Assembly: GCA_021324755.1 (NCBI GenBank)
Contig: JAJPIL010000008.1
Span: 1 to 64,000 of the forward strand
DNA from: Pseudomonadota bacterium
GTDB taxonomy: Bacteria > Desulfobacterota > Binatia > Binatales > Binataceae
Length of the DNA stretch: 64,000 bases
Direction of reading: 5' to 3'
The notes beneath the pieces are model-generated. The model was given only the letters and a program-made list of their open reading frames with translations, was not told the origin of the DNA and ran no database searches. The position numbers and the translations under genes were made by a program. Positions 1-64,000 of this stretch are shown here, in pieces. Numbering within the stretch: the stretch's first letter is position 1; each line of letters opens with the position of its first letter.

Positions 1-169
1 CCGAGCGCCGCTACGCAATAAAAACTTCCTTTCCAACCATGGTTCATGGTCAGCCCCCTCTTCGTTTGACACCGTTCACCCCAGACCAATTGCGCTTCCA
101 CAGCACCGAGCGGTTTTTAAGTGAACTATACTTTAACTAATCTAACGTTGCAAGGATCAGAGTGAGATT

Positions 170-1471
170 ATGGCGGCCGAAGAACGTCAAAGTTTGAGCG
201 ACTCAGTTTCGATGCCGGGGACGGAAGCCAGCGGGGAGTCGAGAATAAACGGCACGTTGTACAGAGCAAGACTTTTGCGTCGGCCGCGATTTTCCACCGA
301 AGTTCGGCCCTTCATAGTAATTTGGGAGATGACCCGAGCGTGCGATCTCGCGTGCGTGCATTGTCGCGCCGAAGCCGTTGTTTATCGCCATCCGGCGGAG
401 CTTACGACCGACGAAGCGATGAGGCTCGTCGAGCAAGTAGCCGATATCGGCAATCCGGCGCCGTTGTTCGTGCTTACGGGCGGCGACCCGATGAAGAGGC
501 CTGATCTGAAAGAGCTCGTAGCGTACGCGGCTGAGAAAGACCTTCCAGTTGCGCTTTCGCCTTCGGCCACAAGGCTTCTTACGGCGAGTGCCTTGCAAGA
601 GATGCACGCTTTGGGGCTTAAAGTAGTCTCGCTCAGCATCGACGGAGATACCCCGCGTGTTCACGACAAATTTCGCGGTGTGGATGGCGTGTTCGAGCGG
701 ACCATCGAGCTGTGGGACGTAGCAGTGTCTTGCGGACTTAAGGTCCAAATCAACACTACCGTGGTTCGCCAGAACGTGTTGTCTTTGCCGGGAATCGCTC
801 GCATGGCGCGGGAGCGCAACGCGATGACCTGGAGCGTATTCTTTATGGTACCGACGGGTCGAGCCATATCTCTTGAGCCGCTAACTGCCGACGAGTGCGA
901 GGACGTGATGAATTTTCTCTACGACGTCTCCAAAGCGGTCAGGGTCAAAACCACTGAAGGACCTCACTTCCGCAGGGTGGTGATTCAGCGCAGCGCGCTC
1001 GAGAGGGTTGGCCTAGAGCCCGAAAAAGTTATGAAATTGGGCCCGCTGTATCAGCGTCTTAAGTCGCCACTAAGCGGATGGCCGCAGGTCTTCGGCGCTC
1101 ATGTAAGGCGAAGTCCGATGGAGGTCAATGCGGCGCGCGGGTTCGTCTTCATCTCCCACATCGGTGAAGTTTATCCGAGCGGGTTTTTGCCGATCGTGGC
1201 GGGCAACGTGCGAACAAAACATCTTTTGGAGATATATCGCGAAAGCTCCATTTTTCAGCAGCTGAGAGACGAAGCAAAACTGGAAGGCAGATGCGGTCAG
1301 TGTGAGTTTAAGTCGGTATGTGGCGGGTCACGCTCCCGAGCATACGGTGCCTTTGGAAACCCGATGGCCGAAGATCCGCTTTGTGCGTATCTGCCGAGAA
1401 GCTTCCCGTATCATTCCATAGTTGTCGAGATGATGGGTGAGGATCAAAAAAGCGTCGACATCTCGGTTTAA
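170..1471 (+). CDS. radical SAM/SPASM domain protein
   Basis: A 433-aa radical SAM enzyme. The cluster motif CX3CX2C is seen at C58, C62 and C65 (CDLACVHC), followed by a GGDP-type SAM-binding segment near residue 105. A SPASM-like C-terminus carries cysteines in GRCGQCEFKSVCGG and a final DPLCAY, so at least one auxiliary iron-sulfur cluster is likely. The architecture resembles heme d1/AhbD-like and peptide-modifying radical SAM proteins (TIGR04053-like), but no precursor peptide or heme gene lies next to it, so the substrate is unknown. The first 40 residues are a poorly conserved-looking extension. Start ATG at 170 has only a weak upstream purine stretch; a later start at codon 15 is possible. 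The gene stands alone, converging with the trmD operon. Confidence 0.85.
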   Translation: MAAEERQSLSDSVSMPGTEASGESRINGTLYRARLLRRPRFSTEVRPFIVIWEMTRACDLACVHCRAEAVVYRHPAELTTDEAMRLVEQVADIGNPAPLFVLTGGDPMKRPDLKELVAYAAEKDLPVALSPSATRLLTASALQEMHALGLKVVSLSIDGDTPRVHDKFRGVDGVFERTIELWDVAVSCGLKVQINTTVVRQNVLSLPGIARMARERNAMTWSVFFMVPTGRAISLEPLTADECEDVMNFLYDVSKAVRVKTTEGPHFRRVVIQRSALERVGLEPEKVMKLGPLYQRLKSPLSGWPQVFGAHVRRSPMEVNAARGFVFISHIGEVYPSGFLPIVAGNVRTKHLLEIYRESSIFQQLRDEAKLEGRCGQCEFKSVCGGSRSRAYGAFGNPMAEDPLCAYLPRSFPYHSIVVEMMGEDQKSVDISV

Positions 1472-1798
1472 AAAGAGGCCTTTTCGCGAATTCAACGTAT
1501 CGTCATCGTGAGAAAAGCTTTCAGGGTGAGCTTCAAGGAGTTTTTGGCCGCGCGTGTGGCGACGAATTCAACTTTCTGTGTTCCTCGGCCATCCCCATGG
1601 GTTGCTTGGTCTTTGGCGGCGGGATGGAGTCCTTGAGCGAAGCCAGTAGAAGGCTCGTCCGCTTGCGAGGAATCGAAGATCGCTGGTTAGCCTGGGAACC
1701 AAGCAATGAGCAAAGGGCGGGGGTGTGGTTGTTCGTCCAGCGTTCTGCCGCGCAGGCGGTATGCGGTTGACGTGCGGATTTTTACCGGGTAGGAGTGT
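1472..1798. other. convergent intergenic region with an inverted repeat
   Basis: About 330 bases between the converging radical SAM gene and the RNA methyltransferase gene. No credible reading frame is seen. A perfect 9-base inverted repeat (TTGCTTGGT at 1602-1610, ACCAAGCAA at 1698-1706) encloses about 90 bases that contain a smaller AGCC/GGCT hairpin. This could be a structured transcript end or a small RNA; I see no classic U-tract terminator. Confidence 0.3.
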
Positions 1799-2356
1799 TT
1801 ATCGCCCGCGCAAGCGGTCGAGGATGGCGGCCGCTGCCGCTCGCACTGAAAGGTGATTGTATTCCCCAGGTCCCTTCAGGGCGGGTAGCGTAAGTTCGCA
1901 CCTTTCAGCTACCGCTGGGGCAAGGCCGAATGCGGTACCGAAGAGAAGCATCAACGGGCGACCGTGCTTCTCCGCGATTTGCGCTCTCAGTTCCGAGTAG
2001 GAAATGTTGCCTTTGGCGCGAGCCGAGGTCATCACCAACATCGGCGAATCTCCCGTGCGCGTCATGACGCTTTCGATCGCTTCGTCCAAATCGGCTACGA
2101 CCTCGACGAGCTTGAGCGCCTGTTGGCGGCGTTCGTCGAGTACCCTGCCCTGCCCGGCTATCCAATGGTCGATCACCGTGCGCGCAAAATTGCGCTGATC
2201 GACGGCGGGATGGACTATGTAGACGGCTGTTACGCCGTAAGTTGCGGCCGAGCGCGCAAGGTCGTGTATATCGAGGCTAGTGATCGCGCTGGTGACCACC
2301 CTGCCGTGGCGATCCAGGACCGGATAGTGGAGCAGCGATGCGAAAAGCTGAGCCAT
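1799..2356 (-). CDS. SPOUT-type RNA methyltransferase (PF09936-like)
   Basis: A 185-aa protein resembling the small RNA methyltransferase family found next to trmD in Thermotoga and Aquifex (PF09936 type). Seen in the sequence: an N-terminal segment starting ASLLHYPVLDRHG, a central HPAVDQRNFARTVIDHW block, and a C-terminal LLFGTAFGLAPAV glycine-rich turn that fits the SAM-binding knot of SPOUT enzymes. It begins 30 bases after trmD and is the last gene of the ffh-rpsP-khpA-rimM-trmD operon, which supports an RNA-modifying role. The exact target nucleotide is unknown. Confidence 0.8.
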   Translation of the reverse strand: MAQLFASLLHYPVLDRHGRVVTSAITSLDIHDLARSAATYGVTAVYIVHPAVDQRNFARTVIDHWIAGQGRVLDERRQQALKLVEVVADLDEAIESVMTRTGDSPMLVMTSARAKGNISYSELRAQIAEKHGRPLMLLFGTAFGLAPAVAERCELTLPALKGPGEYNHLSVRAAAAAILDRLRGR

Positions 2357-2386
2357 TGGAAAAGTGGCGCTGGCTGAAGCGCGTAA

Positions 2387-3076
2387 CTACGATTCGGTTT
2401 TGTTCGAAATTAGGTCCGGACGCCGTTCAAGCGTTCGTTTAATAGCCTGCTCGAGCCGCCATCGGCGGATTTTCTCATGATCCCCGCTCAGTAGAACGTC
2501 GGGCACGCGCTGGCCGCGGAATTCGCGGGGCCGTGTGTATTGTGGATACTCCAAAAGGCCGTTGCTGAACGATTCCTCGCGCAATGATTCGGGGTTACCG
2601 ACGACTCCGGGGACTAGGCGCGCGACCGCTTCGATCACCACGAGTGTTGCTATCTCGCCCCCGGCAAGTACGTAGTCGCCGATTGACAGTTCCTCGTCGG
2701 CCAAACTGCGGACGCGCTCGTCGAAGCCTTCATAGCGCCCGGCCAGCAAGAGCAAACCGGGTCTTCGCTCGGCGAGGGTGCGTACGATTTGTTGGTTCAG
2801 TAGCCGGCCCTGCGGCGTCAAAATTATGCGCCATAGTCCCGGGTGGCGCGAAAGAATGTCGTCAAAGGCCGCGGCGATCGGCTCCGGCCTGATTACCATT
2901 CCATGGCCGCCACCGTACGGAGCATCGTCCACTTGGCGATACCGCCCCAGGCCATATTTCCTCAGTGGGTGGACCGTTACCGAGATGTGTCCGGCCTTGA
3001 TCGCGCGTCCGATTAGCCCGCACGAAAGCGGCGAATCAAAGAATTCCGGGAAAAGCGTTAGAACGTGAAATTCCAC
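2387..3076 (-). CDS. trmD: tRNA (guanine-N1)-methyltransferase TrmD
   Basis: TrmD methylates G37 of tRNAs next to the anticodon, preventing +1 frameshifting. The 229-aa length is normal. Diagnostic segments are the N-terminal FHVLTLFPEFF, the PYGGGHGMVIRPEP block, LAGRYEGFDERV, and the knot region IGDYVLAGGE followed by VVGNPESL; the C-terminal LLEYPQYTRP leads into the catalytic-domain linker. It lies 43 bases after rimM and 30 before the companion methyltransferase, on the minus strand, so it is co-transcribed with the ribosome-maturation genes. Confidence 0.97.
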   Translation of the reverse strand: MEFHVLTLFPEFFDSPLSCGLIGRAIKAGHISVTVHPLRKYGLGRYRQVDDAPYGGGHGMVIRPEPIAAAFDDILSRHPGLWRIILTPQGRLLNQQIVRTLAERRPGLLLLAGRYEGFDERVRSLADEELSIGDYVLAGGEIATLVVIEAVARLVPGVVGNPESLREESFSNGLLEYPQYTRPREFRGQRVPDVLLSGDHEKIRRWRLEQAIKRTLERRPDLISNKTES

Positions 3077-3119
3077 TGCGTCTGTGCAAACGCGGATTCT
3101 CTAATAGTTGCCGCGGCGG

Positions 3120-3662
3120 TTATTGGTCGAGCAAGCCAGGGATCGGCTCGACAGTTACCTGACGGCGCTCAAGGTCAATCGATTTAACGATTTCTTCTAT
3201 CACGGGCAGAAGCAATTCGCTGGTTTCGTTTTTTACTACCCAGACGTCGTGCGCCCCATTGAAAAATGTTGTCACGATGTAGCCCAGGCTCAAGCCGCCG
3301 ACGGTCCTGACCTCGCATCCTTCGGCTTGGAAGTAGTAAAACTCGTTTGGAGGGAGGATGGGAAGGTCCGAAGCAGCCGCGGAAACGATCGCTCCTTTGA
3401 GCGCTAAAGCGGACGCGAAGTCACAGACCTCGAGTAGACGAAGCTTGAAAAATCCTCGGCCAAGCTTGCTTGAACTGGCTAAGCAGTACTCGTTGGTGTT
3501 ACCCCCGCAGGTCAAAAAAACCCGCTTCAGGCTTTGCAAACATGAAAGTTCGCGGTTATCGGCCTTGATCTTGATCTCGCCCTTAAGGCCGTGCGGTTTT
3601 ATAACTACGCCAAGTCGAACAAGCGTGAGTCCGTCGCTCTGCACGCGGCGGCAATCGATCAC
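3120..3662 (-). CDS. rimM: ribosome maturation factor RimM
   Basis: RimM binds ribosomal protein S19 and assists assembly of the 30S head. The 180-aa protein has the N-terminal RimM signature LVRLGVVIKPHGLKGEI and a C-terminal PRC-barrel part with FYYFQAEGCEV and PVIEEIVKSIDLERRQVTVEPIPGLLD. Start is GTG at 3662, giving about ten residues before the conserved core. It sits 27 bases after khpA and 43 before trmD, the standard rimM-trmD pairing. Confidence 0.95.
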   Translation of the reverse strand: MIDCRRVQSDGLTLVRLGVVIKPHGLKGEIKIKADNRELSCLQSLKRVFLTCGGNTNEYCLASSSKLGRGFFKLRLLEVCDFASALALKGAIVSAAASDLPILPPNEFYYFQAEGCEVRTVGGLSLGYIVTTFFNGAHDVWVVKNETSELLLPVIEEIVKSIDLERRQVTVEPIPGLLDQ

Positions 3663-3689
3663 GCGTTGATGAAGCGGCCAACTTCCTGC

Positions 3690-3926
3690 CTATTTTTCCT
3701 CGATAATTTCCAACACGACCTTGCGATTGGTGCGCGAGGCGACCGCGTTTAGGATCGTTCGGATCGACTTCGCGGTGCGTCCCTGCTTGCCAATTACGCG
3801 GCCAAGGTCTTCTTTCGCAACGCGCAGTTCTAGCACGGAAGCGGTGTCCCCTTGCGTCTCGGTCACTTGAACGGCATCAGGATTGTTGACCAGCTGCTTC
3901 GCCAGGAACGTTACTAGTTCCTTCAT
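3690..3926 (-). CDS. khpA: KH-domain RNA-binding protein KhpA
   Basis: A 78-aa protein that is a single type II KH domain, with the RNA-binding GxxG loop visible as GKQG inside GRVIGKQGRTAKSIRTIL. KhpA proteins bind RNA, often as a heterodimer with KhpB/EloR (not in this window). The start ATG at 3926 lies 50 bases inside the 3' end of rpsP in another frame, so the two are translationally coupled. The rpsP-khpA-rimM-trmD order is conserved in many bacteria. Confidence 0.95.
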   Translation of the reverse strand: MKELVTFLAKQLVNNPDAVQVTETQGDTASVLELRVAKEDLGRVIGKQGRTAKSIRTILNAVASRTNRKVVLEIIEEK

Positions 3927-4212
3927 CTTCGGCTCCAGTTAAGTGGGATTTAAGCTCAGACGCGGAGCTAGCCCGCGCCTGTTCTTTTTTTATCAGTTTG
4001 GCGACGGTTTCACTCGGCTTGGCGCCAGAGCTAAGCCAGTAATTGAGGGCTTCGGTTTTCAAGTTAATCGCCGGCGGATCGGTCTTCGGATCGTAAGTTC
4101 CGACCACTTCCACAAACCGTCCGTCGCGAGGCGAACGGCAGTCTGCAACGACGATCCGATAGAACGGTCGTTTGCGCGATCCCTGCCGACGCAAGCGGAT
4201 TACAAGCGCCAT
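3877..4212 (-). CDS. rpsP: 30S ribosomal protein S16
   Basis: S16 stabilises 16S rRNA during 30S assembly. The N-terminal MALVIRLRRQGSRKRPFYRIVVADC and the following VGTYDPKTDPP are typical of the family. At 111 aa it is longer than usual for S16 (about 80-90 residues) because of an acidic, low-complexity C-terminal tail of about 30 residues. The last 50 bases overlap khpA. It follows ffh by 24 bases. Confidence 0.97.
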   Translation of the reverse strand: MALVIRLRRQGSRKRPFYRIVVADCRSPRDGRFVEVVGTYDPKTDPPAINLKTEALNYWLSSGAKPSETVAKLIKKEQARASSASELKSHLTGAEDEGTSNVPGEAAGQQS

Positions 4213-4236
4213 CGAACAGCTTCTCCTTTACACCTT

Positions 4237-5580
4237 TTAACCGCCAAGTCCTAAGCCCCGTATAAAACCGCGGCTGCTACCCCCCATCTTGGCAATCTTT
4301 TTCATCATTTTGCGAGTTTGCTCGAACTGTTTTAAAAACCGGTTCACGTCGCTGACGGACACTCCCGCTCCCGCAGCGATTCTAGCGCGTCGCGAACCAT
4401 TGATTATGAGATGATTACGCCGTTCCTGCACGGTCATCGAGTCGATGATGGCCTTGATACGGACGAGTTCGCGTTGCGCCTGTGGCGAGTCAGCGTGCTC
4501 GGCCAATTTGCGCAGGCCCGGAATCATGCCCAAAAGCTCTCCTAGCGAGCCCATCTTATTGATTGCTTCGAGCTGGGCCGCAAAGTCTTCGATCGTGAAT
4601 TCGTTTTTGCGCAACTTGCGTTCGAGTTGTTTCGCCTGCGCAAGGTCGTAATCGCGCTGCACGCGCTCGATCAGAGTAAGCACGTCGCCCATCCCGAGAA
4701 TCCGCGAAGCTATGCGGTCGGGATGGAACACCTCAAAAGCTTCAAGCTTCTCACCGATTGCCGCGAACAGGATCGGCGCACCTGTGACGTACCGGATAGA
4801 GAGCGCCGCACCGCCCCGCGCGTCGCTATCCAGTTTGGTCAGGACCACACCGGAGAGGTTTAGACGTTCATGGAAACCTTTGGCTACATTGGCGGCTTTC
4901 TGACCGGTCATCGCGTCGACCACCAAGAGGACATGATGCGGCTGAACCAGTGCCTTGAGTTTGGCCAGCTCCTCCATCATCTCCTCGTCAATCTGAAGGC
5001 GCCCGGCCGTATCGAGAATCAGAACGTCATGGCCGCCCTTTTCTGCCTGAGCCAACGCTCGCGACGCAATCTCGAGCGGGTCCTCCTGCTCATTGGCATC
5101 CAGTACAGGCACGCCAATCTGCGCGCCTAGCACGCGTAACTGCTCGATAGCAGCTGGCCGGTAAACGTCGGTCGAAGCGAGGATTGGATGGCGCCCCATC
5201 TCAAGCTTAAGCCAGCGAGCCAGCTTTGCTGCGCTCGTGGTCTTGCCCGAGCCCTGGAGGCCTGCCAGCAAAAGCTTGACCGGGGGTTTAAACTTTAAAT
5301 CTAACGGGTGCGCCTGGCCCCCCATCGCTTGGCGCAGCTCGTCGTAAACGAATTTGATGAAGTGCTGCTCTGGTGTGAGCGAGTCGAGCACCTTCTGGCC
5401 CAGCGCCTTTTGGCGCACATGCTCGACAAAGTCGCGGACCACCTTCAGATTGACGTCCGCCTCGAGCAGCGCAAGCCTCACCTCGCGCAGGGCGTCCTCG
5501 ATATTGCGCTCTGTGATCCTGCCGTGGCCGGAAAGGCGTTTGAACAACGCCTCGAACCGCTGGCTTAAAGCTTCGAACAT
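4237..5580 (-). CDS. ffh: signal recognition particle protein Ffh
   Basis: Ffh is the SRP54-type GTPase that binds 4.5S RNA and signal sequences and delivers ribosomes to FtsY. The 447-aa protein shows the NG domain (GLQGSGKTTSAAKLA P-loop near residue 105, DTAGR, TKLDSDARGG) and the M domain with GELLGMIPG, NGSRRARIAAGAG and QTRKMMKKI. It is the first gene of the minus-strand operon ending at 1799. No 4.5S RNA gene was recognised in the window. Confidence 0.98.
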   Translation of the reverse strand: MFEALSQRFEALFKRLSGHGRITERNIEDALREVRLALLEADVNLKVVRDFVEHVRQKALGQKVLDSLTPEQHFIKFVYDELRQAMGGQAHPLDLKFKPPVKLLLAGLQGSGKTTSAAKLARWLKLEMGRHPILASTDVYRPAAIEQLRVLGAQIGVPVLDANEQEDPLEIASRALAQAEKGGHDVLILDTAGRLQIDEEMMEELAKLKALVQPHHVLLVVDAMTGQKAANVAKGFHERLNLSGVVLTKLDSDARGGAALSIRYVTGAPILFAAIGEKLEAFEVFHPDRIASRILGMGDVLTLIERVQRDYDLAQAKQLERKLRKNEFTIEDFAAQLEAINKMGSLGELLGMIPGLRKLAEHADSPQAQRELVRIKAIIDSMTVQERRNHLIINGSRRARIAAGAGVSVSDVNRFLKQFEQTRKMMKKIAKMGGSSRGFIRGLGLGG

Positions 5581-5685
5581 GACCTAAGAAACGAAGATAT
5601 CACTTAGCCAGGCTTTTGGTTTTCTTTCTTTACTCGCCAAATGGAACATATTACCAAACTTACAGCCCGAAGCCACTAGGGTCGA

Positions 5686-6150
5686 TCAAGTGCGAGTAGA
5701 TTGAGTGCGGATCGCCCATGTCGAACTTGCCGTGACCGCTGTCTCGCCCTCGCTGGTCACGACGTTCGCCTCCAAAAAGGCGAGCGAGCGCGTACGATAG
5801 AGCACCTTGGCGTAACCTCGCAATGGTCTAGGGAACAGAGCACGCAAGTAGGAGAGCTTGACTTCTATCGTTACGCCCCACTCCCCTTGCTCGAGAACGG
5901 AACCGATAGCGGTAGCAAAAATCTCGTCGACGAAAACCGCTAGGTAGCCCCCTTGGATAACACCGAATTGGTTGAGCACGAGCGCGGGCTGGTCGACCCA
6001 AGACCATTCGGCCGTGCCAGAGCCGAAACGTTCGGGACGCATTCCGAGCTCGCGGGTAGCTGACGGGTACTCGTCGACCCGATTTTCCCGAATCAATCGG
6101 TTTACTTCATCGAGGGCGCTTAAGGTGCCTTTACCTCGCGGACTGGTCAT
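5686..6150 (-). CDS. PaaI/hotdog-fold thioesterase
   Basis: A hotdog-fold acyl-CoA thioesterase of the PaaI type, about 154 aa. The core shows a GGYLAVFVDEIFATAIG helix containing the usual D/E, then a strand with TIEVKLSYLRALFPRPL. I start at ATG 6150 (MTSPRGKG); an open frame reaches 6279 but that N-terminal stretch does not look like the family and no ribosome-binding site supports either start strongly. Such enzymes hydrolyse acyl-CoA esters; the substrate cannot be read from the sequence. Confidence 0.75.
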   Translation of the reverse strand: MTSPRGKGTLSALDEVNRLIRENRVDEYPSATRELGMRPERFGSGTAEWSWVDQPALVLNQFGVIQGGYLAVFVDEIFATAIGSVLEQGEWGVTIEVKLSYLRALFPRPLRGYAKVLYRTRSLAFLEANVVTSEGETAVTASSTWAIRTQSTRT

Positions 6151-6546
6151 ACGGTAAGCGCTAGCGCGCTTTCGGTAGGACAAAAATAGCGTAAACGACG
6201 TCCAAAGGTAAGCCTGCGAAAGTCGGACCAAGGGAGCGCACTCTGGGACGAGCGCCCGCCTGGAAAAAGTCCAGCGCAACCACTCTGCTCTGCGAACTCA
6301 AGCAGCCTCGAGCTGCGCGCACGGTCGCAAACGCCTTTCTCTAAGCACCTGCGCAGGCGCTCGAACGATTCCTTCTATGGAGACCGCGGGCCGTATGCTG
6401 GCCAATCTATCGAGCAATTCGTGGATCGCGCCGTGCGCTTCGTCAGCTAGGGCTACTGCTGGCGCTATCCCTCCGACCCTCGACCGCTCGTGCCGTGAGC
6501 TCTGACTTGCTTAGTTCGCAGCCGGGTCGTAAAGGTCAAGAGGCGC

Positions 6547-7056
6547 TCAAGTCTGTGGCACGTTTGGGAAACGCACCTGGAAGCGCTTGACCAAGTCGGG
6601 GACGCTCTCGAGCTTCATACCGAGGCCATAGCGCGCGCACAGCTCGGCCAGCGCCTGCGGATCGATTTGGCCCTGGCTGGCTTCGCCGAGCTCGGACAGC
6701 TCCTTGAAGAAACGCTCAAAGCCTGCTGGCGAGATAATCTCGATGATCGAGGCAGGTTCGTCACCCGCGTTCCAGAACGTATGCCATTGATTGCGCGGCT
6801 TGAAGATCAGATCTCCAGCACTCGCATACACCACTTCGTCTCCCAGCAAAGCACCCACACGTCCGTGCAAAACGTAGCTGTATTCGTCTTCGTGTTCGTG
6901 CCGATGCAACGGTGCGGCCAGAGCACGTGGCGACATCGGATGCTCGACCATCGAAAAACGTCCCCCAGTTTCTTCACCGTCGATCATGAAGCGCACTCCG
7001 ATACTGCCTAGAAACCCCGTTCGGCCGTCGCGCGGACCGAGAATTTTAGCTGCCAT
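6547..7056 (-). CDS. cupin-domain protein
   Basis: A 169-aa single-domain cupin. Motif 1 is seen as HRHEHEDEYSYVLHGRVG, giving His/His/Glu metal ligands, and motif 2 as GDLIFKPRNQWHTFWN with the fourth histidine. The fold binds Fe, Mn or Ni and occurs in dioxygenases, isomerases and non-catalytic sensors. There is no linked pathway gene; it lies 396 bases before the thioesterase on the same strand. Function unassigned. Confidence 0.8.
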   Translation of the reverse strand: MAAKILGPRDGRTGFLGSIGVRFMIDGEETGGRFSMVEHPMSPRALAAPLHRHEHEDEYSYVLHGRVGALLGDEVVYASAGDLIFKPRNQWHTFWNAGDEPASIIEIISPAGFERFFKELSELGEASQGQIDPQALAELCARYGLGMKLESVPDLVKRFQVRFPNVPQT

Positions 7057-7606
7057 AGATATACTGCCCCCCAGCTTCTACTCAACGCAGACGTTGGCTG
7101 CGAGGGAAACACATTAATACTAGCAGGCTCAAATAGATAGATCAATACCACAAAGGCATCTATCACCCATCAAAACGGCCATAACGGATGTAAAACCCGG
7201 CCACGTCAGAACCGCAGACGCGACGGCGCGTCGGTCGGATTGAGCCGAAGCGTGCCCGGATGGGCTACCGCCTTTGACGACAACGAAATAAAGGAGCTGG
7301 TCGCATTTATCAGAGGATTTTGCAAATGATGTCTCGCGTCTGAAGACCCTGGGACGATCGCATTGTTGGACAAGCAGCGTGACTCAAGATTGGAGGGCGA
7401 AAAATATGCGAGAGGGGTATCATACGTTCAAGACGATGTTCTACTTTAGGTTTTGCTCAAAATAGGCAGTTTTTAACCGTTTTTGGCGTTTACAGCTTAA
7501 GACAGACAATAGTTTTGTGAGTTGCCGCGTGAGGTCAGCTTCTAGTTGAACTGTGAAAGGCGCGGGCTAATTGCAGCGAGAATCCCTCCGCTTGCGCAAT
7601 CCTTGC
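7057..7606. other. 550-base intergenic stretch with a cytochrome c remnant
   Basis: No intact gene. It holds a plus-strand remnant of a cytochrome c C-terminus (7222-7329, listed separately). The rest is AT-richer and shows no RNA gene, repeat or terminator that I can support. It contains the promoter region of the cupin gene at its left end. Confidence 0.5.
7222..7329 (+). pseudogene. cytochrome c C-terminal remnant
   Basis: A 35-codon open stretch ending at a TGA encodes SVPGW, then AFDDNEIKELVAFIRGF. This matches the C-terminal pattern of small class I c-type cytochromes (MPxW, then D-x-EIxxLVAYIRxF). The axial methionine position reads Val (SVPGW rather than SMPGW). No CXXCH motif is found upstream in any frame, so this is at best a decayed fragment. 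The resemblance is short and could be chance. Confidence 0.35.
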
Positions 7607-9136
7607 TCATATCTGTGAGCGGTCTAACGAGCGGTATTGGATCGCCTCACTAACGTGATGGGCCTCGATGGAATCAGCTCCTTCGAGGTCGGCGATGGTT
7701 CGCGCAACCTTGAGAATTCGGGCGTAGGCGCGGGCGCTCAACCCCAGGCGATTTATTGCAAGTTCCAGCAAGCGTTCGCCGGCACTGTCGATACGGCAGA
7801 ATTCGCGCACTTCACGCGCACGCATCTGCGCGTTGCAAAAAATGCCACGACCCGCGAAACGGCGTAGTTGAATTTTGCGCGCGGCGTTGACCCGCTCCCG
7901 AATCGCGGCTGAGCTTTCGCCTTCTCGCTTATCGACGAGCTCCTTGTATTTGACGGCAGGAACCTCGATGTGGATATCTATTCGGTCGAGCAGCGGGCCC
8001 GAGATTCGCGAGCGGTAGCGCTGAATCATGGTGGGCGTGCAAGTGCATTCGTGTTGCGGGTCGGTATAAAAGCCGCAAGGACACGGATTCATCGCCGCCA
8101 CCATTATCACGTTGGCGGGGAAAGTCACGGTACCCATCACACGCGAAATTGTAATTCGATTCTCCTCGAGCGGCTGACGCAAGACCTCTAGCACGTTTTT
8201 GCGGAACTCTGGCAGCTCGTCGAGGAACAGAACGCCGTGATGGGCAAGGCTAACCTCGCCGGGTCGAGGCGTGGGACCGCCGCCGATTAGTCCGGCGTCG
8301 GAGATCGTGTGATGGGGCGCGCGGAATGGGCGCGTAGCGATTAGCGCCCGCCCATCCATAAGGCCGGCCACACTGTGCACCTTGGTGGTCTCGATCGCCT
8401 CCTCGAAGCTCATCGCGGGCAGTACCGTGGGTATACGCTTGGCCAGCATCGTTTTTCCCGCTCCCGGCGGACCGATCATTAGGACGTTATGGCCGCCGGC
8501 GGCCGCAACTTCGATCGCGCGCTTGGCCTGTTCCTGGCCCTTCACCTCGCTGAAATCGACATCGTACTGCCCGCAGCGCGCGAACAGCTGGTCGAGCTCC
8601 ACTTGCGTCGGCTCCAGTTCGCGAAGTTCGTCGAAGAACTCCACTGCCTCGCTCAAAGTCGCGACAGGCAGTACTTTGACGGGTGCACCCACGACCGCAG
8701 CTTCTTCAGCGTTTTCCTGTGGCAGCACCACGCCGGCATAGCTTTGCGAACGCGCAAGCAGGGCCGTGGGCAGCGCTCCGCGAATCCCCTTTACGCGACC
8801 GTCTAGGGCGAGTTCGCCAACCACGATAAACTGGCGTAGTCGCTCGGCCTTGATTGAGCCCGCGGCCGCAAGTATGCCAAGCGCTATCGGAAGGTCGAAG
8901 CCGGAACCTTCCTTCCTTGTATCCGCCGGGGCGAGATTAATCGTGATTTTGCGGTTAGGAAACTCAAAGCCTGAATTCTTGATTGCTGACTTTACCCGTT
9001 CTTGCGCTTCGCGTACCGCCCCTTCAGCAAGTCCCACAGTTTTAAGGGCGGGCAGTCCGTTACTGATGTCGACCTCGACCTCGACTGGATACGCGTCTAC
9101 GCCGAATATGGCGCTGGACAGAGCACTCGCGAGCAA
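7607..9136 (-). CDS. comM: YifB/ComM Mg-chelatase-like AAA+ ATPase
   Basis: A 509-aa YifB-family ATPase; the Vibrio/Haemophilus homologue ComM is a helicase promoting branch migration during natural transformation. Domains in order: N-terminal Lon-like/ChlI domain with [19 protein letters not shown], an AAA+ core with Walker [14 protein letters not shown] near residue 220, Walker [10 protein letters not shown], the AAMNPCPCG segment, and a C-terminal Mg-chelatase domain with [16 protein letters not shown]. It lies alone on the minus strand. Whether this organism is competent cannot be told from this window. Confidence 0.93.
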
Positions 9137-9296
9137 AGTTCTAATGCCTCCGCTGCACAGAGCTCGTCGTACTTACCAGCAATGTGCGGTGTGCCATAGT
9201 GGTGCGTAAAGTAGCCGGCTTTAAGATTGCCTTTGGTCGCCCTTCAAAGCCACGTTACCTGATCGACTGCCTGCTGAAATCTTAATCTTTGCAAGG

Positions 9297-10508
9297 CTAC
9301 TCCCATATTGCGCCAGCTTTGACCAGAGCTTCGCGTTCGGCGCGCGTAAGACGGAGTAGCTCGCCTAGTACGTAGTCGTTGTCGTCGCCCGGTTCGGGAG
9401 CGCAAAACGCTTTGGCGCTGGGGGAGTTGGACATTTTGAACGGAATACCTGTCACACGGTACGGCGTCCCGTCGGGCAGCCGCACGGTCAGCCAAAAATT
9501 TCGCGCCGATAGCTGGCGATTTCGTTCGCACAGGTCGGCGCCGTTTGCGACCACCCCGGCAGCAACCCTATGGCGTTGGAGCAACTCCATCGCATCGTAA
9601 GCGTCGTGTTGAATTGTCCAGCTCTCGACCAGGGTGTCGAGCTCGGCGCGGTTCTGTATCCGCAAAAACATGGTGGAAAACCTTGCTTCGCGCGCCCAAG
9701 CGGGGGAGCCGATCGCAGCTACGAAACGTTCCCACTCGGCGTGTGAGCGGACCGATATGGCAAGCCAGCGGTCGTTGTCCTGGCCCGAAGCCCGACATCG
9801 GTAGACGCCATGCGGGGCGGCTGGCCCTTCTTGCGAGCGATAGCCGAAAGGGTTTTGTTTGCGCTGGTTGACCTCAATATCGAGCAAGCTTGGCCCGATG
9901 AGAAATACGAGGTTTTCGAACTGCGCAAGGTCGATGAATTGGCCTTCACCCGTGCGGTTACGGTGCCATAGCGCGAACAACGCCGCCAGCGCGCCCGCGT
10001 AGCCTCCAGCCATATCGGCGTAAGAATATCCATAGCCGGCAGGAGCGCCGTCCTTGTTCGCCATCATAAGAGTAAAGCCAGCAAGCGCCTGGAGCGTAGG
10101 CCCGTAGCTTACGTAGTTGCATTTCGGCCCAGTATGGCCAAAGCCGGACATCGAGATGCAGATGATGTCGGGTTTGATTTCGCGAAGGCTATCGTAGTCC
10201 ATCCCCCACTGGCGCATCACCCTGGCCGAGAAGTTATCGATCACGATGTCGCTTTTGACGACAAGTCGGCGCGCGAGCTGGATGCCTTCTTTGGAAGCCA
10301 TGTTGATCGCAACCGAGCGCTTGGAGCGGTTGATGTCGCCCTGAAGACCAGTGCGTCGCGGGCCCAAAGTCTCCATTCCGGTTATCTTGCGTTCAACTTT
10401 AATCACCTCGGCACCCATGTCGGCTAAAATCCGAGTGGCCACGGGCCCGGCGACGACCCACGTAAAATCCAAAACTCGAACGCCCTCGAGCGGCGGTCTT
10501 GCTGTCAT
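9297..10508 (-). CDS. family III CoA-transferase (CaiB/BaiF), subunit with catalytic Asp
   Basis: A 403-aa formyl-CoA transferase-like enzyme moving CoA between carboxylates. Family features: VLDFTWVVAGPVATRILADMGAEVIKVE at the N-terminus, VIDNFSARVMRQWGMDY, SMSGFGHTGP, and SYADMAGGYAGALAALFAL, where the Asp aligns with the acyl-accepting catalytic aspartate of the family. It follows the second CoA-transferase with a TGATG overlap (one shared base at 10508), implying co-translation. Compare the neighbour, which lacks this Asp. Substrate unknown. Confidence 0.9.
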   Translation of the reverse strand: MTARPPLEGVRVLDFTWVVAGPVATRILADMGAEVIKVERKITGMETLGPRRTGLQGDINRSKRSVAINMASKEGIQLARRLVVKSDIVIDNFSARVMRQWGMDYDSLREIKPDIICISMSGFGHTGPKCNYVSYGPTLQALAGFTLMMANKDGAPAGYGYSYADMAGGYAGALAALFALWHRNRTGEGQFIDLAQFENLVFLIGPSLLDIEVNQRKQNPFGYRSQEGPAAPHGVYRCRASGQDNDRWLAISVRSHAEWERFVAAIGSPAWAREARFSTMFLRIQNRAELDTLVESWTIQHDAYDAMELLQRHRVAAGVVANGADLCERNRQLSARNFWLTVRLPDGTPYRVTGIPFKMSNSPSAKAFCAPEPGDDNDYVLGELLRLTRAEREALVKAGAIWE

Positions 10509-11704
10509 CAGATCGCACCCTCAGCTGCTAGCACCTCGATCTCCTGGGTGGAGAGGCCAAGTTCTATGGTCAAGATTTCTGCCGTATGCTCGCCAAGCAA
10601 AGGCGGTCGTCGATAGACGTGGCTTGGCGTGCCATGAAAAAGATACGGCGCTTTGGGATAACGAAATGTGCGGCCGAGTTCGGGATGGTAAACTTCGACG
10701 AAAAAGCCACGGGCGACAAGCTGCTCGTCGTCGAACAGCGCCTCGGGCGGTCTCACGCTTGCGTAAGGAATCCGAAGCGCCTGAGCGCGGGTGAGCAGCT
10801 CGTCGGCTTCGTAGTCTTTCGCCCATTCGTCAAGAATGTCAAACAGGCGCTCGGCGTGTTCCTTTCGGTATCCGGGGTCTTCCCATTCCGGTTCGCTAAG
10901 CTCCTGAGCTTTGCCGTCAGCTTTTACCCACTCGATCAAGGAGGTCCAGTCGCCGAGCGTGCAATGCATCACGTAGCCGTCTCGACATCTGGCGACTCGA
11001 AAGTACCGGCTCCAGTGAAGTGTTCCTCGTCGAGGTTCAACCGAACCCGTTGCAAAATAACTAGGGGCGACGTGCTCGACGGCGCAAGCGGTTGCCTCCA
11101 TCAAACTCACATCAATCCACTGCCCTAGCTGGTCGCGCTCGCGTGCGAACAGGGCGCACATGATGGCGATAGCGGCATAGAAGGCGCCCGAATGATAGGC
11201 CTGCAAACCGAAAGGACGAACCGGAGCTTCGTTCGGATAGCCGTTGACGTAAGTCATTCCGCCGAGCGCGGTCAGCACTGTGTCGTCTGCCTCGAAATCG
11301 CGCCAAGGACCGCTCTGACCGAACGGCGTTACTGAGCAAAGCACCAAGGCGGGGTTCAGCCGATGAAGAGTCGACCATCCAAGTCCTAACCGGTCGAGGT
11401 AACCGGGTGGAAAACTTTCGATCAAAACGTCGCTCGAACAGACGAGTCGTTTTAGGAGCTCATTGGCTGTGGGATGGGCAAGGTCTAGGGTGACGCAGCG
11501 CTTGTTGAGATTGTAGTACCAGTAGAAAAGACTGCGGTCGGGATGCGGCTTGTCGTCGACGAAAGGGCCGATTCGACGTGAGAATTCGCCCTGTGGCGGC
11601 TCGACCTTGATTACATCGGCACCCATGTCGGCTAAAAGTCTGCCGCATAGCGCCGCTCGCTGGTTGGCAAGATCCAAGACCCGTAACCCGCTCAGTGCTC
11701 CCAT
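10508..11704 (-). CDS. family III CoA-transferase (CaiB/BaiF), apparently lacking catalytic Asp
   Basis: A 398-aa paralogue of the downstream protein. The N-terminal LRVLDLANQRAALCGRLLADMGADVIKVEPP and the GQWIDVSLMEAT segment place it in the CaiB/BaiF family. At the position of the catalytic Asp it reads GLQAYHSGAFYAAIAIMCAL, with Tyr/His instead of Asp by my alignment. In known heteromeric enzymes such as benzylsuccinate CoA-transferase only one partner carries the active Asp, so this may be the non-catalytic subunit of a heterodimer. It overlaps the upstream 102-aa gene by 13 bases and the downstream transferase by 1. Confidence 0.88.
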   Translation of the reverse strand: MGALSGLRVLDLANQRAALCGRLLADMGADVIKVEPPQGEFSRRIGPFVDDKPHPDRSLFYWYYNLNKRCVTLDLAHPTANELLKRLVCSSDVLIESFPPGYLDRLGLGWSTLHRLNPALVLCSVTPFGQSGPWRDFEADDTVLTALGGMTYVNGYPNEAPVRPFGLQAYHSGAFYAAIAIMCALFARERDQLGQWIDVSLMEATACAVEHVAPSYFATGSVEPRRGTLHWSRYFRVARCRDGYVMHCTLGDWTSLIEWVKADGKAQELSEPEWEDPGYRKEHAERLFDILDEWAKDYEADELLTRAQALRIPYASVRPPEALFDDEQLVARGFFVEVYHPELGRTFRYPKAPYLFHGTPSHVYRRPPLLGEHTAEILTIELGLSTQEIEVLAAEGAI

Positions 11705-12000
11705 TGCGTTTCGAGTTCGGTTGCTGACTGCTTTTTAAGCCGTTCGTCCGATAGCCTCTTTTTGACAGCCTCGGGCTCGTAAGCGGCATAAAAGGCGCTT
11801 AGCTCGAGCGTGGGCTTTATGACCTCCAGTTCCTCACCGTGAGGACCTGTTCGCTTGCCTCCACGCACGCGGATCGTTTCGAAAGTATCAGGGTTCACCC
11901 AGCGCACGCCCATTACGCACGGCTTAGCCTGCCCTTCCTCGTCGACCGGCTCGAGTGCTGGACCGCTGTGATCGAAAAAAGTGACTTTTCTTAGCGCCAT
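11692..12000 (-). CDS. 102-aa protein of unknown function, CoA-transferase operon
   Basis: I do not recognise this family. The protein has no signal peptide or membrane segment, a beta-rich first half (KVTFFDHSGPALEP, VMGVRWVNPDTFETIRV) and a charged helical C-terminus. It is the first gene of the minus-strand cluster and its end overlaps the first CoA-transferase by 13 bases, so tight co-expression is clear. A role as a small partner or as a binding protein for the same substrate is inference. Confidence 0.7.
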   Translation of the reverse strand: MALRKVTFFDHSGPALEPVDEEGQAKPCVMGVRWVNPDTFETIRVRGGKRTGPHGEELEVIKPTLELSAFYAAYEPEAVKKRLSDERLKKQSATELETQWEH

Positions 12001-12450
12001 CGTAGATAAATATCATCCCGAATTCGCTGTATTATGCAACTTAGGCGCCGCAGCGATATGAGGGAAAGCTAAACCTTGGGTGCGAGCGGCGCCGGGTATG
12101 CTGCCGAACTTTTGTTACCTTTTCGCACCCCAGGCTCGTGCTTATCGAGCGCACACGCAAAAAGCTCGTCGCCTTGTGACACCAACGGAGCTTTGCGGCT
12201 CGCTGTTACAATTGAGCAAGTGTGTGCTGGGCCGGCAAACGGAGGTCGTGGCAACGGACAAAGCCCGAAGCATTGCATTAAGGTAGGCGATGGCTTTCTG
12301 CTACATTAAACGTCATCTACGATGCGACGTTCATTGGGGCGCTGGCGAGTGAAACGGGCCCTGAGGCGCGGTCTTTCAAAATAGTAAGGTGATTTAAACC
12401 GAAACGGGTTCATATTTTTAAACGATTTCCGGAGGCTTCAGATTACGTCT
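12001..12450. other. divergent intergenic region upstream of ileS
   Basis: A 450-base region between divergent transcription units, so promoters for both are expected. An 8-base inverted repeat (GGGTGCGA near 12078, TCGCACCC near 12124) encloses about 38 bases. I looked for a T-box leader in front of ileS and did not find the T-box sequence. GGAGG at 12431 lies 15 bases before the ileS GTG, which is unusually far. Confidence 0.35.
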
Positions 12451-15372
12451 GTGGCAGAGCGCGATTACAAGGATACGCTTAATCTCCCAAAAACAAGCTT
12501 TCCGATGAAGGCTGATTTGCCTAAGAGGGAGCCGGAGATTCTCGAGCGATGGGATAGGATGCGGCTTTATGAGCGGCTGATGGAGCTGCGCAAGGATGCG
12601 CCCTTGTTTGTGCTTCACGATGGGCCGCCATATGCGAACGGGCCGGTACATATCGGAACGGCCCTGAACAAAATCCTCAAGGATTTTATCGTGCGTTCGC
12701 GTGCGATGTTCGGCTACCGAACGCCGTTCGTTCCTGGATGGGATTGCAACGGGATGCCGATCGAGCATCAGGTACTGCGCGAGCTAGGCGAAAAAGCTCG
12801 CACAACGCCCAAGCTCGAGCTGCGCGCTCGCTGCCGCGAGTATGCGAACAAGTTTATCGACAGACAAAGACGTGAGTTTCGACGCCTAGGCGTACTGGGC
12901 GACTGGGACCACCCTTATCTCACGTTCGACCCCGCCTATAGCGCCGTCGAGCTAGCCGTGCTGCGCCAGCTTGTCGAAGCCGGGTACGTCTACCGTGGCC
13001 TTCGGCCAGTGCATTGGTGTTGGTCGTGTCGCACTGCGCTAGCCGAGGCAGAGGTCGAGTACAGGGAAAGGGTGTCGCCGTCGATTTACGTGGCGTTTAA
13101 GTTTAACGAGGAGCTGACCGATCCGGCCGCCCTTGCGCTCGATCGCTCCGAGGGCGAGCTTCTCGCCGATGCCCACGCTCGAGGGAAGCTGTTCGCACTG
13201 ATTTGGACTACCACGCCTTGGACGATTCCGGCAAACCTTGGGATTTGTCTCAATGAGGGCTTCGAGTACGTGGCTTTAGAGGCTTCGAGTGGGTATTACG
13301 TGGTGGCTGCCAGACTGGCGCGCGCCGTCGAAGAGGCGTGTGAACTTAAAGTTAGCCGCCAGATTCGCCTGGACGGGGCCCGACTGAAAGCCTTGGCCGG
13401 AAAAGACGTCTTTTGCCACCCGCTCGAAACTCGCAAAGGCCGGTTAATGTTCAGCGACCACGTAACCCTCGACACCGGCACTGGGCTTGTTCACACTGCG
13501 CCAGGCCACGGGTACGAAGACTTCGTCGTGGGTTCGCAGTATGGGCTTAAGCCGTTTACGCCGGTGGATGAAGATGGCGTGTTTACGAACCAGGTACCAG
13601 CATACGCTGGCCAGCAGGTTTTCGAAGCCAACGACTCGATTGTAGGCGATCTCAGGGCTGCAGGAGCGCTTGTTCACGCGCAATCAGTAAGCCACAGTTA
13701 TCCGCATTGTTGGCGTTGCAAGAATCCGGTCATCTTCCGCGCCACCGAGCAATGGTTTTTGCAAATTGACCACGAAGGGTTGCGCGAGCGGGCGCTTCGA
13801 GCGATCGACCAGGTGCAATGGATTCCGCGCTGGTCACGTGAACGTATCGCCAATATGGTCGAACGGCGTCCCGACTGGTGCTTGTCTCGACAACGCGCCT
13901 GGGGAGTACCGATCCCAGCGTTGCGATGCGTGCAATGTGGCGAGGTGACGTTGCGATTGGACGTACTGAAGCGGTGCGAGGAAATTTTCGCGCGCGAAGG
14001 TTCGGATGCCTGGTATGTGCGTCCGGTCAGCGACTTTGCCGATGAAACCGTACGATGCGACAAGTGCGGTGGGAATCGTTTCGACAAAAGCGAGGACATT
14101 CTCGACGTATGGTTCGATTCAGGATGCTCTCAGGAGGCCGTGCTGAGACGCCGTCAAGAACTGACATGGCCAGCGGACCTTTACGTTGAGGCGGTCGACC
14201 AGCATCGAGGATGGTTTCAAGTGTCCCTCATACCCGCGGTTGCGCTGCACAACTCGGCGCCTTATCGCGCGGTGCTGACCCACGGGCTTACGCTCGATGA
14301 GCTTGGGCGCAAGATGTCAAAATCGCTTGGCAACGCCGAGGATGCGATCGACGTGATCGAGCGCTTAGGTGCCGACGTCTTGAGACTGGTCTTCGCCTCG
14401 GTCGAGTTCACCGCGGATATGAACGTCGGTGCAACTGTATTCAAGGCAGCAGCCGAGGCTTATCGTAAAATTCGTAACTCTTGTCGATATCTACTTGGCA
14501 ACCTCTACGACTTCAAGCCAGAAATTCATAGTGTTCCCTGGGACAAGCAATTTGACTTTGATCGGTTTATTTTGGCCCGGCTCGAGGCACTTAAAGCCAG
14601 GGTGCGCTCCGCTTATCAATCTTACGATTTTCAAGCGGCCTATCACGCAATACTGAACTTTACGGTTGTGGATCTAAGCGCGCTTTATATTGATGTGGTA
14701 CGAGATAGACTATACTGCTCTTACCCTGACTCGTTGGCGCGTCGCTCGTGCCAAACCTCGCTTTACTTAATTTTGGATACCCTCGTTCGTCTTTTGGCAC
14801 CGTTGATACCGTACACTGCCGAGGAGGTTTACGGTCATTTCGCAAACAGCAGCGAGCTGGGGAGCGTGCATTTGCTCGAGTTTCCCAAACCTGAACCGAA
14901 GTGGAACGACTCGGAGCTGGTGAAACGATGGAATACGTTTCTTGAACTGAGGTCAGCGGTGCTTAAGGCATTGGAAGCTATGCGTCAGTCAGAGCTAATC
15001 GGCTCTTCTCTCGAAGCGCAAGTGGGAATCGGCGTGGATGGGGAAAGTCGCGATGCAGATGCGCTCAATCTGATGCTCGAGCAGAATCGCGAGTCGTTGA
15101 GGGAACTATTTATCGTTTCGGCTCTGACTCTGCTAAGTTCCGAGCAAGCGGCACAAATTAGAAGACAAATACAGGATGGTGGTAAGGCGAGTTCAGGGGA
15201 GACATTGCTTCTGAACGGAAAAGTTGCTCGATTAAGTACCAATCCTCCCGTAATTATCGTGGCAGAGCGTGCCGCGGGTAAAAAGTGCCCCAGATGCTGG
15301 ACGTATTTTAACGACACTTGCGAAGACTCGGTATGTCTACGGTGCCGCACCGTGCTGGCGCAGTTGAACTGA
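12451..15372 (+). CDS. ileS: isoleucyl-tRNA synthetase
   Basis: A 973-aa class Ia synthetase charging tRNA-Ile, with an editing domain. The HIGH motif is HIGT within PYANGPVHIGTALNK, the KMSKS motif is intact (KMSKSLGN, near residue 618), and the CP1 editing segment contains TTPWTIPANL. The C-terminal zinc finger has CPRCW followed by CLRC, typical of bacterial-type IleRS. Start is GTG at 12451, the earliest in frame. lspA follows 43 bases later, a conserved ileS-lspA pair. Confidence 0.98.
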   Translation: MAERDYKDTLNLPKTSFPMKADLPKREPEILERWDRMRLYERLMELRKDAPLFVLHDGPPYANGPVHIGTALNKILKDFIVRSRAMFGYRTPFVPGWDCNGMPIEHQVLRELGEKARTTPKLELRARCREYANKFIDRQRREFRRLGVLGDWDHPYLTFDPAYSAVELAVLRQLVEAGYVYRGLRPVHWCWSCRTALAEAEVEYRERVSPSIYVAFKFNEELTDPAALALDRSEGELLADAHARGKLFALIWTTTPWTIPANLGICLNEGFEYVALEASSGYYVVAARLARAVEEACELKVSRQIRLDGARLKALAGKDVFCHPLETRKGRLMFSDHVTLDTGTGLVHTAPGHGYEDFVVGSQYGLKPFTPVDEDGVFTNQVPAYAGQQVFEANDSIVGDLRAAGALVHAQSVSHSYPHCWRCKNPVIFRATEQWFLQIDHEGLRERALRAIDQVQWIPRWSRERIANMVERRPDWCLSRQRAWGVPIPALRCVQCGEVTLRLDVLKRCEEIFAREGSDAWYVRPVSDFADETVRCDKCGGNRFDKSEDILDVWFDSGCSQEAVLRRRQELTWPADLYVEAVDQHRGWFQVSLIPAVALHNSAPYRAVLTHGLTLDELGRKMSKSLGNAEDAIDVIERLGADVLRLVFASVEFTADMNVGATVFKAAAEAYRKIRNSCRYLLGNLYDFKPEIHSVPWDKQFDFDRFILARLEALKARVRSAYQSYDFQAAYHAILNFTVVDLSALYIDVVRDRLYCSYPDSLARRSCQTSLYLILDTLVRLLAPLIPYTAEEVYGHFANSSELGSVHLLEFPKPEPKWNDSELVKRWNTFLELRSAVLKALEAMRQSELIGSSLEAQVGIGVDGESRDADALNLMLEQNRESLRELFIVSALTLLSSEQAAQIRRQIQDGGKASSGETLLLNGKVARLSTNPPVIIVAERAAGKKCPRCWTYFNDTCEDSVCLRCRTVLAQLN

Positions 15373-15415
15373 GCCTAGTCAATCAGAGAGACGTCTAATC
15401 GAGCCACAATTTACG

Positions 15416-15934
15416 ATGAGCACTTGGCAGCGCACGTGGGTCCCTCTTTTAGCTGGCACCTTGCCAATTGTGCTTTTGGACCAGGCCACGAAGTTTTGGG
15501 TTCGCACCACGTTTACTCTTTACCAAAGTGTGCCCATCGTCCCACATTGGCTGAATTTGACCTATACTGCTAATCCCGGTGCGGCTTTTAGCATGTTTTC
15601 AAGCCTGCCCGATTGGATCCGAACAACGGCTCTTTCATCAATTTCCGTGCTTGCAGCTACGGCGATAGTTGTAGTTTTGATGAGAAGACCGCACTCAGAC
15701 TTGGCCGCCTGGGCGCTTGCTTTGATCCTTGCTGGAGCTCTCGGCAATCTTGTCGACCGTCTGCGCTATGGTGTCGTCTTGGACTTTATCGACGTCCATT
15801 ACTACGGCTACCACTATCCGGTGTTCAATCTAGCCGACTGCGCTATAACCACAGGAGTGGGGTTGTTCTTGCTAGACGTTGCTCTACGGAAAGAACGTCG
15901 CCGCACCTCGCAGGAGGGTGTCTCCCAGGCTTGA
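15416..15934 (+). CDS. lspA: lipoprotein signal peptidase II
   Basis: LspA cleaves signal peptides of lipid-modified prolipoproteins in the inner membrane. The 172-aa protein has four hydrophobic segments and the catalytic aspartates D114 (NLVDRLRYG) and D141 (FNLADC). Conserved DQATKFWV and NPGAAFSMF are also present. The C-terminus is a basic cytoplasmic tail. It follows ileS by 43 bases. Confidence 0.97.
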   Translation: MSTWQRTWVPLLAGTLPIVLLDQATKFWVRTTFTLYQSVPIVPHWLNLTYTANPGAAFSMFSSLPDWIRTTALSSISVLAATAIVVVLMRRPHSDLAAWALALILAGALGNLVDRLRYGVVLDFIDVHYYGYHYPVFNLADCAITTGVGLFLLDVALRKERRRTSQEGVSQA

Positions 15935-15958
15935 AAGCCCTCGCCAGCTTTCTTTGTC
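15933..15958 (+). terminator. possible terminator after lspA
   Basis: A 6-base stem GAAAGC/GCTTTC with an 8-base loop overlaps the lspA stop codon and is followed by TTTGTC. The stem is short and the U-tract is broken, so the call is weak. Confidence 0.3.
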
Positions 15959-16725
15959 GGATTACTCGTTTCGCGCGTAGATAAACTTAAGCGACCGACA
16001 CTTTGCATAACGGTGTCGCCTGAACGTCCCCTTCAGCCGTCTTTACAAAAGGCGTGCACTTGAGCGTTACAGCGAAGACAGAGGTTTTAGTGTCTTCATC
16101 GCATTGTACCGGCACTATTCGGCGTTCGGTTGTTCAAAAGCCGGATTTTGATTAGCCGGTGCACGTTTTGGAAGACTTAACCAAGCGCAAGCCATCGCAC
16201 GGCGCTTTAGACTAGTCGAATTGTCTGTCAAGCAGATCGTCACTAGGGTAAGAGAGCCTTTAGGAGAGCCAAATCTTTCACACTTTTTAGTTGTTACTGA
16301 GAAATGACGGCGCACGCAGGCACTTGGGTAACTTCGGTTAAGCAATTGGGGCTGAACCTTTCTGGAGGATGCTTGGGACTCCCAAGGTTGTTGTCTGAGC
16401 ATCATGTCTTGACGCTTGTTCCGGGATACAGGTCTGCGCGAACCAGCGCGAACAATTGCAAAGACGCGTAAATCGCCGCAGGCACGGGCGTTGCAGTAGC
16501 ACTATTCCAAGCCGTTGAAAAGAGGCTACTGGTTAGCTAGGTATTAGCAGACAGAAGCTCTAATAACGTGTTCTGACATAAGATGCAGCTGCAAGCCATT
16601 TGAAAGTTACTTATTGGTCAGCGTCAATAGTTAATGACAGTATTGAACTAAGTAAGGTTATATGTTCTAGTAGAAAGGGTGGCGTACGAATCTTTTGCAG
16701 ATACCGACAAGGAGGTGAGAGTCGT
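15959..16725. other. 770-base stretch without a supported gene
   Basis: Between lspA and the small HTH gene. A CGACAC/GTGTCG inverted repeat lies near 15993-16018. A 96-codon minus-strand frame at 16115-16405 has no recognisable features and is not called. The right part (about 16560-16700) is AT-richer and should contain the promoter of the HTH gene; no convincing -35/-10 pair is seen. Confidence 0.4.
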
Positions 16726-16977
16726 ATGCAAGATTTTACTGGACAGGGTTCCGCTCGAGTTTTGACTGTGAGGGAGCTCTCTGAGTATTTGCGGGTTCAT
16801 CCTTCGACGATCTATCGTTTGCTAAAAAATGGCCAATTGCCTGGCTTTAAGGTAGGCAGCGACTGGCGGTTCGATGTGGCGACGATTGACCGCTGGCGAG
16901 CCTCGCAAAGTTCGATGGCTGCGCTGGAGACGCAAACTAGAGAGTCCTCAGAATCCTCTACGTATAAAGAGGATTAA
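16726..16977 (+). CDS. excisionase-type helix-turn-helix DNA-binding protein
   Basis: An 83-aa protein with a winged HTH of the MerR/excisionase family: LTVRELSEYLRVHPSTIYRLLKNGQLPGFKVGSDWRF, followed by a DRWRASQ tail. I chose ATG 16726 because AAGGAGGTGAG precedes it by an ideal distance, whereas the open frame to 16600 has no such site. Such single-domain proteins are transcription regulators or excisionases. No integrase is adjacent, so a regulatory role is at least as likely. The C-terminus is Ser/Glu-rich. Confidence 0.85.
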   Translation: MQDFTGQGSARVLTVRELSEYLRVHPSTIYRLLKNGQLPGFKVGSDWRFDVATIDRWRASQSSMAALETQTRESSESSTYKED

Positions 16978-17220
16978 ACGCGAGTAGACTGGTTTGTGTG
17001 GCTCTAGGCCACATCGATGGGTTGTCGATTAACTACGCAAAAATTACAAATTACACGGTGCTTGACCTTATCCGATCAAGCACGGCTCGCTTTGCCTCTG
17101 ACAGACTATAGCGGAACCATGAACGGCGCAGCTGGTCTTTGTGGGCTCCAGGGTTTTTCGGCTTCTGTTCGCAAGGGGCCGGGTAATTTGCAGCGATAGT
17201 GTCTGTCATGGGCTCAAAGA

Positions 17221-17380
17221 CCCCACGGGAAACACCCAGTTGACCTCTGGTAGCTCGCCGCTAACTTTGAGGCTCTCAAGCTTTTCTCAATAGGGGAGCT
17301 ACGCGGCGAGAAAGCCAAAAGAGGCTTTGCTCGGTTATCGCAAAGAGTGAACTTCTAAGGGTTTTTCTTCACCCCGTGGC
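17221..17380. ncRNA. candidate structured RNA, unknown class
   Basis: A 7-base closing pairing (CCACGGG 17223-17229 with CCCGTGG 17373-17379), backed by ACCC/GGGT (17234-17237, 17359-17362), encloses an 8-base stem CTCGCCGC/GCGGCGAG (17254-17261, 17303-17310). Next to it are two mutually exclusive hairpins: AAAGCC/GGCTTT (17311-17328) and CTTTGC/GCAAAG (17325-17345). Size and nesting are like a small RNA such as 6S, but I do not recognise conserved sequence of 6S, SRP, tmRNA, RNase P or a known riboswitch. Strand unresolved. Confidence 0.35.
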
Positions 17381-17428
17381 AGACTCACGCTGCAAGGAAA
17401 AAGCGACCATAACCTCACTTTAACTAAA

Positions 17429-17460
17429 TGACCGTTGGGTTGCGCGTCACCTAACGGTCA
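17429..17460 (-). terminator. strong hairpin downstream of aroB
   Basis: A 12-base stem with one G-T pair (TGACCGTTGGGT / ACCTAACGGTCA) and an 8-base loop. Read on the minus strand it follows the aroB stop by about 35 bases and is followed by TTTAGTTAAA, so it probably ends the aroC-aroK-aroB transcript. Confidence 0.55.
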
Positions 17461-17493
17461 AGAGGCAACGCATATACACTCTGAAAAGCTCAT

Positions 17494-18600
17494 TCAATCT
17501 CTCGGCTGCGCCGTTCCGGCTATACGGTTAAGCTCGATTAGGAATTGTTCGATCGGTACATACTTCGTTACTGCTTGACCCAACTGCCTCAAAAGTACAA
17601 GGTTTAGTTCCCCTCCTTTACGCCGCTTTTTGTCCAGGGTAAGCGCGTCAATAAACGGTTCGTCGCACTGCTCGAATGGCAGTCGAGTGCTTAGACCTAC
17701 TGAATTAAGCCATCGAATTAGCCGTTCTGCGTCATAAGCTGGAAGCCCAGCGTAAGTTTGTGAAATTTTTGCTTCGACAGCCATCCCGATTGCAACAGCC
17801 TCTCCATGCAAAAGACCACCAAACTCGGCCCGAGCCTCGAGCGCGTGTCCTACCGTATGGCCAAAGTTAAGGATTGCTCTAAGCCCTCCCTCGCGCTCGT
17901 CTGCCTCAACGATTTGCGCCTTATGCCGTAGCGACATCGTGACGAAATGCTCAAGCAGCGCCGGGTTTCGCGAAACGATACCTTTACTTGCATGCTCGAG
18001 CTCGTCGAACATAGGCGCATCTCGGATAGCGGCGTACTTTACCATCTCAGCAAGACCTTCGCGAAAGACGCGTTCTGGTAGGGATTCCAGCGTGGTTACA
18101 TCCGCCACGATTAGGCGCGGTTGGTAGAATGCCCCGATCAGATTTTTCGCCTTGGGATGGTTGATTCCGGTCTTGCCACCCAGCGCGGAGTCAACTTGTG
18201 CGAGTAAGGTTGTCGGCACCTGAATAAGGGCAACGCCTCGAAGGAAGGTTGCGGCTGCAAAGCCTGCCAAGTCCCCCACCACGCCCCCTCCTAGAGCCAC
18301 AATCACGCAGTCGCGTTCAAGCTTGGCCTCGACCAGCCGATCGTAGACTCGCGCCAGGGTCCCGAGCGATTTGGATTGTTCTCCGGGCTCTAACTCGATC
18401 GTGGTCGGATACGGGTCCAAAAGCTCAACGGCTTTACGTACTCGCGCGAGGTAGAGGCGCGCGACGTTGCTATCGGTAATTATCGCAACGCGGCCGGCGA
18501 GCCCAGCCTGCCGCGCAAACTCGCCCACCTGGTCGAGTAAGCCCTGGCCGACGAGAACCTGATGGGAGTCGCGGCCGAGATTTACGCGGAAGCTTTGCAC
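17494..18600 (-). CDS. aroB: 3-dehydroquinate synthase
   Basis: AroB converts DAHP to 3-dehydroquinate, the second step of the shikimate pathway, using NAD+ and a divalent metal. The 368-aa protein shows EQSKSLGTLARVYDRL, ALGGGVVGDLAGFAAATFLRGV, QVPTTLLAQVDSALGGKTGIN, and the metal-binding LNFGHTVGHALE and LHGEAVAIGM histidines. It overlaps aroK by 19 bases and is the last gene of the operon. Confidence 0.97.
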   Translation of the reverse strand: MQSFRVNLGRDSHQVLVGQGLLDQVGEFARQAGLAGRVAIITDSNVARLYLARVRKAVELLDPYPTTIELEPGEQSKSLGTLARVYDRLVEAKLERDCVIVALGGGVVGDLAGFAAATFLRGVALIQVPTTLLAQVDSALGGKTGINHPKAKNLIGAFYQPRLIVADVTTLESLPERVFREGLAEMVKYAAIRDAPMFDELEHASKGIVSRNPALLEHFVTMSLRHKAQIVEADEREGGLRAILNFGHTVGHALEARAEFGGLLHGEAVAIGMAVEAKISQTYAGLPAYDAERLIRWLNSVGLSTRLPFEQCDEPFIDALTLDKKRRKGGELNLVLLRQLGQAVTKYVPIEQFLIELNRIAGTAQPRD

Positions 18601-19145
18601 GTTGTGAACCCGTGTGACGATGCGCCGGCGATCACGCGCGCAGCTACCTCGTGAATAGTTATGTCCGAGGTATCGACCCTAAAGTGGGCGCGCGCGTACG
18701 CGGGCCGCCGCTCTTCCATTAGCTCAATTATCCGTTCCATCAGGGGTTTTCCGCTCTCGAGCAGTTTGGGTCGCAGCTCGGCGGACCTGCCCACCCGTTC
18801 GGCAACGACCTCGGCTCGGGCGTCGAGCCATACCACAACGGCCACTGCGGCAATTTTGACAAAGTTGCGCGGATCGACCAGCGTACCGCCGCCAGTTGCA
18901 ATCACTGCTGGCCTTCGGTCGGCAGCTAGCTCAGCTATCAGCACGCGCTCGAGGTAACGAAGCCGCTCCTCGCCGTCTTCAAGAATAATTGCAGCAGGGC
19001 TTTTGCCCCACCGCGACCCAATTTCAGCGTCGGTGTCGATCAACGGAAGCCCTAGTCGACTAGCTACAGCCGCCCCCACTTGTGATTTGCCTGTAGCCAT
19101 GAAACCGGTCAAGACTAACTTGTTTACCTTCGCGCGATCCGCCAC
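18582..19145 (-). CDS. aroK: shikimate kinase
   Basis: Phosphorylates shikimate at O3. The 187-aa protein has the P-loop GFMATGKSQVG, the DTDAEI shikimate-binding segment, EERLRYLE, and the substrate-binding ATGGGTLVDP. It starts 3 bases after the aroC stop and overlaps aroB by 19 bases. Confidence 0.95.
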   Translation of the reverse strand: MADRAKVNKLVLTGFMATGKSQVGAAVASRLGLPLIDTDAEIGSRWGKSPAAIILEDGEERLRYLERVLIAELAADRRPAVIATGGGTLVDPRNFVKIAAVAVVVWLDARAEVVAERVGRSAELRPKLLESGKPLMERIIELMEERRPAYARAHFRVDTSDITIHEVAARVIAGASSHGFTTCKASA

Positions 19146-19148
19146 CGC

Positions 19149-20318
19149 TTAAAAGTTTCTTAGCTGTTCGAGAAAGCCTTCGTAGTTGCGCTTGATTTCC
19201 TCGAAGGAATCGCCGCCGAATTTTTCGAGAAAGGCTTTGGCTAACTCGAAACACACCACGGTTTCAGCGATAACTGCTGCTGCGGGTACAGCACAGACGT
19301 CCGAACGTTCGATCGTCGCTAGCGTTTCTTCCTTAGTTCGTATGTCGACCGACCTCAGCGGTTGCATCAGGGTCGAAAGCGGCTTGAACGCCACTCGAAC
19401 CCGCAGCACTTCGCCTGTGCTGATTCCGCCTTCGGTTCCCCCTGAATTGTTCGAGCGCCGAATAAAGCGCCGATTGTGGGCGTCATAGCCGATTTCGTCG
19501 TGAAGCGCCGAACCCCGCATCGAAGCGGCCTCAAAGCCGCGGCCAATTTCGACTCCCTTTGCGGCTTGCAGGCTCAACAAGGCATGCGCAAGGCGCCCGT
19601 CCAGCTTTCTGTCCCATTGAACGTGGCTACCCAGACCTACCGGAAGGCCATGAGCGACCACTTCGACAACACCCCCGAGAGTGTCGCCAGAGCGTTTGCA
19701 GTCGTCAATCTCGGCGATTATCGCCTGCTGAGCGCCATGGTCCAAAACTCTTACGGGCGATTCCTCGGCTAGTCTGCGAAGCTCGCTCAACGAAAGCTCG
19801 GACGGAACATTGGCGGTGGTTGCGCCAATCCGGACCACGTAGCCCAACACGTCGATTCCGAAAGGAGTCAGAAATTGCCGCGCGAGCGAGCCGACAGCGA
19901 CTCGCGCCGCCGTTTCCCGGGCCGACGCCCGTTCGAGGACGTCGCGAATATCGGTCAAATTGTATTTCAGCGCTCCCGCAAGGTCGGCGTGTCCAGGTCT
20001 GGGGCGCGTAACCGGCACGGCACTCTCGCGGTCGTTCGGATCGAGCGACATTCGCTTTTGCCAGTTCTTGAAATCACGGTTCTCAACGATCAGGGTAACA
20101 GGCGCTCCAGTGGTATAGCCGAAGCGCACGCCCGAAGTTACCCTAACTTCATCTCGTTCTATAGCCATGCGACCGCCTCGGCCGTAGCCCTTTTGGCGGC
20201 GTGCTAAATCGTGATTTATAGCTTCGATGTTGATTTGGAATCCCGCGGGCACTCCTTCCACGATCGCGGTGAGCATCGGTCCGTGGGACTCTCCGGCCGT
20301 GAGAAAACGCAGCGTCAC
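19149..20318 (-). CDS. aroC: chorismate synthase
   Basis: Makes chorismate from EPSP with reduced FMN. The 389-aa protein begins RFLTAGESHGPMLTAIVEGVPAG, and contains RRQKGYGRGGRMAIE, ASARETAARVAVG and NNSGGTEGGISTG signatures. First gene of the aroC-aroK-aroB operon; together the three cover non-consecutive shikimate steps. Confidence 0.98.
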   Translation of the reverse strand: MTLRFLTAGESHGPMLTAIVEGVPAGFQINIEAINHDLARRQKGYGRGGRMAIERDEVRVTSGVRFGYTTGAPVTLIVENRDFKNWQKRMSLDPNDRESAVPVTRPRPGHADLAGALKYNLTDIRDVLERASARETAARVAVGSLARQFLTPFGIDVLGYVVRIGATTANVPSELSLSELRRLAEESPVRVLDHGAQQAIIAEIDDCKRSGDTLGGVVEVVAHGLPVGLGSHVQWDRKLDGRLAHALLSLQAAKGVEIGRGFEAASMRGSALHDEIGYDAHNRRFIRRSNNSGGTEGGISTGEVLRVRVAFKPLSTLMQPLRSVDIRTKEETLATIERSDVCAVPAAAVIAETVVCFELAKAFLEKFGGDSFEEIKRNYEGFLEQLRNF

Positions 20319-20693
20319 TTTTGCACCGTATCAGAAGTTAAGGCACTTTAATCGTCTTTTGCCAGTCCAAGGACGACACTTTGCTAAGGCAATAACTTGA
20401 TTCAAGCAGACTAGGCGAATCATTAAAAGACGCATTTTGCAAGCCTTGGTGGCATGATTTTATCAGGCTCGGCCCACGCTCCGAAGCCGCTACTTTGCAG
20501 GCAGCGCTAAAGACCACAATTACGCGGAATCGACGCGAGGCGGGCGCTCTATGGCGTTGCTATCCAAGCCGAGATGCGCGTCTGTTGCGGCCGTTTTATC
20601 GAGCACCTAGCATCGAAATTCTCGCATCGCGTGCTTACCGACAGTTCGGGTGCTTGACGCAATAGTAAGTGACGTAATCTAAGGGTATTTCAA
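20319..20693. promoter_or_regulatory. divergent promoter region aroC/priA
   Basis: A 375-base region between divergent aroC and priA. A plausible priA promoter is TTGACG near 20655 with TAATCT about 15 bases later, which is short spacing. No operator is recognised and no gene is seen. Confidence 0.3.
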
Positions 20694-23186
20694 GTGAGCT
20701 CTGCCGACGCAACTGCGCTTGAGCCCGACTGCGCAAAGGTCGCAATAGCCAGTAGGTCGCGTTCGCTCGACGTACTGACTTATGCCGTGCCGCCTAATCT
20801 AAAACCGATCGTCGCGCCCGGGCAGCGGGTCCTCGTGCCGCTTCGGTCACGCAAGGTGACCGGCCTTGTGCTCGAGGTAGGTCGTTTCGAAGACGAAGGG
20901 ATCGAGCTCAAGCCCGTTATTGACGTGCTAGACCCGTCGCCGATCCTCGATCCGGCGCACGTCGAGCTCATGCGCTTTGCCGCAAGCTACTACCTTGTGA
21001 CGCTCGGCGAAATATGTCGATTAATCGTGCCCTCGTTGCTGCGGCTAGAGACAAAAACGTTTTACAAGTTGGTTAGAGAGCCGAACGAAAGCGAGCAAAC
21101 TAGCCTAAGTGCTCTTGAGGCGGAAGTCCTCAAAGCTCTCTCCAAGCGGCCGCTTACTTACTCTCAGCTAAGACGCGCCGTTCCCGCTCTAAAAAGCGTA
21201 AGCGTTCTGGCTAAGCTTCAGTCGGCGGGTTTTGTGTCGGCGGGAAGCGTGCTGAGTGGAGCCCGGACCAAACGCCGAAGCTTGGCGCTAGCGAGGCTTG
21301 CGCCCGAAGCCAAAGCGGAAGAAGTGCGAGGCAAGCTTCGGCGGCGGATCCTCCAGCTTCTGGCGGCCGCGCCGGAAAGGCAAGTTCCGGTGAGCCAACT
21401 CGAAATGATTTCACCCGCGGCCAAGCGTGCGCTATCGGCCCTGGTTGCCCAGGGCTACGTGCAGGTCGATTGTGCGGGCGAGGCGACGAACGACATGACG
21501 TCGGCGAGCTCGCCAGAGGTCTCCGTAAAACTAACTCACGAGCAGGAAAATGCCATCCGAACGATCGGGCCCGCAATCGACGAAAGACGCAACGAAACCT
21601 TCCTGTTGTGGGGCGTTACGGGGAGCGGCAAGACGCAGGTATACCTGCATCTTGCCGACCGGTGTCTCAGGATGGGTCGCACGGTGTTGGTTTTGATACC
21701 GGAGATCGGGCTGACCGAACATTTGATCGGCGCCTTCCGCGATCGCTTTGGCGATCGGGTCGCGGTTTCGCACAGCGCGCAGATTCCTTCGGAGCGATGG
21801 GCGGGATGGAATTCGATTCGCGAGGGCAAAGCGCGGGTTGTGATAGGCCCGCGTTCATCCATTTTCGCACCGTTACGCGAGCTCGGATTGATCATCGTGG
21901 ACGAAGAGCATGACGCCTCTTACAAACAGGAAGAAGGCGTCAGGTACAACGCCCGCGATCTCGCTGTGGCTCTGGGCCGTTTTTCATCTTGCCCTGTAAT
22001 TCTTGGTTCAGCCACGCCCTCGGCAGAATCTTACTTCAACGCCAGACGCGGTCGTTACAAGATGGTGAGGCTTGAACGACGGGTCTGGGACCGACCCATG
22101 CCGACGGTTGAGGTAATAGACCTGCGTCAGAAGGCAGGCGGATTTGTCTCCAAGGCTGACAATGAACTCCAAAGTACGGAGCAGAGCGTTCCGCTTTCGC
22201 AAGAGCTGCTCGAGGCGCTCAGGCAAAATTTAGCTGCGCGCCAGCAGAGTATCGTGTTTATCAACCGGCGCGGTTACCATACGGCTCTTCAGTGTCGGTC
22301 TTGCGGCGTTGTGATCTGTTGTCCCAATTGCAGCGTAAGTCTGCACTTTCATTTACGCGACCGGTCGCTTCAGTGTCACTACTGCGGCCAGCGCAGGCCA
22401 GCACCGCGCGACTGCCCGGAATGTGGAGCGTATGTGCTGGAAGGGCGCGGTTTCGGCACCGAACGCGTCGCCGCGACGCTAGCGGATCTATTTCCTGAGG
22501 CGCGAATCGAGCGCATGGACAGCGACGTTGCGCGCCGGCGAAAGGCACGCACACGCGTCTTCGCCGCGTTGGCAGCGGGCGAAATCGATATCCTTGTGGG
22601 AACCCAGATGGTGGCAAAAGGGTTCGATTTTCCCGGGGTGACGCTCGTTGGGGTAATATTGGCGGACCAAACACTGAACTTGCCCGACTTCAGGTCATCC
22701 GAGCGAACCTTTCAGCTCCTGACTCAAGTCGCAGGACGGGCTGGACGAGGCGAGCAACCTGGAAGGGTTATTATTCAAACCTATGCGCCGCATCATTACA
22801 GTATCCGAGCCGCTCAGGCGGGCGATTACGCGCGTTTCATGCGTCGAGAGCTCGAACTGAGGAGCGAACTGGGTTATCCGCCGTTCGTCAGGCTGGCTTT
22901 GGTGCGGTTGCAAGGCAGCGATCCGGCAAAGGTTGCGGAGACGGCGAATGCCTGGGCCAAAGCGCTCGGGGAGCATTGCCAGGAAGCGGGATTTCGCGTG
23001 CTCGGTCCGTCGCCGGCGCCAATCGAGAGGCTTCGTGGGCGTTATCGTTGGCAGTTGCTGGTAAAATCCTCAAGTGCTAGGACGCTTCACTTCGCTATTC
23101 TGTCCGCTCGTAGCAAGCTAGACGAACTCGCTCGCCTTGCAAACGTTCGCGTGCTCGTGGACATCGACCCGGTCAACATGCTTTAA
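20694..23186 (+). CDS. priA: primosomal protein N' (replication restart helicase)
   Basis: PriA reloads the replisome at stalled forks. The 830-aa protein shows the N-terminal 3'-DNA-binding domain, Walker A GVTGSGKTQVYL near residue 308, DEEH Walker B, GSATPSAES, and the zinc-binding insertion with paired CxxC motifs (CRSCGVVICCPNC, CHYCGQRRPAPRDCPECG). The C-terminal helicase part includes GTQMVAKGFDFP and QVAGRAGRGEQPG. Start is GTG at 20694. It stands alone, 145 bases before def. Confidence 0.97.
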   Translation: MSSADATALEPDCAKVAIASRSRSLDVLTYAVPPNLKPIVAPGQRVLVPLRSRKVTGLVLEVGRFEDEGIELKPVIDVLDPSPILDPAHVELMRFAASYYLVTLGEICRLIVPSLLRLETKTFYKLVREPNESEQTSLSALEAEVLKALSKRPLTYSQLRRAVPALKSVSVLAKLQSAGFVSAGSVLSGARTKRRSLALARLAPEAKAEEVRGKLRRRILQLLAAAPERQVPVSQLEMISPAAKRALSALVAQGYVQVDCAGEATNDMTSASSPEVSVKLTHEQENAIRTIGPAIDERRNETFLLWGVTGSGKTQVYLHLADRCLRMGRTVLVLIPEIGLTEHLIGAFRDRFGDRVAVSHSAQIPSERWAGWNSIREGKARVVIGPRSSIFAPLRELGLIIVDEEHDASYKQEEGVRYNARDLAVALGRFSSCPVILGSATPSAESYFNARRGRYKMVRLERRVWDRPMPTVEVIDLRQKAGGFVSKADNELQSTEQSVPLSQELLEALRQNLAARQQSIVFINRRGYHTALQCRSCGVVICCPNCSVSLHFHLRDRSLQCHYCGQRRPAPRDCPECGAYVLEGRGFGTERVAATLADLFPEARIERMDSDVARRRKARTRVFAALAAGEIDILVGTQMVAKGFDFPGVTLVGVILADQTLNLPDFRSSERTFQLLTQVAGRAGRGEQPGRVIIQTYAPHHYSIRAAQAGDYARFMRRELELRSELGYPPFVRLALVRLQGSDPAKVAETANAWAKALGEHCQEAGFRVLGPSPAPIERLRGRYRWQLLVKSSSARTLHFAILSARSKLDELARLANVRVLVDIDPVNML

Positions 23187-23330
23187 GTTAGCCGAGACTG
23201 ACTCACCTAGAGTTGGTCTTCGGGGTCTGTTCAGGCTGGGTTTACCGGTTTTGCAAAAGCGGAAATTTTTACGAGCAACTTTCTCTCGTAGCTTACTGTT
23301 TGGTAGGCTACAGAAGGGGATGGTTGGCTG

Positions 23331-23873
23331 ATGGCCCTGTTACGAATTCGAAAATATCCCGACCCGGTGCTCAAGATTCCGGCTCAGCCGGTCACGCAGA
23401 TCGACGGCTCGGTGGCGAGCTTGATCGAGAGCATGGTGCAGACAATGTTTGCCGCACCAGGTATCGGACTGGCGGCTCCCCAGGTTGGGGATTCGCGACG
23501 AATAATTGTGATTGACGCCGACCACGATAATCCTGGGCGTCGCGTGCTCAAGCTGATTAACCCGGAGATCGTAGAGATCGAAGGAAAAGTAACCTGGGAA
23601 GAAGCGTGTCTGTCGGTGGTAGATTACAGCGCCGAGGTCCAGCGCGCATCGCGCATCGTAGTAAGAGCCCTCACGCTCGAGGAACGCGAAGTTGAGATCG
23701 AGGCTCAGCAGTTTCTAGCAGTGGTCTTCCAACACGAGCTCGACCATTTGGACGGTAAGCTGTTCATCGACCGGATAAGTCGGCTCAAGCGCGAGCTCTA
23801 TCGGCGAAAGCTGCAGAAATTAATTCGCGAAGGAAAAGTGCCGAGCTACGATTCATTCGCTGCCGAGACTTGA
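23331..23873 (+). CDS. def: peptide deformylase
   Basis: Removes the formyl group from nascent N-terminal Met; it pairs with fmt just downstream. The 180-aa protein has GIGLAAPQVG (motif 1), the metal Cys93 in motif 2, and HELDH (H135, E136, H139). Motif 2 reads EACLS rather than the usual EGCLS, an Ala for Gly beside the metal ligand. An AAGGGGA-type site precedes the ATG. Confidence 0.96.
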   Translation: MALLRIRKYPDPVLKIPAQPVTQIDGSVASLIESMVQTMFAAPGIGLAAPQVGDSRRIIVIDADHDNPGRRVLKLINPEIVEIEGKVTWEEACLSVVDYSAEVQRASRIVVRALTLEEREVEIEAQQFLAVVFQHELDHLDGKLFIDRISRLKRELYRRKLQKLIREGKVPSYDSFAAET

Positions 23874-23934
23874 GCGGTACTACAGACGGCGTTAGGGAGC
23901 CATAAGGACGATCGCAACGCTCCGTATCGTTTTC

Positions 23935-24861
23935 ATGGGGACACCCCAATTCGCGGCGAAGCCGCTTAAGCGGCTGATTATCAAAGGGGGCTCCCAGTGG
24001 CAAGTGGTTGGTGTCGTGACCGGGCCGGACCGCCCCAGGGGTCGAGGCCTCGAAGTTACGCCTACGCCGGTAGCAGAAGTTGGTGCAGCTTCAGGGGTGC
24101 CTGTTTTGAAGCCTACCAGCATGCGCGATCAGGAGTTCGTTGGACAGTTGCGCGCGCTTGCCCCTGACCTCTTAGTTGTCGTGGCCTACGGGAAAATCCT
24201 GCCCAAAGAAGTGCTCGAAATACCCCGCATTATGCCGCTCAATGTGCACGCGTCGCTGCTGCCCCGACATCGCGGAGCAAGTCCGGTCGAGGCTGCCATT
24301 CTCGCCGGCGACACGCAGACGGGCATCACGCTCATCCGAATGACGGAACAGATGGACGCCGGGCCGGTCTTGATGCAAGTTGCGATTCCTATCCTGCCTG
24401 GTGATACCCAAGGCTCGCTCAAGGAGCGACTCTCTGAGCTTGCGGCTGATACGCTCGAACAAGCCCTGCCGGCTATTGCCAAGGGAGAACTTGCGGAAGC
24501 TCCACAAGACGAGACTCAGGCGACCTATTGCAAGCCGATAAAGAAGCAAGACGCATGGATAGACTGGAGCAAAGACTGCGTTTACATCGAACGTATGACG
24601 CGAGCCTACGACCCATGGCCGGTTGCGCGTTCGAGGCTTTCTGGCAAAGAGCTTTTGATTTTTAGAGCGGAAGCTTTGCCCGATCAACATCAGGCGGCTT
24701 GGCCAGGTACGGTGGTCGAGGTTCAACCAGAGCCGGTTGTAGCGTGCGGACAGGGTGCGCTTAAGCTGCTTGAAGTTCAGTTGGCTGGGAAACGAAGAGT
24801 TAGTGGTGGCGATCTTGTGCGCGGCAGACACCTTCAAAAGGGACAGCGGTTGGGTAGCTAG
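23935..24861 (+). CDS. fmt: methionyl-tRNA formyltransferase
   Basis: Formylates initiator Met-tRNA using 10-formyl-THF. The 308-aa frame has NVHASLLPRHRGASPVEAAIL with catalytic Asn and His, and MDAGPVL with the Asp, then the C-terminal OB domain. The ATG at 23935 cuts the first beta strand: the codons just upstream read LRIVF, which is the normal start of Fmt (RIVFMGTPxFA). No ATG, GTG or TTG lies between the in-frame stop at 23893 and 23935, so initiation at a rare codon (for example ATC 23911 or ATA 23902, beside AAGGA) is possible. Confidence 0.93.
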   Translation: MGTPQFAAKPLKRLIIKGGSQWQVVGVVTGPDRPRGRGLEVTPTPVAEVGAASGVPVLKPTSMRDQEFVGQLRALAPDLLVVVAYGKILPKEVLEIPRIMPLNVHASLLPRHRGASPVEAAILAGDTQTGITLIRMTEQMDAGPVLMQVAIPILPGDTQGSLKERLSELAADTLEQALPAIAKGELAEAPQDETQATYCKPIKKQDAWIDWSKDCVYIERMTRAYDPWPVARSRLSGKELLIFRAEALPDQHQAAWPGTVVEVQPEPVVACGQGALKLLEVQLAGKRRVSGGDLVRGRHLQKGQRLGS

Positions 24862-24866
24862 CGTTT

Positions 24867-26273
24867 GTGAATTCGGATGTGTTCACGCCTGAGCTTGCAG
24901 GCAATTCGCCGTCACCTAAGGCGGCCTGCGGGAGTCTTACGCCTGGATTGGCGCCCCGCCTGGCGGCTTTCGAGATCTTGCTTCGTGTTGAGCAGGGTGC
25001 TTTCGCGGACGCGTTGTTAGGCCATCGTCTGCCCGCATTCGGACTTCGCGACCGGCGCTTGATCACCAGTCTTGTGCTTGGCACGACGGCTTGGCGCGCC
25101 AGGCTTGACTACGAAATCGATCGTTTGCTCGCCGTGCCTGGCGGGAACTTGACGATGCCGGTGCGGGTCGTTCTGCGGATGGGCATCTATCAGCTTCGGT
25201 TTCTGACTCGGATTGCTCACTATGCAGTTGTGAATAGCAGTGTTGCGCTGGCCAAACATTATCCCCATACGCGACCGGCAGCAGGGCTGGTCAATGCGGT
25301 ATTGCGGCGCGCGAGCCGAGAGACCGTTGCTTTGCCCGATCCAAAAGAAGACGAGGTGGGCTACTTGTCGATCGCGTATTCGCATCCCCGATGGCTCGTC
25401 GAGCGGCTGATCGAATGGTTTGGCATAGCTAAGGCGTCAGAGATAATGGCGGCCGATAACGCGCCTGCGCCGAACTTTATTCGACTCAATCTGGCTAAGG
25501 GCACTCCTGGCGAGAACCTCGCGAAGCTCGAGTCGGAAGGCCTTGTCGTAGATAGCTGTGGTCCATTCCCTGAAATGGCTGTTGTAAGGCGGGGCAATTC
25601 GATCGACAGTCGAGCTCACGCCGAGGGGCTATTCATTCATCAGAACCTAGCTTCACAAATGGTGGCTCGACTTTTAGCGCCAGCCCCCGGGGCGATAGTA
25701 CTTGATTGTGCCGCCGCTCCGGGTGGCAAAGCGACCCATCTTGCGGAACTCGTCGGACCGTCGGGAAGGGTTGTTGCGCTCGACAAAAGCGCCTCTGGGT
25801 TAAGAAAAGCTCGGCAACTCGCTCTAAAGCTGGGGCATCGCAATATTTTGTTTCTTCAGGCCGACGTTACGCGAGGAGTTCCGTTTGCGCCGCGCTCTTT
25901 CCCGTTCGTACTTCTCGACGCACCCTGCACCGGGCTTGGGACCCTACGCTCGCATCCCGAAATCCGCTGGCGTCTGCGCCCGCAGGACATAACTCGTATG
26001 GCGGAGCTACAGACTGCTATGCTGCTGGCAGTGAGCGAATTAGTGGCTCCAGGTGGCATTTTGGTTTACGCGGTGTGTAGTTTTGCGCCGGAAGAAGGAT
26101 TTGGCGTAGTCAGACGCTTTTTGTCTTGCAAACCAGAGTTTTCGGTTGATCCCATGCCGTTCGGCGGCCTTCCACTTGCAACAAGTCCCGACGGGTACCT
26201 ATGCTTGTCATTGCTGCCCGCTGCTGAGGGCGCGGACGGATTTTTTGCGGTTCGTTTGAAGCGCAGTAGGTGA
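24867..26273 (+). CDS. rsmB: 16S rRNA (cytosine-967-C5)-methyltransferase RsmB
   Basis: A 468-aa protein: NusB-like RNA-binding domain (about residues 30-170) followed by a Rossmann methyltransferase. SAM-binding LDCAAAPGGKATHLAE, DAPCTGLGTLRSHPEIRWR, and the catalytic Cys in VYAVCSFAPEE are seen. Start is GTG 24867, 5 bases after fmt. The stop overlaps the rpe GTG by four bases, so translation is coupled. Confidence 0.93.
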   Translation: MNSDVFTPELAGNSPSPKAACGSLTPGLAPRLAAFEILLRVEQGAFADALLGHRLPAFGLRDRRLITSLVLGTTAWRARLDYEIDRLLAVPGGNLTMPVRVVLRMGIYQLRFLTRIAHYAVVNSSVALAKHYPHTRPAAGLVNAVLRRASRETVALPDPKEDEVGYLSIAYSHPRWLVERLIEWFGIAKASEIMAADNAPAPNFIRLNLAKGTPGENLAKLESEGLVVDSCGPFPEMAVVRRGNSIDSRAHAEGLFIHQNLASQMVARLLAPAPGAIVLDCAAAPGGKATHLAELVGPSGRVVALDKSASGLRKARQLALKLGHRNILFLQADVTRGVPFAPRSFPFVLLDAPCTGLGTLRSHPEIRWRLRPQDITRMAELQTAMLLAVSELVAPGGILVYAVCSFAPEEGFGVVRRFLSCKPEFSVDPMPFGGLPLATSPDGYLCLSLLPAAEGADGFFAVRLKRSR

Positions 26274-26968
26274 CGGATGCTGTGAAGCGACATTGCAAAA
26301 TAGCACCCTCGATTTTATCGGCTGACTTTACTCGCCTGGGCGAGGAGGTGAAAGCCGTCGAGGCGGCCGGGGCGGATATGATTCATTTCGACGTCATGGA
26401 TGGCCATTTTGTACCGAATATCTCGATCGGCATTCCCGTCCTTGAGTCGCTGCGAAAAGTAACCAGGCTGCCGCTCGATGTTCACTTGATGATAGAACAC
26501 CCGGAACGCTTTATCGAGGCTTTCGCCAAGGCTGGCGCCGACCTGATTTCGGTGCACGTGGAAGCCTGCTCTGATATTGAAGCAACGCTGCGGCTTATTC
26601 GACGATGCGGTGTTCGAGCTTCGGCTGCGGTGAACCCTGAGACCGACGCCCGACGCGCGCTTCAAGTTGCCGATCAGCTGGACATGATACTGGTGATGAG
26701 CGTCCATCCAGGTTTCGGCGGCCAAGCGTTTATCCCTGAGTCGTTGGACAAGCTGCGCTTGGTGCGTAACGAACTCGATCAGCGGGGGCTGCATCACGTA
26801 GACCTGGAAGTTGACGGCGGCATAAAGGTTGACAACGTGGCGGCTGCGGCAGCGGCGGGTGCTAACATATTGGTTTCTGGCTCCGGGATCTTCGCCGCGC
26901 AGAGCTACGCTGAGGTAATTGCCCAAATGCGTCAGCGCCTTGCCGCAGTTGAACTTTTAACAAATTAA
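26270..26968 (+). CDS. rpe: ribulose-phosphate 3-epimerase
   Basis: Interconverts ribulose-5-P and xylulose-5-P in the pentose phosphate or Calvin pathways. The 232-aa TIM barrel has IAPSILSADFTRLGEE, the metal site HFDVMDGHFVPN, VHLMIEHPE, and VHPGFGGQAF. The GTG start overlaps the rsmB stop (GTGA). An alternative GTG lies a few codons downstream. Last gene of def-fmt-rsmB-rpe. Confidence 0.96.
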   Translation: MTDAVKRHCKIAPSILSADFTRLGEEVKAVEAAGADMIHFDVMDGHFVPNISIGIPVLESLRKVTRLPLDVHLMIEHPERFIEAFAKAGADLISVHVEACSDIEATLRLIRRCGVRASAAVNPETDARRALQVADQLDMILVMSVHPGFGGQAFIPESLDKLRLVRNELDQRGLHHVDLEVDGGIKVDNVAAAAAAGANILVSGSGIFAAQSYAEVIAQMRQRLAAVELLTN

Positions 26969-27194
26969 GTTTTCGAGAAGCCAACTATTCGCGCGCAAAG
27001 AAGCTGCTAAGACGTGCGCCTTTACGCTCGGGTGCTCTGATAGCATCGAAGCTCGAGCCCGCCGCTAACGCCTGTGCCGTGGAAATTCTGCACGACTTTC
27101 TGAAACGGACTGGCGGACAGGTATCGCGAAAGTCAAAAACCGGTGTTATATAAGGGAGGTGCGAAGCATCGCACGGCTTCGCTGACCTAAGGAC

Positions 27195-27269
27195 CGGGGT
27201 GTAGCTCAGCCTGGCTAGAGCACTGCGTTCGGGACGCAGGAGTCGGAGGTTCAAATCCTCTCACCCCGA
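27195..27269 (+). tRNA. tRNA-Pro (anticodon CGG)
   Basis: A complete cloverleaf: 7-base acceptor stem CGGGGTG/CACCCCG, D-arm with GTAGCTCAG, anticodon stem CTGCG/CGCAG with loop TTCGGGA (anticodon CGG), and T-arm with GGTTCAAATCC. The discriminator is A and CCA is not encoded. A run of seven T follows the acceptor end and may serve as terminator. Confidence 0.95.
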
Positions 27270-27298
27270 TTTTTTTACTAAACGTTTTTGGTGAACAA

Positions 27299-27922
27299 TT
27301 GCGAAGTTTATTTGAGCTAGGGCTTGCTTTATTGGGTTACCTGGCAGGGTCGCTTCCAGTAGGCGTGCTGGTTGGACGCCTGTACGGCTTCGATCCCCAG
27401 AAAGCAGGCTCAGGCAACATCGGAACCACTAACGTTGCGCGCATCGGTGGGCCGATCCCGGCGGCTTTGACCTTTTTAGGGGACTTCCTCAAAGGCCTTT
27501 TGCCAGTGTTGTTTGCCCGCTACTTGGTCGAAGACCAGTTCAGCACACTCGTAGTTGGGATCTTTGCGTTTCTCGGCTCGATATGTTCCGTGTTTTTGGG
27601 TTTCAAGGGCGGCAAAGGTGTGGCGACAGGCTTTGGCGTATGGCTCGGGCTGACACCACTGGCCGCGCTAACTGCGTTCGTTTTATTTGTCATGGTTCTT
27701 TTGGGGTTTCGGATCGTGTCCGTGGCCTCGCTTTCGGCTGCTACCGTTCTCCCCGTGGCTGTAGCTGCTTTAGGTTACCCGCGTGATTATTTTGGTGCTG
27801 CGGTTTTGATCTCTGCGTTGGTATTTTATCGCCACCGAGGCAATATCGAGCGACTTATCGCGGGCTCGGAGCCGAAATTGGGCCGAAGTAAGCCGGAGCC
27901 ACTAGCCGGCAGTCAAAATTAG
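27299..27922 (+). CDS. plsY: glycerol-3-phosphate acyltransferase PlsY
   Basis: PlsY is the membrane acyltransferase using acyl-phosphate to make lysophosphatidic acid. The 207-aa protein has about five hydrophobic helices and the three family motifs: GSGNIGTTNVAR, FKGGKGVATGFG, and RHRGNIERLIAGSEPK. Start is TTG at 27299 with a GGTG-like site upstream; this is only 30 bases after the tRNA-Pro. Confidence 0.96.
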   Translation: MRSLFELGLALLGYLAGSLPVGVLVGRLYGFDPQKAGSGNIGTTNVARIGGPIPAALTFLGDFLKGLLPVLFARYLVEDQFSTLVVGIFAFLGSICSVFLGFKGGKGVATGFGVWLGLTPLAALTAFVLFVMVLLGFRIVSVASLSAATVLPVAVAALGYPRDYFGAAVLISALVFYRHRGNIERLIAGSEPKLGRSKPEPLAGSQN

Positions 27923-27990
27923 GATATCGACCGCCTGTACCCTCATTAAGGCGGCAATAGGCTGTAAACTTTTAACGGCACACTTTTAAG

Positions 27991-28006
27991 TGGCATCTAA
28001 TTTGCT
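27991..28006 (+). promoter_or_regulatory. sigma-54 (RpoN) promoter of glnB
   Basis: TGGCATCTAATTTGCT matches the sigma-54 consensus TGGCACG-N4-TTGCW, with GG and GC separated by exactly ten bases. It lies about 150 bases before the glnB start, predicting a transcription start near 28017. This fits nitrogen-controlled expression of PII. I see no clear enhancer (NtrC) sites. Confidence 0.75.
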
Positions 28007-28114
28007 TTGAAGAGGCCCAAAGTCGTCGAATAGAATGGCGCTTGTGCTAGGGAGTGAATCGGCTGCGTGGTATTTCTGGCTATGAAGGCTAGCTAGATGG
28101 TTTCGGGCCGATGA

Positions 28115-28492
<378 letters not shown>

Positions 28493-28878
28493 CGTTCGAG
28501 AAGCTTTCTTGGCATTATGTCCCGGCACATAGTTGAACAACCTCATTGGACCCGTTCGGCCGCGATGCTTCGGGGGTCAGTTCGTCGGTGAGTCGTAAAG
28601 TTCAGGCATAGGCCGCAGCCACTGCGCGGCGCGGGTGTGACCTTTGGATTCTTGAGGATAATAGGCAATCGATTGAGTTTTGCCTAATTAATTGGCACGG
28701 TTGCAACGTAAGAATCAGAATGGTCGGAGAAAAGGCGGCCTTTCAGCAGCAGGCTTTTGGCGCGTTGCGTCTTGAGTTTGTAATTCAGACAGTTTGCGAG
28801 TCCATACTGCCTAGGAAAGGATCGTTGCTCGTTGTTCGGTCTCATTGAAGCTTTAGCGAACGAGGGAAAGTAGTTGCT
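28493..28878. other. intergenic region upstream of glyS
   Basis: About 385 bases with no supported gene. A TTGGCACGGTTGC string near 28690 looks like sigma-54 but the GG-GC spacing is three bases too short. No terminator with a clear U-tract was found. Confidence 0.35.
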
Positions 28879-30234
28879 GTGGCATCATCACGCGAAGAGC
28901 AAGTCGTCGCGACTGAAAGTAGCACGCAGGTAACGATGGAAAAGCTTGTCGCGTTGTGCAAACGGCGCGGCATAGTGTTTCCATCCAGCGAGATTTACGG
29001 TGGGCTGGGATCGACTTGGGACTACGGGCCGCTCGGTGTCGAGCTCAAGCGCAACATCAAGGAAGCTTGGTGGCGCGAGATGGTGCAGCGGCGGAGCGAT
29101 ATCGTTGGTCTGGACGCTGCCATTTTGATGCATCCGCGAACCTGGGAAGCCTCGGGTCATCTCCAGAACTTTACCGACCCACTGGTAGACTGCAAATCGT
29201 GCAAGCATCGGTTCCGCCCCGACCAGCTTGACGGCAAGCGCTGTCCCGAATGCGGCGGAGAGCTGACTGAGCCGCGCAGGTTTAACTTGATGTTCAAGAC
29301 TTTTATCGGCCCGGTCGAGGACAGTAGCCACACCATCTACCTTCGGCCTGAGACAGCGCAAGGTATCTTTGTGAACTTTTCCAACTTGCTCGATACGCAG
29401 CGACTGAAGCTTCCGTTTGGCGTGGCTCAGATAGGCAAGTCCTTTCGCAATGAGATAACGCCGGGCAATTTCATCTTTCGCACTCGCGAGTTCGAGCAAA
29501 TGGAAATGGAGTTTTTTATTCCTCCCGACCCGGCTCAGGAGGCTAGGTGGTTCGACTACTGGGTGGATAATCGCCTCAATTGGTACATCAAGTTCGGCAT
29601 CCGGCCAGAGAACCTTCGCTTACGTCCCCACGCTGCGGAAGAGCTGGCGCATTATTCGCGCGGGACCACAGACATCGAATATCGCTTCCCGTTCGGCTGG
29701 GGAGAGCTCGAAGGGATTGCCAAGCGCGGAAGTTATGACCTCGATCGCCATTCAGAGTTCAGCGGTAAAGACCTCAGTTACTTCGACGAGGAGACCAGAA
29801 CCCGCTACCGACCGTGGGTCGTAGAGCCTGCGGCAGGTGTCGACCGGGTGTTGTTGGCTTTCTTGTTAGACGCTTACAGCGAAGACGTGGTTGATGGCGA
29901 GCCACGGGTCGTATTGCGGCTCGATCCCCGTCTGGCACCGATCAAAGTTGCGGTTTTGCCGCTGCTTCGCAAAAGCGAGCAGGTGGAAAAGGCGCTCGCC
30001 GTGCGCAATATGTTACAGCCCTACTTCGTAACCGCTTACGACCAAGCGGGTTCGATTGGTCGGCGCTATCGCCGTCAAGACGAGATAGGTACGCCCTTTT
30101 GCGTAACCATTGATCATCAAACCATGGAAGACGATACCGTGACCTTGCGCGACCGCGATTCGACTGAGCAAGTGCGGCTTCCGATCGCGGCGCTGGTTAC
30201 TGAGCTGACGGAACGCATCGGCTGGCATCGCTAG
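28879..30234 (+). CDS. glyS: glycyl-tRNA synthetase, single-chain (alpha2) type
   Basis: A 451-aa class II GlyRS of the homodimeric type, not the alpha2beta2 type of E. coli. Seen: the N-terminal [27 protein letters not shown], a zinc finger with [10 protein letters not shown] and CPECGG, motif 2 [25 protein letters not shown], and a C-terminal anticodon-binding domain ending in [15 protein letters not shown]. Start GTG 28879 with GAGGGAAAG upstream. Confidence 0.96.
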
Positions 30235-30501
30235 TCTCGTAGCCGCCACTTGACGGGGGCTTGTCGAACGTTACGGGAGCGGCTTGGGTTCAGCTAGATG
30301 GGTTCGCGGTCATCGAGTTCCATTTCTTCATACCCTCGTGTTATTCGAATCAAGTAGCTTTGGGCTCGATGAAACGGCGGGGCTTCAGTCTCGTATCTCG
30401 CCTCTTTTATCGCTCGACCACTAGCGTGTAAAAATCGATCAGCGATAGCCACGTATTCCATGTTCCAAAAATAATTTCCAAGCAGGAAGCGGAAGGACGA
30501 A

Positions 30502-33255
30502 ATGGCACGAGTTCATCCGGATATTTACTTTTTCGGTGGTGGGATTGCTGAAGGGCGCGCCAACATGCGCGAGCTTTTGGGTGGCAAAGGCGCGAACTTA
30601 GCCGAGATGGCTTCGCTCAAGCTGCCGGTGCCGCCAGGCTTCACCATATCGACCCGGGTCTGCACTTACTACTACCAGCATTCGGGAAAAGACCCCTACC
30701 CGCGCGGTCTTAGAGAGGGTGTGGCGAAAAGTTTAAAGCGCATCGAGAAAATCGTCGGCCGACGCTTTGGTGATCCGGACAATCCGCTGCTGGTGTCAGT
30801 ACGTTCGGGGGCGAGAGTTTCGATGCCGGGTATGATGGACACCGTGTTGAACCTCGGCCTCAATGACTCAACCGTGGAGGGGCTTGCTCGCATCACGAAC
30901 AACCCTCGCTTCGCCTACGACTCGTACCGGCGCTTCTGCCAGATGTACGGTAGCGTCGTACTGCAGCTCAAACCCACAAACCCGCACGAACCTGACCCTT
31001 TTGAGGAAATCATCGACCGTAAAAAGGCCGCCCGCGGGGTTACTCAGGACGTCGAGCTTACGACCGAGGATTTGAAGGAACTGGTAAACGAGTTCCGCCA
31101 GCTCATCCGTGAGCGCACGGGTCACGACTTGCCGCAGGATCCGCACGAGCAGCTTTGGGCTGCGATCGGCGCCGTTTTCCGGTCATGGCGAAACGAGCGA
31201 GCGATCGTATATCGCAAAATACACGGTATCCCTGAAGACTGGGGCACGGCCGTAACCGTTCAATCGATGGTCTTCGGCAATCTCGGCGACGATTGTGCTA
31301 CCGGAGTTGCGTTCACTCGCGACCCTGCGACGGGCGAAAAAGGAATTTACGGCGAGTATCTTGTCAATGCCCAGGGCGAGGACGTAGTCGCCGGAGTGCG
31401 TACGCCCAACCAGATCAGTCTTAAGGCGGGTCGCCGGTGGGCAGAGCGTAACGGGATAAGCGAAGAAGAGCGGCGCGCTCGCTACCGGACGTTGGAAGAA
31501 GCGTTTCCCGACCTATACCGCGAACTTGTCCGGATCGGCCAGACTCTTGAAAAGCATTTCCGTGACATGCAGGACATCGAATTCACGATCGAGCGCAAAA
31601 AGCTCTACATCCTGCAAACGCGAAATGGTAAGCGAAGCGCCGAAGCCGCGATTCGTATCGCAGTGGATATGGTTGGTGAGCGGTTGATTGACCGCCGCAC
31701 GGCGCTTATGCGAGTCGAGCCAGACCAGCTCGATCAGCTGCTTCATCCGCGACTCGATCCGCAAGCGAAAAAGGAGGTGCTGGCGCGCGGCTTGCCAGCC
31801 TCGCCTGGCGCCGCGACCGGAGAAATAGTTTTCTCGGCCGAAGAGGCACTTGCTGCGGCCAAGGAGTCGCGCCCGGTAATTTTGGTGCGGGTCGAAACGT
31901 CCCCAGAAGATATTCATGGGATGCAAGTTGCGCAGGGCGTTTTGACCGCTCGTGGCGGAATGACAAGCCATGCCGCGGTGGTCGCCCGCGGGATGGGGAA
32001 ATGTTGCGTTGTCGGCTGCGGCGAGCTCGTCATCGATGCGGCAGAGGGGCTGCTGTCGGTGAACGGTAGAACATTTCATCGCGGCGATTACCTTACGCTT
32101 GACGGCTCGACTGGGGAGGTGATAGCTGGCAAAGTGCCTACCATCGAGCCTACCATGTCGCCAGCCTTCAAGAAATTCATGGGGTGGGCAGACCAGGAGC
32201 GACGACTAAAAGTTCGCGCCAACGCCGATACGCCGCACGACGCCAAAATCGCTCGTGATTTCGGCGCCGAGGGAATCGGACTTTGCCGCACCGAGCACAT
32301 GTTCTTTGGCGAAGGCCGAATCGACGCTTTGCGCGAAACAATAATCTCCGAGACGCCCGAGCAACGCGCCGAGGCGCTCAAGAAAATAAAACCGTTTCAG
32401 CGCCAGGACTTCATAGAGATCTTGCGCGCGATGAATGGGCTGCCGGTCACCGTGCGTCTACTCGATCCTCCGCTGCACGAATTTTTGCCTAAGACCGAGG
32501 GTGAGTTGCGCGACCTTGCCAGCAAAATGGGCGTTTCTTATGAGCGTTTAAAGCAAGTCTGCGACAGTCTGTACGAGTTTAACCCGATGCTGGGTCTGCG
32601 GGGCTCGCGTCTGGGAATAACTGACCCGGATATTTACAAGACGCAAGTGGAGGCGTTGTTCGAGGCTGCGATTGAGCTGCGCAAAAGCGGCGTGAAGAGC
32701 CAGGTAGAAATAATGTTGCCTTTGATCGGCGACCGCAAAGAGCTTGAGATTTTGGCCGCGCAAATCCACGACATCGCCCGCGAGGTGCTCAACAGTAATG
32801 GCGCGAAGATCAATTATACGATTGGCACCATGGTCGAAGTGCCGCGCGCTTGCGTTTTGGCCGACGAGATCGCGCAAGTGGCGGAGTTCTTCTCGTTCGG
32901 GACTAATGACCTTACTCAGATGACCTACGGTATCTCACGCGATGATGCGGGTAAGTTTCTCAAAGCTTATCTTGATCGAGGAATATACCCGCACGACCCG
33001 TTCGCCCATCTCGATCCGAAAGGAGTGGGCGGCTTGATGGCGATGGCGATCGAGCGGGGCCGCAAGGCAAACAAGAAGCTTAAGTTAGGCATTTGTGGTG
33101 AGCACGGGGGCGACCCGGCAAGCGTCAAGCTATGCCATCGTCTGGGTCTTGATTACGTGTCTTGCTCGCCCTACCGCGTACCTGCGGCCCGCTTGGCGGC
33201 GGCGCAGGCAGCGATCGAAGAACGGCAAAAGGGTGCCGCGTTCAAGGACGTTTGA
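30502..33255 (+). CDS. ppdK: pyruvate, phosphate dikinase
   Basis: PPDK interconverts pyruvate + ATP + Pi and PEP + AMP + PPi. The 917-aa protein has the N-terminal ATP-grasp domain (GGKGANLAEMASL, VRSGARVSMPGMMDTVLNLG), the phosphohistidine swivel domain with GGMTSHAAVVARGMGK, and the PEP/pyruvate TIM barrel with GICGEHGGDP containing the catalytic Cys. GGAAGGACGAA precedes the ATG. It stands alone, and can serve gluconeogenesis or PPi-linked glycolysis. Confidence 0.98.
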   Translation: MARVHPDIYFFGGGIAEGRANMRELLGGKGANLAEMASLKLPVPPGFTISTRVCTYYYQHSGKDPYPRGLREGVAKSLKRIEKIVGRRFGDPDNPLLVSVRSGARVSMPGMMDTVLNLGLNDSTVEGLARITNNPRFAYDSYRRFCQMYGSVVLQLKPTNPHEPDPFEEIIDRKKAARGVTQDVELTTEDLKELVNEFRQLIRERTGHDLPQDPHEQLWAAIGAVFRSWRNERAIVYRKIHGIPEDWGTAVTVQSMVFGNLGDDCATGVAFTRDPATGEKGIYGEYLVNAQGEDVVAGVRTPNQISLKAGRRWAERNGISEEERRARYRTLEEAFPDLYRELVRIGQTLEKHFRDMQDIEFTIERKKLYILQTRNGKRSAEAAIRIAVDMVGERLIDRRTALMRVEPDQLDQLLHPRLDPQAKKEVLARGLPASPGAATGEIVFSAEEALAAAKESRPVILVRVETSPEDIHGMQVAQGVLTARGGMTSHAAVVARGMGKCCVVGCGELVIDAAEGLLSVNGRTFHRGDYLTLDGSTGEVIAGKVPTIEPTMSPAFKKFMGWADQERRLKVRANADTPHDAKIARDFGAEGIGLCRTEHMFFGEGRIDALRETIISETPEQRAEALKKIKPFQRQDFIEILRAMNGLPVTVRLLDPPLHEFLPKTEGELRDLASKMGVSYERLKQVCDSLYEFNPMLGLRGSRLGITDPDIYKTQVEALFEAAIELRKSGVKSQVEIMLPLIGDRKELEILAAQIHDIAREVLNSNGAKINYTIGTMVEVPRACVLADEIAQVAEFFSFGTNDLTQMTYGISRDDAGKFLKAYLDRGIYPHDPFAHLDPKGVGGLMAMAIERGRKANKKLKLGICGEHGGDPASVKLCHRLGLDYVSCSPYRVPAARLAAAQAAIEERQKGAAFKDV

Positions 33256-33340
33256 ACAGCGGCTCGTTTGAGGATGGCGCTCCTTACGCGTGCAGTCGGG
33301 GGTTTGACGCCTGTCTGTCGAGCTTTTGTGTTGTTCGGGC

Positions 33341-33360
33341 GCACAAGCTGCAGCTTGTGC
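33341..33360. repeat. 20-base perfect palindrome after ppdK
   Basis: GCACAAGCTG and its exact reverse complement CAGCTTGTGC are directly abutted between the converging ppdK and HtrA-like genes. It could be a bidirectional terminator hairpin, though no T-run follows on either side, or a protein-binding site. Confidence 0.5.
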
Positions 33361-33428
33361 GAGCAATCTCGCGAAGATTAATTCGTTTGCGAGCGTGAGT
33401 AAGGCGATGGGCAGGTGCTCAACGGCGC

Positions 33429-34331
33429 CTAGCCAAAGTAGTCTTCGATTCGGATGCCCTTGAGCTTGAGCGTCTCGACTTTGTTGTCGCGAAACACCTT
33501 GAAGCTCACGGGCTCGCCCGGCTGATGCGCTCTGAGGGCCTGATATAGGGCGCGCCGGTCATTGACCTCCTGGTCGTCGATCGCGAGAATGACGTCTCCT
33601 TGTTTAAGGCCGGCTTTGTCGGCAGGGCCACCCGGCAGCAGCCCAGCTACTACTATGTGCTCGCGCAAAACGTAGGAAAGAAGACCGAACCAGGCCCATG
33701 GCCGTACGCTGACGCGCCGGCCATGAGCCAACAACTCGTCGCGCGCCTCAATAAACAGCTCGGTCGGTATTGCTAGCAATGAACGACCAACTTCGGTCAT
33801 GCTGAGATACGCGACGCCGATTACTTCGCCTTTGGCGTTAAAAAGCGGAGCCCCGCCGAAACCGAAGTTCATCGCTGAGCTGATGATGCATCGGTCGAGC
33901 ATGAACTCCCACAGCGCGTCGAACGGGCCAATGTAGCTTATGATGCCCGAATCGGCCCGACGCGATTCATCGCCTGTGCTCGTCACAGTGAAAACGTCCT
34001 GACCCGCCACACATTCCTTGGAAGAAGCCACCTGAGCGGCGGGGAGACCGCTGGCTTCGACTTTTACCAGTGCAAGATTGGACAGAAAATCTTGCGCGAC
34101 GATCCGCCCGTCGTACTGTCTGCTGTCACTTAAGGTAACGATTAACGAGCGCGCCCCCATCACCACGTAGTTAACCGTAAGAATCAAGCCGTCTTCGCTG
34201 ATCAAAGTGCCGGTGCCTCTCCGGTCGCTACCTAGACCGACCGCAACCGAAGGATGGTCCTGCGGAACGCTTGCGTGAATCCCTACGACCGAGGCGGTAG
34301 CTCGTTCAAGCAAGCGGACAGCAGCGTTCAC
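33429..34331 (-). CDS. HtrA-like trypsin-fold/PDZ protein, catalytic triad lost
   Basis: A 300-aa protein with a trypsin-like domain (about residues 10-185) and one PDZ domain (about 205-290, AGLLPGGPADKAGLKQGDVILAIDD). Against HtrA, the triad positions are replaced: His to Y55 (TVNYVV for TNNHVV), Asp to N85 (SNLALVKV for SDLAVLKI), and Ser to G159 (GFGGAPL for GNSGGPL). There is no signal peptide or membrane anchor at the start, unlike most HtrA proteins. It is probably a pseudoprotease acting as a peptide-binding scaffold or chaperone, in the cytoplasm unless an upstream start exists. Confidence 0.85.
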   Translation of the reverse strand: MNAAVRLLERATASVVGIHASVPQDHPSVAVGLGSDRRGTGTLISEDGLILTVNYVVMGARSLIVTLSDSRQYDGRIVAQDFLSNLALVKVEASGLPAAQVASSKECVAGQDVFTVTSTGDESRRADSGIISYIGPFDALWEFMLDRCIISSAMNFGFGGAPLFNAKGEVIGVAYLSMTEVGRSLLAIPTELFIEARDELLAHGRRVSVRPWAWFGLLSYVLREHIVVAGLLPGGPADKAGLKQGDVILAIDDQEVNDRRALYQALRAHQPGEPVSFKVFRDNKVETLKLKGIRIEDYFG

Positions 34332-34530
34332 TTCCCCATGCCTCCCAGAATGGTTTGCCTAAAGACTACGGTGTACAGGCGCGTATGCGCTACCTCAAAC
34401 CTGCGTCCAATCCGGCTGTTAAATGCCGCGCAAGCTTCTCAGCGTACTTTCCATGAGACCCCATGCAATACCTTCCGGTAGCCGGGCCGCATGACTGACG
34501 TCAACGCATTCCTGTGTTCGAAGGCGGTGC

Positions 34531-34956
34531 CTACTTGTCGGCGGAATTTCGCTTGTCGACCCCGCGCGATTGATTTTGAGCGGCACCGACTCGTATTTTC
34601 ACCAGTTGAAGCGCCGAGCCCAGATCCAGGTCGCTGTATTTGCGGTCTGAGTAAAACTGGTCGAGTTGTGCCACCAAGTCCTCAGGACGCACGTCCCCGA
34701 TACTCAGTTCGCGCGAGACTTGGCGGATGATCTTCTCAGCGCTCTTCCAGCGAAAAAGTTGCGCCGCGATTTCCAGATTTTCAAGCTTGGTTACGCTTAT
34801 TTTCATGGCGTCCGCATATCCCGTAACGTAACCTCGCTTGGCCGAAGAATCGAGCGCCGACCAAAACGTGCCGTTATGAGAAAGGTCTTCAGTCGCGTAA
34901 CTAAGTCCACAACTCAACACAAAGCCCAACAAAACCCCGGCAGCGAATCTTTTCAT
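34531..34956 (-). CDS. secreted protein of unknown function
   Basis: A 141-aa protein with a clear Sec signal peptide (MKRFAAGVLLGFVLSCGLSYA, cleavage likely after SYA). The mature part is helical, with a WSALDSSAKRGYVTGYADAM segment and an FYSDRKYSDLDLGSALQLV segment, a pattern seen in small periplasmic proteins of unknown role. There is a Cys in the hydrophobic core but no good lipobox. The HtrA-like gene lies 200 bases downstream on the same strand; a functional link is only possible. Confidence 0.7.
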   Translation of the reverse strand: MKRFAAGVLLGFVLSCGLSYATEDLSHNGTFWSALDSSAKRGYVTGYADAMKISVTKLENLEIAAQLFRWKSAEKIIRQVSRELSIGDVRPEDLVAQLDQFYSDRKYSDLDLGSALQLVKIRVGAAQNQSRGVDKRNSADK

Positions 34957-35163
34957 CTCTTAAAATGACCTACCAATGGTCTTCCATCTCGTTCAGCTAG
35001 CACAAGTAAGGTTCTCTGGTAAAGCTTAAGCGGCGAACAAAGGCACAAGGCTTCGGGCGACTGTGCGCTACTAACTGAGAAGACGCGTGAGTAATTTCGC
35101 TTGCTAGGCTAAAGTATTTTTTGTGCGGGAGTTGAGACGTTTATTCGCCCGGAGATTTTCGCC

Positions 35164-36240
35164 GTGAAGCTTTACCAGCGGGTGCTCGAGTTCCTAAAGA
35201 GTCCGCAAGCTGATAAGTTCGAACCGCTTGCGCTCGAAGTCTTTAGCCATCAGTTCTCTTCGCTTGCGCCTTATCGCGAGTTTTGTACAAGCTTAGGCTT
35301 AACCCCTGAAAATGTACATACAATACATGAAATTCCTGCTGTTAGCACTGCGGCTTTCAAGTACCTCGAGTTGCGCGTTGGCCCCCCCGAGCGCGTTTTT
35401 GTGACCAGTGGGACGAGTCGCGGCAAAGAGCGAAGAGGTCGCCATTTCATGCCCTGTCTCGAGCTATATAAAACGTCAGCCTTGATGAATCTGCGCCGGA
35501 TGCTTTTCCCTGACGGCCTAAGACTCCGAATGCTTGCTTTGCATCCCACTGCCGAGCTCATGCCTGAATCGTCGCTCAGCCAGATGATTTCCTGGTGCAT
35601 CGAGAAGTTCGGCCAGGCTCCCAGTATCTGCGCAGCCACGCGCACGGAGATAGACCTCGACCGAGCGCGCGCATTTCTCGAAGATTGCGTTGCAAGCCAG
35701 CAACCGGTGTGTCTGCTGGGCACGACGGCAGCGCTACGTTTGCTCGTCGAAAGTCTTCGCGATACGAGCTCGCCCTTAAGCTTGCCGCAAGGTTCGAGAA
35801 TTATGGACACTGGCGGTGCCAAGGGGCAAGCGAATCCGATTGACAGCCGGGATTTCATCGAATTATGTCGCCGCTGGCTAGGAGTCGACCCCGACAGGGT
35901 TATCAATGAGTACGGGATGACGGAAATGTCGTCGCAGCTTTATGATGCGACAGCGTTCAACGTCGCCGGATTGGAGGCCGGTACGCGTCGTCGCTTGAAG
36001 CTGCCGCCTCCGTGGCTGCACGTTTCTGCTGTCGACCCAGTAACCCTAAAACCCATGCCCGAGGGTGAACCCGGTCTTCTCAAGTTTTTTGACCTAGCGA
36101 ATGCTGCTTCGGTGAGCGCGCTTTTGACAGAGGACATAGGCTTTGTCGAATGCGGCTACGTTCAAATTCTTGGTCGCGCGACCCTAAGCGAGCCCCGCGG
36201 ATGTGCTTTGAGCGTCGCAAGCCTAGCTGCGAACACGTAG
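35164..36240 (+). CDS. LuxE-family acyl-protein synthetase
   Basis: A 358-aa protein of the LuxE family (PF04443), which activates fatty acids as acyl-AMP and transfers the acyl group to a cysteine for delivery to LuxC. The ANL-type nucleotide loop is seen as FVTSGTSRGKERRGRH, a NEYGMTEMSSQ adenylate motif near residue 248, and the C-terminal EPRGCALS whose Cys matches the acyl-accepting Cys of LuxE. Start GTG 35164 has GGAG nine bases upstream. First of three genes with luxC-like and aminotransferase genes. No luxA/luxB is in the window. Confidence 0.88.
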   Translation: MKLYQRVLEFLKSPQADKFEPLALEVFSHQFSSLAPYREFCTSLGLTPENVHTIHEIPAVSTAAFKYLELRVGPPERVFVTSGTSRGKERRGRHFMPCLELYKTSALMNLRRMLFPDGLRLRMLALHPTAELMPESSLSQMISWCIEKFGQAPSICAATRTEIDLDRARAFLEDCVASQQPVCLLGTTAALRLLVESLRDTSSPLSLPQGSRIMDTGGAKGQANPIDSRDFIELCRRWLGVDPDRVINEYGMTEMSSQLYDATAFNVAGLEAGTRRRLKLPPPWLHVSAVDPVTLKPMPEGEPGLLKFFDLANAASVSALLTEDIGFVECGYVQILGRATLSEPRGCALSVASLAANT

Positions 36241-36308
36241 GATAAAGAGATTAAGCAGGTGTCCCGAACGGTTCGAAACCTACCCCGGACAAGGTTCAAA
36301 TATTCGGA

Positions 36309-36347
36309 CGCAAGTGGCTGCTAAGCGGACAGAAGTCCACACTTGCG
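36309..36347. repeat. inverted repeat between luxE-like and luxC-like genes
   Basis: CGCAAGTG (36309-36316) and CACTTGCG (36340-36347) form an 8-base stem in the 120-base gap just before the luxC-like start. It could act as an mRNA processing or translation-control hairpin, or an operator. No U-tract follows, so termination is unlikely. Confidence 0.4.
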
Positions 36348-36360
36348 AAGACCTTATTAG

Positions 36361-37668
36361 ATGTCTGACCGTCCTGCAGATTTAGCTAAGAGCTTCGTTC
36401 CCTCGGTTTTGAGCCCATCCCTAGGCGCTTCGCGCTCTGTTAACCAGGCCATTAGCGCCTCAATGCTATTGCAGTTGCTCGAGGCTCTAAGAAGCACTTC
36501 GTCTTGCCCGGTAGAACCGAATTCAGTTGCTGCAGCCATAGCTGAGGCTTGCAGATTGTGGTCTGACACGCAGTATGATCGGCGCCGTCGCGTTATCGAA
36601 GCGGTCTGCGAAAAATGGGGGGTAAGCGTTCAAGTTCTTGATGAGTCGTTAGGCGCTTTACTTAAACCTTTCGAGCCTGCTGCGCTCCGGTCGTTAGCAG
36701 CAAAAGCTCCAAAGGCGCGGCTTTTGCTTGGAATTATTGCGCCGGGCAATGTCGTAGGAGCGGGACTTCACGAGATTGTTCAGGGGCTGGTTGCGGGCGC
36801 TTCGCTTGCGGTGAAAACCTCCTCTTCTGAACCGTTCTTTTTTCCCCAGTTCGTTCGCACTGTGGTTGAACTCGAACCGTCGCTCGGCAAAAAGATCGCG
36901 GTGCTTAATTGGGGGCGTGAGCAACGGGGATTGACCGAAACGTTGCTCCGTACGTGCAATACGGTTGCGGCTTTTGGCGAAGACACAACTATCGAAGCTT
37001 TGGTCAGCGCTCCGGATCTTCTGCCCTTTGGGACTCGGTTCAGTGGGGCCCTGATAGCGTTAGGCGATAGTTATGAGCTCCGAGCGCACCGGTTAGAGGC
37101 GCTCGCGCGAGCACTTGCGCGCGACGTTGTCTTGTTCGAACAACGTGGCTGTCTGTCGCCCCATCATGTGTTCGTCCAGAGTCGAAATGAACAGGAGGCC
37201 AGGGACTTTGCGTCACTGCTGGCTCGGATGCTCGACGAGCTTCAGCAAAGTTTGCCGGCACCAAAAAGGTTCGATCTCGACGGTGCTGCCGCCGTGCGCG
37301 CTATCCGTGAGGAGACTAGATGGCGCAAACTAGGTGGGGAGCCGGTCGAGTTGTGGGAAGGAGCTAGCTTCGCCTACACAGTTGTCTTTGACCGCGACTC
37401 GGCTTTTCGCATCTCGCCGCAGCATCGCACGGTGTACGTATCGTTTTTGCCAGAAATTTCACAACTAGACGTACGCCTAGCGCACGTAGCTGGCAGACTC
37501 GAGGCTTTCGCCTTGTGGGTACCCGAGTCGCTGAGCGAGAAGGTGAAATCGAAGCTCAGGGCCCACGGAGTGTCGTATTTTTGCGAGCCAGGTCAGATGC
37601 AGTCGCCTCCGGTCGAGTGGCCGCATGGAGGTGGCCAGCTTCTAAAGCGGCTTGGTTATTCCCCATGA
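36361..37668 (+). CDS. LuxC-family acyl-CoA/acyl-protein reductase
   Basis: A 435-aa protein of the LuxC family (PF05893), an aldehyde-dehydrogenase-fold NADPH enzyme reducing activated acyl groups to aldehydes. Seen: LLGIIAPGNVVGAGLHEIVQGLVAGASLAVKTSS (cofactor-binding region) and the active-site cysteine in FEQRGCLSPHHVFV. The ATG start has no good ribosome-binding site. The stop shares ATGA with the aminotransferase start, so those two are coupled. Following LuxE-like, it would receive the acyl group and release a fatty aldehyde; chain length is unknown. Confidence 0.88.
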   Translation: MSDRPADLAKSFVPSVLSPSLGASRSVNQAISASMLLQLLEALRSTSSCPVEPNSVAAAIAEACRLWSDTQYDRRRRVIEAVCEKWGVSVQVLDESLGALLKPFEPAALRSLAAKAPKARLLLGIIAPGNVVGAGLHEIVQGLVAGASLAVKTSSSEPFFFPQFVRTVVELEPSLGKKIAVLNWGREQRGLTETLLRTCNTVAAFGEDTTIEALVSAPDLLPFGTRFSGALIALGDSYELRAHRLEALARALARDVVLFEQRGCLSPHHVFVQSRNEQEARDFASLLARMLDELQQSLPAPKRFDLDGAAAVRAIREETRWRKLGGEPVELWEGASFAYTVVFDRDSAFRISPQHRTVYVSFLPEISQLDVRLAHVAGRLEAFALWVPESLSEKVKSKLRAHGVSYFCEPGQMQSPPVEWPHGGGQLLKRLGYSP

Positions 37669-38864
37669 GCGGGTTCAAAGAAGAATTTTTTCGCCATATC
37701 GCGCAAACCTCCGACTCGCCGATCGGGCTCGAGGTAATCGAGGCTACGGGGTCGTGGCTTATCACACGCGATGGTAAGAAGTATCTCGATTTCATCTCGG
37801 GTATCGGCGTGTCCAATCTCGGCCATGGCCATCCCGCGGTCCTCCAGGCTATTCGAGAACAATCCCAGCGATACCTTCACGTGATGGTTTATGGTGAGTA
37901 CGTGCTCGACGTCCAGGTCAAACTTGCCTCGCGCTTGGCGTCCGTTCTGCCTGCTCCTATAGATAGGATTTATTTTACGAATTCGGGCGCGGAAGCGATC
38001 GAGGGCGCGCTTAAGACGGCTCGTAAGTACACGGGCCGAAGCGCGTGGGCAGCCTTTGACGGTGCCTATCACGGCGACACGATGGCTGCCTTGGCGTTGA
38101 TGGGCAATCCCGCCTTTCGAGCGCCTTTCGAGCCGCTGCCGGGTCCAGTTGTGCGCCTTGTTTATAACGACGAAACTTCGTTGCGCGCGATTGACGAGCG
38201 GGTAGCCGCAGTGGTGATCGAGCCCGTCCAAGCCGAAGGGGGCGTCCGAATTCCCACGCCCACCTTTATGCAGGAACTCAGGCGTGTGTGCGACGAACGC
38301 GGAGTGTTGCTCATATTCGACGAGGTGCTGACAGGTTTTGGCCGAACAGGTCGCCTTTTCGCGCTCGAGCACTTTGGCGTCATCCCGGATATGGTCGTCT
38401 TAGCCAAGGCTTTGGGAGGGGGGCTTCCTTTGGGAGCCTTTTGCGCGCCCACCAAAATTCTCGAGGTTATTTCGCGCGATCCCCCATTAGGACACATCAC
38501 CACATTCGGCGGTCATCCGCTCTCGTGTGCAGCGGGTCTCGCTGCTTTAGAATTTATCTTGGCAAACCGCTTGTGGGCGCGCGCGGAGAAGGTCGGACAA
38601 GCACTTAAGTTTAAGCTCAGTAGCTTTGTCGACGGCCGGCGGGTCGCCGCGGTCCGGGGGATCGGGTTGCTCGTAGGGATAGAGTTTACCAAGCCTGAAT
38701 TTGCTCGAACCTTCACGGAAAGGACTATAATGGAAAGTGTGGTCGTGAACTGGACGCTAAACGCTGATAACGTGGTTCGTCTGGCACCGCCGTTGACCGT
38801 GGGCGAAGACGAAATCGAGTTCGCTGCAGCGGCAATGGCTAGGGCTCTTTCCTGCCTGCGTTAG
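37665..38864 (+). CDS. class III PLP-dependent aminotransferase
   Basis: A 399-aa fold-type I aminotransferase of the class III (acetylornithine/GABA/diamine) group. Seen: LDFISGIGVSNLGHGHP, TNSGAEAIEGALKTAR, IFDEVLTGFGRTGRLFA, and the PLP lysine in AKALGGGLPLGAF. I use ATG 37665, overlapping the luxC-like stop (ATGA); the open frame upstream is inside that gene. Class III enzymes commonly transaminate omega-aldehydes, so making an amine from the LuxC aldehyde is a reasonable inference. The substrate is not shown. Confidence 0.9.
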   Translation: MSGFKEEFFRHIAQTSDSPIGLEVIEATGSWLITRDGKKYLDFISGIGVSNLGHGHPAVLQAIREQSQRYLHVMVYGEYVLDVQVKLASRLASVLPAPIDRIYFTNSGAEAIEGALKTARKYTGRSAWAAFDGAYHGDTMAALALMGNPAFRAPFEPLPGPVVRLVYNDETSLRAIDERVAAVVIEPVQAEGGVRIPTPTFMQELRRVCDERGVLLIFDEVLTGFGRTGRLFALEHFGVIPDMVVLAKALGGGLPLGAFCAPTKILEVISRDPPLGHITTFGGHPLSCAAGLAALEFILANRLWARAEKVGQALKFKLSSFVDGRRVAAVRGIGLLVGIEFTKPEFARTFTERTIMESVVVNWTLNADNVVRLAPPLTVGEDEIEFAAAAMARALSCLR

Positions 38865-39264
38865 TGTCGCCCGGCAAAACGCCGCCCTCGGACGAATATT
38901 TGGATGCTCGGGATATTAGCAGCTCCGCTTTCGAGCCTGCATCAGACTTACGCAATTGTGAGCTACATTCGAACCAACATTATGTCTCATCGAGCCTTCG
39001 CGGCGTCGTGATTGGCGTCGGCTCACCGAAAGAAACTTGTGCGTTCAGAGTGCCGTAGATCGAACGGCTTCACGTTAACAAGACCGACAAAATCTCGCAA
39101 GGCGAAGGCGCTACGGGGAGGCGGCGGAATCCGGCAGCTCGGTCGATATGCGTAAAATGCTGTGAGACTACGGTTAAAATTGCGTCAAGCTGCCTCTTTA
39201 CCACGCCTCAAAGCCAGTATATTGCAAAAATTGCAAGCTTTGCCTGACCGAGCAGCCATCCATA
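38865..39264. other. 400-base gap before thiL
   Basis: A 64-codon GTG frame at 38864-39058 overlaps the aminotransferase stop but has no recognisable feature and is not called. Near 39217 there is TATATTGCAAAAATTGCAA, two palindromic TTGCAA boxes, in the likely thiL promoter. No TPP riboswitch core (CTGAGA) was found. Confidence 0.35.
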
Positions 39265-40245
39265 ATGAACGCATCTGGGGATGAGTTTGCCTTAATAAGG
39301 CGGCTTTGTGCTGGCCTGCGTCACAGCCGGCGTGTGCTAGTAGGCCCCGGTGATGATTGTGCGCTTGTCGACGTAGCTGGTGCAAAGCAACTTGTGACCA
39401 TCGATTCGTTGGTAGAAGGGGTACACTTTGAGCTCGAGTGGTTTACTCCAGCCGAGCTGGGCGCGCGTGCTCTTGCCGTCAATCTCAGCGATATAGCCGC
39501 CATGGGCGGCCAGCCGACTGCTTGCGTCATAGCGTTGGCGTTGCGTGAAAATTTACCTCCGCGGTTCGCTGAAGAACTCTACGTGGGCATTAGACGCGCA
39601 GCGAAGCGCGCGCAGATCGATATCGTCGGTGGCAACATCACCTCAGCAAGCGAGCTTTCGGTGACGGTAGCGATGTTCGGTCTGGCGCCGAACGGCGTTT
39701 TGCTCCGTAGCGCAGGTCGGCAAGGTTATGACATTTTCGTAACGGGCACGCTAGGGGATGCGGCTCTGGGTTGGAGAATACTGGCTGGTCAGGTCTTGGC
39801 AGAAGGCTCTGCGCGGGACTTTCTCGTAAACCGCTATCTTAGCCCGAGCCCTCGAATCGAAGCTGGACGAAAGCTGAGCAAGCTCGAGCCGTCGGCCGCA
39901 GCTATCGATCTTAGCGACGGATTGGCAGGAGACTTAAAGCACATTCTGCGTGCAAGCCGCGTGGGCGCCGAGATAGACGCGGCACTGATTCCCTTATCTC
40001 CAGCTTATAGAGCGGTTGCTGGCTCAGACTTGAAGTATGCGTTGACTGGGGGCGATGACTACGAGCTCTTGTTTTGTCTGCCGCCCCATTACTCAGCGGC
40101 GTCACTCAGTAGACGCCTTGGTGTAGCGGTGACGCGCATCGGTAGGTTGATAGGAAAAAGCTCAAAACTTGTGATCAAGAACTTGCCATCCGGTCTCTCA
40201 GCTGAGGCTCTTCGAGGTTGGGACCATCTACGTCGCGAGAGCTAG
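39265..40245 (+). CDS. thiL: thiamine-monophosphate kinase
   Basis: ThiL phosphorylates TMP to the active cofactor TPP. The 326-aa protein has GPGDDCALVDV, TIDSLVEGVHFELEW, NLSDIAAMGGQPTACV, GGNITSASELSVTV, LSDGLAGDL and TGGDDYELLFCLP, all typical of the PurM-like kinase fold with acidic metal sites. It is first of the run thiL-corC-corC-larB-ubiB. Confidence 0.96.
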   Translation: MNASGDEFALIRRLCAGLRHSRRVLVGPGDDCALVDVAGAKQLVTIDSLVEGVHFELEWFTPAELGARALAVNLSDIAAMGGQPTACVIALALRENLPPRFAEELYVGIRRAAKRAQIDIVGGNITSASELSVTVAMFGLAPNGVLLRSAGRQGYDIFVTGTLGDAALGWRILAGQVLAEGSARDFLVNRYLSPSPRIEAGRKLSKLEPSAAAIDLSDGLAGDLKHILRASRVGAEIDAALIPLSPAYRAVAGSDLKYALTGGDDYELLFCLPPHYSAASLSRRLGVAVTRIGRLIGKSSKLVIKNLPSGLSAEALRGWDHLRRES

Positions 40246-40253
40246 CTTTCGTT

Positions 40254-41456
40254 ATGTGGGCGATACCTTTTGTCGTAGCGGCACTGGTGGTTGTTAGCGG
40301 ATCGCTCGCAGCAAGTGAAACTGCATTGTTTTCTCTGCTTCGGATGAGGAGCGTGCGAGCACGCCTTAGCGCTGGGACCGCTTATGCGGTCGATCAACTC
40401 TTAAATCGACCTTTTGAATTTTTGATGGTTATCGGGTCGCTTAGCGAGTGCGCCAATGTTTTCGCCGAGAGCCTAGCTGCCGCGTGGATGTTGGCGGTAT
40501 TCGGCCGACGTGGGGCTTATCTCACTGTTCCAATCATGTTCACGATTATGTTGGTGTTCGCTGAGATAACGCCCAAAACTTTCGCCCTTGCGCATCCGAG
40601 CGCTATCATTCGGCTCACTGCCCGACCGCTGTGGCTAGCCGTAGCGCTAATTTCGCCCTTGGTACGTAGGTTTATGGCACATTTTCGGGTTTCGGCTGAA
40701 CCGATCTCGAAAACGGAATTTCAAGTTTTGCTGAGACTGGGCGAAGACCAGGGGCAGGTAAAGGCTGCTGAGCGCGAGGTGATAAGGCGAGTTTTCGAAT
40801 TTTCAAGCCGGCGCGTTGCAGATATTATGACGCCGCGAGAACGAGTTTTTTCGCTCAGCATCGACACTCCTCCCGAAAAGCTCATCGCCGAGTGTGCACG
40901 CGGTCACTTTTCGCGCGTCCCAGTCTATCGAGGCGATCCTGATAATATTGTCGGAGTCCTCCACGTAAAGGACCTAGTGGTTCGCCGTTTAGAGACCACT
41001 CCGACGCGCCTTGAGCGCCTTCTTCGTCGTCCACGCTTTGTCCCGCCGAACAAGCGCGTGGGCGAGTTGTTCGAGGAGATGCGGCGCGAGCGGGTTCAGC
41101 TCGTCTTAGTCGTGGACGAATACGGAAAACTTTTGGGTTTAGCAACGTTTGAAGATCTACTAGAGGAACTTTTCGGCGAAATACGCGATGAGTTCGACGT
41201 GCAAATCCCCGAGATGGTTGCGTTTCCGAACGGCGAGATGCTCGTCAGCGGGTCGATTGAGCTTTCTCGGTTGAACCAGGTGCTCCAGAAGCGCGGACGT
41301 AAACCACTTGCAAACGGCGAACCGACGCTTGGACGTCTTATCGTTCAGCGTCTGGGCCGTATTCCTCGCCGTGGCGAACGTCTGTCGCTCGGAAACCTCG
41401 CCGTAGTTGTCGAGAAAGTTCGTGGCGCTTCGGTCGAGTTGGTGCGGGTAAAGTGA
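40254..41456 (+). CDS. CNNM/CorC-type transporter protein, copy 1
   Basis: A membrane protein of the hemolysin C/CNNM family linked to Mg2+ or Co2+ export: DUF21 membrane domain (about 1-170, three or more hydrophobic segments), two CBS repeats (starting VADIMTPRERVF and around RRPRFVPPNKRVGELFEEM), and a CorC/HlyC C-terminal domain. I take ATG 40254, just after thiL; ATG 40218 inside thiL would add 12 residues. Followed by a paralogue 3 bases later. Confidence 0.9.
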   Translation: MWAIPFVVAALVVVSGSLAASETALFSLLRMRSVRARLSAGTAYAVDQLLNRPFEFLMVIGSLSECANVFAESLAAAWMLAVFGRRGAYLTVPIMFTIMLVFAEITPKTFALAHPSAIIRLTARPLWLAVALISPLVRRFMAHFRVSAEPISKTEFQVLLRLGEDQGQVKAAEREVIRRVFEFSSRRVADIMTPRERVFSLSIDTPPEKLIAECARGHFSRVPVYRGDPDNIVGVLHVKDLVVRRLETTPTRLERLLRRPRFVPPNKRVGELFEEMRRERVQLVLVVDEYGKLLGLATFEDLLEELFGEIRDEFDVQIPEMVAFPNGEMLVSGSIELSRLNQVLQKRGRKPLANGEPTLGRLIVQRLGRIPRRGERLSLGNLAVVVEKVRGASVELVRVK

Positions 41457-41459
41457 ACG

Positions 41460-42758
41460 ATGGTTTGGGGAAATTTGCGCGTAATAAAACTTGTCGTGCT
41501 TCTGAGTCTGTGCCTGGCCTCCGAGGCCTTATTTGCTGCTAGCGAAATGGCGTTGGTGGCTAGCGATGAGCTCAAGCTCAAGGCCCAGAGCGAAGCGGGC
41601 GATCGGCGGGCACGCCGTCTTTTGGAGTTGCTTGCCCGTCGAGACCAGTTGCTTGCGCTGACTCTTACGGGAGCAAATCTCTCCACCATCCTTAGCGCGA
41701 CCCTGCTGACTTTTTATCTTCACCGTCTTGGCGCGGGTAAAGCTCTGTATGCCCCAGTGCTGCTCACCCCCCTTGTTTTGGTGTTCGGTGAAGCGTTGCC
41801 TAAACTTCTGAGTTTGCGCTACCCGGTCGAATTTGGCAAAGCGATGGCTCGGCCGCTGCACCTTTTAGCGACCGTCGCGATGCCTTTGCTTTGGTTGGAA
41901 ACGTGGTTCAGTAAAAGCTTGCGGCGCTTAGCTGGTGTAGCCCAAGAAGCGCGCAGCGTGTTTCTTACTCGCGAGGATTTGGCGTTTTTGGTGGGACGAG
42001 AGTCGGCGGAGAGCGGGGTCGATGTGGATGCGATTCAACCGGCGGAACGTCAGATCATTCGGCGGTTTTTGCGCTTTGGCCGCCTTGAGGCTCGCAACGC
42101 GATGGTGCCGCTGGTCCGAGTGGAGGCGGTTTCTAAGGACGCTACCGTCAGGGAGGCGATCGAGATCGTAAGACGAGAAGGCTTCAGCCGGCTTCCTGTG
42201 TACGACGGTCACATCGTAGATATCGTCGGCGTAATCCATGTTTTCGATCTGCTCGAGGTGCCAAGCCTCGACGTTGTTATCGGGGAAGTGATGCGTCCGG
42301 TGAGCTACGTATCGGAATCGACTCCCTTGAGCGAAGTTTGGGCGCTGTTGCAGCGCACCGGCGAGAACCTTGCGGTAGTGGTTGACGAGCACGGCGGCGC
42401 CACAGGCATCGTAACGATGGAGGACCTATTGGAAGAAATTGTCGGCGAGATCGAGGATGAGTACGATGTGCGCGAAGAGCACATCAGAATCGTGAACTCC
42501 AGGCAGATCGCGGTGTCTGGACAAACCCAGATCAGTGAACTCAACGAGCGGTTCGGCCTTCGGCTGCCGGAAAGCAGCGATTATATTACACTTGCTGGCT
42601 TAGTGATCCAGCGTTTGGGTCATATTCCGAGGGTTGGAGAACGGATCAGGGTCGACGGCATCGTGATCGACGTGGTGCTCAGTGACGCACGCTCGGTTCA
42701 GGAACTGATGCTCACTCTACCCTATCCGATTCGTCCAGAGACTGGCGGGCGGCGATGA
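41460..42758 (+). CDS. CNNM/CorC-type transporter protein, copy 2
   Basis: A 432-aa paralogue of the preceding gene with the same DUF21-CBS-CBS-CorC order: hydrophobic N-terminus with [20 protein letters not shown] segments [21 protein letters not shown] and [17 protein letters not shown], and [30 protein letters not shown]. The tandem pair may form a heterodimer, since CNNM proteins are dimers. Its stop overlaps larB by ATGA. Confidence 0.9.
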
Positions 42759-43528
42759 CCGAACGGGTAGTGCGAGAAATTCTCGAGCAGGTGGCCGATG
42801 GAAAGCTTCAGGTTAGCGCTGCGATGCAGCGTCTAAAACACTTGCCCTTCGAGGAGCTTGACTTCGCGCGGATCGACCATCATCGCTGGTTGCGGCGTGG
42901 ACTGCCCGAGGTCGTACTGGGGGAGCATAAGAGCGCTGAACAGATTGCCGGTATCGGGCGGCGAATCGTGGCAGCCGGATCGAACTTGATAGTGACGCGA
43001 TTGAGCAGGGACAAGGCGAGCGTAGTGAAACGTAAGCTCAAGCGTTTCGTCTATTACGATGTAGCCGAGTTGGGAGCGATTATAACTCAGCCGATAGAGC
43101 CCCGGGGCCACGGAGCGGTGATGGTGATCAGCGCTGGAACCTCGGACATCAAAGTGGCTGAGGAAGCGGCCCTTTGCGCCGAGTTTTTTGGGAACCGCGT
43201 CGAGCGCCTCTACGACGTTGGGGTGGCCGGGCTCCATCGTTTGACGTCGAGCCTTGAGCTCATCGAGCGCGCTTCGGTGCTGATCGTCGTCGCCGGTATG
43301 GAAGGAGCGTTGCCGTCGGTAGTGGCAGGTTTGCTGGATAAGCCGCTGATCGCGGTGCCTACCAGCGCCGGCTATGGAACGTCGTTCGGCGGTCTGACGG
43401 CGCTGCTCGGCATGTTAAACAGCTGTGCCGGTGGGGTCACGGTGGTGAACATCGACAACGGTTTTGGCGCGGCCTTTGCCGCGACTCTGATCAACCGCGT
43501 AGGCCTCGACCGACAAACCACGGCATAA
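42755..43528 (+). CDS. larB: LarB-type nicotinate adenine dinucleotide carboxylase/hydrolase
   Basis: LarB starts synthesis of the nickel pincer nucleotide cofactor by carboxylating and hydrolysing NaAD; its fold is like AIR carboxylase (PurE). The 257-aa protein has the N-terminal ILEQVADGKLQVSAAMQRL and PEVVLGEHKSAEQI, and the C-terminal GTSDIKVAEEAALCAEFFGN and PTSAGYGTSFGG. larC, larE and a racemase are not in the window. It overlaps corC (ATGA) and the kinase gene (TAATG). Confidence 0.9.
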   Translation: MTERVVREILEQVADGKLQVSAAMQRLKHLPFEELDFARIDHHRWLRRGLPEVVLGEHKSAEQIAGIGRRIVAAGSNLIVTRLSRDKASVVKRKLKRFVYYDVAELGAIITQPIEPRGHGAVMVISAGTSDIKVAEEAALCAEFFGNRVERLYDVGVAGLHRLTSSLELIERASVLIVVAGMEGALPSVVAGLLDKPLIAVPTSAGYGTSFGGLTALLGMLNSCAGGVTVVNIDNGFGAAFAATLINRVGLDRQTTA

Positions 43529-44874
43529 TGGCGTCGCGCAAAACGCTTACAACGGGAAGAGCTCGAAGAGCTATTACAATCGGTGGCCTCGCCTCTCAGG
43601 TTGGTTCGAGCTACCTTTGGGCTTCCGTACGTCAGCTTTTACAAGGCAAGGAGGAAGGAAACAAGCTTTTAATCGAAACCCATATCAGAAACGCGCAGCG
43701 AATCGTTGAACGGTCAAAGCAACTGCGCGGCGCGTTTATGAAGTTGGTCCAGATGCTTTCGATGCGGACCGACATGTTACCTGCGCAAGCGGTTGACATT
43801 CTTAAGCTGACCCAATCCAACGTCCCGCCGATGGACTACGACATGATAAGCGAGCAAATAAGGCGCGAGCTTGGCGCCCCACCGGAGCGTTTGTTCGCGA
43901 GCTTTGAGCCGACGGCTTTTGCTGCGGCCTCGCTCGGCCAAGTCCATCGTGCGCGCCTAAAAAACGGGACCGAGGTTGCGGTAAAAGTTCAATATCCTGG
44001 CGTGGACAAAACCGTCGAAGAGGACCTGCGAAACTTAAAGCTTCTCCTGCAAACTTTCTCGGCATTGGCGCGAGACATGATGCGCCAGAAGATCGAAGTA
44101 CGAAAGATTTATCTCGAGCTCGAGGAGCGCCTGAAGGAGGAGCTCGATTACCAGCTGGAAGCTCGCAACATGACCTACTTCGGCAAGTTGCTCGCCGATG
44201 ACGACGAGGTCGTAATCCCCAGGGTAATCGAGAATCTAAGCTCCCGCAAAGTCCTTACGATGACATACCTGGATGGCTATCCATTGGCCGACGTATTGGC
44301 ACCTGGCGTAGACCAACAGCTCAAAGAATGGCTTGCCAGGAAATATTTTTCGTTGGTGTGGCGACAGATTCTCGAGCTTGGCGTTCTGCACACCGATCCT
44401 CATCCGGGAAACTATCTCGTAAGCTACGAACCGAAGCTTGCGATTTTGGACTTCGGCTCGATTCGGCGCTTCCCCGAAACCATTCAGCGGGCCCAACTCA
44501 AGTTTGCGGTTGCTGTGTTGGAGAACGACAAGAAAGCGATGGGACAAGCGATGGTCGCGCTGGGACATTTAAGTCCCAAGCAGGATCCCGAGCCGATGAT
44601 CGAGATGGTGCGCATCCTATTCGAACCCATCCTGGTAGACAGACCGTACGACCCAAACGAGTACGACTCGGTTGCCAAAGCGCGAGCGGCAAGCGAAATC
44701 GCTTTTGCTCACAAGCTTTACAACTCCCCTCCGCACAGCGTCTTCGTACTGCGGGTGCTGATCGGTCTGGATGGTCTTATGAAGCAGCTCGGAGTAGTGA
44801 CCAATTACCGGGAAATCTTTCGGCAGTGCGTTATGCGAGCGATAAAGGTTCGAGGGCTTGAAAAAGGTGCTTAG
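43528..44874 (+). CDS. ABC1/UbiB-family protein kinase-like protein
   Basis: A 448-aa ABC1/ADCK/UbiB family protein, an atypical kinase/ATPase supporting quinone lipid metabolism. Seen: the Ala-rich loop FAAASLGQVH (131-140), EVAVKVQYPGVDKTVEEDL with the lysine, HTDPHPGNYLV and ILDFGS. The family-defining KxGQ motif reads KLVQ (72-75), Gly replaced by Val. No C-terminal membrane anchor is obvious. Starts on the last base of the larB stop. Confidence 0.9.
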   Translation: MASRKTLTTGRARRAITIGGLASQVGSSYLWASVRQLLQGKEEGNKLLIETHIRNAQRIVERSKQLRGAFMKLVQMLSMRTDMLPAQAVDILKLTQSNVPPMDYDMISEQIRRELGAPPERLFASFEPTAFAAASLGQVHRARLKNGTEVAVKVQYPGVDKTVEEDLRNLKLLLQTFSALARDMMRQKIEVRKIYLELEERLKEELDYQLEARNMTYFGKLLADDDEVVIPRVIENLSSRKVLTMTYLDGYPLADVLAPGVDQQLKEWLARKYFSLVWRQILELGVLHTDPHPGNYLVSYEPKLAILDFGSIRRFPETIQRAQLKFAVAVLENDKKAMGQAMVALGHLSPKQDPEPMIEMVRILFEPILVDRPYDPNEYDSVAKARAASEIAFAHKLYNSPPHSVFVLRVLIGLDGLMKQLGVVTNYREIFRQCVMRAIKVRGLEKGA

Positions 44875-45020
44875 TCGGCTCGTTTTTTCCCTTGTTTGTC
44901 GGTTATCGTTAACCAAAACTGAGCTTGTGCTACGTAATCGTCGCTTGCCTGAGGGTTGCCTCTTCGCCATCAGTTCGACAAAATTGCGCTAAATTATATC
45001 TTTCGTGGAAAATCATCCTT

Positions 45021-45626
45021 ATGCTTACAAAACGTCAAAAACAAATTATCGATTTTGTCAGTAAATACATTGGCGAGCACGGTTATGCCCCGACATTGCA
45101 GGAGATCGGGAACTTCTTCGGTCTGTCCTCACTAGCCACCGTACACAAGCATCTAAAAAACCTCGAGCATAAGGGCTACATTCGTCGTCAATGGAACCAT
45201 AGTCGCGCCCTCGAAATTATCCGCGGACATGCACCTGGTACAACTTCTCACTCGGTGCCACTGCTGGGGGAGGTGGCAGCGGGTACGCCTATCGAGGCGG
45301 TCGAAAATCCAGAGACGATCAGCGTCCCAGAGGATTTCGTATCTCGCCAGCCGACCTTCTGCCTTCGTGTTCGAGGCGAATCGATGATCGACGAAGGCAT
45401 TCGCAGCGGCGACTATATAATCGTAGAAAGCCGAGAAACGGCCAACGACGGAGAAACTGTAGTCGCGTTGGTCAATGGTGAGGCCACGGTAAAGAAGTTC
45501 TTTCGAACCCCGGAAGGACAAATTCGTCTTGAGCCGGCGAATGCGAATATGGCACCGATCATTGCTAAGCCCGAAGAAGTGAAGGTGCAGGGAGTGGTCG
45601 TAGGTCTTATGCGGCGCTATCGCTAA
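45021..45626 (+). CDS. lexA: SOS repressor LexA
   Basis: A 201-aa LexA: N-terminal winged HTH (TLQEIGNFFGLSSLATVHKHL), cleavage site A87-G88 in GEVAAGTP, and Ser121/Lys158 catalytic dyad (VRGESMIDEG, EATVKKF), 37 residues apart as in E. coli. ATG 45021 gives the standard N-terminus MLTKRQKQII; the open frame upstream is non-coding. No E. coli or Bacillus-type LexA box was recognised upstream, so the local operator is unknown. Confidence 0.97.
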   Translation: MLTKRQKQIIDFVSKYIGEHGYAPTLQEIGNFFGLSSLATVHKHLKNLEHKGYIRRQWNHSRALEIIRGHAPGTTSHSVPLLGEVAAGTPIEAVENPETISVPEDFVSRQPTFCLRVRGESMIDEGIRSGDYIIVESRETANDGETVVALVNGEATVKKFFRTPEGQIRLEPANANMAPIIAKPEEVKVQGVVVGLMRRYR

Positions 45627-46120
45627 GGCTTAACGTTGTGAACGCTGACCGATAACACCAAACTGTTACGCGACAAAATAAGTCTGCACCAATCCGGCGG
45701 CACACTTTTTGGCTGTGTTCACCGCGCTAGGAAACTTTAGAAAGTTGATTTCCGCCTCGGGAACGAGTTTTAGTTCATCGCAAATTCTATAAGGTGCGGC
45801 TTCCTAGCTTAGAGCATACCGAAATTGCGAGCACCAGCTCGCTCGTCACGTGAGCGAAGTTTGTGCCAGGCGGCGCACGGCGTACGCTTAAGGAAAGCTT
45901 TTTGCCACGCAGTGCTTTAGCTAAACGGCGATCCCAGCGATGCTGCAAGGCAGCTATTCCTTAAAGCCTTTCGGTGATATAACGAAGCGGCTTGGTGCGT
46001 TGTTTGTCGGCGGTTTGCGAGTAAACTCTGCGTTAGCGTATGGGGCTAGCGTGCTTCACAGTGATATGTGGGCGGTAGGTGTTGCCTGGTAGGCAAGCTT
46101 TCGCCGGGCGGATTGCTTCG
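45627..46120. other. 490-base gap after lexA
   Basis: No supported gene, RNA or terminator. A GTG/TTG extension of the next frame to 46079 is possible. Nothing else stands out on either strand. Confidence 0.4.
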
Positions 46121-46723
46121 ATGATACAGGTAGGCGAGTATCGCTACCAAATAACCTTCCACGGCGAGATTGTAGCCTACGAATTAGCTTGGGTAAGTTC
46201 TGGGCGCGTGCTTTCGAGGCGCGAGGCGGTCGGAACAAAAGACTTTTACCAGGTGGAAGCCCAGCTTGATCCTCAGGGAAACATCATAGAAGCTCAGGCG
46301 TCGTCTTTGAGCGGACTTTTTACCCGCAGCGCCCGCTACAGAGTTGTAAACGACGTAGTGGAAGGCTCGGTGCGTGGCGTTTCAGCGATTACGCCGCTAG
46401 AAATTGGCCTCGGGCGTTTTCGCGAAATTGATTTCGACATGGCCGTGTTCAAAGCGCTCGTAATATCTCACCTCGAGCAGCGCGGGGCTGAACAATGGAC
46501 TGGGCGAGTGGCCACGGTCGACCCGGTTACGCTCGTCATGCGTTTAGTTAAGCACTCTTATAGCCGTATAGGCCGAGCCGAACGAATCTGGCGTTTTGAG
46601 CCCGCGATCGGTGAGATCGAGCTGATAGAGCTGGATAGCGAGGGTCGGTTGGTGCGCCGAGAGGATGAGAAGGGTTTTAAGCTCAAACTTCTCGAAGCAC
46701 GAAGCGGCGCTACACATAGTTAG
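46121..46723 (+). CDS. protein of unknown function, beta-rich
   Basis: About 200 aa, not recognised. It looks beta-rich: EYRYQITFHGEIVAYELAWV, YRVVNDVVEGSV, then a helical segment DFDMAVFKALVISHLEQRG and further strands. No signal peptide or membrane segment from ATG 46121. The open frame extends to a GTG at 46079, adding 14 residues; neither start has a strong ribosome-binding site. It ends 14 bases inside the 3' end of the convergent VIT1-type gene. Confidence 0.6.
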   Translation: MIQVGEYRYQITFHGEIVAYELAWVSSGRVLSRREAVGTKDFYQVEAQLDPQGNIIEAQASSLSGLFTRSARYRVVNDVVEGSVRGVSAITPLEIGLGRFREIDFDMAVFKALVISHLEQRGAEQWTGRVATVDPVTLVMRLVKHSYSRIGRAERIWRFEPAIGEIELIELDSEGRLVRREDEKGFKLKLLEARSGATHS

Positions 46724-47465
46724 TGGATATAACCCGCCCCACCACGTAGGTCGCTGCCGCTGCTATGCTCCCGATTATAGCTGCTTCTAGGGCGCTGCGG
46801 ATTACCGGTCGCCGCGTAAGTATAGCCTTGCCAGCTCCCACCGCGAGCAAAGCGATTAGCGCAACAAGCGCCGACCAAATTACGCCGGGCCGGGGCGGCA
46901 AAATAAAATAGGGAAGCACCGGGGTAAGAGCTCCGACAAGGTACGAGACGCCAACCCTAAACCCAGCCAGCGCTGGAGAAACGAACGTCTCCGGCGCAAA
47001 GCCGAGCTCTTCGCGCATCATGACGTTTTTCCACCGCTCACGATCCGCCGTGATATGATTGACCACCTGTTCGAGCAACGCTCCCTCGAAGCCTTTCTCT
47101 CGGTAGATTTGCCGTCTTTCTTCGCGCTCCTCCTCAGGCCAGCGCCGAATTTCCTCTTCCTCACGCTCCATTTCACTTCGGTAGAACTCTTGCTCGGCCT
47201 TTGCGGAAGCGAAGGCAGCAAGCCCCATCGACAGCGCTCCGCCGACGCTTTCAGCCAGTCCGGCTACGATTACGACGACACTTGTCGTGGCCGCCGCGCT
47301 GACGCCTGACGTCACCGCGAACGAAGCCACCATCCCGTCGTTCAGGCCAAGGACCAGGTCCCTGAGAAATTTCCCCCTTTGCGAATGAACTCGTTCTGTA
47401 TGATAAGCATAGCTTTTATCCTGAAAACGGCGTTCCATTGTTCGCGTTAGCTGCTTAATCAGCAC
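46710..47465 (-). CDS. VIT1/CCC1-family iron/manganese transporter
   Basis: A 251-aa membrane protein of the VIT1/CCC1 family, which moves Fe2+ or Mn2+. Helix 1 contains GLNDGMVASFAVTSGVSAA; an acidic, charged middle (about 90-160, MEREEEEIRRWPEEEREERR) fits the cytoplasmic metal-binding domain, and three further hydrophobic helices follow. It begins 11 bases inside the end of the WaaP-like gene upstream. Direction of transport is unknown. Confidence 0.9.
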   Translation of the reverse strand: MLIKQLTRTMERRFQDKSYAYHTERVHSQRGKFLRDLVLGLNDGMVASFAVTSGVSAAATTSVVVIVAGLAESVGGALSMGLAAFASAKAEQEFYRSEMEREEEEIRRWPEEEREERRQIYREKGFEGALLEQVVNHITADRERWKNVMMREELGFAPETFVSPALAGFRVGVSYLVGALTPVLPYFILPPRPGVIWSALVALIALLAVGAGKAILTRRPVIRSALEAAIIGSIAAAATYVVGRVISTNYV

Positions 47466-48300
47466 CGATCCGAAAAGCGTTGTTGCCTAAAGCCTCTGCG
47501 AAAAAAATTTCCCGCGACCTCTTCTCCTGTCGAGCCGCCTTTCTCTCTTTGCGCGCGCGCTCGGCAATGAGCTTACGTGCTATGCCTTTTAGCTGTGCTC
47601 TTTTCGCCTGGTCGCCCAGATAAGACCTAAGAAAACGTAACCTTTCGGCGCGGCTCATGAAGCGTCCGACACTGCGGTCGAGTTGAACAAGATTGCGTCG
47701 GCGCGCCCGCCAAGATCTCGGCGAAGCACGCCAAAATCCGTCAAGGTCAACGAAGTAGATTTCAAGTGATCCGGCTCTTTCCCTGAGTAAAATATTTGTT
47801 TCTTGTAGATCCCACGTAAAAAGCCCTTTATCGTGAAGCTTGCGCACTTCTTGCGCTACACGGTGCAGCACTTGCGCTCGCCTGGCATAACTGATTCCGC
47901 CGGGGCCGGAAGTTCGGTCTATGAACTGGCTCAGCGTGTATGAACCATCTATAGCTTCGCTCAAAAGGTAGCTACAAAGTACTAAGCCGGCTTTTCGCAC
48001 CTCCATTACCGCAAGAGGAGCGGGCACGGAAAAGCCATTTGCGCGAAGTAAGTATGCGCCTGCCAACGAGCGCTTGGCACGAGAACCACGCAGCAAACGG
48101 TCTGCCAGCGCGCTGCTCCATGAGCTAGGAACAAAGCGCTTCAAAAAGTATACCCGCCCTTGCCCTTCGTATATAAAACCTGCTTTGGTCTTGGGTTCGT
48201 CTTTAACTAAGCGGACCTGGCCGCTAACGAAAAGTTTCTCTGCACGCTGAATTAAGGCGCTAAATTCGGAAGAGGCGGCAAAAAGAACGACTTTGTGCAT
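47455..48300 (-). CDS. WaaP/KdkA-like lipopolysaccharide kinase-type protein
   Basis: A 281-aa protein resembling the LPS core kinase group. The catalytic loop is HDKGLFTWDLQETNILL, with the Asp and Asn, and a metal-binding FVDLDGF follows. A basic C-terminus (LIAERARKERKAARQEKRSRE) is notable. It would phosphorylate a sugar, possibly Kdo or heptose of lipid A core; no LPS genes are adjacent. It overlaps the transporter by 11 bases. Confidence 0.75.
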   Translation of the reverse strand: MHKVVLFAASSEFSALIQRAEKLFVSGQVRLVKDEPKTKAGFIYEGQGRVYFLKRFVPSSWSSALADRLLRGSRAKRSLAGAYLLRANGFSVPAPLAVMEVRKAGLVLCSYLLSEAIDGSYTLSQFIDRTSGPGGISYARRAQVLHRVAQEVRKLHDKGLFTWDLQETNILLRERAGSLEIYFVDLDGFWRASPRSWRARRRNLVQLDRSVGRFMSRAERLRFLRSYLGDQAKRAQLKGIARKLIAERARKERKAARQEKRSREIFFAEALGNNAFRIGAD

Positions 48301-48478
48301 TCGTGGTGATGAGCCTTTAATTGGGTCTTTATTGCCTGTTCAAGTTCCTAAGATGCGGACCACAACCGGGGCCTTAGGCGATGGAATATCGCTGCCCGAA
48401 AGATACCCGCGCCAGTTTTCCGATCAAATTCTTTGCTTTGACTCCGGCAAGTTGAAAAGAAAAGGTTGAAACGCGGAA

Positions 48479-49498
48479 TTAAGTATTGAACTGCGCGCAA
48501 AGCTTTCGCCAGCGTTCGTCTTGTTGCCCCGGTCGAAAAGGCATATAAAGCGAAACTCTATCGAGAAGTCCCTTGTAGCGTTCCTTGAGTTTTGCGCCGA
48601 TTTCCTCGAAGCTGCCCGTTACCGCAAAAACTTCGAGCATCTCGTCTGTTATCTCGCGTGCCATTCCTTGCCAGTCACCGACCGCAGCCTTGGCGTGCAG
48701 CCTGTCCGTTACTTCGCCCCAGCCGTGCGTTTCCATTACGATCCGATACGTTCGAGTCGAGGCATAAAAGGCTATTTGTTGGCGTACGCGCTCCCTAGCC
48801 TGCTTGATTTCTTCAGGCGAGTCGCCAGTTATGACGAAAGCTCCGCTAGCGATTGCGAAATCCTCCCGTTTGCGGCCTGCCTGTTTGAGTCCTGCCTCGA
48901 TTTCGGGAAGCACGATTTCGCGAAGATATGCCGGCGAGTGAAAAGGATGTGCGTGAAAGCCGTCGCACAATTCGCCCGCCATTCGGCAGATCGCCCGGTT
49001 CACGCCTGCCACATATATGGGGATGTTTCCATACTGGTGCGGTTTAGGCGCAAAAAAAGGAGTCATGAGCGAGAAGCTATAAAACTTCCCCTGATACGAA
49101 AGCTTGTTGTTGCCCTCGCTCCAGCATCGGAAAATAGCGCGCAAAGATTCGATATACTCGCGCATCCGCGCCACAGGCGACTCCCACTTGACACCGTATC
49201 GGCGCTCGATGTGGCCCTTGACTTGCGTGCCGAGTCCTAAAATGAACCTGCCATGGGACAGCCTGGCCAAATCCCAAGCGCCGTAGGCGGTTACCATGGG
49301 GCTTCGCGGAAATGCTATCAAAACCTGAGTGCCTAGCCTGACTCGGTTTGTATGCTCGGCTATAAGCGCCATCGCAAGTAGCGGGTCGTTCCCCGTTTCC
49401 GGCCCCCATACGGCGTCGAACCCAATACTCTCGGCGGCCTTGGCAGCATTAGCCACCTCTGCCAGATCGCGCGTTTCGAGCAACGCATCTAACTTCAT
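48479..49498 (-). CDS. luciferase-like (LLM) F420-dependent oxidoreductase
   Basis: A 339-aa TIM-barrel flavin/F420 oxidoreductase of the luciferase-like superfamily: LLETRDLAEVANAAKAAESIGFDAVWGPETGNDPLLAMALIAEHT, TQVLIAFPRSPM, GRFILGLGTQVKGHIERRYG, and IPIYVAGVNRAICRMAGELCDGFHAHPF. This matches TIGR03617-like F420 subfamilies. ATG 49498 is preceded by GGGAGGA; the TTG at 49516 lies inside that site. No F420 biosynthesis genes are seen. Reaction unknown. Confidence 0.88.
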   Translation of the reverse strand: MKLDALLETRDLAEVANAAKAAESIGFDAVWGPETGNDPLLAMALIAEHTNRVRLGTQVLIAFPRSPMVTAYGAWDLARLSHGRFILGLGTQVKGHIERRYGVKWESPVARMREYIESLRAIFRCWSEGNNKLSYQGKFYSFSLMTPFFAPKPHQYGNIPIYVAGVNRAICRMAGELCDGFHAHPFHSPAYLREIVLPEIEAGLKQAGRKREDFAIASGAFVITGDSPEEIKQARERVRQQIAFYASTRTYRIVMETHGWGEVTDRLHAKAAVGDWQGMAREITDEMLEVFAVTGSFEEIGAKLKERYKGLLDRVSLYMPFRPGQQDERWRKLCAQFNT

Positions 49499-49617
49499 CT
49501 GATGTTTTCCTCCCAAGCGTCACATTCGGCTATCGCCTTGTTCTGGCATCCTAGCAAGTTCGACAGAAGCCAAAAAGCAAGAGCCTCGCAAAGAGGCTGC
49601 TTTAACGGCCAGCTGAG

Positions 49618-50421
49618 CTACGCTTTAAGCGCGGCGAGTGCGCGGTCGGGATAGTCGGTAATGATACCCTCCACGCCTAGACCGAGCAGACGGCGAATTT
49701 CGTATGGATCGTTAACCGTCCAGACGTGCACCTCGAGCCCCAGCGAATGGGCCGCCTCAATGCTTTCCTTTGTAACTAGCTGGAGCGACTCGTAGACTGG
49801 TGGGATTTGCAATGCCTCGCCTGGCGGTCGGTAGTCGCCAAACCCACTCGCTAGACGGGTAAAAAAGCTTGCGGTTTCGAGAGCGGAGAGATTTGTGGGC
49901 ACGCTTGGCAACAAAGCGCGCACTTCGTCGAGCGCCTGCTGATGCTCTGATGCGATAAGGACGCGGCGTTCCATTCCGGCTTTTCGAACCGCTTCTTTGA
50001 GCGCACCGGTCAAGCTTGGGTTCACTTGCTTGATCTCCACTACGAAGTAAAGATGCGGCAGGCGCGAAAAGACGGTGCTCAGTCGGGGAACGAAAAGACC
50101 TCGATTGCGAAACGGGTAACTCCCGTCGGCTTTGCGGAAATTATAGCCAGCGTCGGCCTTAAGTATGGTCGCGTAGTCAAGCTCCGAGATCCGACCGCTA
50201 ACATTGGTAGTTCGGTCCAGTTCGGGGTCGTGGCACACGACAATCTCGCCGTCCCTGCTCATGTGGACGTCGAGTTCGATATACTGGACGCCCAGACTCG
50301 CAGCCGCCTCGAAAGCCTCCAAAGTGTTTTCGGGATAAGCGCCGCTAAAGCCACGGTGCGCCATGATTCGCGGCTTTGGCGGATTGAAAAAGTCCGTGTC
50401 GATCCGCCTTTGAATTGTCAT
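49618..50421 (-). CDS. ugpQ: glycerophosphodiester phosphodiesterase
   Basis: A 267-aa GDPD-family TIM barrel releasing glycerol-3-phosphate from glycerophosphodiesters. Catalytic features: MAHRGFSGAYPENTLEAFEAA with His and Glu, IELDVHMSRDGEIVVCHDPELDRTTN. A C-terminal VHVWTVNDPYEIRRLLGLGVEGIITDYPD is typical. No signal peptide, so cytoplasmic. Confidence 0.92.
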   Translation of the reverse strand: MTIQRRIDTDFFNPPKPRIMAHRGFSGAYPENTLEAFEAAASLGVQYIELDVHMSRDGEIVVCHDPELDRTTNVSGRISELDYATILKADAGYNFRKADGSYPFRNRGLFVPRLSTVFSRLPHLYFVVEIKQVNPSLTGALKEAVRKAGMERRVLIASEHQQALDEVRALLPSVPTNLSALETASFFTRLASGFGDYRPPGEALQIPPVYESLQLVTKESIEAAHSLGLEVHVWTVNDPYEIRRLLGLGVEGIITDYPDRALAALKA

Positions 50422-50577
50422 AGAGATTAATCGTGACAGGAATATGCGCAGAATTTAAGGCGGCGGAGACGCTGGCTACTTTAGCGCGTCCTTCTTTCGG
50501 TCGGCGGCGAGCAGACGCAATACGCAGGATAGTTTAGCGTTGCTACAGCCAGCGGCCTGAATTTTCCCAGATAAGTG

Positions 50578-52104
50578 TCAGCTGGCAGGTTCAACCGATA
50601 CTAATAATTCGGACGAATCGAGCTCGCTCTGGCCCCGGGCAGTCGGAACTTGTCTTGTTGTTTTTCCGCCGGTTGAAACTCGTGAACTAGTGCCAGTAAC
50701 CTTCGTGCCCAAAACGTGAGGCAGCGCGTGCGGGCTACGCTTTTCGAAGAAGGCATCGTTGAAAGTCACCTGCTGATAGGGTTTATCCACTCGCTCGAGT
50801 TCCTTTAGGTACCTGAGCGCCATCTGCCGAAACTCGGACCATCGTTCCACAGGTACCTGTGCCCGTTCTCCCAGATGAGCGGCCATAGGATCGACGTAGC
50901 GGCCGTTTTTGATCAGGGAGAAGTGGAGATGGGGCCCGGTGGATAGGCCGCTCGAGCCCACTTTCCCGATTACCTGGCCGACGCGAACTTTTGCCCCAGG
51001 CTTGACGCCAGCGCTAATCGAGGCCAGATGGCCGTATACTGTCTCGAGGCCGTTCTCATGCCGTATTCTAACGCAACGCCCAAGCTCGCTGTCCCACTGG
51101 GCAGACTCAACTTCACCATCTCCTATAGCCATTACCGGCGTGCCATAGCGCGCTACGAAGTCGACGCCGAGATGAGGCCGATAGCGATGAAGAATCGGGT
51201 GATAGCGTCCGTAGGAGAACCCCGAAGAAATAAACTTGAAGTGCAACGGATAGCGAAGAAAAATCGGACCGACATCCTTGCCGTTTTGATCGAAAAAGCG
51301 CAAACGACCCGACGGCTCTTTAAACCCCAGGATTAGGCACTGTTTGTCCTCTGCCATTAACTGGGCGGCACGAAACTCTTCTTCTGTGCGATAGAAGCCG
51401 TCAGTGCTTACCTGATACGTGTACAGAACTTTTAAAATAGCGTTTTGGTGACTCTCCTCAATTGGATACTCGTGCTTGAACGCCTCTCTAACAGTGTTAA
51501 TAAGTGTCGGTGATAATCCTTGCTTGACTGCCGCAGTCGAAAAGCCCCGACCAACTTTCAAAGCTATCGCTTTGCTATGGGTGACGTACTCGATCGGGCG
51601 CAACGTCGCCACCACGACCTCTTCGCCCAGCGCTCTCTCCATGACTGTTGCATGAGGATCGAGATCGTAGCGTAGTCCACGGATCTGTCCCTCGTCCGGG
51701 TCTCGATAAATAATGAATCGATGCCCCGGCGCGAAGCTAGTCACGTGGGCTATCTCTTCCAGGCGCCGCGTCCATTTTCGCGCCTGTTCTGGTGCCAGAC
51801 CCGCTTGCTCCAGAGCGATTCCAGCTTGGGTGACGCTGTGCAATTCGACGGGCTGCGCCTGGGCTGGTTCTGCTACTTCGACCGACGCTTCGAGCTGTTC
51901 GTCCCGGATGGAGGGAACCGTTACGCTTCCAGCCGGAAGCGCTGCGCGCTGATGTCCATTTTCGGCTGACGATATACGAGCTCGCAATCCAACCCAAAGC
52001 GCCGAGTACAGCGGCCAGCTACCGGCAACCATGACCAGTGTCATGACTGCCAGTACCGGTCCCCACGCCGGCTCCATGCGGCTTTGCGTCGCAGACATGG
52101 CCAT
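50578..52104 (-). CDS. M23-family murein metallopeptidase, membrane-anchored
   Basis: A 508-aa protein with an N-terminal transmembrane helix (about 12-36) and a periplasmic LytM/M23 domain near residues 310-420: HRYRPHLGVDFVARYGTPV, then GHLASISAGVKPGAKVRVGQVIGKVGSSGLSTGPHLHF with the HxH zinc motif, so likely active on peptidoglycan peptide crosslinks. The middle region resembles OapA/MepM-like linker domains. A 90-residue Ser/Thr-rich C-terminal tail follows. Confidence 0.9.
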   Translation of the reverse strand: MAMSATQSRMEPAWGPVLAVMTLVMVAGSWPLYSALWVGLRARISSAENGHQRAALPAGSVTVPSIRDEQLEASVEVAEPAQAQPVELHSVTQAGIALEQAGLAPEQARKWTRRLEEIAHVTSFAPGHRFIIYRDPDEGQIRGLRYDLDPHATVMERALGEEVVVATLRPIEYVTHSKAIALKVGRGFSTAAVKQGLSPTLINTVREAFKHEYPIEESHQNAILKVLYTYQVSTDGFYRTEEEFRAAQLMAEDKQCLILGFKEPSGRLRFFDQNGKDVGPIFLRYPLHFKFISSGFSYGRYHPILHRYRPHLGVDFVARYGTPVMAIGDGEVESAQWDSELGRCVRIRHENGLETVYGHLASISAGVKPGAKVRVGQVIGKVGSSGLSTGPHLHFSLIKNGRYVDPMAAHLGERAQVPVERWSEFRQMALRYLKELERVDKPYQQVTFNDAFFEKRSPHALPHVLGTKVTGTSSRVSTGGKTTRQVPTARGQSELDSSELLVSVEPAS

Positions 52105-52319
52105 CGCTGGCTAACCTTACAGAGTTGGCGCAAGTGAATCAAGAGAGCGAAAGATTGCCTTGCCTTGGGTTTTGCTGGCTTGCGCGAGAAATATTATGAT
52201 CGGTCCGAAAAGTAAGCGCATGAAATAACACCTGGGGTTCAATGAGTCGGACTTGCCGCTATCGAGGCTTATTGTGCGTGTGCTGAGGCTCGATAAGCAT
52301 TAATTTTGGGAAGGCTTAT

Positions 52320-53759
52320 ATGTCAGGGCTTCACTGGAAATCGGCTGTCGAACTTGCGGCAATGATTCAGCGCCGCGAGCTTAAGCCGAGCGAATTGATG
52401 GAGGCAACGGCTGCCCGAATCGAGGCGCTAAATCCAAAACTCAACGCGTTCTGTGCGCTGTGCTTAGAGCGCGCGTTGGAGGAGTCCAAAGCGATGGATG
52501 AGCGTCTGGCTCGAGGGGAAAGTTTGGGACCTCTTGCCGGACTGCCCCTTGGCGTCAAGGACCTCGAAGATGCGGCGGGGTTGCCAACCACGTACGGTTC
52601 GGTTCCGTTCAAGGACAACATTGCTTTGCAAGACTCTGTTCAGGTAAGACGTCTAAAGGCTGCGGGTGCTATCGTCGTCGGTAAGACGAACACGCCCGAG
52701 TTCGGCCATGCGGGCTTCACCAAAAATCTTCTTTTCGGCGTAACGCGAAATCCGTGGAATCTGGAACGGTCCCCAGGAGGCTCTTCGGGTGGGAGCTCGG
52801 CTGCGGTCGCCTCTGGGATGGTCCCATTGGTCACGGCCTCTGACGGTGGAGGATCGATCCGCATACCGGCCTGTTTTACCGGGAGTTTTGGTTTCAAGCC
52901 CTCCCAGGGTAGAATTCCAATCGCTCCGTGGCAGGGCGTGCGCGACTGGACCGACATCGTTGTGGTAGGTCCGATCACGCGGACAGTCAAAGATGCCGCG
53001 CTCTACCTGGACGTCACCTGCGGCTATCATCCGGCCGATCCTAGCTCGGTGCCGCGTCCCGGCGTGTCTTACTTGGAGACCCTTGAGCGCCTACCAAAAA
53101 AACTACGTATCGCATTTCATCCAGACTTCGGGCGCGCAAAACTACAGCCCGACGTTGCCCGGGAAGTACGAAAGGCGGCTGAGGTTTTTTCCTCTCTCGG
53201 CCATGACGTAGACGAGCTGAAAGATACGGTGATCGAAACCGGACCGCAGTGGTCTCGTCTATTTTTTGTCCGTTATCACGTGCTGTTGCGCGATTGGATA
53301 GAGAAGGATCGTGCCAAGTTCAATCGCACATTTCTCGCTTCGATCGAGAGGGCTGCTCGCCTTACTTGGGAGGACGTTGTCGAGTGCGAAAAAGTGCGCT
53401 CTAAATTTAACCAATGGCTTGAAGACCTTTTCGCGCGCTACGACCTTTTGCTCACTCCCACGCTTCCGATCGAGCCTTATCCTGCTGACGGCCCGTCTAT
53501 TTCGGTAGAGGGCCGCTCAATTGACGAGGTTATGGCGCAGGCGCTCTCGCTTATCGTTTTTACCTACCCGTTTAACTTCAGTGGTCATCCGGCAAGTTCG
53601 GTGCGTGCGGGATTTACTGATTCCGGGATGCCGTGTGGCTTGCAAATAATCGCCGAGCGGTATCGCGACGACCTCGTTCTTCAGGCCTCATACGCCTACG
53701 AGTGTGCGCGCCCATGGAACGACCGTTGGCCCGAGATGCTGCCCGACAAGGGGCGATAG
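52320..53759 (+). CDS. amidase signature enzyme
   Basis: A 479-aa amidase-signature hydrolase. The Ser-cisSer-Lys triad region is seen: Lys in GLPLGVKDLEDA, and RSPGGSSGGSSAAVASGMVPLVTASDGGGSIRIPA with the GSS core. This group hydrolyses amides in xenobiotic or nitrogen metabolism; it is not GatA, since gatB and gatC are absent and the C-terminal third differs. Substrate unknown. Confidence 0.9.
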   Translation: MSGLHWKSAVELAAMIQRRELKPSELMEATAARIEALNPKLNAFCALCLERALEESKAMDERLARGESLGPLAGLPLGVKDLEDAAGLPTTYGSVPFKDNIALQDSVQVRRLKAAGAIVVGKTNTPEFGHAGFTKNLLFGVTRNPWNLERSPGGSSGGSSAAVASGMVPLVTASDGGGSIRIPACFTGSFGFKPSQGRIPIAPWQGVRDWTDIVVVGPITRTVKDAALYLDVTCGYHPADPSSVPRPGVSYLETLERLPKKLRIAFHPDFGRAKLQPDVAREVRKAAEVFSSLGHDVDELKDTVIETGPQWSRLFFVRYHVLLRDWIEKDRAKFNRTFLASIERAARLTWEDVVECEKVRSKFNQWLEDLFARYDLLLTPTLPIEPYPADGPSISVEGRSIDEVMAQALSLIVFTYPFNFSGHPASSVRAGFTDSGMPCGLQIIAERYRDDLVLQASYAYECARPWNDRWPEMLPDKGR

Positions 53760-53799
53760 ACTGTGTTCGCCTGGCGCGCTTTAAGCACGAGTACTTAGC

Positions 53800-55284
53800 A
53801 TGGGGGACCGCATCTGGGCAGTGGCAGACTCTGAGCCGCCGAGCGAGAAAGCGGGCTTGCAGCGAGAGGCTATATTGTGCGTAGACCTCGACGGGACTTT
53901 GATCGGTACCGATACGAGCTGGGAGGCGATGCTGTGTGGGCTACGAAGTTCGCCTCTTGCTGCATTACGGGTCGCGCTAGGGTTTTTCGGGCGGCGAGCG
54001 CGTTTTAAGCAGCGGCTTGCTAGTCTGGCATCCATCGACGTCGAACGACTGCCTTACAATGAAGAAGTTTTAGAACTCCTCAAACAGGAGCGAGCAAGCG
54101 GACGCGAAATCGTTTTGGTCACCGGCAGCGACCAGGCCTTTGCTAGGCAGATTGCTGCTCATGTGGGACTGTTCAGTGAGGTGCTTGCGAGCGACGGCGA
54201 AGTTAATCTTACAGGGCGAGAGAAAGTCAGAAAGATTCGCGAGCGTTTCGGCGACAGGCCCTTCGATTACATAGGCGATAGCTTTCGCGACCGACACGTG
54301 TGGCGTCACGCGACCCGGGCTTTTGTGGTCGCGCCCTCGCCGATCCTAACGCTAATGCTTGGGAGGATCGCGCCCGATGCGCAAATAATCGGTCCCACTC
54401 GAGGTTGGCGGCTTCGGGATCTGGTCGAGGCGATGCGTCCCCATCAATGGCTCAAAAACGTGCTGGTGTTTGCGCCTATGTTGCTTGCGCACGAGGTAAC
54501 CCGCTTGGACGTTTGGCTAAAAGGGATGCTTGCCTTCGTGTGTTTCACTTTGAGCGCCAGTGCCGGATATTTGGTCAATGACCTGGTTGACGTCAGTGTC
54601 GATCGGCAACATCCGTGGAAAAAATATCGGCCGCTTGCCGCAGGTCGGCTACCACTGCCCAGCGCAGCACTCGCCGCCTGTTTACTCGCCTTTTTGGCGA
54701 TCGTGACGGCCGCTCTTGGTATCTCGCTGCGCTTCGCTCGCTTGGTGGGAACGTATCTGGCTGGCAGTTTCGCTTACTCAGCTTTTCTCAAGCAATTTGT
54801 TTTGATCGACGTTTTTGGCCTCGCTGCGCTCTACACGCTGCGGATTTTGGCTGGAGCTGCGGCCGTAAGTGTGCCAGTTTCCCGATGGCTTATCGCCTTC
54901 TCGATGTTTTTCTTCTTGAGCTTGGCTTTCGCCAAGCGTCTTTCCGAACTGAAAACTTTTGGCGCGGATGCTACAGCGGCTTGCGAAGGGCGGGCGTACA
55001 AGGGTGAGGATATCTTTTTTCTTCAAAGTGTTGGAGCCGCAAGCGGTTATCTGGCCGCATTGGTGATGGCGCTTTACGTCGACAGCCCTGAGGTCAAGCG
55101 GCTTTACGCTCATCCTCACTGGCTTTGGCTTGTATGCCCTATTCTGCTTTACTGGATAAGTAGGTTATGGCTCATCGCCCAACGAGGCGCAATCACCGTC
55201 GACCCAGTTGTATTCGCATTAGAGGATAAAGCAAGCTATCTTGTTGCCGTATGTATCCTGTGCGTGATATGGCTCGCCCTGTAG
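53800..55284 (+). CDS. HAD phosphatase-UbiA prenyltransferase fusion
   Basis: A 494-aa fusion. The N-terminal 200 residues are a HAD hydrolase: VDLDGTLIGTDTSW (nucleophile DxD), VTGSDQAFA, and GDSFRDRHVW. From about residue 205 follows a UbiA-type integral membrane prenyltransferase with MRPHQWLKNVLVFAPM, the Asp motif NDLVDVSVDRQHPWKKYRPLAAG, and several helices. This pattern matches decaprenyl-phosphate phosphoribosyltransferase-like enzymes, which make polyprenyl-phosphoryl-5-phosphoribose, with the HAD domain placed to remove the 5-phosphate. No DprE1/DprE2 genes are in the window. Confidence 0.85.
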   Translation: MGDRIWAVADSEPPSEKAGLQREAILCVDLDGTLIGTDTSWEAMLCGLRSSPLAALRVALGFFGRRARFKQRLASLASIDVERLPYNEEVLELLKQERASGREIVLVTGSDQAFARQIAAHVGLFSEVLASDGEVNLTGREKVRKIRERFGDRPFDYIGDSFRDRHVWRHATRAFVVAPSPILTLMLGRIAPDAQIIGPTRGWRLRDLVEAMRPHQWLKNVLVFAPMLLAHEVTRLDVWLKGMLAFVCFTLSASAGYLVNDLVDVSVDRQHPWKKYRPLAAGRLPLPSAALAACLLAFLAIVTAALGISLRFARLVGTYLAGSFAYSAFLKQFVLIDVFGLAALYTLRILAGAAAVSVPVSRWLIAFSMFFFLSLAFAKRLSELKTFGADATAACEGRAYKGEDIFFLQSVGAASGYLAALVMALYVDSPEVKRLYAHPHWLWLVCPILLYWISRLWLIAQRGAITVDPVVFALEDKASYLVAVCILCVIWLAL

Positions 55285-55479
55285 GCGTTGTCTGTCCGAC
55301 AGGGTTAATAGGTCAGCTATGATTGTGGACCAACGGCGCTCGTACCGTACGGCTTATGCTTACAGAATCCGGATTGGAAGTTCTACGAATTCCGCGTTTG
55401 ATGTAAAATGAAGGTTGCCCTTGCTTCTTCGTTATCTATCAGGTCATAGTCGAGAATCGCGATCGAACGCCTTTGGTAT

Positions 55480-55562
55480 GCCGAGGTGGCGAAATGGCAG
55501 ACGCAGAGGACTCAAAATCCTCCGGGCGCAAGCCCGTGCGGGTTCAAATCCCGCCCTCGGCA
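55480..55562 (+). tRNA. tRNA-Leu (anticodon CAA)
   Basis: A class II tRNA with acceptor stem GCCGAGG/CCTCGGC, anticodon stem GAGGA/TCCTC with loop CTCAAAA (anticodon CAA), a long variable arm CGGGCGCAAGCCCGT and a T-arm GGTTCAAATCC. Discriminator A; CCA not encoded. Its 3' end marks the border to the decayed mobile region, consistent with a former attachment site; no direct repeat of the tRNA end was found downstream. Confidence 0.96.
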
Positions 55563-55674
55563 TTCCCAATAACCCCACGTAAAATAACGTCTTCTCCGTG
55601 ATACCCGAGACCTGCCTGCGCTACATGCCGCGTTTATCTTGCGCGCTTGTCCCCATTTCGCTCCACTGACCGGC

Positions 55675-55928
55675 GTGACGACGATAAGGAAGCGAAGCAA
55701 GAGCTGGCAGGTGATAGTCACCGGCGGTGATTCGAGCCGGTCTTTGTCAGCTTCGACACCAACACCCCGGCTGAGCGGTGGGCTGCCAAGCTTGCGCGCG
55801 AGCTTGGCAGGCGCCGGGTGCGGAAGAAGGCGGTGGCGCGCTGGCTTACGCAGCAGACCTCCGAGGCGCTCAAGGAGCTGTGCGCGCAGAAGACGCGACG
55901 CGATAGTGACGGCTCGGGCAACCCTTGA
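55675..55928 (+). pseudogene. integrase-like N-terminal fragment and second broken frame
   Basis: From GTG 55675 the frame reads TTIRKRSKSWQVIV, which is the typical opening of tyrosine integrases with an AP2-like arm-binding domain (ASIRKRGxSWQV). Homology ends after about 15 residues. Another frame then encodes DTNTPAERWAAKLAREL and further Arg/Lys-rich sequence up to TGA 55926-55928, of unknown origin. The adjacent tRNA-Leu supports the integrase reading, but the match is short. Confidence 0.35.
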
Positions 55929-56208
55929 GGGTAAGCTCGGCGCGCGGGCAGCCTAGGCGCAGTGGGGCGACAAGCCGATTCCTTTTCGTAGCAGGCAGGG
56001 TGCGGTTTGGAACTCGCGGCCGAGCTACGCGACGTCGCACACCGCACGAAGCGATGTGTAGCAGGTAATGTGATGCCCCTCTCCGGCATACACAGCTTCC
56101 TCGCTTCGCTGTTGCTAAAAGAAAGCCTCGGGGAAGAGCGACCCTTCGACAGAGTTGAGGACGGCTGCTTAGATTGGGTGCGCGATTTTGCGGGTAAGCA
56201 AGGTCGAG

Positions 56209-56740
56209 ATGACCGCGCCGCACGAGCCAGCGGCGGTTGCCGGCCATATTGCCCGTACCTGTGAGACGCCCAACGCCGATCCCGCTGGAGAAGTGCGCGT
56301 GCTAATCGGGCTTGACCCCGACGCGGACGCGATGGCGCTTATGCCCTAGGAGCGGCGGCCGGATGTCACCGTGGCGGTTGAGTTCCTGCTCAGCGCATCC
56401 CCTGTGTACTTCCGCTCGAGTGACCATAGCGCCGCCGGCACCTGAAGGAAGAAGCGGCTCGACGAATGGGTGGAGCTCAACCTTGAGTGACTTCAGGCGA
56501 GATACCGGGCACGCCTGGCTTACGCAAACCTGCATCTGGACGAGTCGGCGCCGCGTATTCCTGCGCTGGTGGTGCCGCTGGATGATAGAGGGCATCTTAA
56601 CGCCCGCGACCTTTTGGTGCCAAACCAGCTTGGCGCGCTTCAGACCGAGTATGCGCAAGCGATGGCGCCGCTTGGCTTGATACGCGGAGTTGCGGGGTCA
56701 AAGGCGCGCCATCTGCGCGGCGATACCGGCTATCTGTGCC
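56209..56740 (+). pseudogene. MobV/Pre plasmid relaxase, pseudogene
   Basis: A single frame from ATG 56209, interrupted by TAG 56347, TGA 56443 and TGA 56488, keeps the MobV (Pre) relaxase pattern: GHIARTCETPNADP, VAVEFLLSASPVYF, then a tryptophan-to-stop before LQARYRARLAYANLHLDES, and QTEYAQAMAPLGLIRGVAGSKARH. The metal-binding motif HxDExxPHxH reads HLDESAPRIP, so two histidines are also lost. It cannot nick DNA. It is clear evidence of an old mobilisable element at this locus. Confidence 0.8.
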
Positions 56741-57100
56741 AGCGCCGTGCGCTCATACCTGCGATTTCACCCCGGGTCTTGCAACCAGGCTTGCTCTACC
56801 CGCGGCGCACGCGTTCGGAAAAGATCACGCTGCGGCCACCGCTCGCCTTGCGGTTCGATAACCGTTCCCCATCGGGCAACGATGTGCATCTGCCTTTCGG
56901 CAAGGGGTACCGACGGTCCCCGCCCCTTGCCTTGCGTTCGCGGGATCAGAAGCGCACATCTCCGGAGATAGACTTGCCATGACGCTTGGGGGGCTATCTT
57001 GTAGCTAAGTGGGAGTGCGCCCGTGCCGGGTGAGCTGGCCCGTCGCCAAGCCAGGATGCTCGACTTGAGCACGTCCTTTCAATAGGAGGGCTTCGGATGG

Positions 57101-58096
57101 TTAGCGGGCTGCAGCAGGCTCAGTCGCGACTAGCGGCACGATGTTGTGACTGGGATGGCGTGACCGCTGAATTGCCGTCAGAACCTTCGTCGGTGCTTTG
57201 TCATGCTGGTGCTGGGGCGTGTAGAACCAGAAATTGATTGGCTCGGACGGGTCAGGCGTCCGCAACCCCTTTTTGTCGTCTAAAATCACTTTGAGCTTTT
57301 TCCGTCGGCACTGGTCGTGAAATTCCTTGAGAACCTTGAAACGAGCCTTTTCTTTATGGGAAAAGCTCTGACTTTTAGTGCTACCCGCGAATAGCTGGCG
57401 CTGATCCGAGTTGACGTCGAGCCATTCCCGGTACTTGGCGAAGTTGTGATGCGAGAATACGGCCAACCCAGCAAAAAGGTCTGCCAACTGTATCAGCGGA
57501 TATTTTCGCGAATCCACCGGCCTGAGTCTTTTGACCCAAAACTTTCCCAATTTCAATCTTTGCCCAAATGATATCCGGTTTCCAAGCGAAGGCTGAGGTT
57601 CCCCCCTCGGTTTTTGCGAACCCACCCTCCGGAGGCATTTTCTAATCGTTTTCCAATCGAATAGCGAGTTTTCATCCAGATAGAGGCTCCAAACCGCGTT
57701 GTCAGGCCAGCGGTATCCTAAAACGTTGTGGAAAAGGTGGTAATACATGCGCCCAAGGTTGGCTCTGTCATCCCGCCCTCGTATGTCGTGGCGAGAATCC
57801 TTGATATTCCAAACAAGCACGTCGATGCGCAGTGTCCCATTGCTCGCCTCTTCAATGGCGAGCTGGCAGAGTTCACGCGCTACGCCGCTTTGCCTCTCCC
57901 CTCGCAGTTCGCTCCACTTGAACTCTGACTCAGTTAGCAGCTTTCGAATCTTCTCATCTAGGCGCTTTCTATTCCCAGCCGGCGTGGTAACCAAGCAGAC
58001 GCTACGGAAATGTCCGACATTCCAGTTCGCCTCGTCTGCAAAGCCCACGTGGGTGGCGCTCGCGCGCCGCGAAGTCCGTTTGCCTGAAAGCTCCAT
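57101..58096 (-). CDS. DUF3800-type protein
   Basis: A 331-aa protein with the DUF3800 pattern: an acidic FADEANWN segment near the N-terminus (usual form Y-x-DESG), a central YYHLFHNVLGYRW, and the C-terminal YPLIQLADLFAGLA, all expected of this RNase H-like family often found in mobile and defence loci. ATG 58096 is preceded by TAGGAAAG at good spacing; the frame to 58120 is not used. Intact, unlike its neighbours. Function unknown; a nuclease-like defence or toxin role is inference. Confidence 0.75.
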   Translation of the reverse strand: MELSGKRTSRRASATHVGFADEANWNVGHFRSVCLVTTPAGNRKRLDEKIRKLLTESEFKWSELRGERQSGVARELCQLAIEEASNGTLRIDVLVWNIKDSRHDIRGRDDRANLGRMYYHLFHNVLGYRWPDNAVWSLYLDENSLFDWKTIRKCLRRVGSQKPRGEPQPSLGNRISFGQRLKLGKFWVKRLRPVDSRKYPLIQLADLFAGLAVFSHHNFAKYREWLDVNSDQRQLFAGSTKSQSFSHKEKARFKVLKEFHDQCRRKKLKVILDDKKGLRTPDPSEPINFWFYTPQHQHDKAPTKVLTAIQRSRHPSHNIVPLVATEPAAAR

Positions 58097-58111
58097 TGTC
58101 GCTTTCCTATT

Positions 58112-58131
58112 GTATATCACGTAAACTATAC
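58112..58131 (-). promoter_or_regulatory. AT-rich inverted repeat upstream of the DUF3800 gene
   Basis: GTATATCACGTAAACTATAC has GTATA/TATAC arms and lies 15 bases before the DUF3800 start, inside a run of related TAC/TATAC words to about 58215. It overlaps the likely -10 element (TATACAAT on the minus strand), so a repressor operator is plausible. No -35 is clear. Confidence 0.35.
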
Positions 58132-61100
58132 ACTATACCTACCCCATAGAGAAGCTCGACTGATATGCTTGAAAACACCATATTACATTTTACGTAGAGC
58201 ATACATTATTACATAAATTCGCCGGAGTGGCTTTGGAGAACTCAAGTTCTCTAACCGCTGTGCGGTTTATCCAGGTCTTCGAGTTGAGTAAGGGTCATCT
58301 TTGCCAAAGCGGGATCGAGCGTTGTATTGTACAGCGATCGCGAGCGATTCTGGGGGCTGTTTGGTCAACCACGTGAACTCTGGCGGTCAGGCGCGAGCAC
58401 AGGCATCATACACCAGAAATCTCGACCTCCGGGTGTCTGTCGGGCGCGACGAGGTGCATGCTATTGGGCGGAGCGCGAGCCGCTTCACCGATAATCTAGA
58501 GGTGCGGAACAAACCAGTTCAGCGGCAGCTCGTCCTGTTCGAACGCGGCCCGGCCCCGATTGGCCTAGCGCTCGGTCACGGCGATGGCTTCCAGAATTGC
58601 CTTGCACGCGCTCTGCCGGGTCTTTCATACGGGTACGGCTTTTTGCGGCAGGCGGTCACCGAGGTGCCGCCTGAGCGTGCGCTCCGTGACAATATAGGTG
58701 CGGCAGCGGAGCAGGCGTTTGAGTTCGTGTTGAGGTCCCCCGAGATCGAGCGCAGAACGTCCGGGCTCCATTCTTCACCAGGAAGTTTAGAATCACTGGC
58801 CTAGTGCGATTCACCTTTTACAACTGAACCGAAAGACCCGCACGTTGCAGTCGCCGAGCCGGGCGGACACACGCAAGATCTCCTCGCGCTTTTCTTTCAG
58901 GAGTTGATCAAATCCCAAAGCCGAGCCTCGTTAAAAATTTTCCGGATGGGCTCCTTAAGCTTCCGCGCGTGGTTCAGCTGTTCGGCAAGCCTCCTCACCG
59001 ATCGCTGAATCCTTTGGTCGAACGGCTTACCGTAATTCTCGACCTCCTCGGCGCTAACGTAGCGCTCCGGTGTCGGCGCGTAGCGTTGCGCGGTGACCTC
59101 CTTGTCGTCGCGCTTTTGCAAAGGCTTGGAACGTCCTCATTCTCACCCGCGTTGTTGCAGCTGTGGAGGCATCGTCGGTTGCCACGATGCGCTATTCGTC
59201 TTTCTGCGTTCGGGTATCGGGTGAATCGAAAAAATTCCGGGGTCGAGGAAATGGGCGCTAGCTGGTAACTTCGCCGACTTTTGCACGTCCGACATGCATG
59301 GCAAAACGTCGGCTCTTCGTATCACCTATTGCGATGCCTCGGGTGTCTACTTACGCTGCGCTTGCCATCACAGAGGGCCGCGCCAAGCATACGCTTTTCG
59401 GTAGAGCCTGCCGACCCACCGAGAAAAACGTTTGCTGCAACGCTTCTCGGCTGTTCGCATACTCGCACGGATGCACGCAAAGAGGCCACACGAGCACGCG
59501 GTAGGTGCCTCGGGATATCACCCTTTGAATTCGAGGAAAACCTGTCCGTGCGCAACCAACTTAAGCTCGCCGCTTCGCCGACCTCCGGGTGCCAAGGACC
59601 ACATGCGCCGACCAGGTATTTTTGGCTTGCGCCGCCACGTCTTGGTCAGAGCCTTGCCCTGTTTCCACGAGCGGTGCCTGCCCCCCCAACCATCGGATGG
59701 TGGTGAGAAGGGTTCGCTCTCGAGGGAATTAGTCAGGCTTTTGTCGCCAATCGTCTAAAGTTTCCCTTCCTTTCACTTTCACCTTGGTGAGCTTCCCCGA
59801 TCCTCTTCGGCGAGCTTCTTCCACGCTTCTGCGGCGTTACGGCCTTAGCCGTCCCGCGGGCAGTTTCCAGTACGGCACAGGATGTCTCGGGTGCGGCAAG
59901 ATGCCGGGCTTAAACCGGCTCCGAATTGGGTTGCCAGCGTCTTTCGAGCCCTGGAGGGGCGTATAGCTACGGCTGGTTGACGCCGCGTTCGGCGCCTGGC
60001 TGCGCCTCTGGCTGACTTTGCAGTCGAGAGTGTCAACTTATCTGAGCCGAGCGCAGTTCATTACATCGCGTCGATCGCCTCGCCACCGTCAAGCTCGTCT
60101 CCAGACAACGAGCGTCCCGTCATCCGTGCGACCCTCCGTTGTAAGATATAATCGCTTCGCCTAACGTAGCGCGCATTCACACCATGCTTTTTGGCGCGCG
60201 CATCGTCGTGTCCTGTTTTCAGCTTTCAGCTGACCGCACTCCCTTACCGCTCAAGCTTGGTATGCCTCATCCCTTTCTTGCGTCACATAGTCCCCAGCAC
60301 TGGTCCTTCCACGCAAGTGCTAGCGCTCTTATTGTCACAAGTGACATTCACCCAGCGATTGCCTAAAGAATTAATAGCGCTTTCGAAGTCTTTTATTGGG
60401 GGGCAACTTTTGAAGAGACACGTTGCTTCAAGTTCGGGCGCTATTTCGGATAAGTCAACGGAACCCAACCGAAGTCATTTTCGTAGTCGCTTGCGGAGGT
60501 GCCACAAGAAGGCGGCCAGACGAAGCATCGAGCTCCTACCGGTGTTAACCTACTTTCTCGCCGACCCTATAGCCGCGTCGGCATCAGGTTCCTACAGGTT
60601 GTTGGCGCGCCCATCCGAGCAGTTTTCCCGGCATTCACGGAGCTTGCATCTGGACGCGGCAGTGGATCATCTTGCATGTCTAGAACTTTCTGGCGTGTCT
60701 TAGGCAGCTCTCGGGAGTGAGGGCCGCTGATACGTCCACTCCTACACACACAAAAGATTCGCCTCCGGCTGGAGACGATCGCCGTTCTGAAGGTCCGCCG
60801 AAAGCTAGACGCGATTTATTTGAACTGAGCGCACACAGGGCTTAAACCAAGCCTGACGAAAGGTCGCTAAGCGCGACCCGCGTTCAGCAAGAACCAAGTA
60901 TCTTATCGACACTAGGTCGTACTTTCGCCGTAAGGCGTAGCAGCCTTCAACAACTTCTCGACTTTGCCGCTTCGATCGCTTGCTCAATGCAATTCCTAAC
61001 CGGGGCACGAGCGCTGTCGGGTGCGCTTCGGCTTGTGGTGCGCGAAGACGTGGCACAAGAAACCTATCGAGCGTACCAGGAGCGCGTTCTGACAGGGAGC

Positions 61101-62647
61101 AGTTTCGGAAAGCTGGGGAAGCAGCACAAGCATGTTCCCGTCAAAATCAAAGCGTGAGCAAGCGTAGCGGTGAACGGAGTGATCATCACCTCCAACGGGT
61201 GTCATAACGTTCGGTTACGAAGTACTTATCGCCTGAAAAACGAGCTTAAGAGTGGCCGAGCGACGCGATCCTTTTGGTTGCAGAGCTGAGCGTCGCACTG
61301 GACAGGAATCACGCCATCGACCGAACCGGCTAGAATTGCGAATGAGCGACACCGGCGCTGGGCATTCGCGACCATGAGCTCTTCTGAGCCTAAACATGCC
61401 GGCGAGCTCGTTCAAAGCTGGTTTGAACCCGGCGTCATACCGTGCCTAAGACCCTTTACTTCATGTTGGGCTAGAAAATGCACGTAAAAGCCGAGCAATC
61501 GCGGGACGCTGGGGAATGCCTATCGAAAAGGCGTGGAATAAGCCGCCAAAATGAGAGGGATCCGCTCTAAACCGGCGCTGCTCTGCCTCAAGAACTGGGC
61601 CCATTCCCACAAAGCACCGCTTTCTTTGCGCAGTGGCTATGCCAAGGCAGACACACGCCAGCCAACTGTGAGCCAGGAAGTATATGAGTGAGCCGCGACG
61701 AGGTTGGAGCGAGCAGCCTATTGCCTGCACAAATCGACGATACGTACCATCACGCACGCAGCGACGCCGAAGAACTGCTGCATCAAAGTGCCCTTTGGAA
61801 CGAGAGCTTATGCACACCGCGCTTTGTCGTTTTGCGCGGTTGATGAGCGGTATACAAACAGAAGGCACTCAGGCGGGATAACAAAGCTGATTAGCTACGG
61901 TGTGACAAATGCCTACTCAACCCGGATTGAAGTGGGGACTGGTGTAGGACATTAGAGATTGACCTTCGCGGGCTTTGAGGAGAAACAAAATGGAAAAGCC
62001 TAGCGCCTGCCAGACATAGTCTCGGGCAGCTAGCGAACGTCGTCAACATAAAGCTTAGCTGGCCTAGGCTTCGGACGTTACGCCGCTTCTCCAAGAACGC
62101 GTTCCACAGCAAAGCAGATCGACGGAACAATAGGAGGATTCTCCTGCAGGAATCGAAAGTTCCAACAGCCGCACCGAGGGTAGGCAGGCGTCGGACCGAA
62201 AAATCGCCTCAACCATTATGTGATTCAAGCTAAGAAAAAGCCTATGTGTGTCCCCGCCTGCACGGGATTTGTTCGGCTTCCGCAGCTTGTCTCCCTTTGT
62301 CCAGCCGTCAAGAATGCCGCTTAGGTGTCGATAAGTGGTATGCGCTCAGTGCGAGGCGATGGGATAATCGCCAGGCGAGACACGCACCTGCAGAGTGGAA
62401 TCTACGTGGCCACGAACCAGCCTCTAACGACTTGACCTCCATCTAAGCTTGCAGCTAGCCTCTGAACCCTTCCGTCCTTGTGCTGGAAAGAAGATGTCGG
62501 CAATTAGCTGAACCAAATTCGCAAGACCGTAAAGAGAACTGCGGTCGTTGCTTCGCTACTACTGCATGACGCAGGTCGCACCACCGCTGGGTTACACGCA
62601 CCAAGTTGAATAAGAGGCGACACCTGCCGTGCCGGCGCCCTTAAATA
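58121..62647. other. 4.5 kb gene-poor region
   Basis: Apart from the HsdM remnant at 58897-59121 I recognise no gene, RNA, CRISPR array or insertion-sequence end on either strand. Open frames are short, overlapping and without family motifs; 58301-58804 (plus) is the longest but has no codon signal I trust. AT-rich at the left end. Likely decayed accessory DNA; a non-coding RNA or very divergent genes cannot be excluded by eye. Confidence 0.45.
58897..59121 (-). pseudogene. type I restriction methylase (HsdM) C-terminal remnant
   Basis: A 74-codon minus-strand frame reads YAPTPERYVSAEEVENYGKPFD and RRLAEQLNHARKLKEPIRKI, which closely follows the extreme C-terminus of type I HsdM methylases (YVLTPGRYVGAEEVEDDGEPFE, then a helical ending). 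The body of HsdM is not found upstream in any frame, and no hsdS or hsdR is seen, so this is a fragment. Confidence 0.6.
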
Positions 62648-63322
62648 TCATGAGCTTTCTCGTGCCGCCTCGTAGATTGAGTCAAACATTTCTTTATAAT
62701 AGTGAAAGCCTAGCTTTGCGGCGCGCATGATCTTCGCTTTGGCCGTTTCATCCGTGGCATGTTTGGCTATGCGCCAAAAGTGCAAATCAACGTGTTCTTG
62801 GTCAGCTTTCGCGTGAACTCGGAAAAAAGCCACTTGGTCTTCGTTAAAGTGGTAATGTGAGGCGAGTCCAGCAGCGATACGCTCGCATTGGTGAGCGAAC
62901 ATGCCTTCTGGCAATCCTGCTCCCGCAGCAACCTCTCCCGGGCTTGCCATAAAGCTTAGTCGGTAAAAATAGTTCGTAAAGTTCAACACCCCAGGTCTGG
63001 GCTCAGTTTGCTCGAGATCTGCTTCCTCAATACCTAACGCATGAGTGAACTGCAGCCACAATTTCATGTGGCCAGCCTCTTCGATGGCATGAGCCAGGTT
63101 GCGCTTTACTGACTCCAGGTCAGGGCTGCGTACGACACTTACAGCCGAGAAGCGGTACTCCGCTTCAACCAGGAAGTGGTGAAATTGCTCGGCAAAGACG
63201 ATTAGCTGCTGCTTAGTAAGACTTCCTCGCGCTATCTCATCAATAAGCGGATGATATACCAAAAGATTATACTGAGAGTTGAAATAGTCGCTGATTTTTT
63301 TAAGAAAGCTGTCGTTCTCCAT
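62648..63322 (-). CDS. heme-oxygenase-fold diiron-type oxygenase (PqqC/TenA/UndA-like)
   Basis: About 224 aa of the heme-oxygenase-like diiron (HDO) superfamily. Ligand pattern seen (numbered from an upstream TTG, 63340): E88-x2-H91 in EEAGHMKLW, E153 in HQCERIAAGL, and H176/D180/H183 in FFRVHAKADQEHVD. Family members include UndA (fatty acid to 1-alkene), CADD and BesC; PqqC lacks the metal. ATG 63322 is the start chosen. It follows an adenylating-enzyme gene by about 70 bases on the same strand, suggesting an acyl-activation plus oxygenation unit. Substrate unknown. Confidence 0.8.
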   Translation of the reverse strand: MENDSFLKKISDYFNSQYNLLVYHPLIDEIARGSLTKQQLIVFAEQFHHFLVEAEYRFSAVSVVRSPDLESVKRNLAHAIEEAGHMKLWLQFTHALGIEEADLEQTEPRPGVLNFTNYFYRLSFMASPGEVAAGAGLPEGMFAHQCERIAAGLASHYHFNEDQVAFFRVHAKADQEHVDLHFWRIAKHATDETAKAKIMRAAKLGFHYYKEMFDSIYEAARESS

Positions 63323-63391
63323 CGCTCGGTCCGCTTTCAATAGAGTGTCATCTTTTTCGGCTTTATAACCGAAGACTCTCCGGCGCGTTCT

Positions 63392-64000
63392 TTAATCCAG
63401 TAGGTAATACAGTCCGTTTGCGTCCATCATGGCAAGAAGGCCATTGAAAAACCAGCGCCGCCTGAGCCTCTGCGAGGTAATCTTGGGATCGTCATACTCC
63501 ACCATAAGATGAGAGGCTTTTATTTCCACCCCGGCATACTCGAGCAGCTCCCATGGTACCTCTATTGGTTCCCGGCTCTTGGGGTCGACGGGTCGCAATT
63601 CGACATTGGTGATGGGGATGCCTGCCGATTCTGTAACATACCAACTGGGATGCGTTGCTATGGCTGGGCCTGTTTCCGGCATTCCAAATAATGTGATGAT
63701 AGGCCGCCGAAAAAGGTTCCGCAAAGATTCCCGCACGCGGGCTGAAAAAGCGCTTTCGATCGCCATCACGACCCATTTTGCCTTTTCCCTCAACTCCCTG
63801 CGCTGGCGCGGGCCTACCTCGCTTATCAGCTCGCCTGCCTGTTCGGGGGTTACAAACAGGGCCTCGCCGTCGAAGTTCAACATATTTTGCACGAGGCTTT
63901 GCGCACTACTCGTAGCATTTACAATCGCCGTACCCCCTTGGTACATGGCAAGCAAGGCGCTATAAAGTCCGTGCCAAGTCGTGGGATGATTAGCTACAAC
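63392..64000 (-). CDS. AMP-dependent synthetase/ligase, partial at window edge
   Basis: The minus-strand frame runs off the right end of the window, so the N-terminus is missing. What is seen belongs to the ANL adenylating superfamily: NHPTTWHGLYSALLAMYQGGTAIV near the edge, and FGMPETGPAIATHPSW as the core adenylate motif, then WFFNGLLAMMDANGLYYLLD (usual form WxxTGDxxxxDxxGYYxxxGR). It stops exactly there, losing the C-terminal subdomain with the catalytic Lys. The shifted frame continues ERAGESSVIKPKKM, resembling that subdomain's start, so a frameshift is possible. Confidence 0.75.
   Translation of the reverse strand, partial: VVANHPTTWHGLYSALLAMYQGGTAIVNATSSAQSLVQNMLNFDGEALFVTPEQAGELISEVGPRQRRELREKAKWVVMAIESAFSARVRESLRNLFRRPIITLFGMPETGPAIATHPSWYVTESAGIPITNVELRPVDPKSREPIEVPWELLEYAGVEIKASHLMVEYDDPKITSQRLRRRWFFNGLLAMMDANGLYYLLD

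Follow-up and report, generated by a model that had tools for sequence, protein, structure and literature searches.

A heme-oxygenase-fold dimetal protein ends a conserved CoA-type gene cluster beside a pseudo-adenylation protein

A gene near the right end of a 64,000-nt window encodes a protein of the heme-oxygenase-like dimetal type (HDO). Tentatively, we consider this protein to be an O2-dependent dimetal oxidase whose gene closes a cluster dedicated to carboxylic acids linked to CoA. Sequence comparison and structure prediction establish its fold, its 3H/3C ligand set, the conservation of HDO and cluster in two genera and the loss of the ATP motifs in its ANL-fold neighbor. The window, i.e., the whole stretch analyzed, corresponds to positions 1-64000 of contig C26 from a 3.07-Mb assembly rated 95% complete (G000), and this contig runs on to position 77,902. 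The sequence-only reading had taken the pairing of an adenylating enzyme with an HDO-type protein to suggest an uncharacterized small-molecule or lipid pathway, and had suggested extending the contig to the right. This extension revealed an intact, conserved cluster: HDO is part of an uncharacterized CoA-type cluster, but its partner is not an adenylating enzyme.

The cluster is a ten-gene run on the minus strand in which HDO is last and adjoins the gene of the ANL-fold protein (table 1). The two ORFs are separated by 51-69 nt, confirming the two same-strand genes with a short gap reported initially. HDO is 230 aa long from the listed TTG at 63340 and 224 aa long from an ATG at 63322. The latter is the likelier start because the purine-rich stretch before it is common to G000 and a relative from a second genus (G051); residues are numbered here from the TTG. 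The full gene of the neighbor encodes 400 aa (contig 63392-64594, i.e., L002:5393-6595) and reads past the window edge, and reading it whole ruled out that the ORF is short merely because the window cuts it. To the left of HDO, about 7 kb (55479-62640) following a tRNA-Leu gene contain few genes and resemble what is left of an integrated element. An rRNA operon in a 4.5-kb gene-poor stretch on this side was ruled out, as Rfam shows a tRNA only. The description of the locus as the edge of a decayed region holds for the left side but not for the right, where the cluster is intact and conserved.

Table 1. Features at the HDO locus, the cluster genes being listed rightward from HDO
Feature	Position	Strand	Remarks
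Mob_Pre (plasmid recombination) fragment	56491-56979		Within gene-poor stretch left of HDO
DUF3800 ORF	57101-58120		Within gene-poor stretch left of HDO
HDO	62648..63340	-	Pfam, ligand columns, AlphaFold2, CADD/UndA fold matches, G051 orthologue
Pseudo-ANL (3' half only in window)	63392..64000	-	Full reading, AMP-binding match, motif alignments, orthologues in G051 and G015
PaaK-like protein		-
314-aa degenerate ANL		-
CopD-like membrane protein		-
Nitroreductase		-
120-aa ORF		-
501-aa protein	L002:11255-12760 (contig 69254-70759)	-	No Pfam or NCBIfam match
CoA-transferase subunit B		-
CoA-transferase subunit A		-
MqnC-like radical SAM enzyme		Other strand	Beyond the run
Thiolase		Other strand	Beyond the run, after radical SAM enzyme
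RibF		-	After thiolase

The HDO protein matches the Pfam families TENA_THI-4 (E 1.5e-17, top match) and Haem_oxygenas_2 (E 4.4e-14). An alignment of 33 family members places the six ligand columns at E88, H91, E145, H176, D180 and H183, in line with the E-H-E-H-(D/E)-H motif described for HDOs (PMC11363339; PMC13108848). This 3H/3C set is complete, as the sequence-only reading had claimed, and invariant between the orthologues of G000 and G051. The structure prediction called for by the same reading yielded a confident AlphaFold2 model (mean pLDDT 95.4) with a heme-oxygenase-like helical fold. The nearest solved fold is CADD (Z 25.2, 1.9 Å, 24% identity), followed by the fatty-acid decarboxylase UndA (PDB 4wwj, 6p5q; Z 23.1, 12% identity), which has the same 3H/3C kind of ligands. 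Further matches include FlcD, PqqC and HrmI. FlcD, HrmI, BesC and other HDOs share the fold (Z about 22) at 12-21% identity, and FlcD lacks two ligands that the present protein possesses (PMC11363339). By analogy with SznF, it is possible that E59/E61 supply a seventh ligand. Sequence and model together speak for a dimetal (probably diiron) oxidase that would activate O2. Functions are known for about a dozen HDOs of a predicted superfamily of >10,000 members; the substrates of those characterized are for the most part fatty acids or amino acids (PMC13108848).

The 400-aa neighbor matches the AMP-binding domain over its central part, and a PDB sequence search at 1e-5 returned no match. We aligned this protein with nine homologues and one full-length ligase from a relative. 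In the neighbor and all nine homologues, an HSH-type stretch (HTH in one protein) stands in place of the A3 motif TSGTTGPPKG, there is no A7 Asp (NGL/TGR instead of TGD) and the proteins (384-412 aa) end before the C-terminal domain with the catalytic Lys. The neighbor thus has none of the three features of ANL adenylating enzymes and acyl-CoA ligases: A3 loop (SGTTGxPK), A7 Asp and C-terminal domain. Judged by these motifs, it is a pseudo-adenylation protein (pseudo-ANL) and not a competent adenylating enzyme, and its initial designation as an ANL ligase must be abandoned. The 314-aa protein, a truncated PaaK homologue likewise without the A3 loop, is a second degenerate ANL. Between these two lies a 450-aa PaaK-like protein that is homologous over nearly its full length to PaaK phenylacetate-CoA ligase/2-hydroxyisobutyryl-CoA synthetase (E 1e-32). 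It carries an A3-like TSGTHG, the A7 Asp and the C-terminal Lys, all within altered motifs (TSGTHGFHT, FNCEDLG, RWKG); its A3 and A5 differ from those of PaaK, and it scores 101.5 bits against the PaaK model (cut-off 646). It is the best candidate for a ligase, and the only plausible one of the set. In another genome (G025), the PaaK-like frame (L053:10493-12418) is 641 aa long. Its roughly 200 extra N-terminal residues occupy the place of the degenerate-ANL gene that is separate in other genomes, possibly as a result of fusion.

The kinships of the PaaK-like protein, the CoA-transferase and the thiolase favor a CoA-linked acid pathway. Subunit A of the CoA-transferase is homologous to glutaconate CoA-transferase GctA and to AibA (E 3e-31 and 3e-26) and subunit B carries a CoA_trans domain, but both score far under the cut-offs of the NCBIfam models that they touch. 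The thiolase is of the SCP2/lipid-transfer type, and the MqnC-like radical SAM enzyme reaches 309.8 bits against a cut-off of 428. The 501-aa protein is present in 19 of the 148 genomes of the class; its gene is split into two frames in G051. The model obtained for it has low confidence (pLDDT 70.6), and its best Foldseek and profile matches are nitroreductases, both weak (best E 0.0025 and 0.014).

The HDO itself was detected in only two of the 148 class genomes (G000 and G051), the next match dropping from E 1e-143 to 1e-22. In G051, the ten genes of the run keep their order, but the radical SAM gene lies within the run and the thiolase directly after HDO. In both genomes HDO is last and next to the pseudo-ANL gene. 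The pair is not a chance association, since G051 has the two genes in the same arrangement. The two genomes share 58-60% identity for HDO, 45-47% for the pseudo-ANL, 73-75% for the CoA-transferase and 77% for the nitroreductase. A scan of contigs with HDO yielded a single locus, on the 48,447-base contig JAJYYI010000003.1 ("Deltaproteobacteria bacterium isolate FK3.bin99"), whose content matches G051:C8. Viral contigs contained no relative of HDO and plasmids contained two weak haloarchaeal TenA matches and nothing else; a literature search of incomplete coverage found no paper on the HDO/ANL pairing.

The link between HDO and the ANL-fold proteins is narrow: of the homologous ANL-fold loci detected across the family and its near relatives, those of G000 and G051 alone have this HDO. 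No HDO of this type accompanies the more distant pseudo-ANL homologues (26-31% identity). A third genome (G015) contains a broken copy of the cluster without HDO. Against our reading, HDO occurs in just two class genomes and other copies of the ANL set do without it, so that the core module does not require HDO. HDO might alternatively be a passenger, i.e., a separate small-molecule gene that sits beside the ANL cluster and acts independently, which we consider possible but somewhat unlikely. Its last position would fit, as would its absence from G015 and from the more distant ANL copies and its faster divergence relative to the CoA-transferase and nitroreductase genes. However, its strand, its short gap and its neighbor are kept in two genera even though the radical SAM and thiolase genes have been rearranged. 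The absence from G015 is weak evidence, because its pseudo-ANL gene is flanked by a DDE transposase and a transposase-like ORF.

Homologous sets in three other genomes without this HDO (G014, G038 and G042; L055, L068 and L069) show a different context: the pseudo-ANL/PaaK-like genes lie beside two large molybdenum enzymes of the DMSO-reductase family. The two enzymes of the G014 locus are related to each other and are accompanied by U32 family, MoaA-like, DUF1329 and MqnC-like genes; the neighbors in G038 and G042 are mostly the same. The molybdenum enzyme that was scanned resembles ethylbenzene dehydrogenase (EbdA-like), with 729 bits for TIGR03479 and 580 for EbdA, under both cut-offs. It is possible that this set represents an anaerobic hydrocarbon-oxidation locus.

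For the cluster of G000 and G051, we propose that the PaaK-like protein would activate an acid, with the two degenerate ANL proteins perhaps serving, as their context suggests, as its non-catalytic partners. The GctA/B-like CoA-transferase and the thiolase would then move or split the acyl-CoA, and the nitroreductase-type proteins may, again guessing from context, handle electrons. HDO would use O2 to oxidize a C-H or C-C bond in the acid or in one of its derivatives. The altered A3 motif of the PaaK-like protein (TSGTHGFHT) speaks against this scheme. The relatives, in which EbdA-like enzymes stand beside the homologous ANL/PaaK set, incline us to think that a hydrocarbon-derived acid is broken down rather than a natural product made. 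The opposite view, in which the cluster is biosynthetic and HDO introduces an N-O bond, an alkene or a rearranged group into a small natural product, appears unlikely. It would agree with the natural-product pathways in which most characterized HDOs are found (PMC13108848) and with the PaaK-like, radical SAM and flavoprotein genes of the cluster. Yet the genes read rightward of HDO revealed no carrier protein, synthase, transporter or resistance gene, and the presence of a CoA-transferase and a thiolase agrees better with breakdown.

Among the NCBIfam models, that of CADD (TIGR04305) ranks first for HDO (66.7 bits, cut-off 200); BesC (NF042919) gives 22.4 bits against 500. CADD/PabS proteins (PDB 1rcw, 8va9, 9pj4) share with HDO the fold (Z 25, 1.8-1.9 Å) and the six metal ligands. 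However, they possess Tyr27, Tyr43 and Lys152 where HDO presents Ile33, Phe49 and Ile155, as does its G051 orthologue. Tyr27 and Lys152 are the sacrificed residues of CADD, and the Nitrosomonas enzyme requires the corresponding Tyr25, Tyr41 and Lys159 (PMC11965152). In a tree that includes CADD, PabS and 3dde as partial stretches and from which UndA is absent, HDO and the G051 protein form their own branch (97/85) outside the CADD/PabS clade. Constraining this branch to the clade was weakly rejected (p-AU 0.041) in the presence of long branches. Because of these long branches, we used the tree solely for the separation from CADD/PabS. CADD membership was ruled out by the residues, the model score and the tree. 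As far as these residues and comparisons indicate, HDO does not belong to the self-sacrificing p-aminobenzoate (pABA) synthases of the CADD type.

Five CADD-like relatives keep the Tyr, Tyr and Lys residues, including the sacrificial Tyr and Lys: L008, L011, L012 and L021 in the same family and L017 in the same class. In the three genomes with CADD-like proteins that were checked (G004, G007 and G021), a TrpE-like protein was the only chorismate-binding enzyme found, a pattern consistent with self-sacrificing pABA synthesis in the lineage.

HDO could still be the pABA source of its genome if it were a CADD relative using a free aromatic substrate instead of its own tyrosine. We consider this very unlikely, even with CADD as its closest solved structure and best NCBIfam match and with HDO as the sole Haem_oxygenas_2 protein found in G000. 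Also in its favor, both G000 and G051 have a dihydropteroate synthase (DHPS), while PabB was sought in these two genomes and in G015 and found in none. Of chorismate-binding enzymes, G051 yielded TrpE alone and G000 yielded two: a TrpE encoded next to trpD, and an isochorismate synthase with a MenD-like frame after it. A CADD-like protein bearing Tyr27 was likewise not found in the three genomes, all of which have DHPS. Against HDO as the answer, G015 also combines DHPS with the lack of PabB and has no HDO match. The replaced residues and the position outside the CADD/PabS clade argue in the same direction, and the gene sits in a CoA cluster and not among folate genes. Finally, a metal-free TenA or PqqC relative is hardly credible: TENA_THI-4 is the top Pfam match and TenA and PqqC structures superpose well, but all six ligands are present in HDO and its orthologue, and the scores for TenA (TIGR04306; 30 bits, cut-off 130) and PqqC (TIGR02111; 21.7 bits, cut-off 240) are low.

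Our preferred reading remains an oxidase acting in a CoA-linked carboxylic-acid pathway. A bolder reading, which we regard as improbable, is that HDO represents a new subfamily with an undescribed HDO reaction, associated with a three-part ANL assembly of a PaaK-like ligase and two adenylation-domain homologues that do not use ATP. The conserved pseudo-ANL proteins pose a separate question, namely why these bacteria retain adenylation-domain homologues unable to adenylate. These results tie a conserved HDO to a cluster of the CoA-transferase/PaaK-like kind, in a lineage that has received little study, and provide a defined gene set in which a new HDO reaction may be sought.
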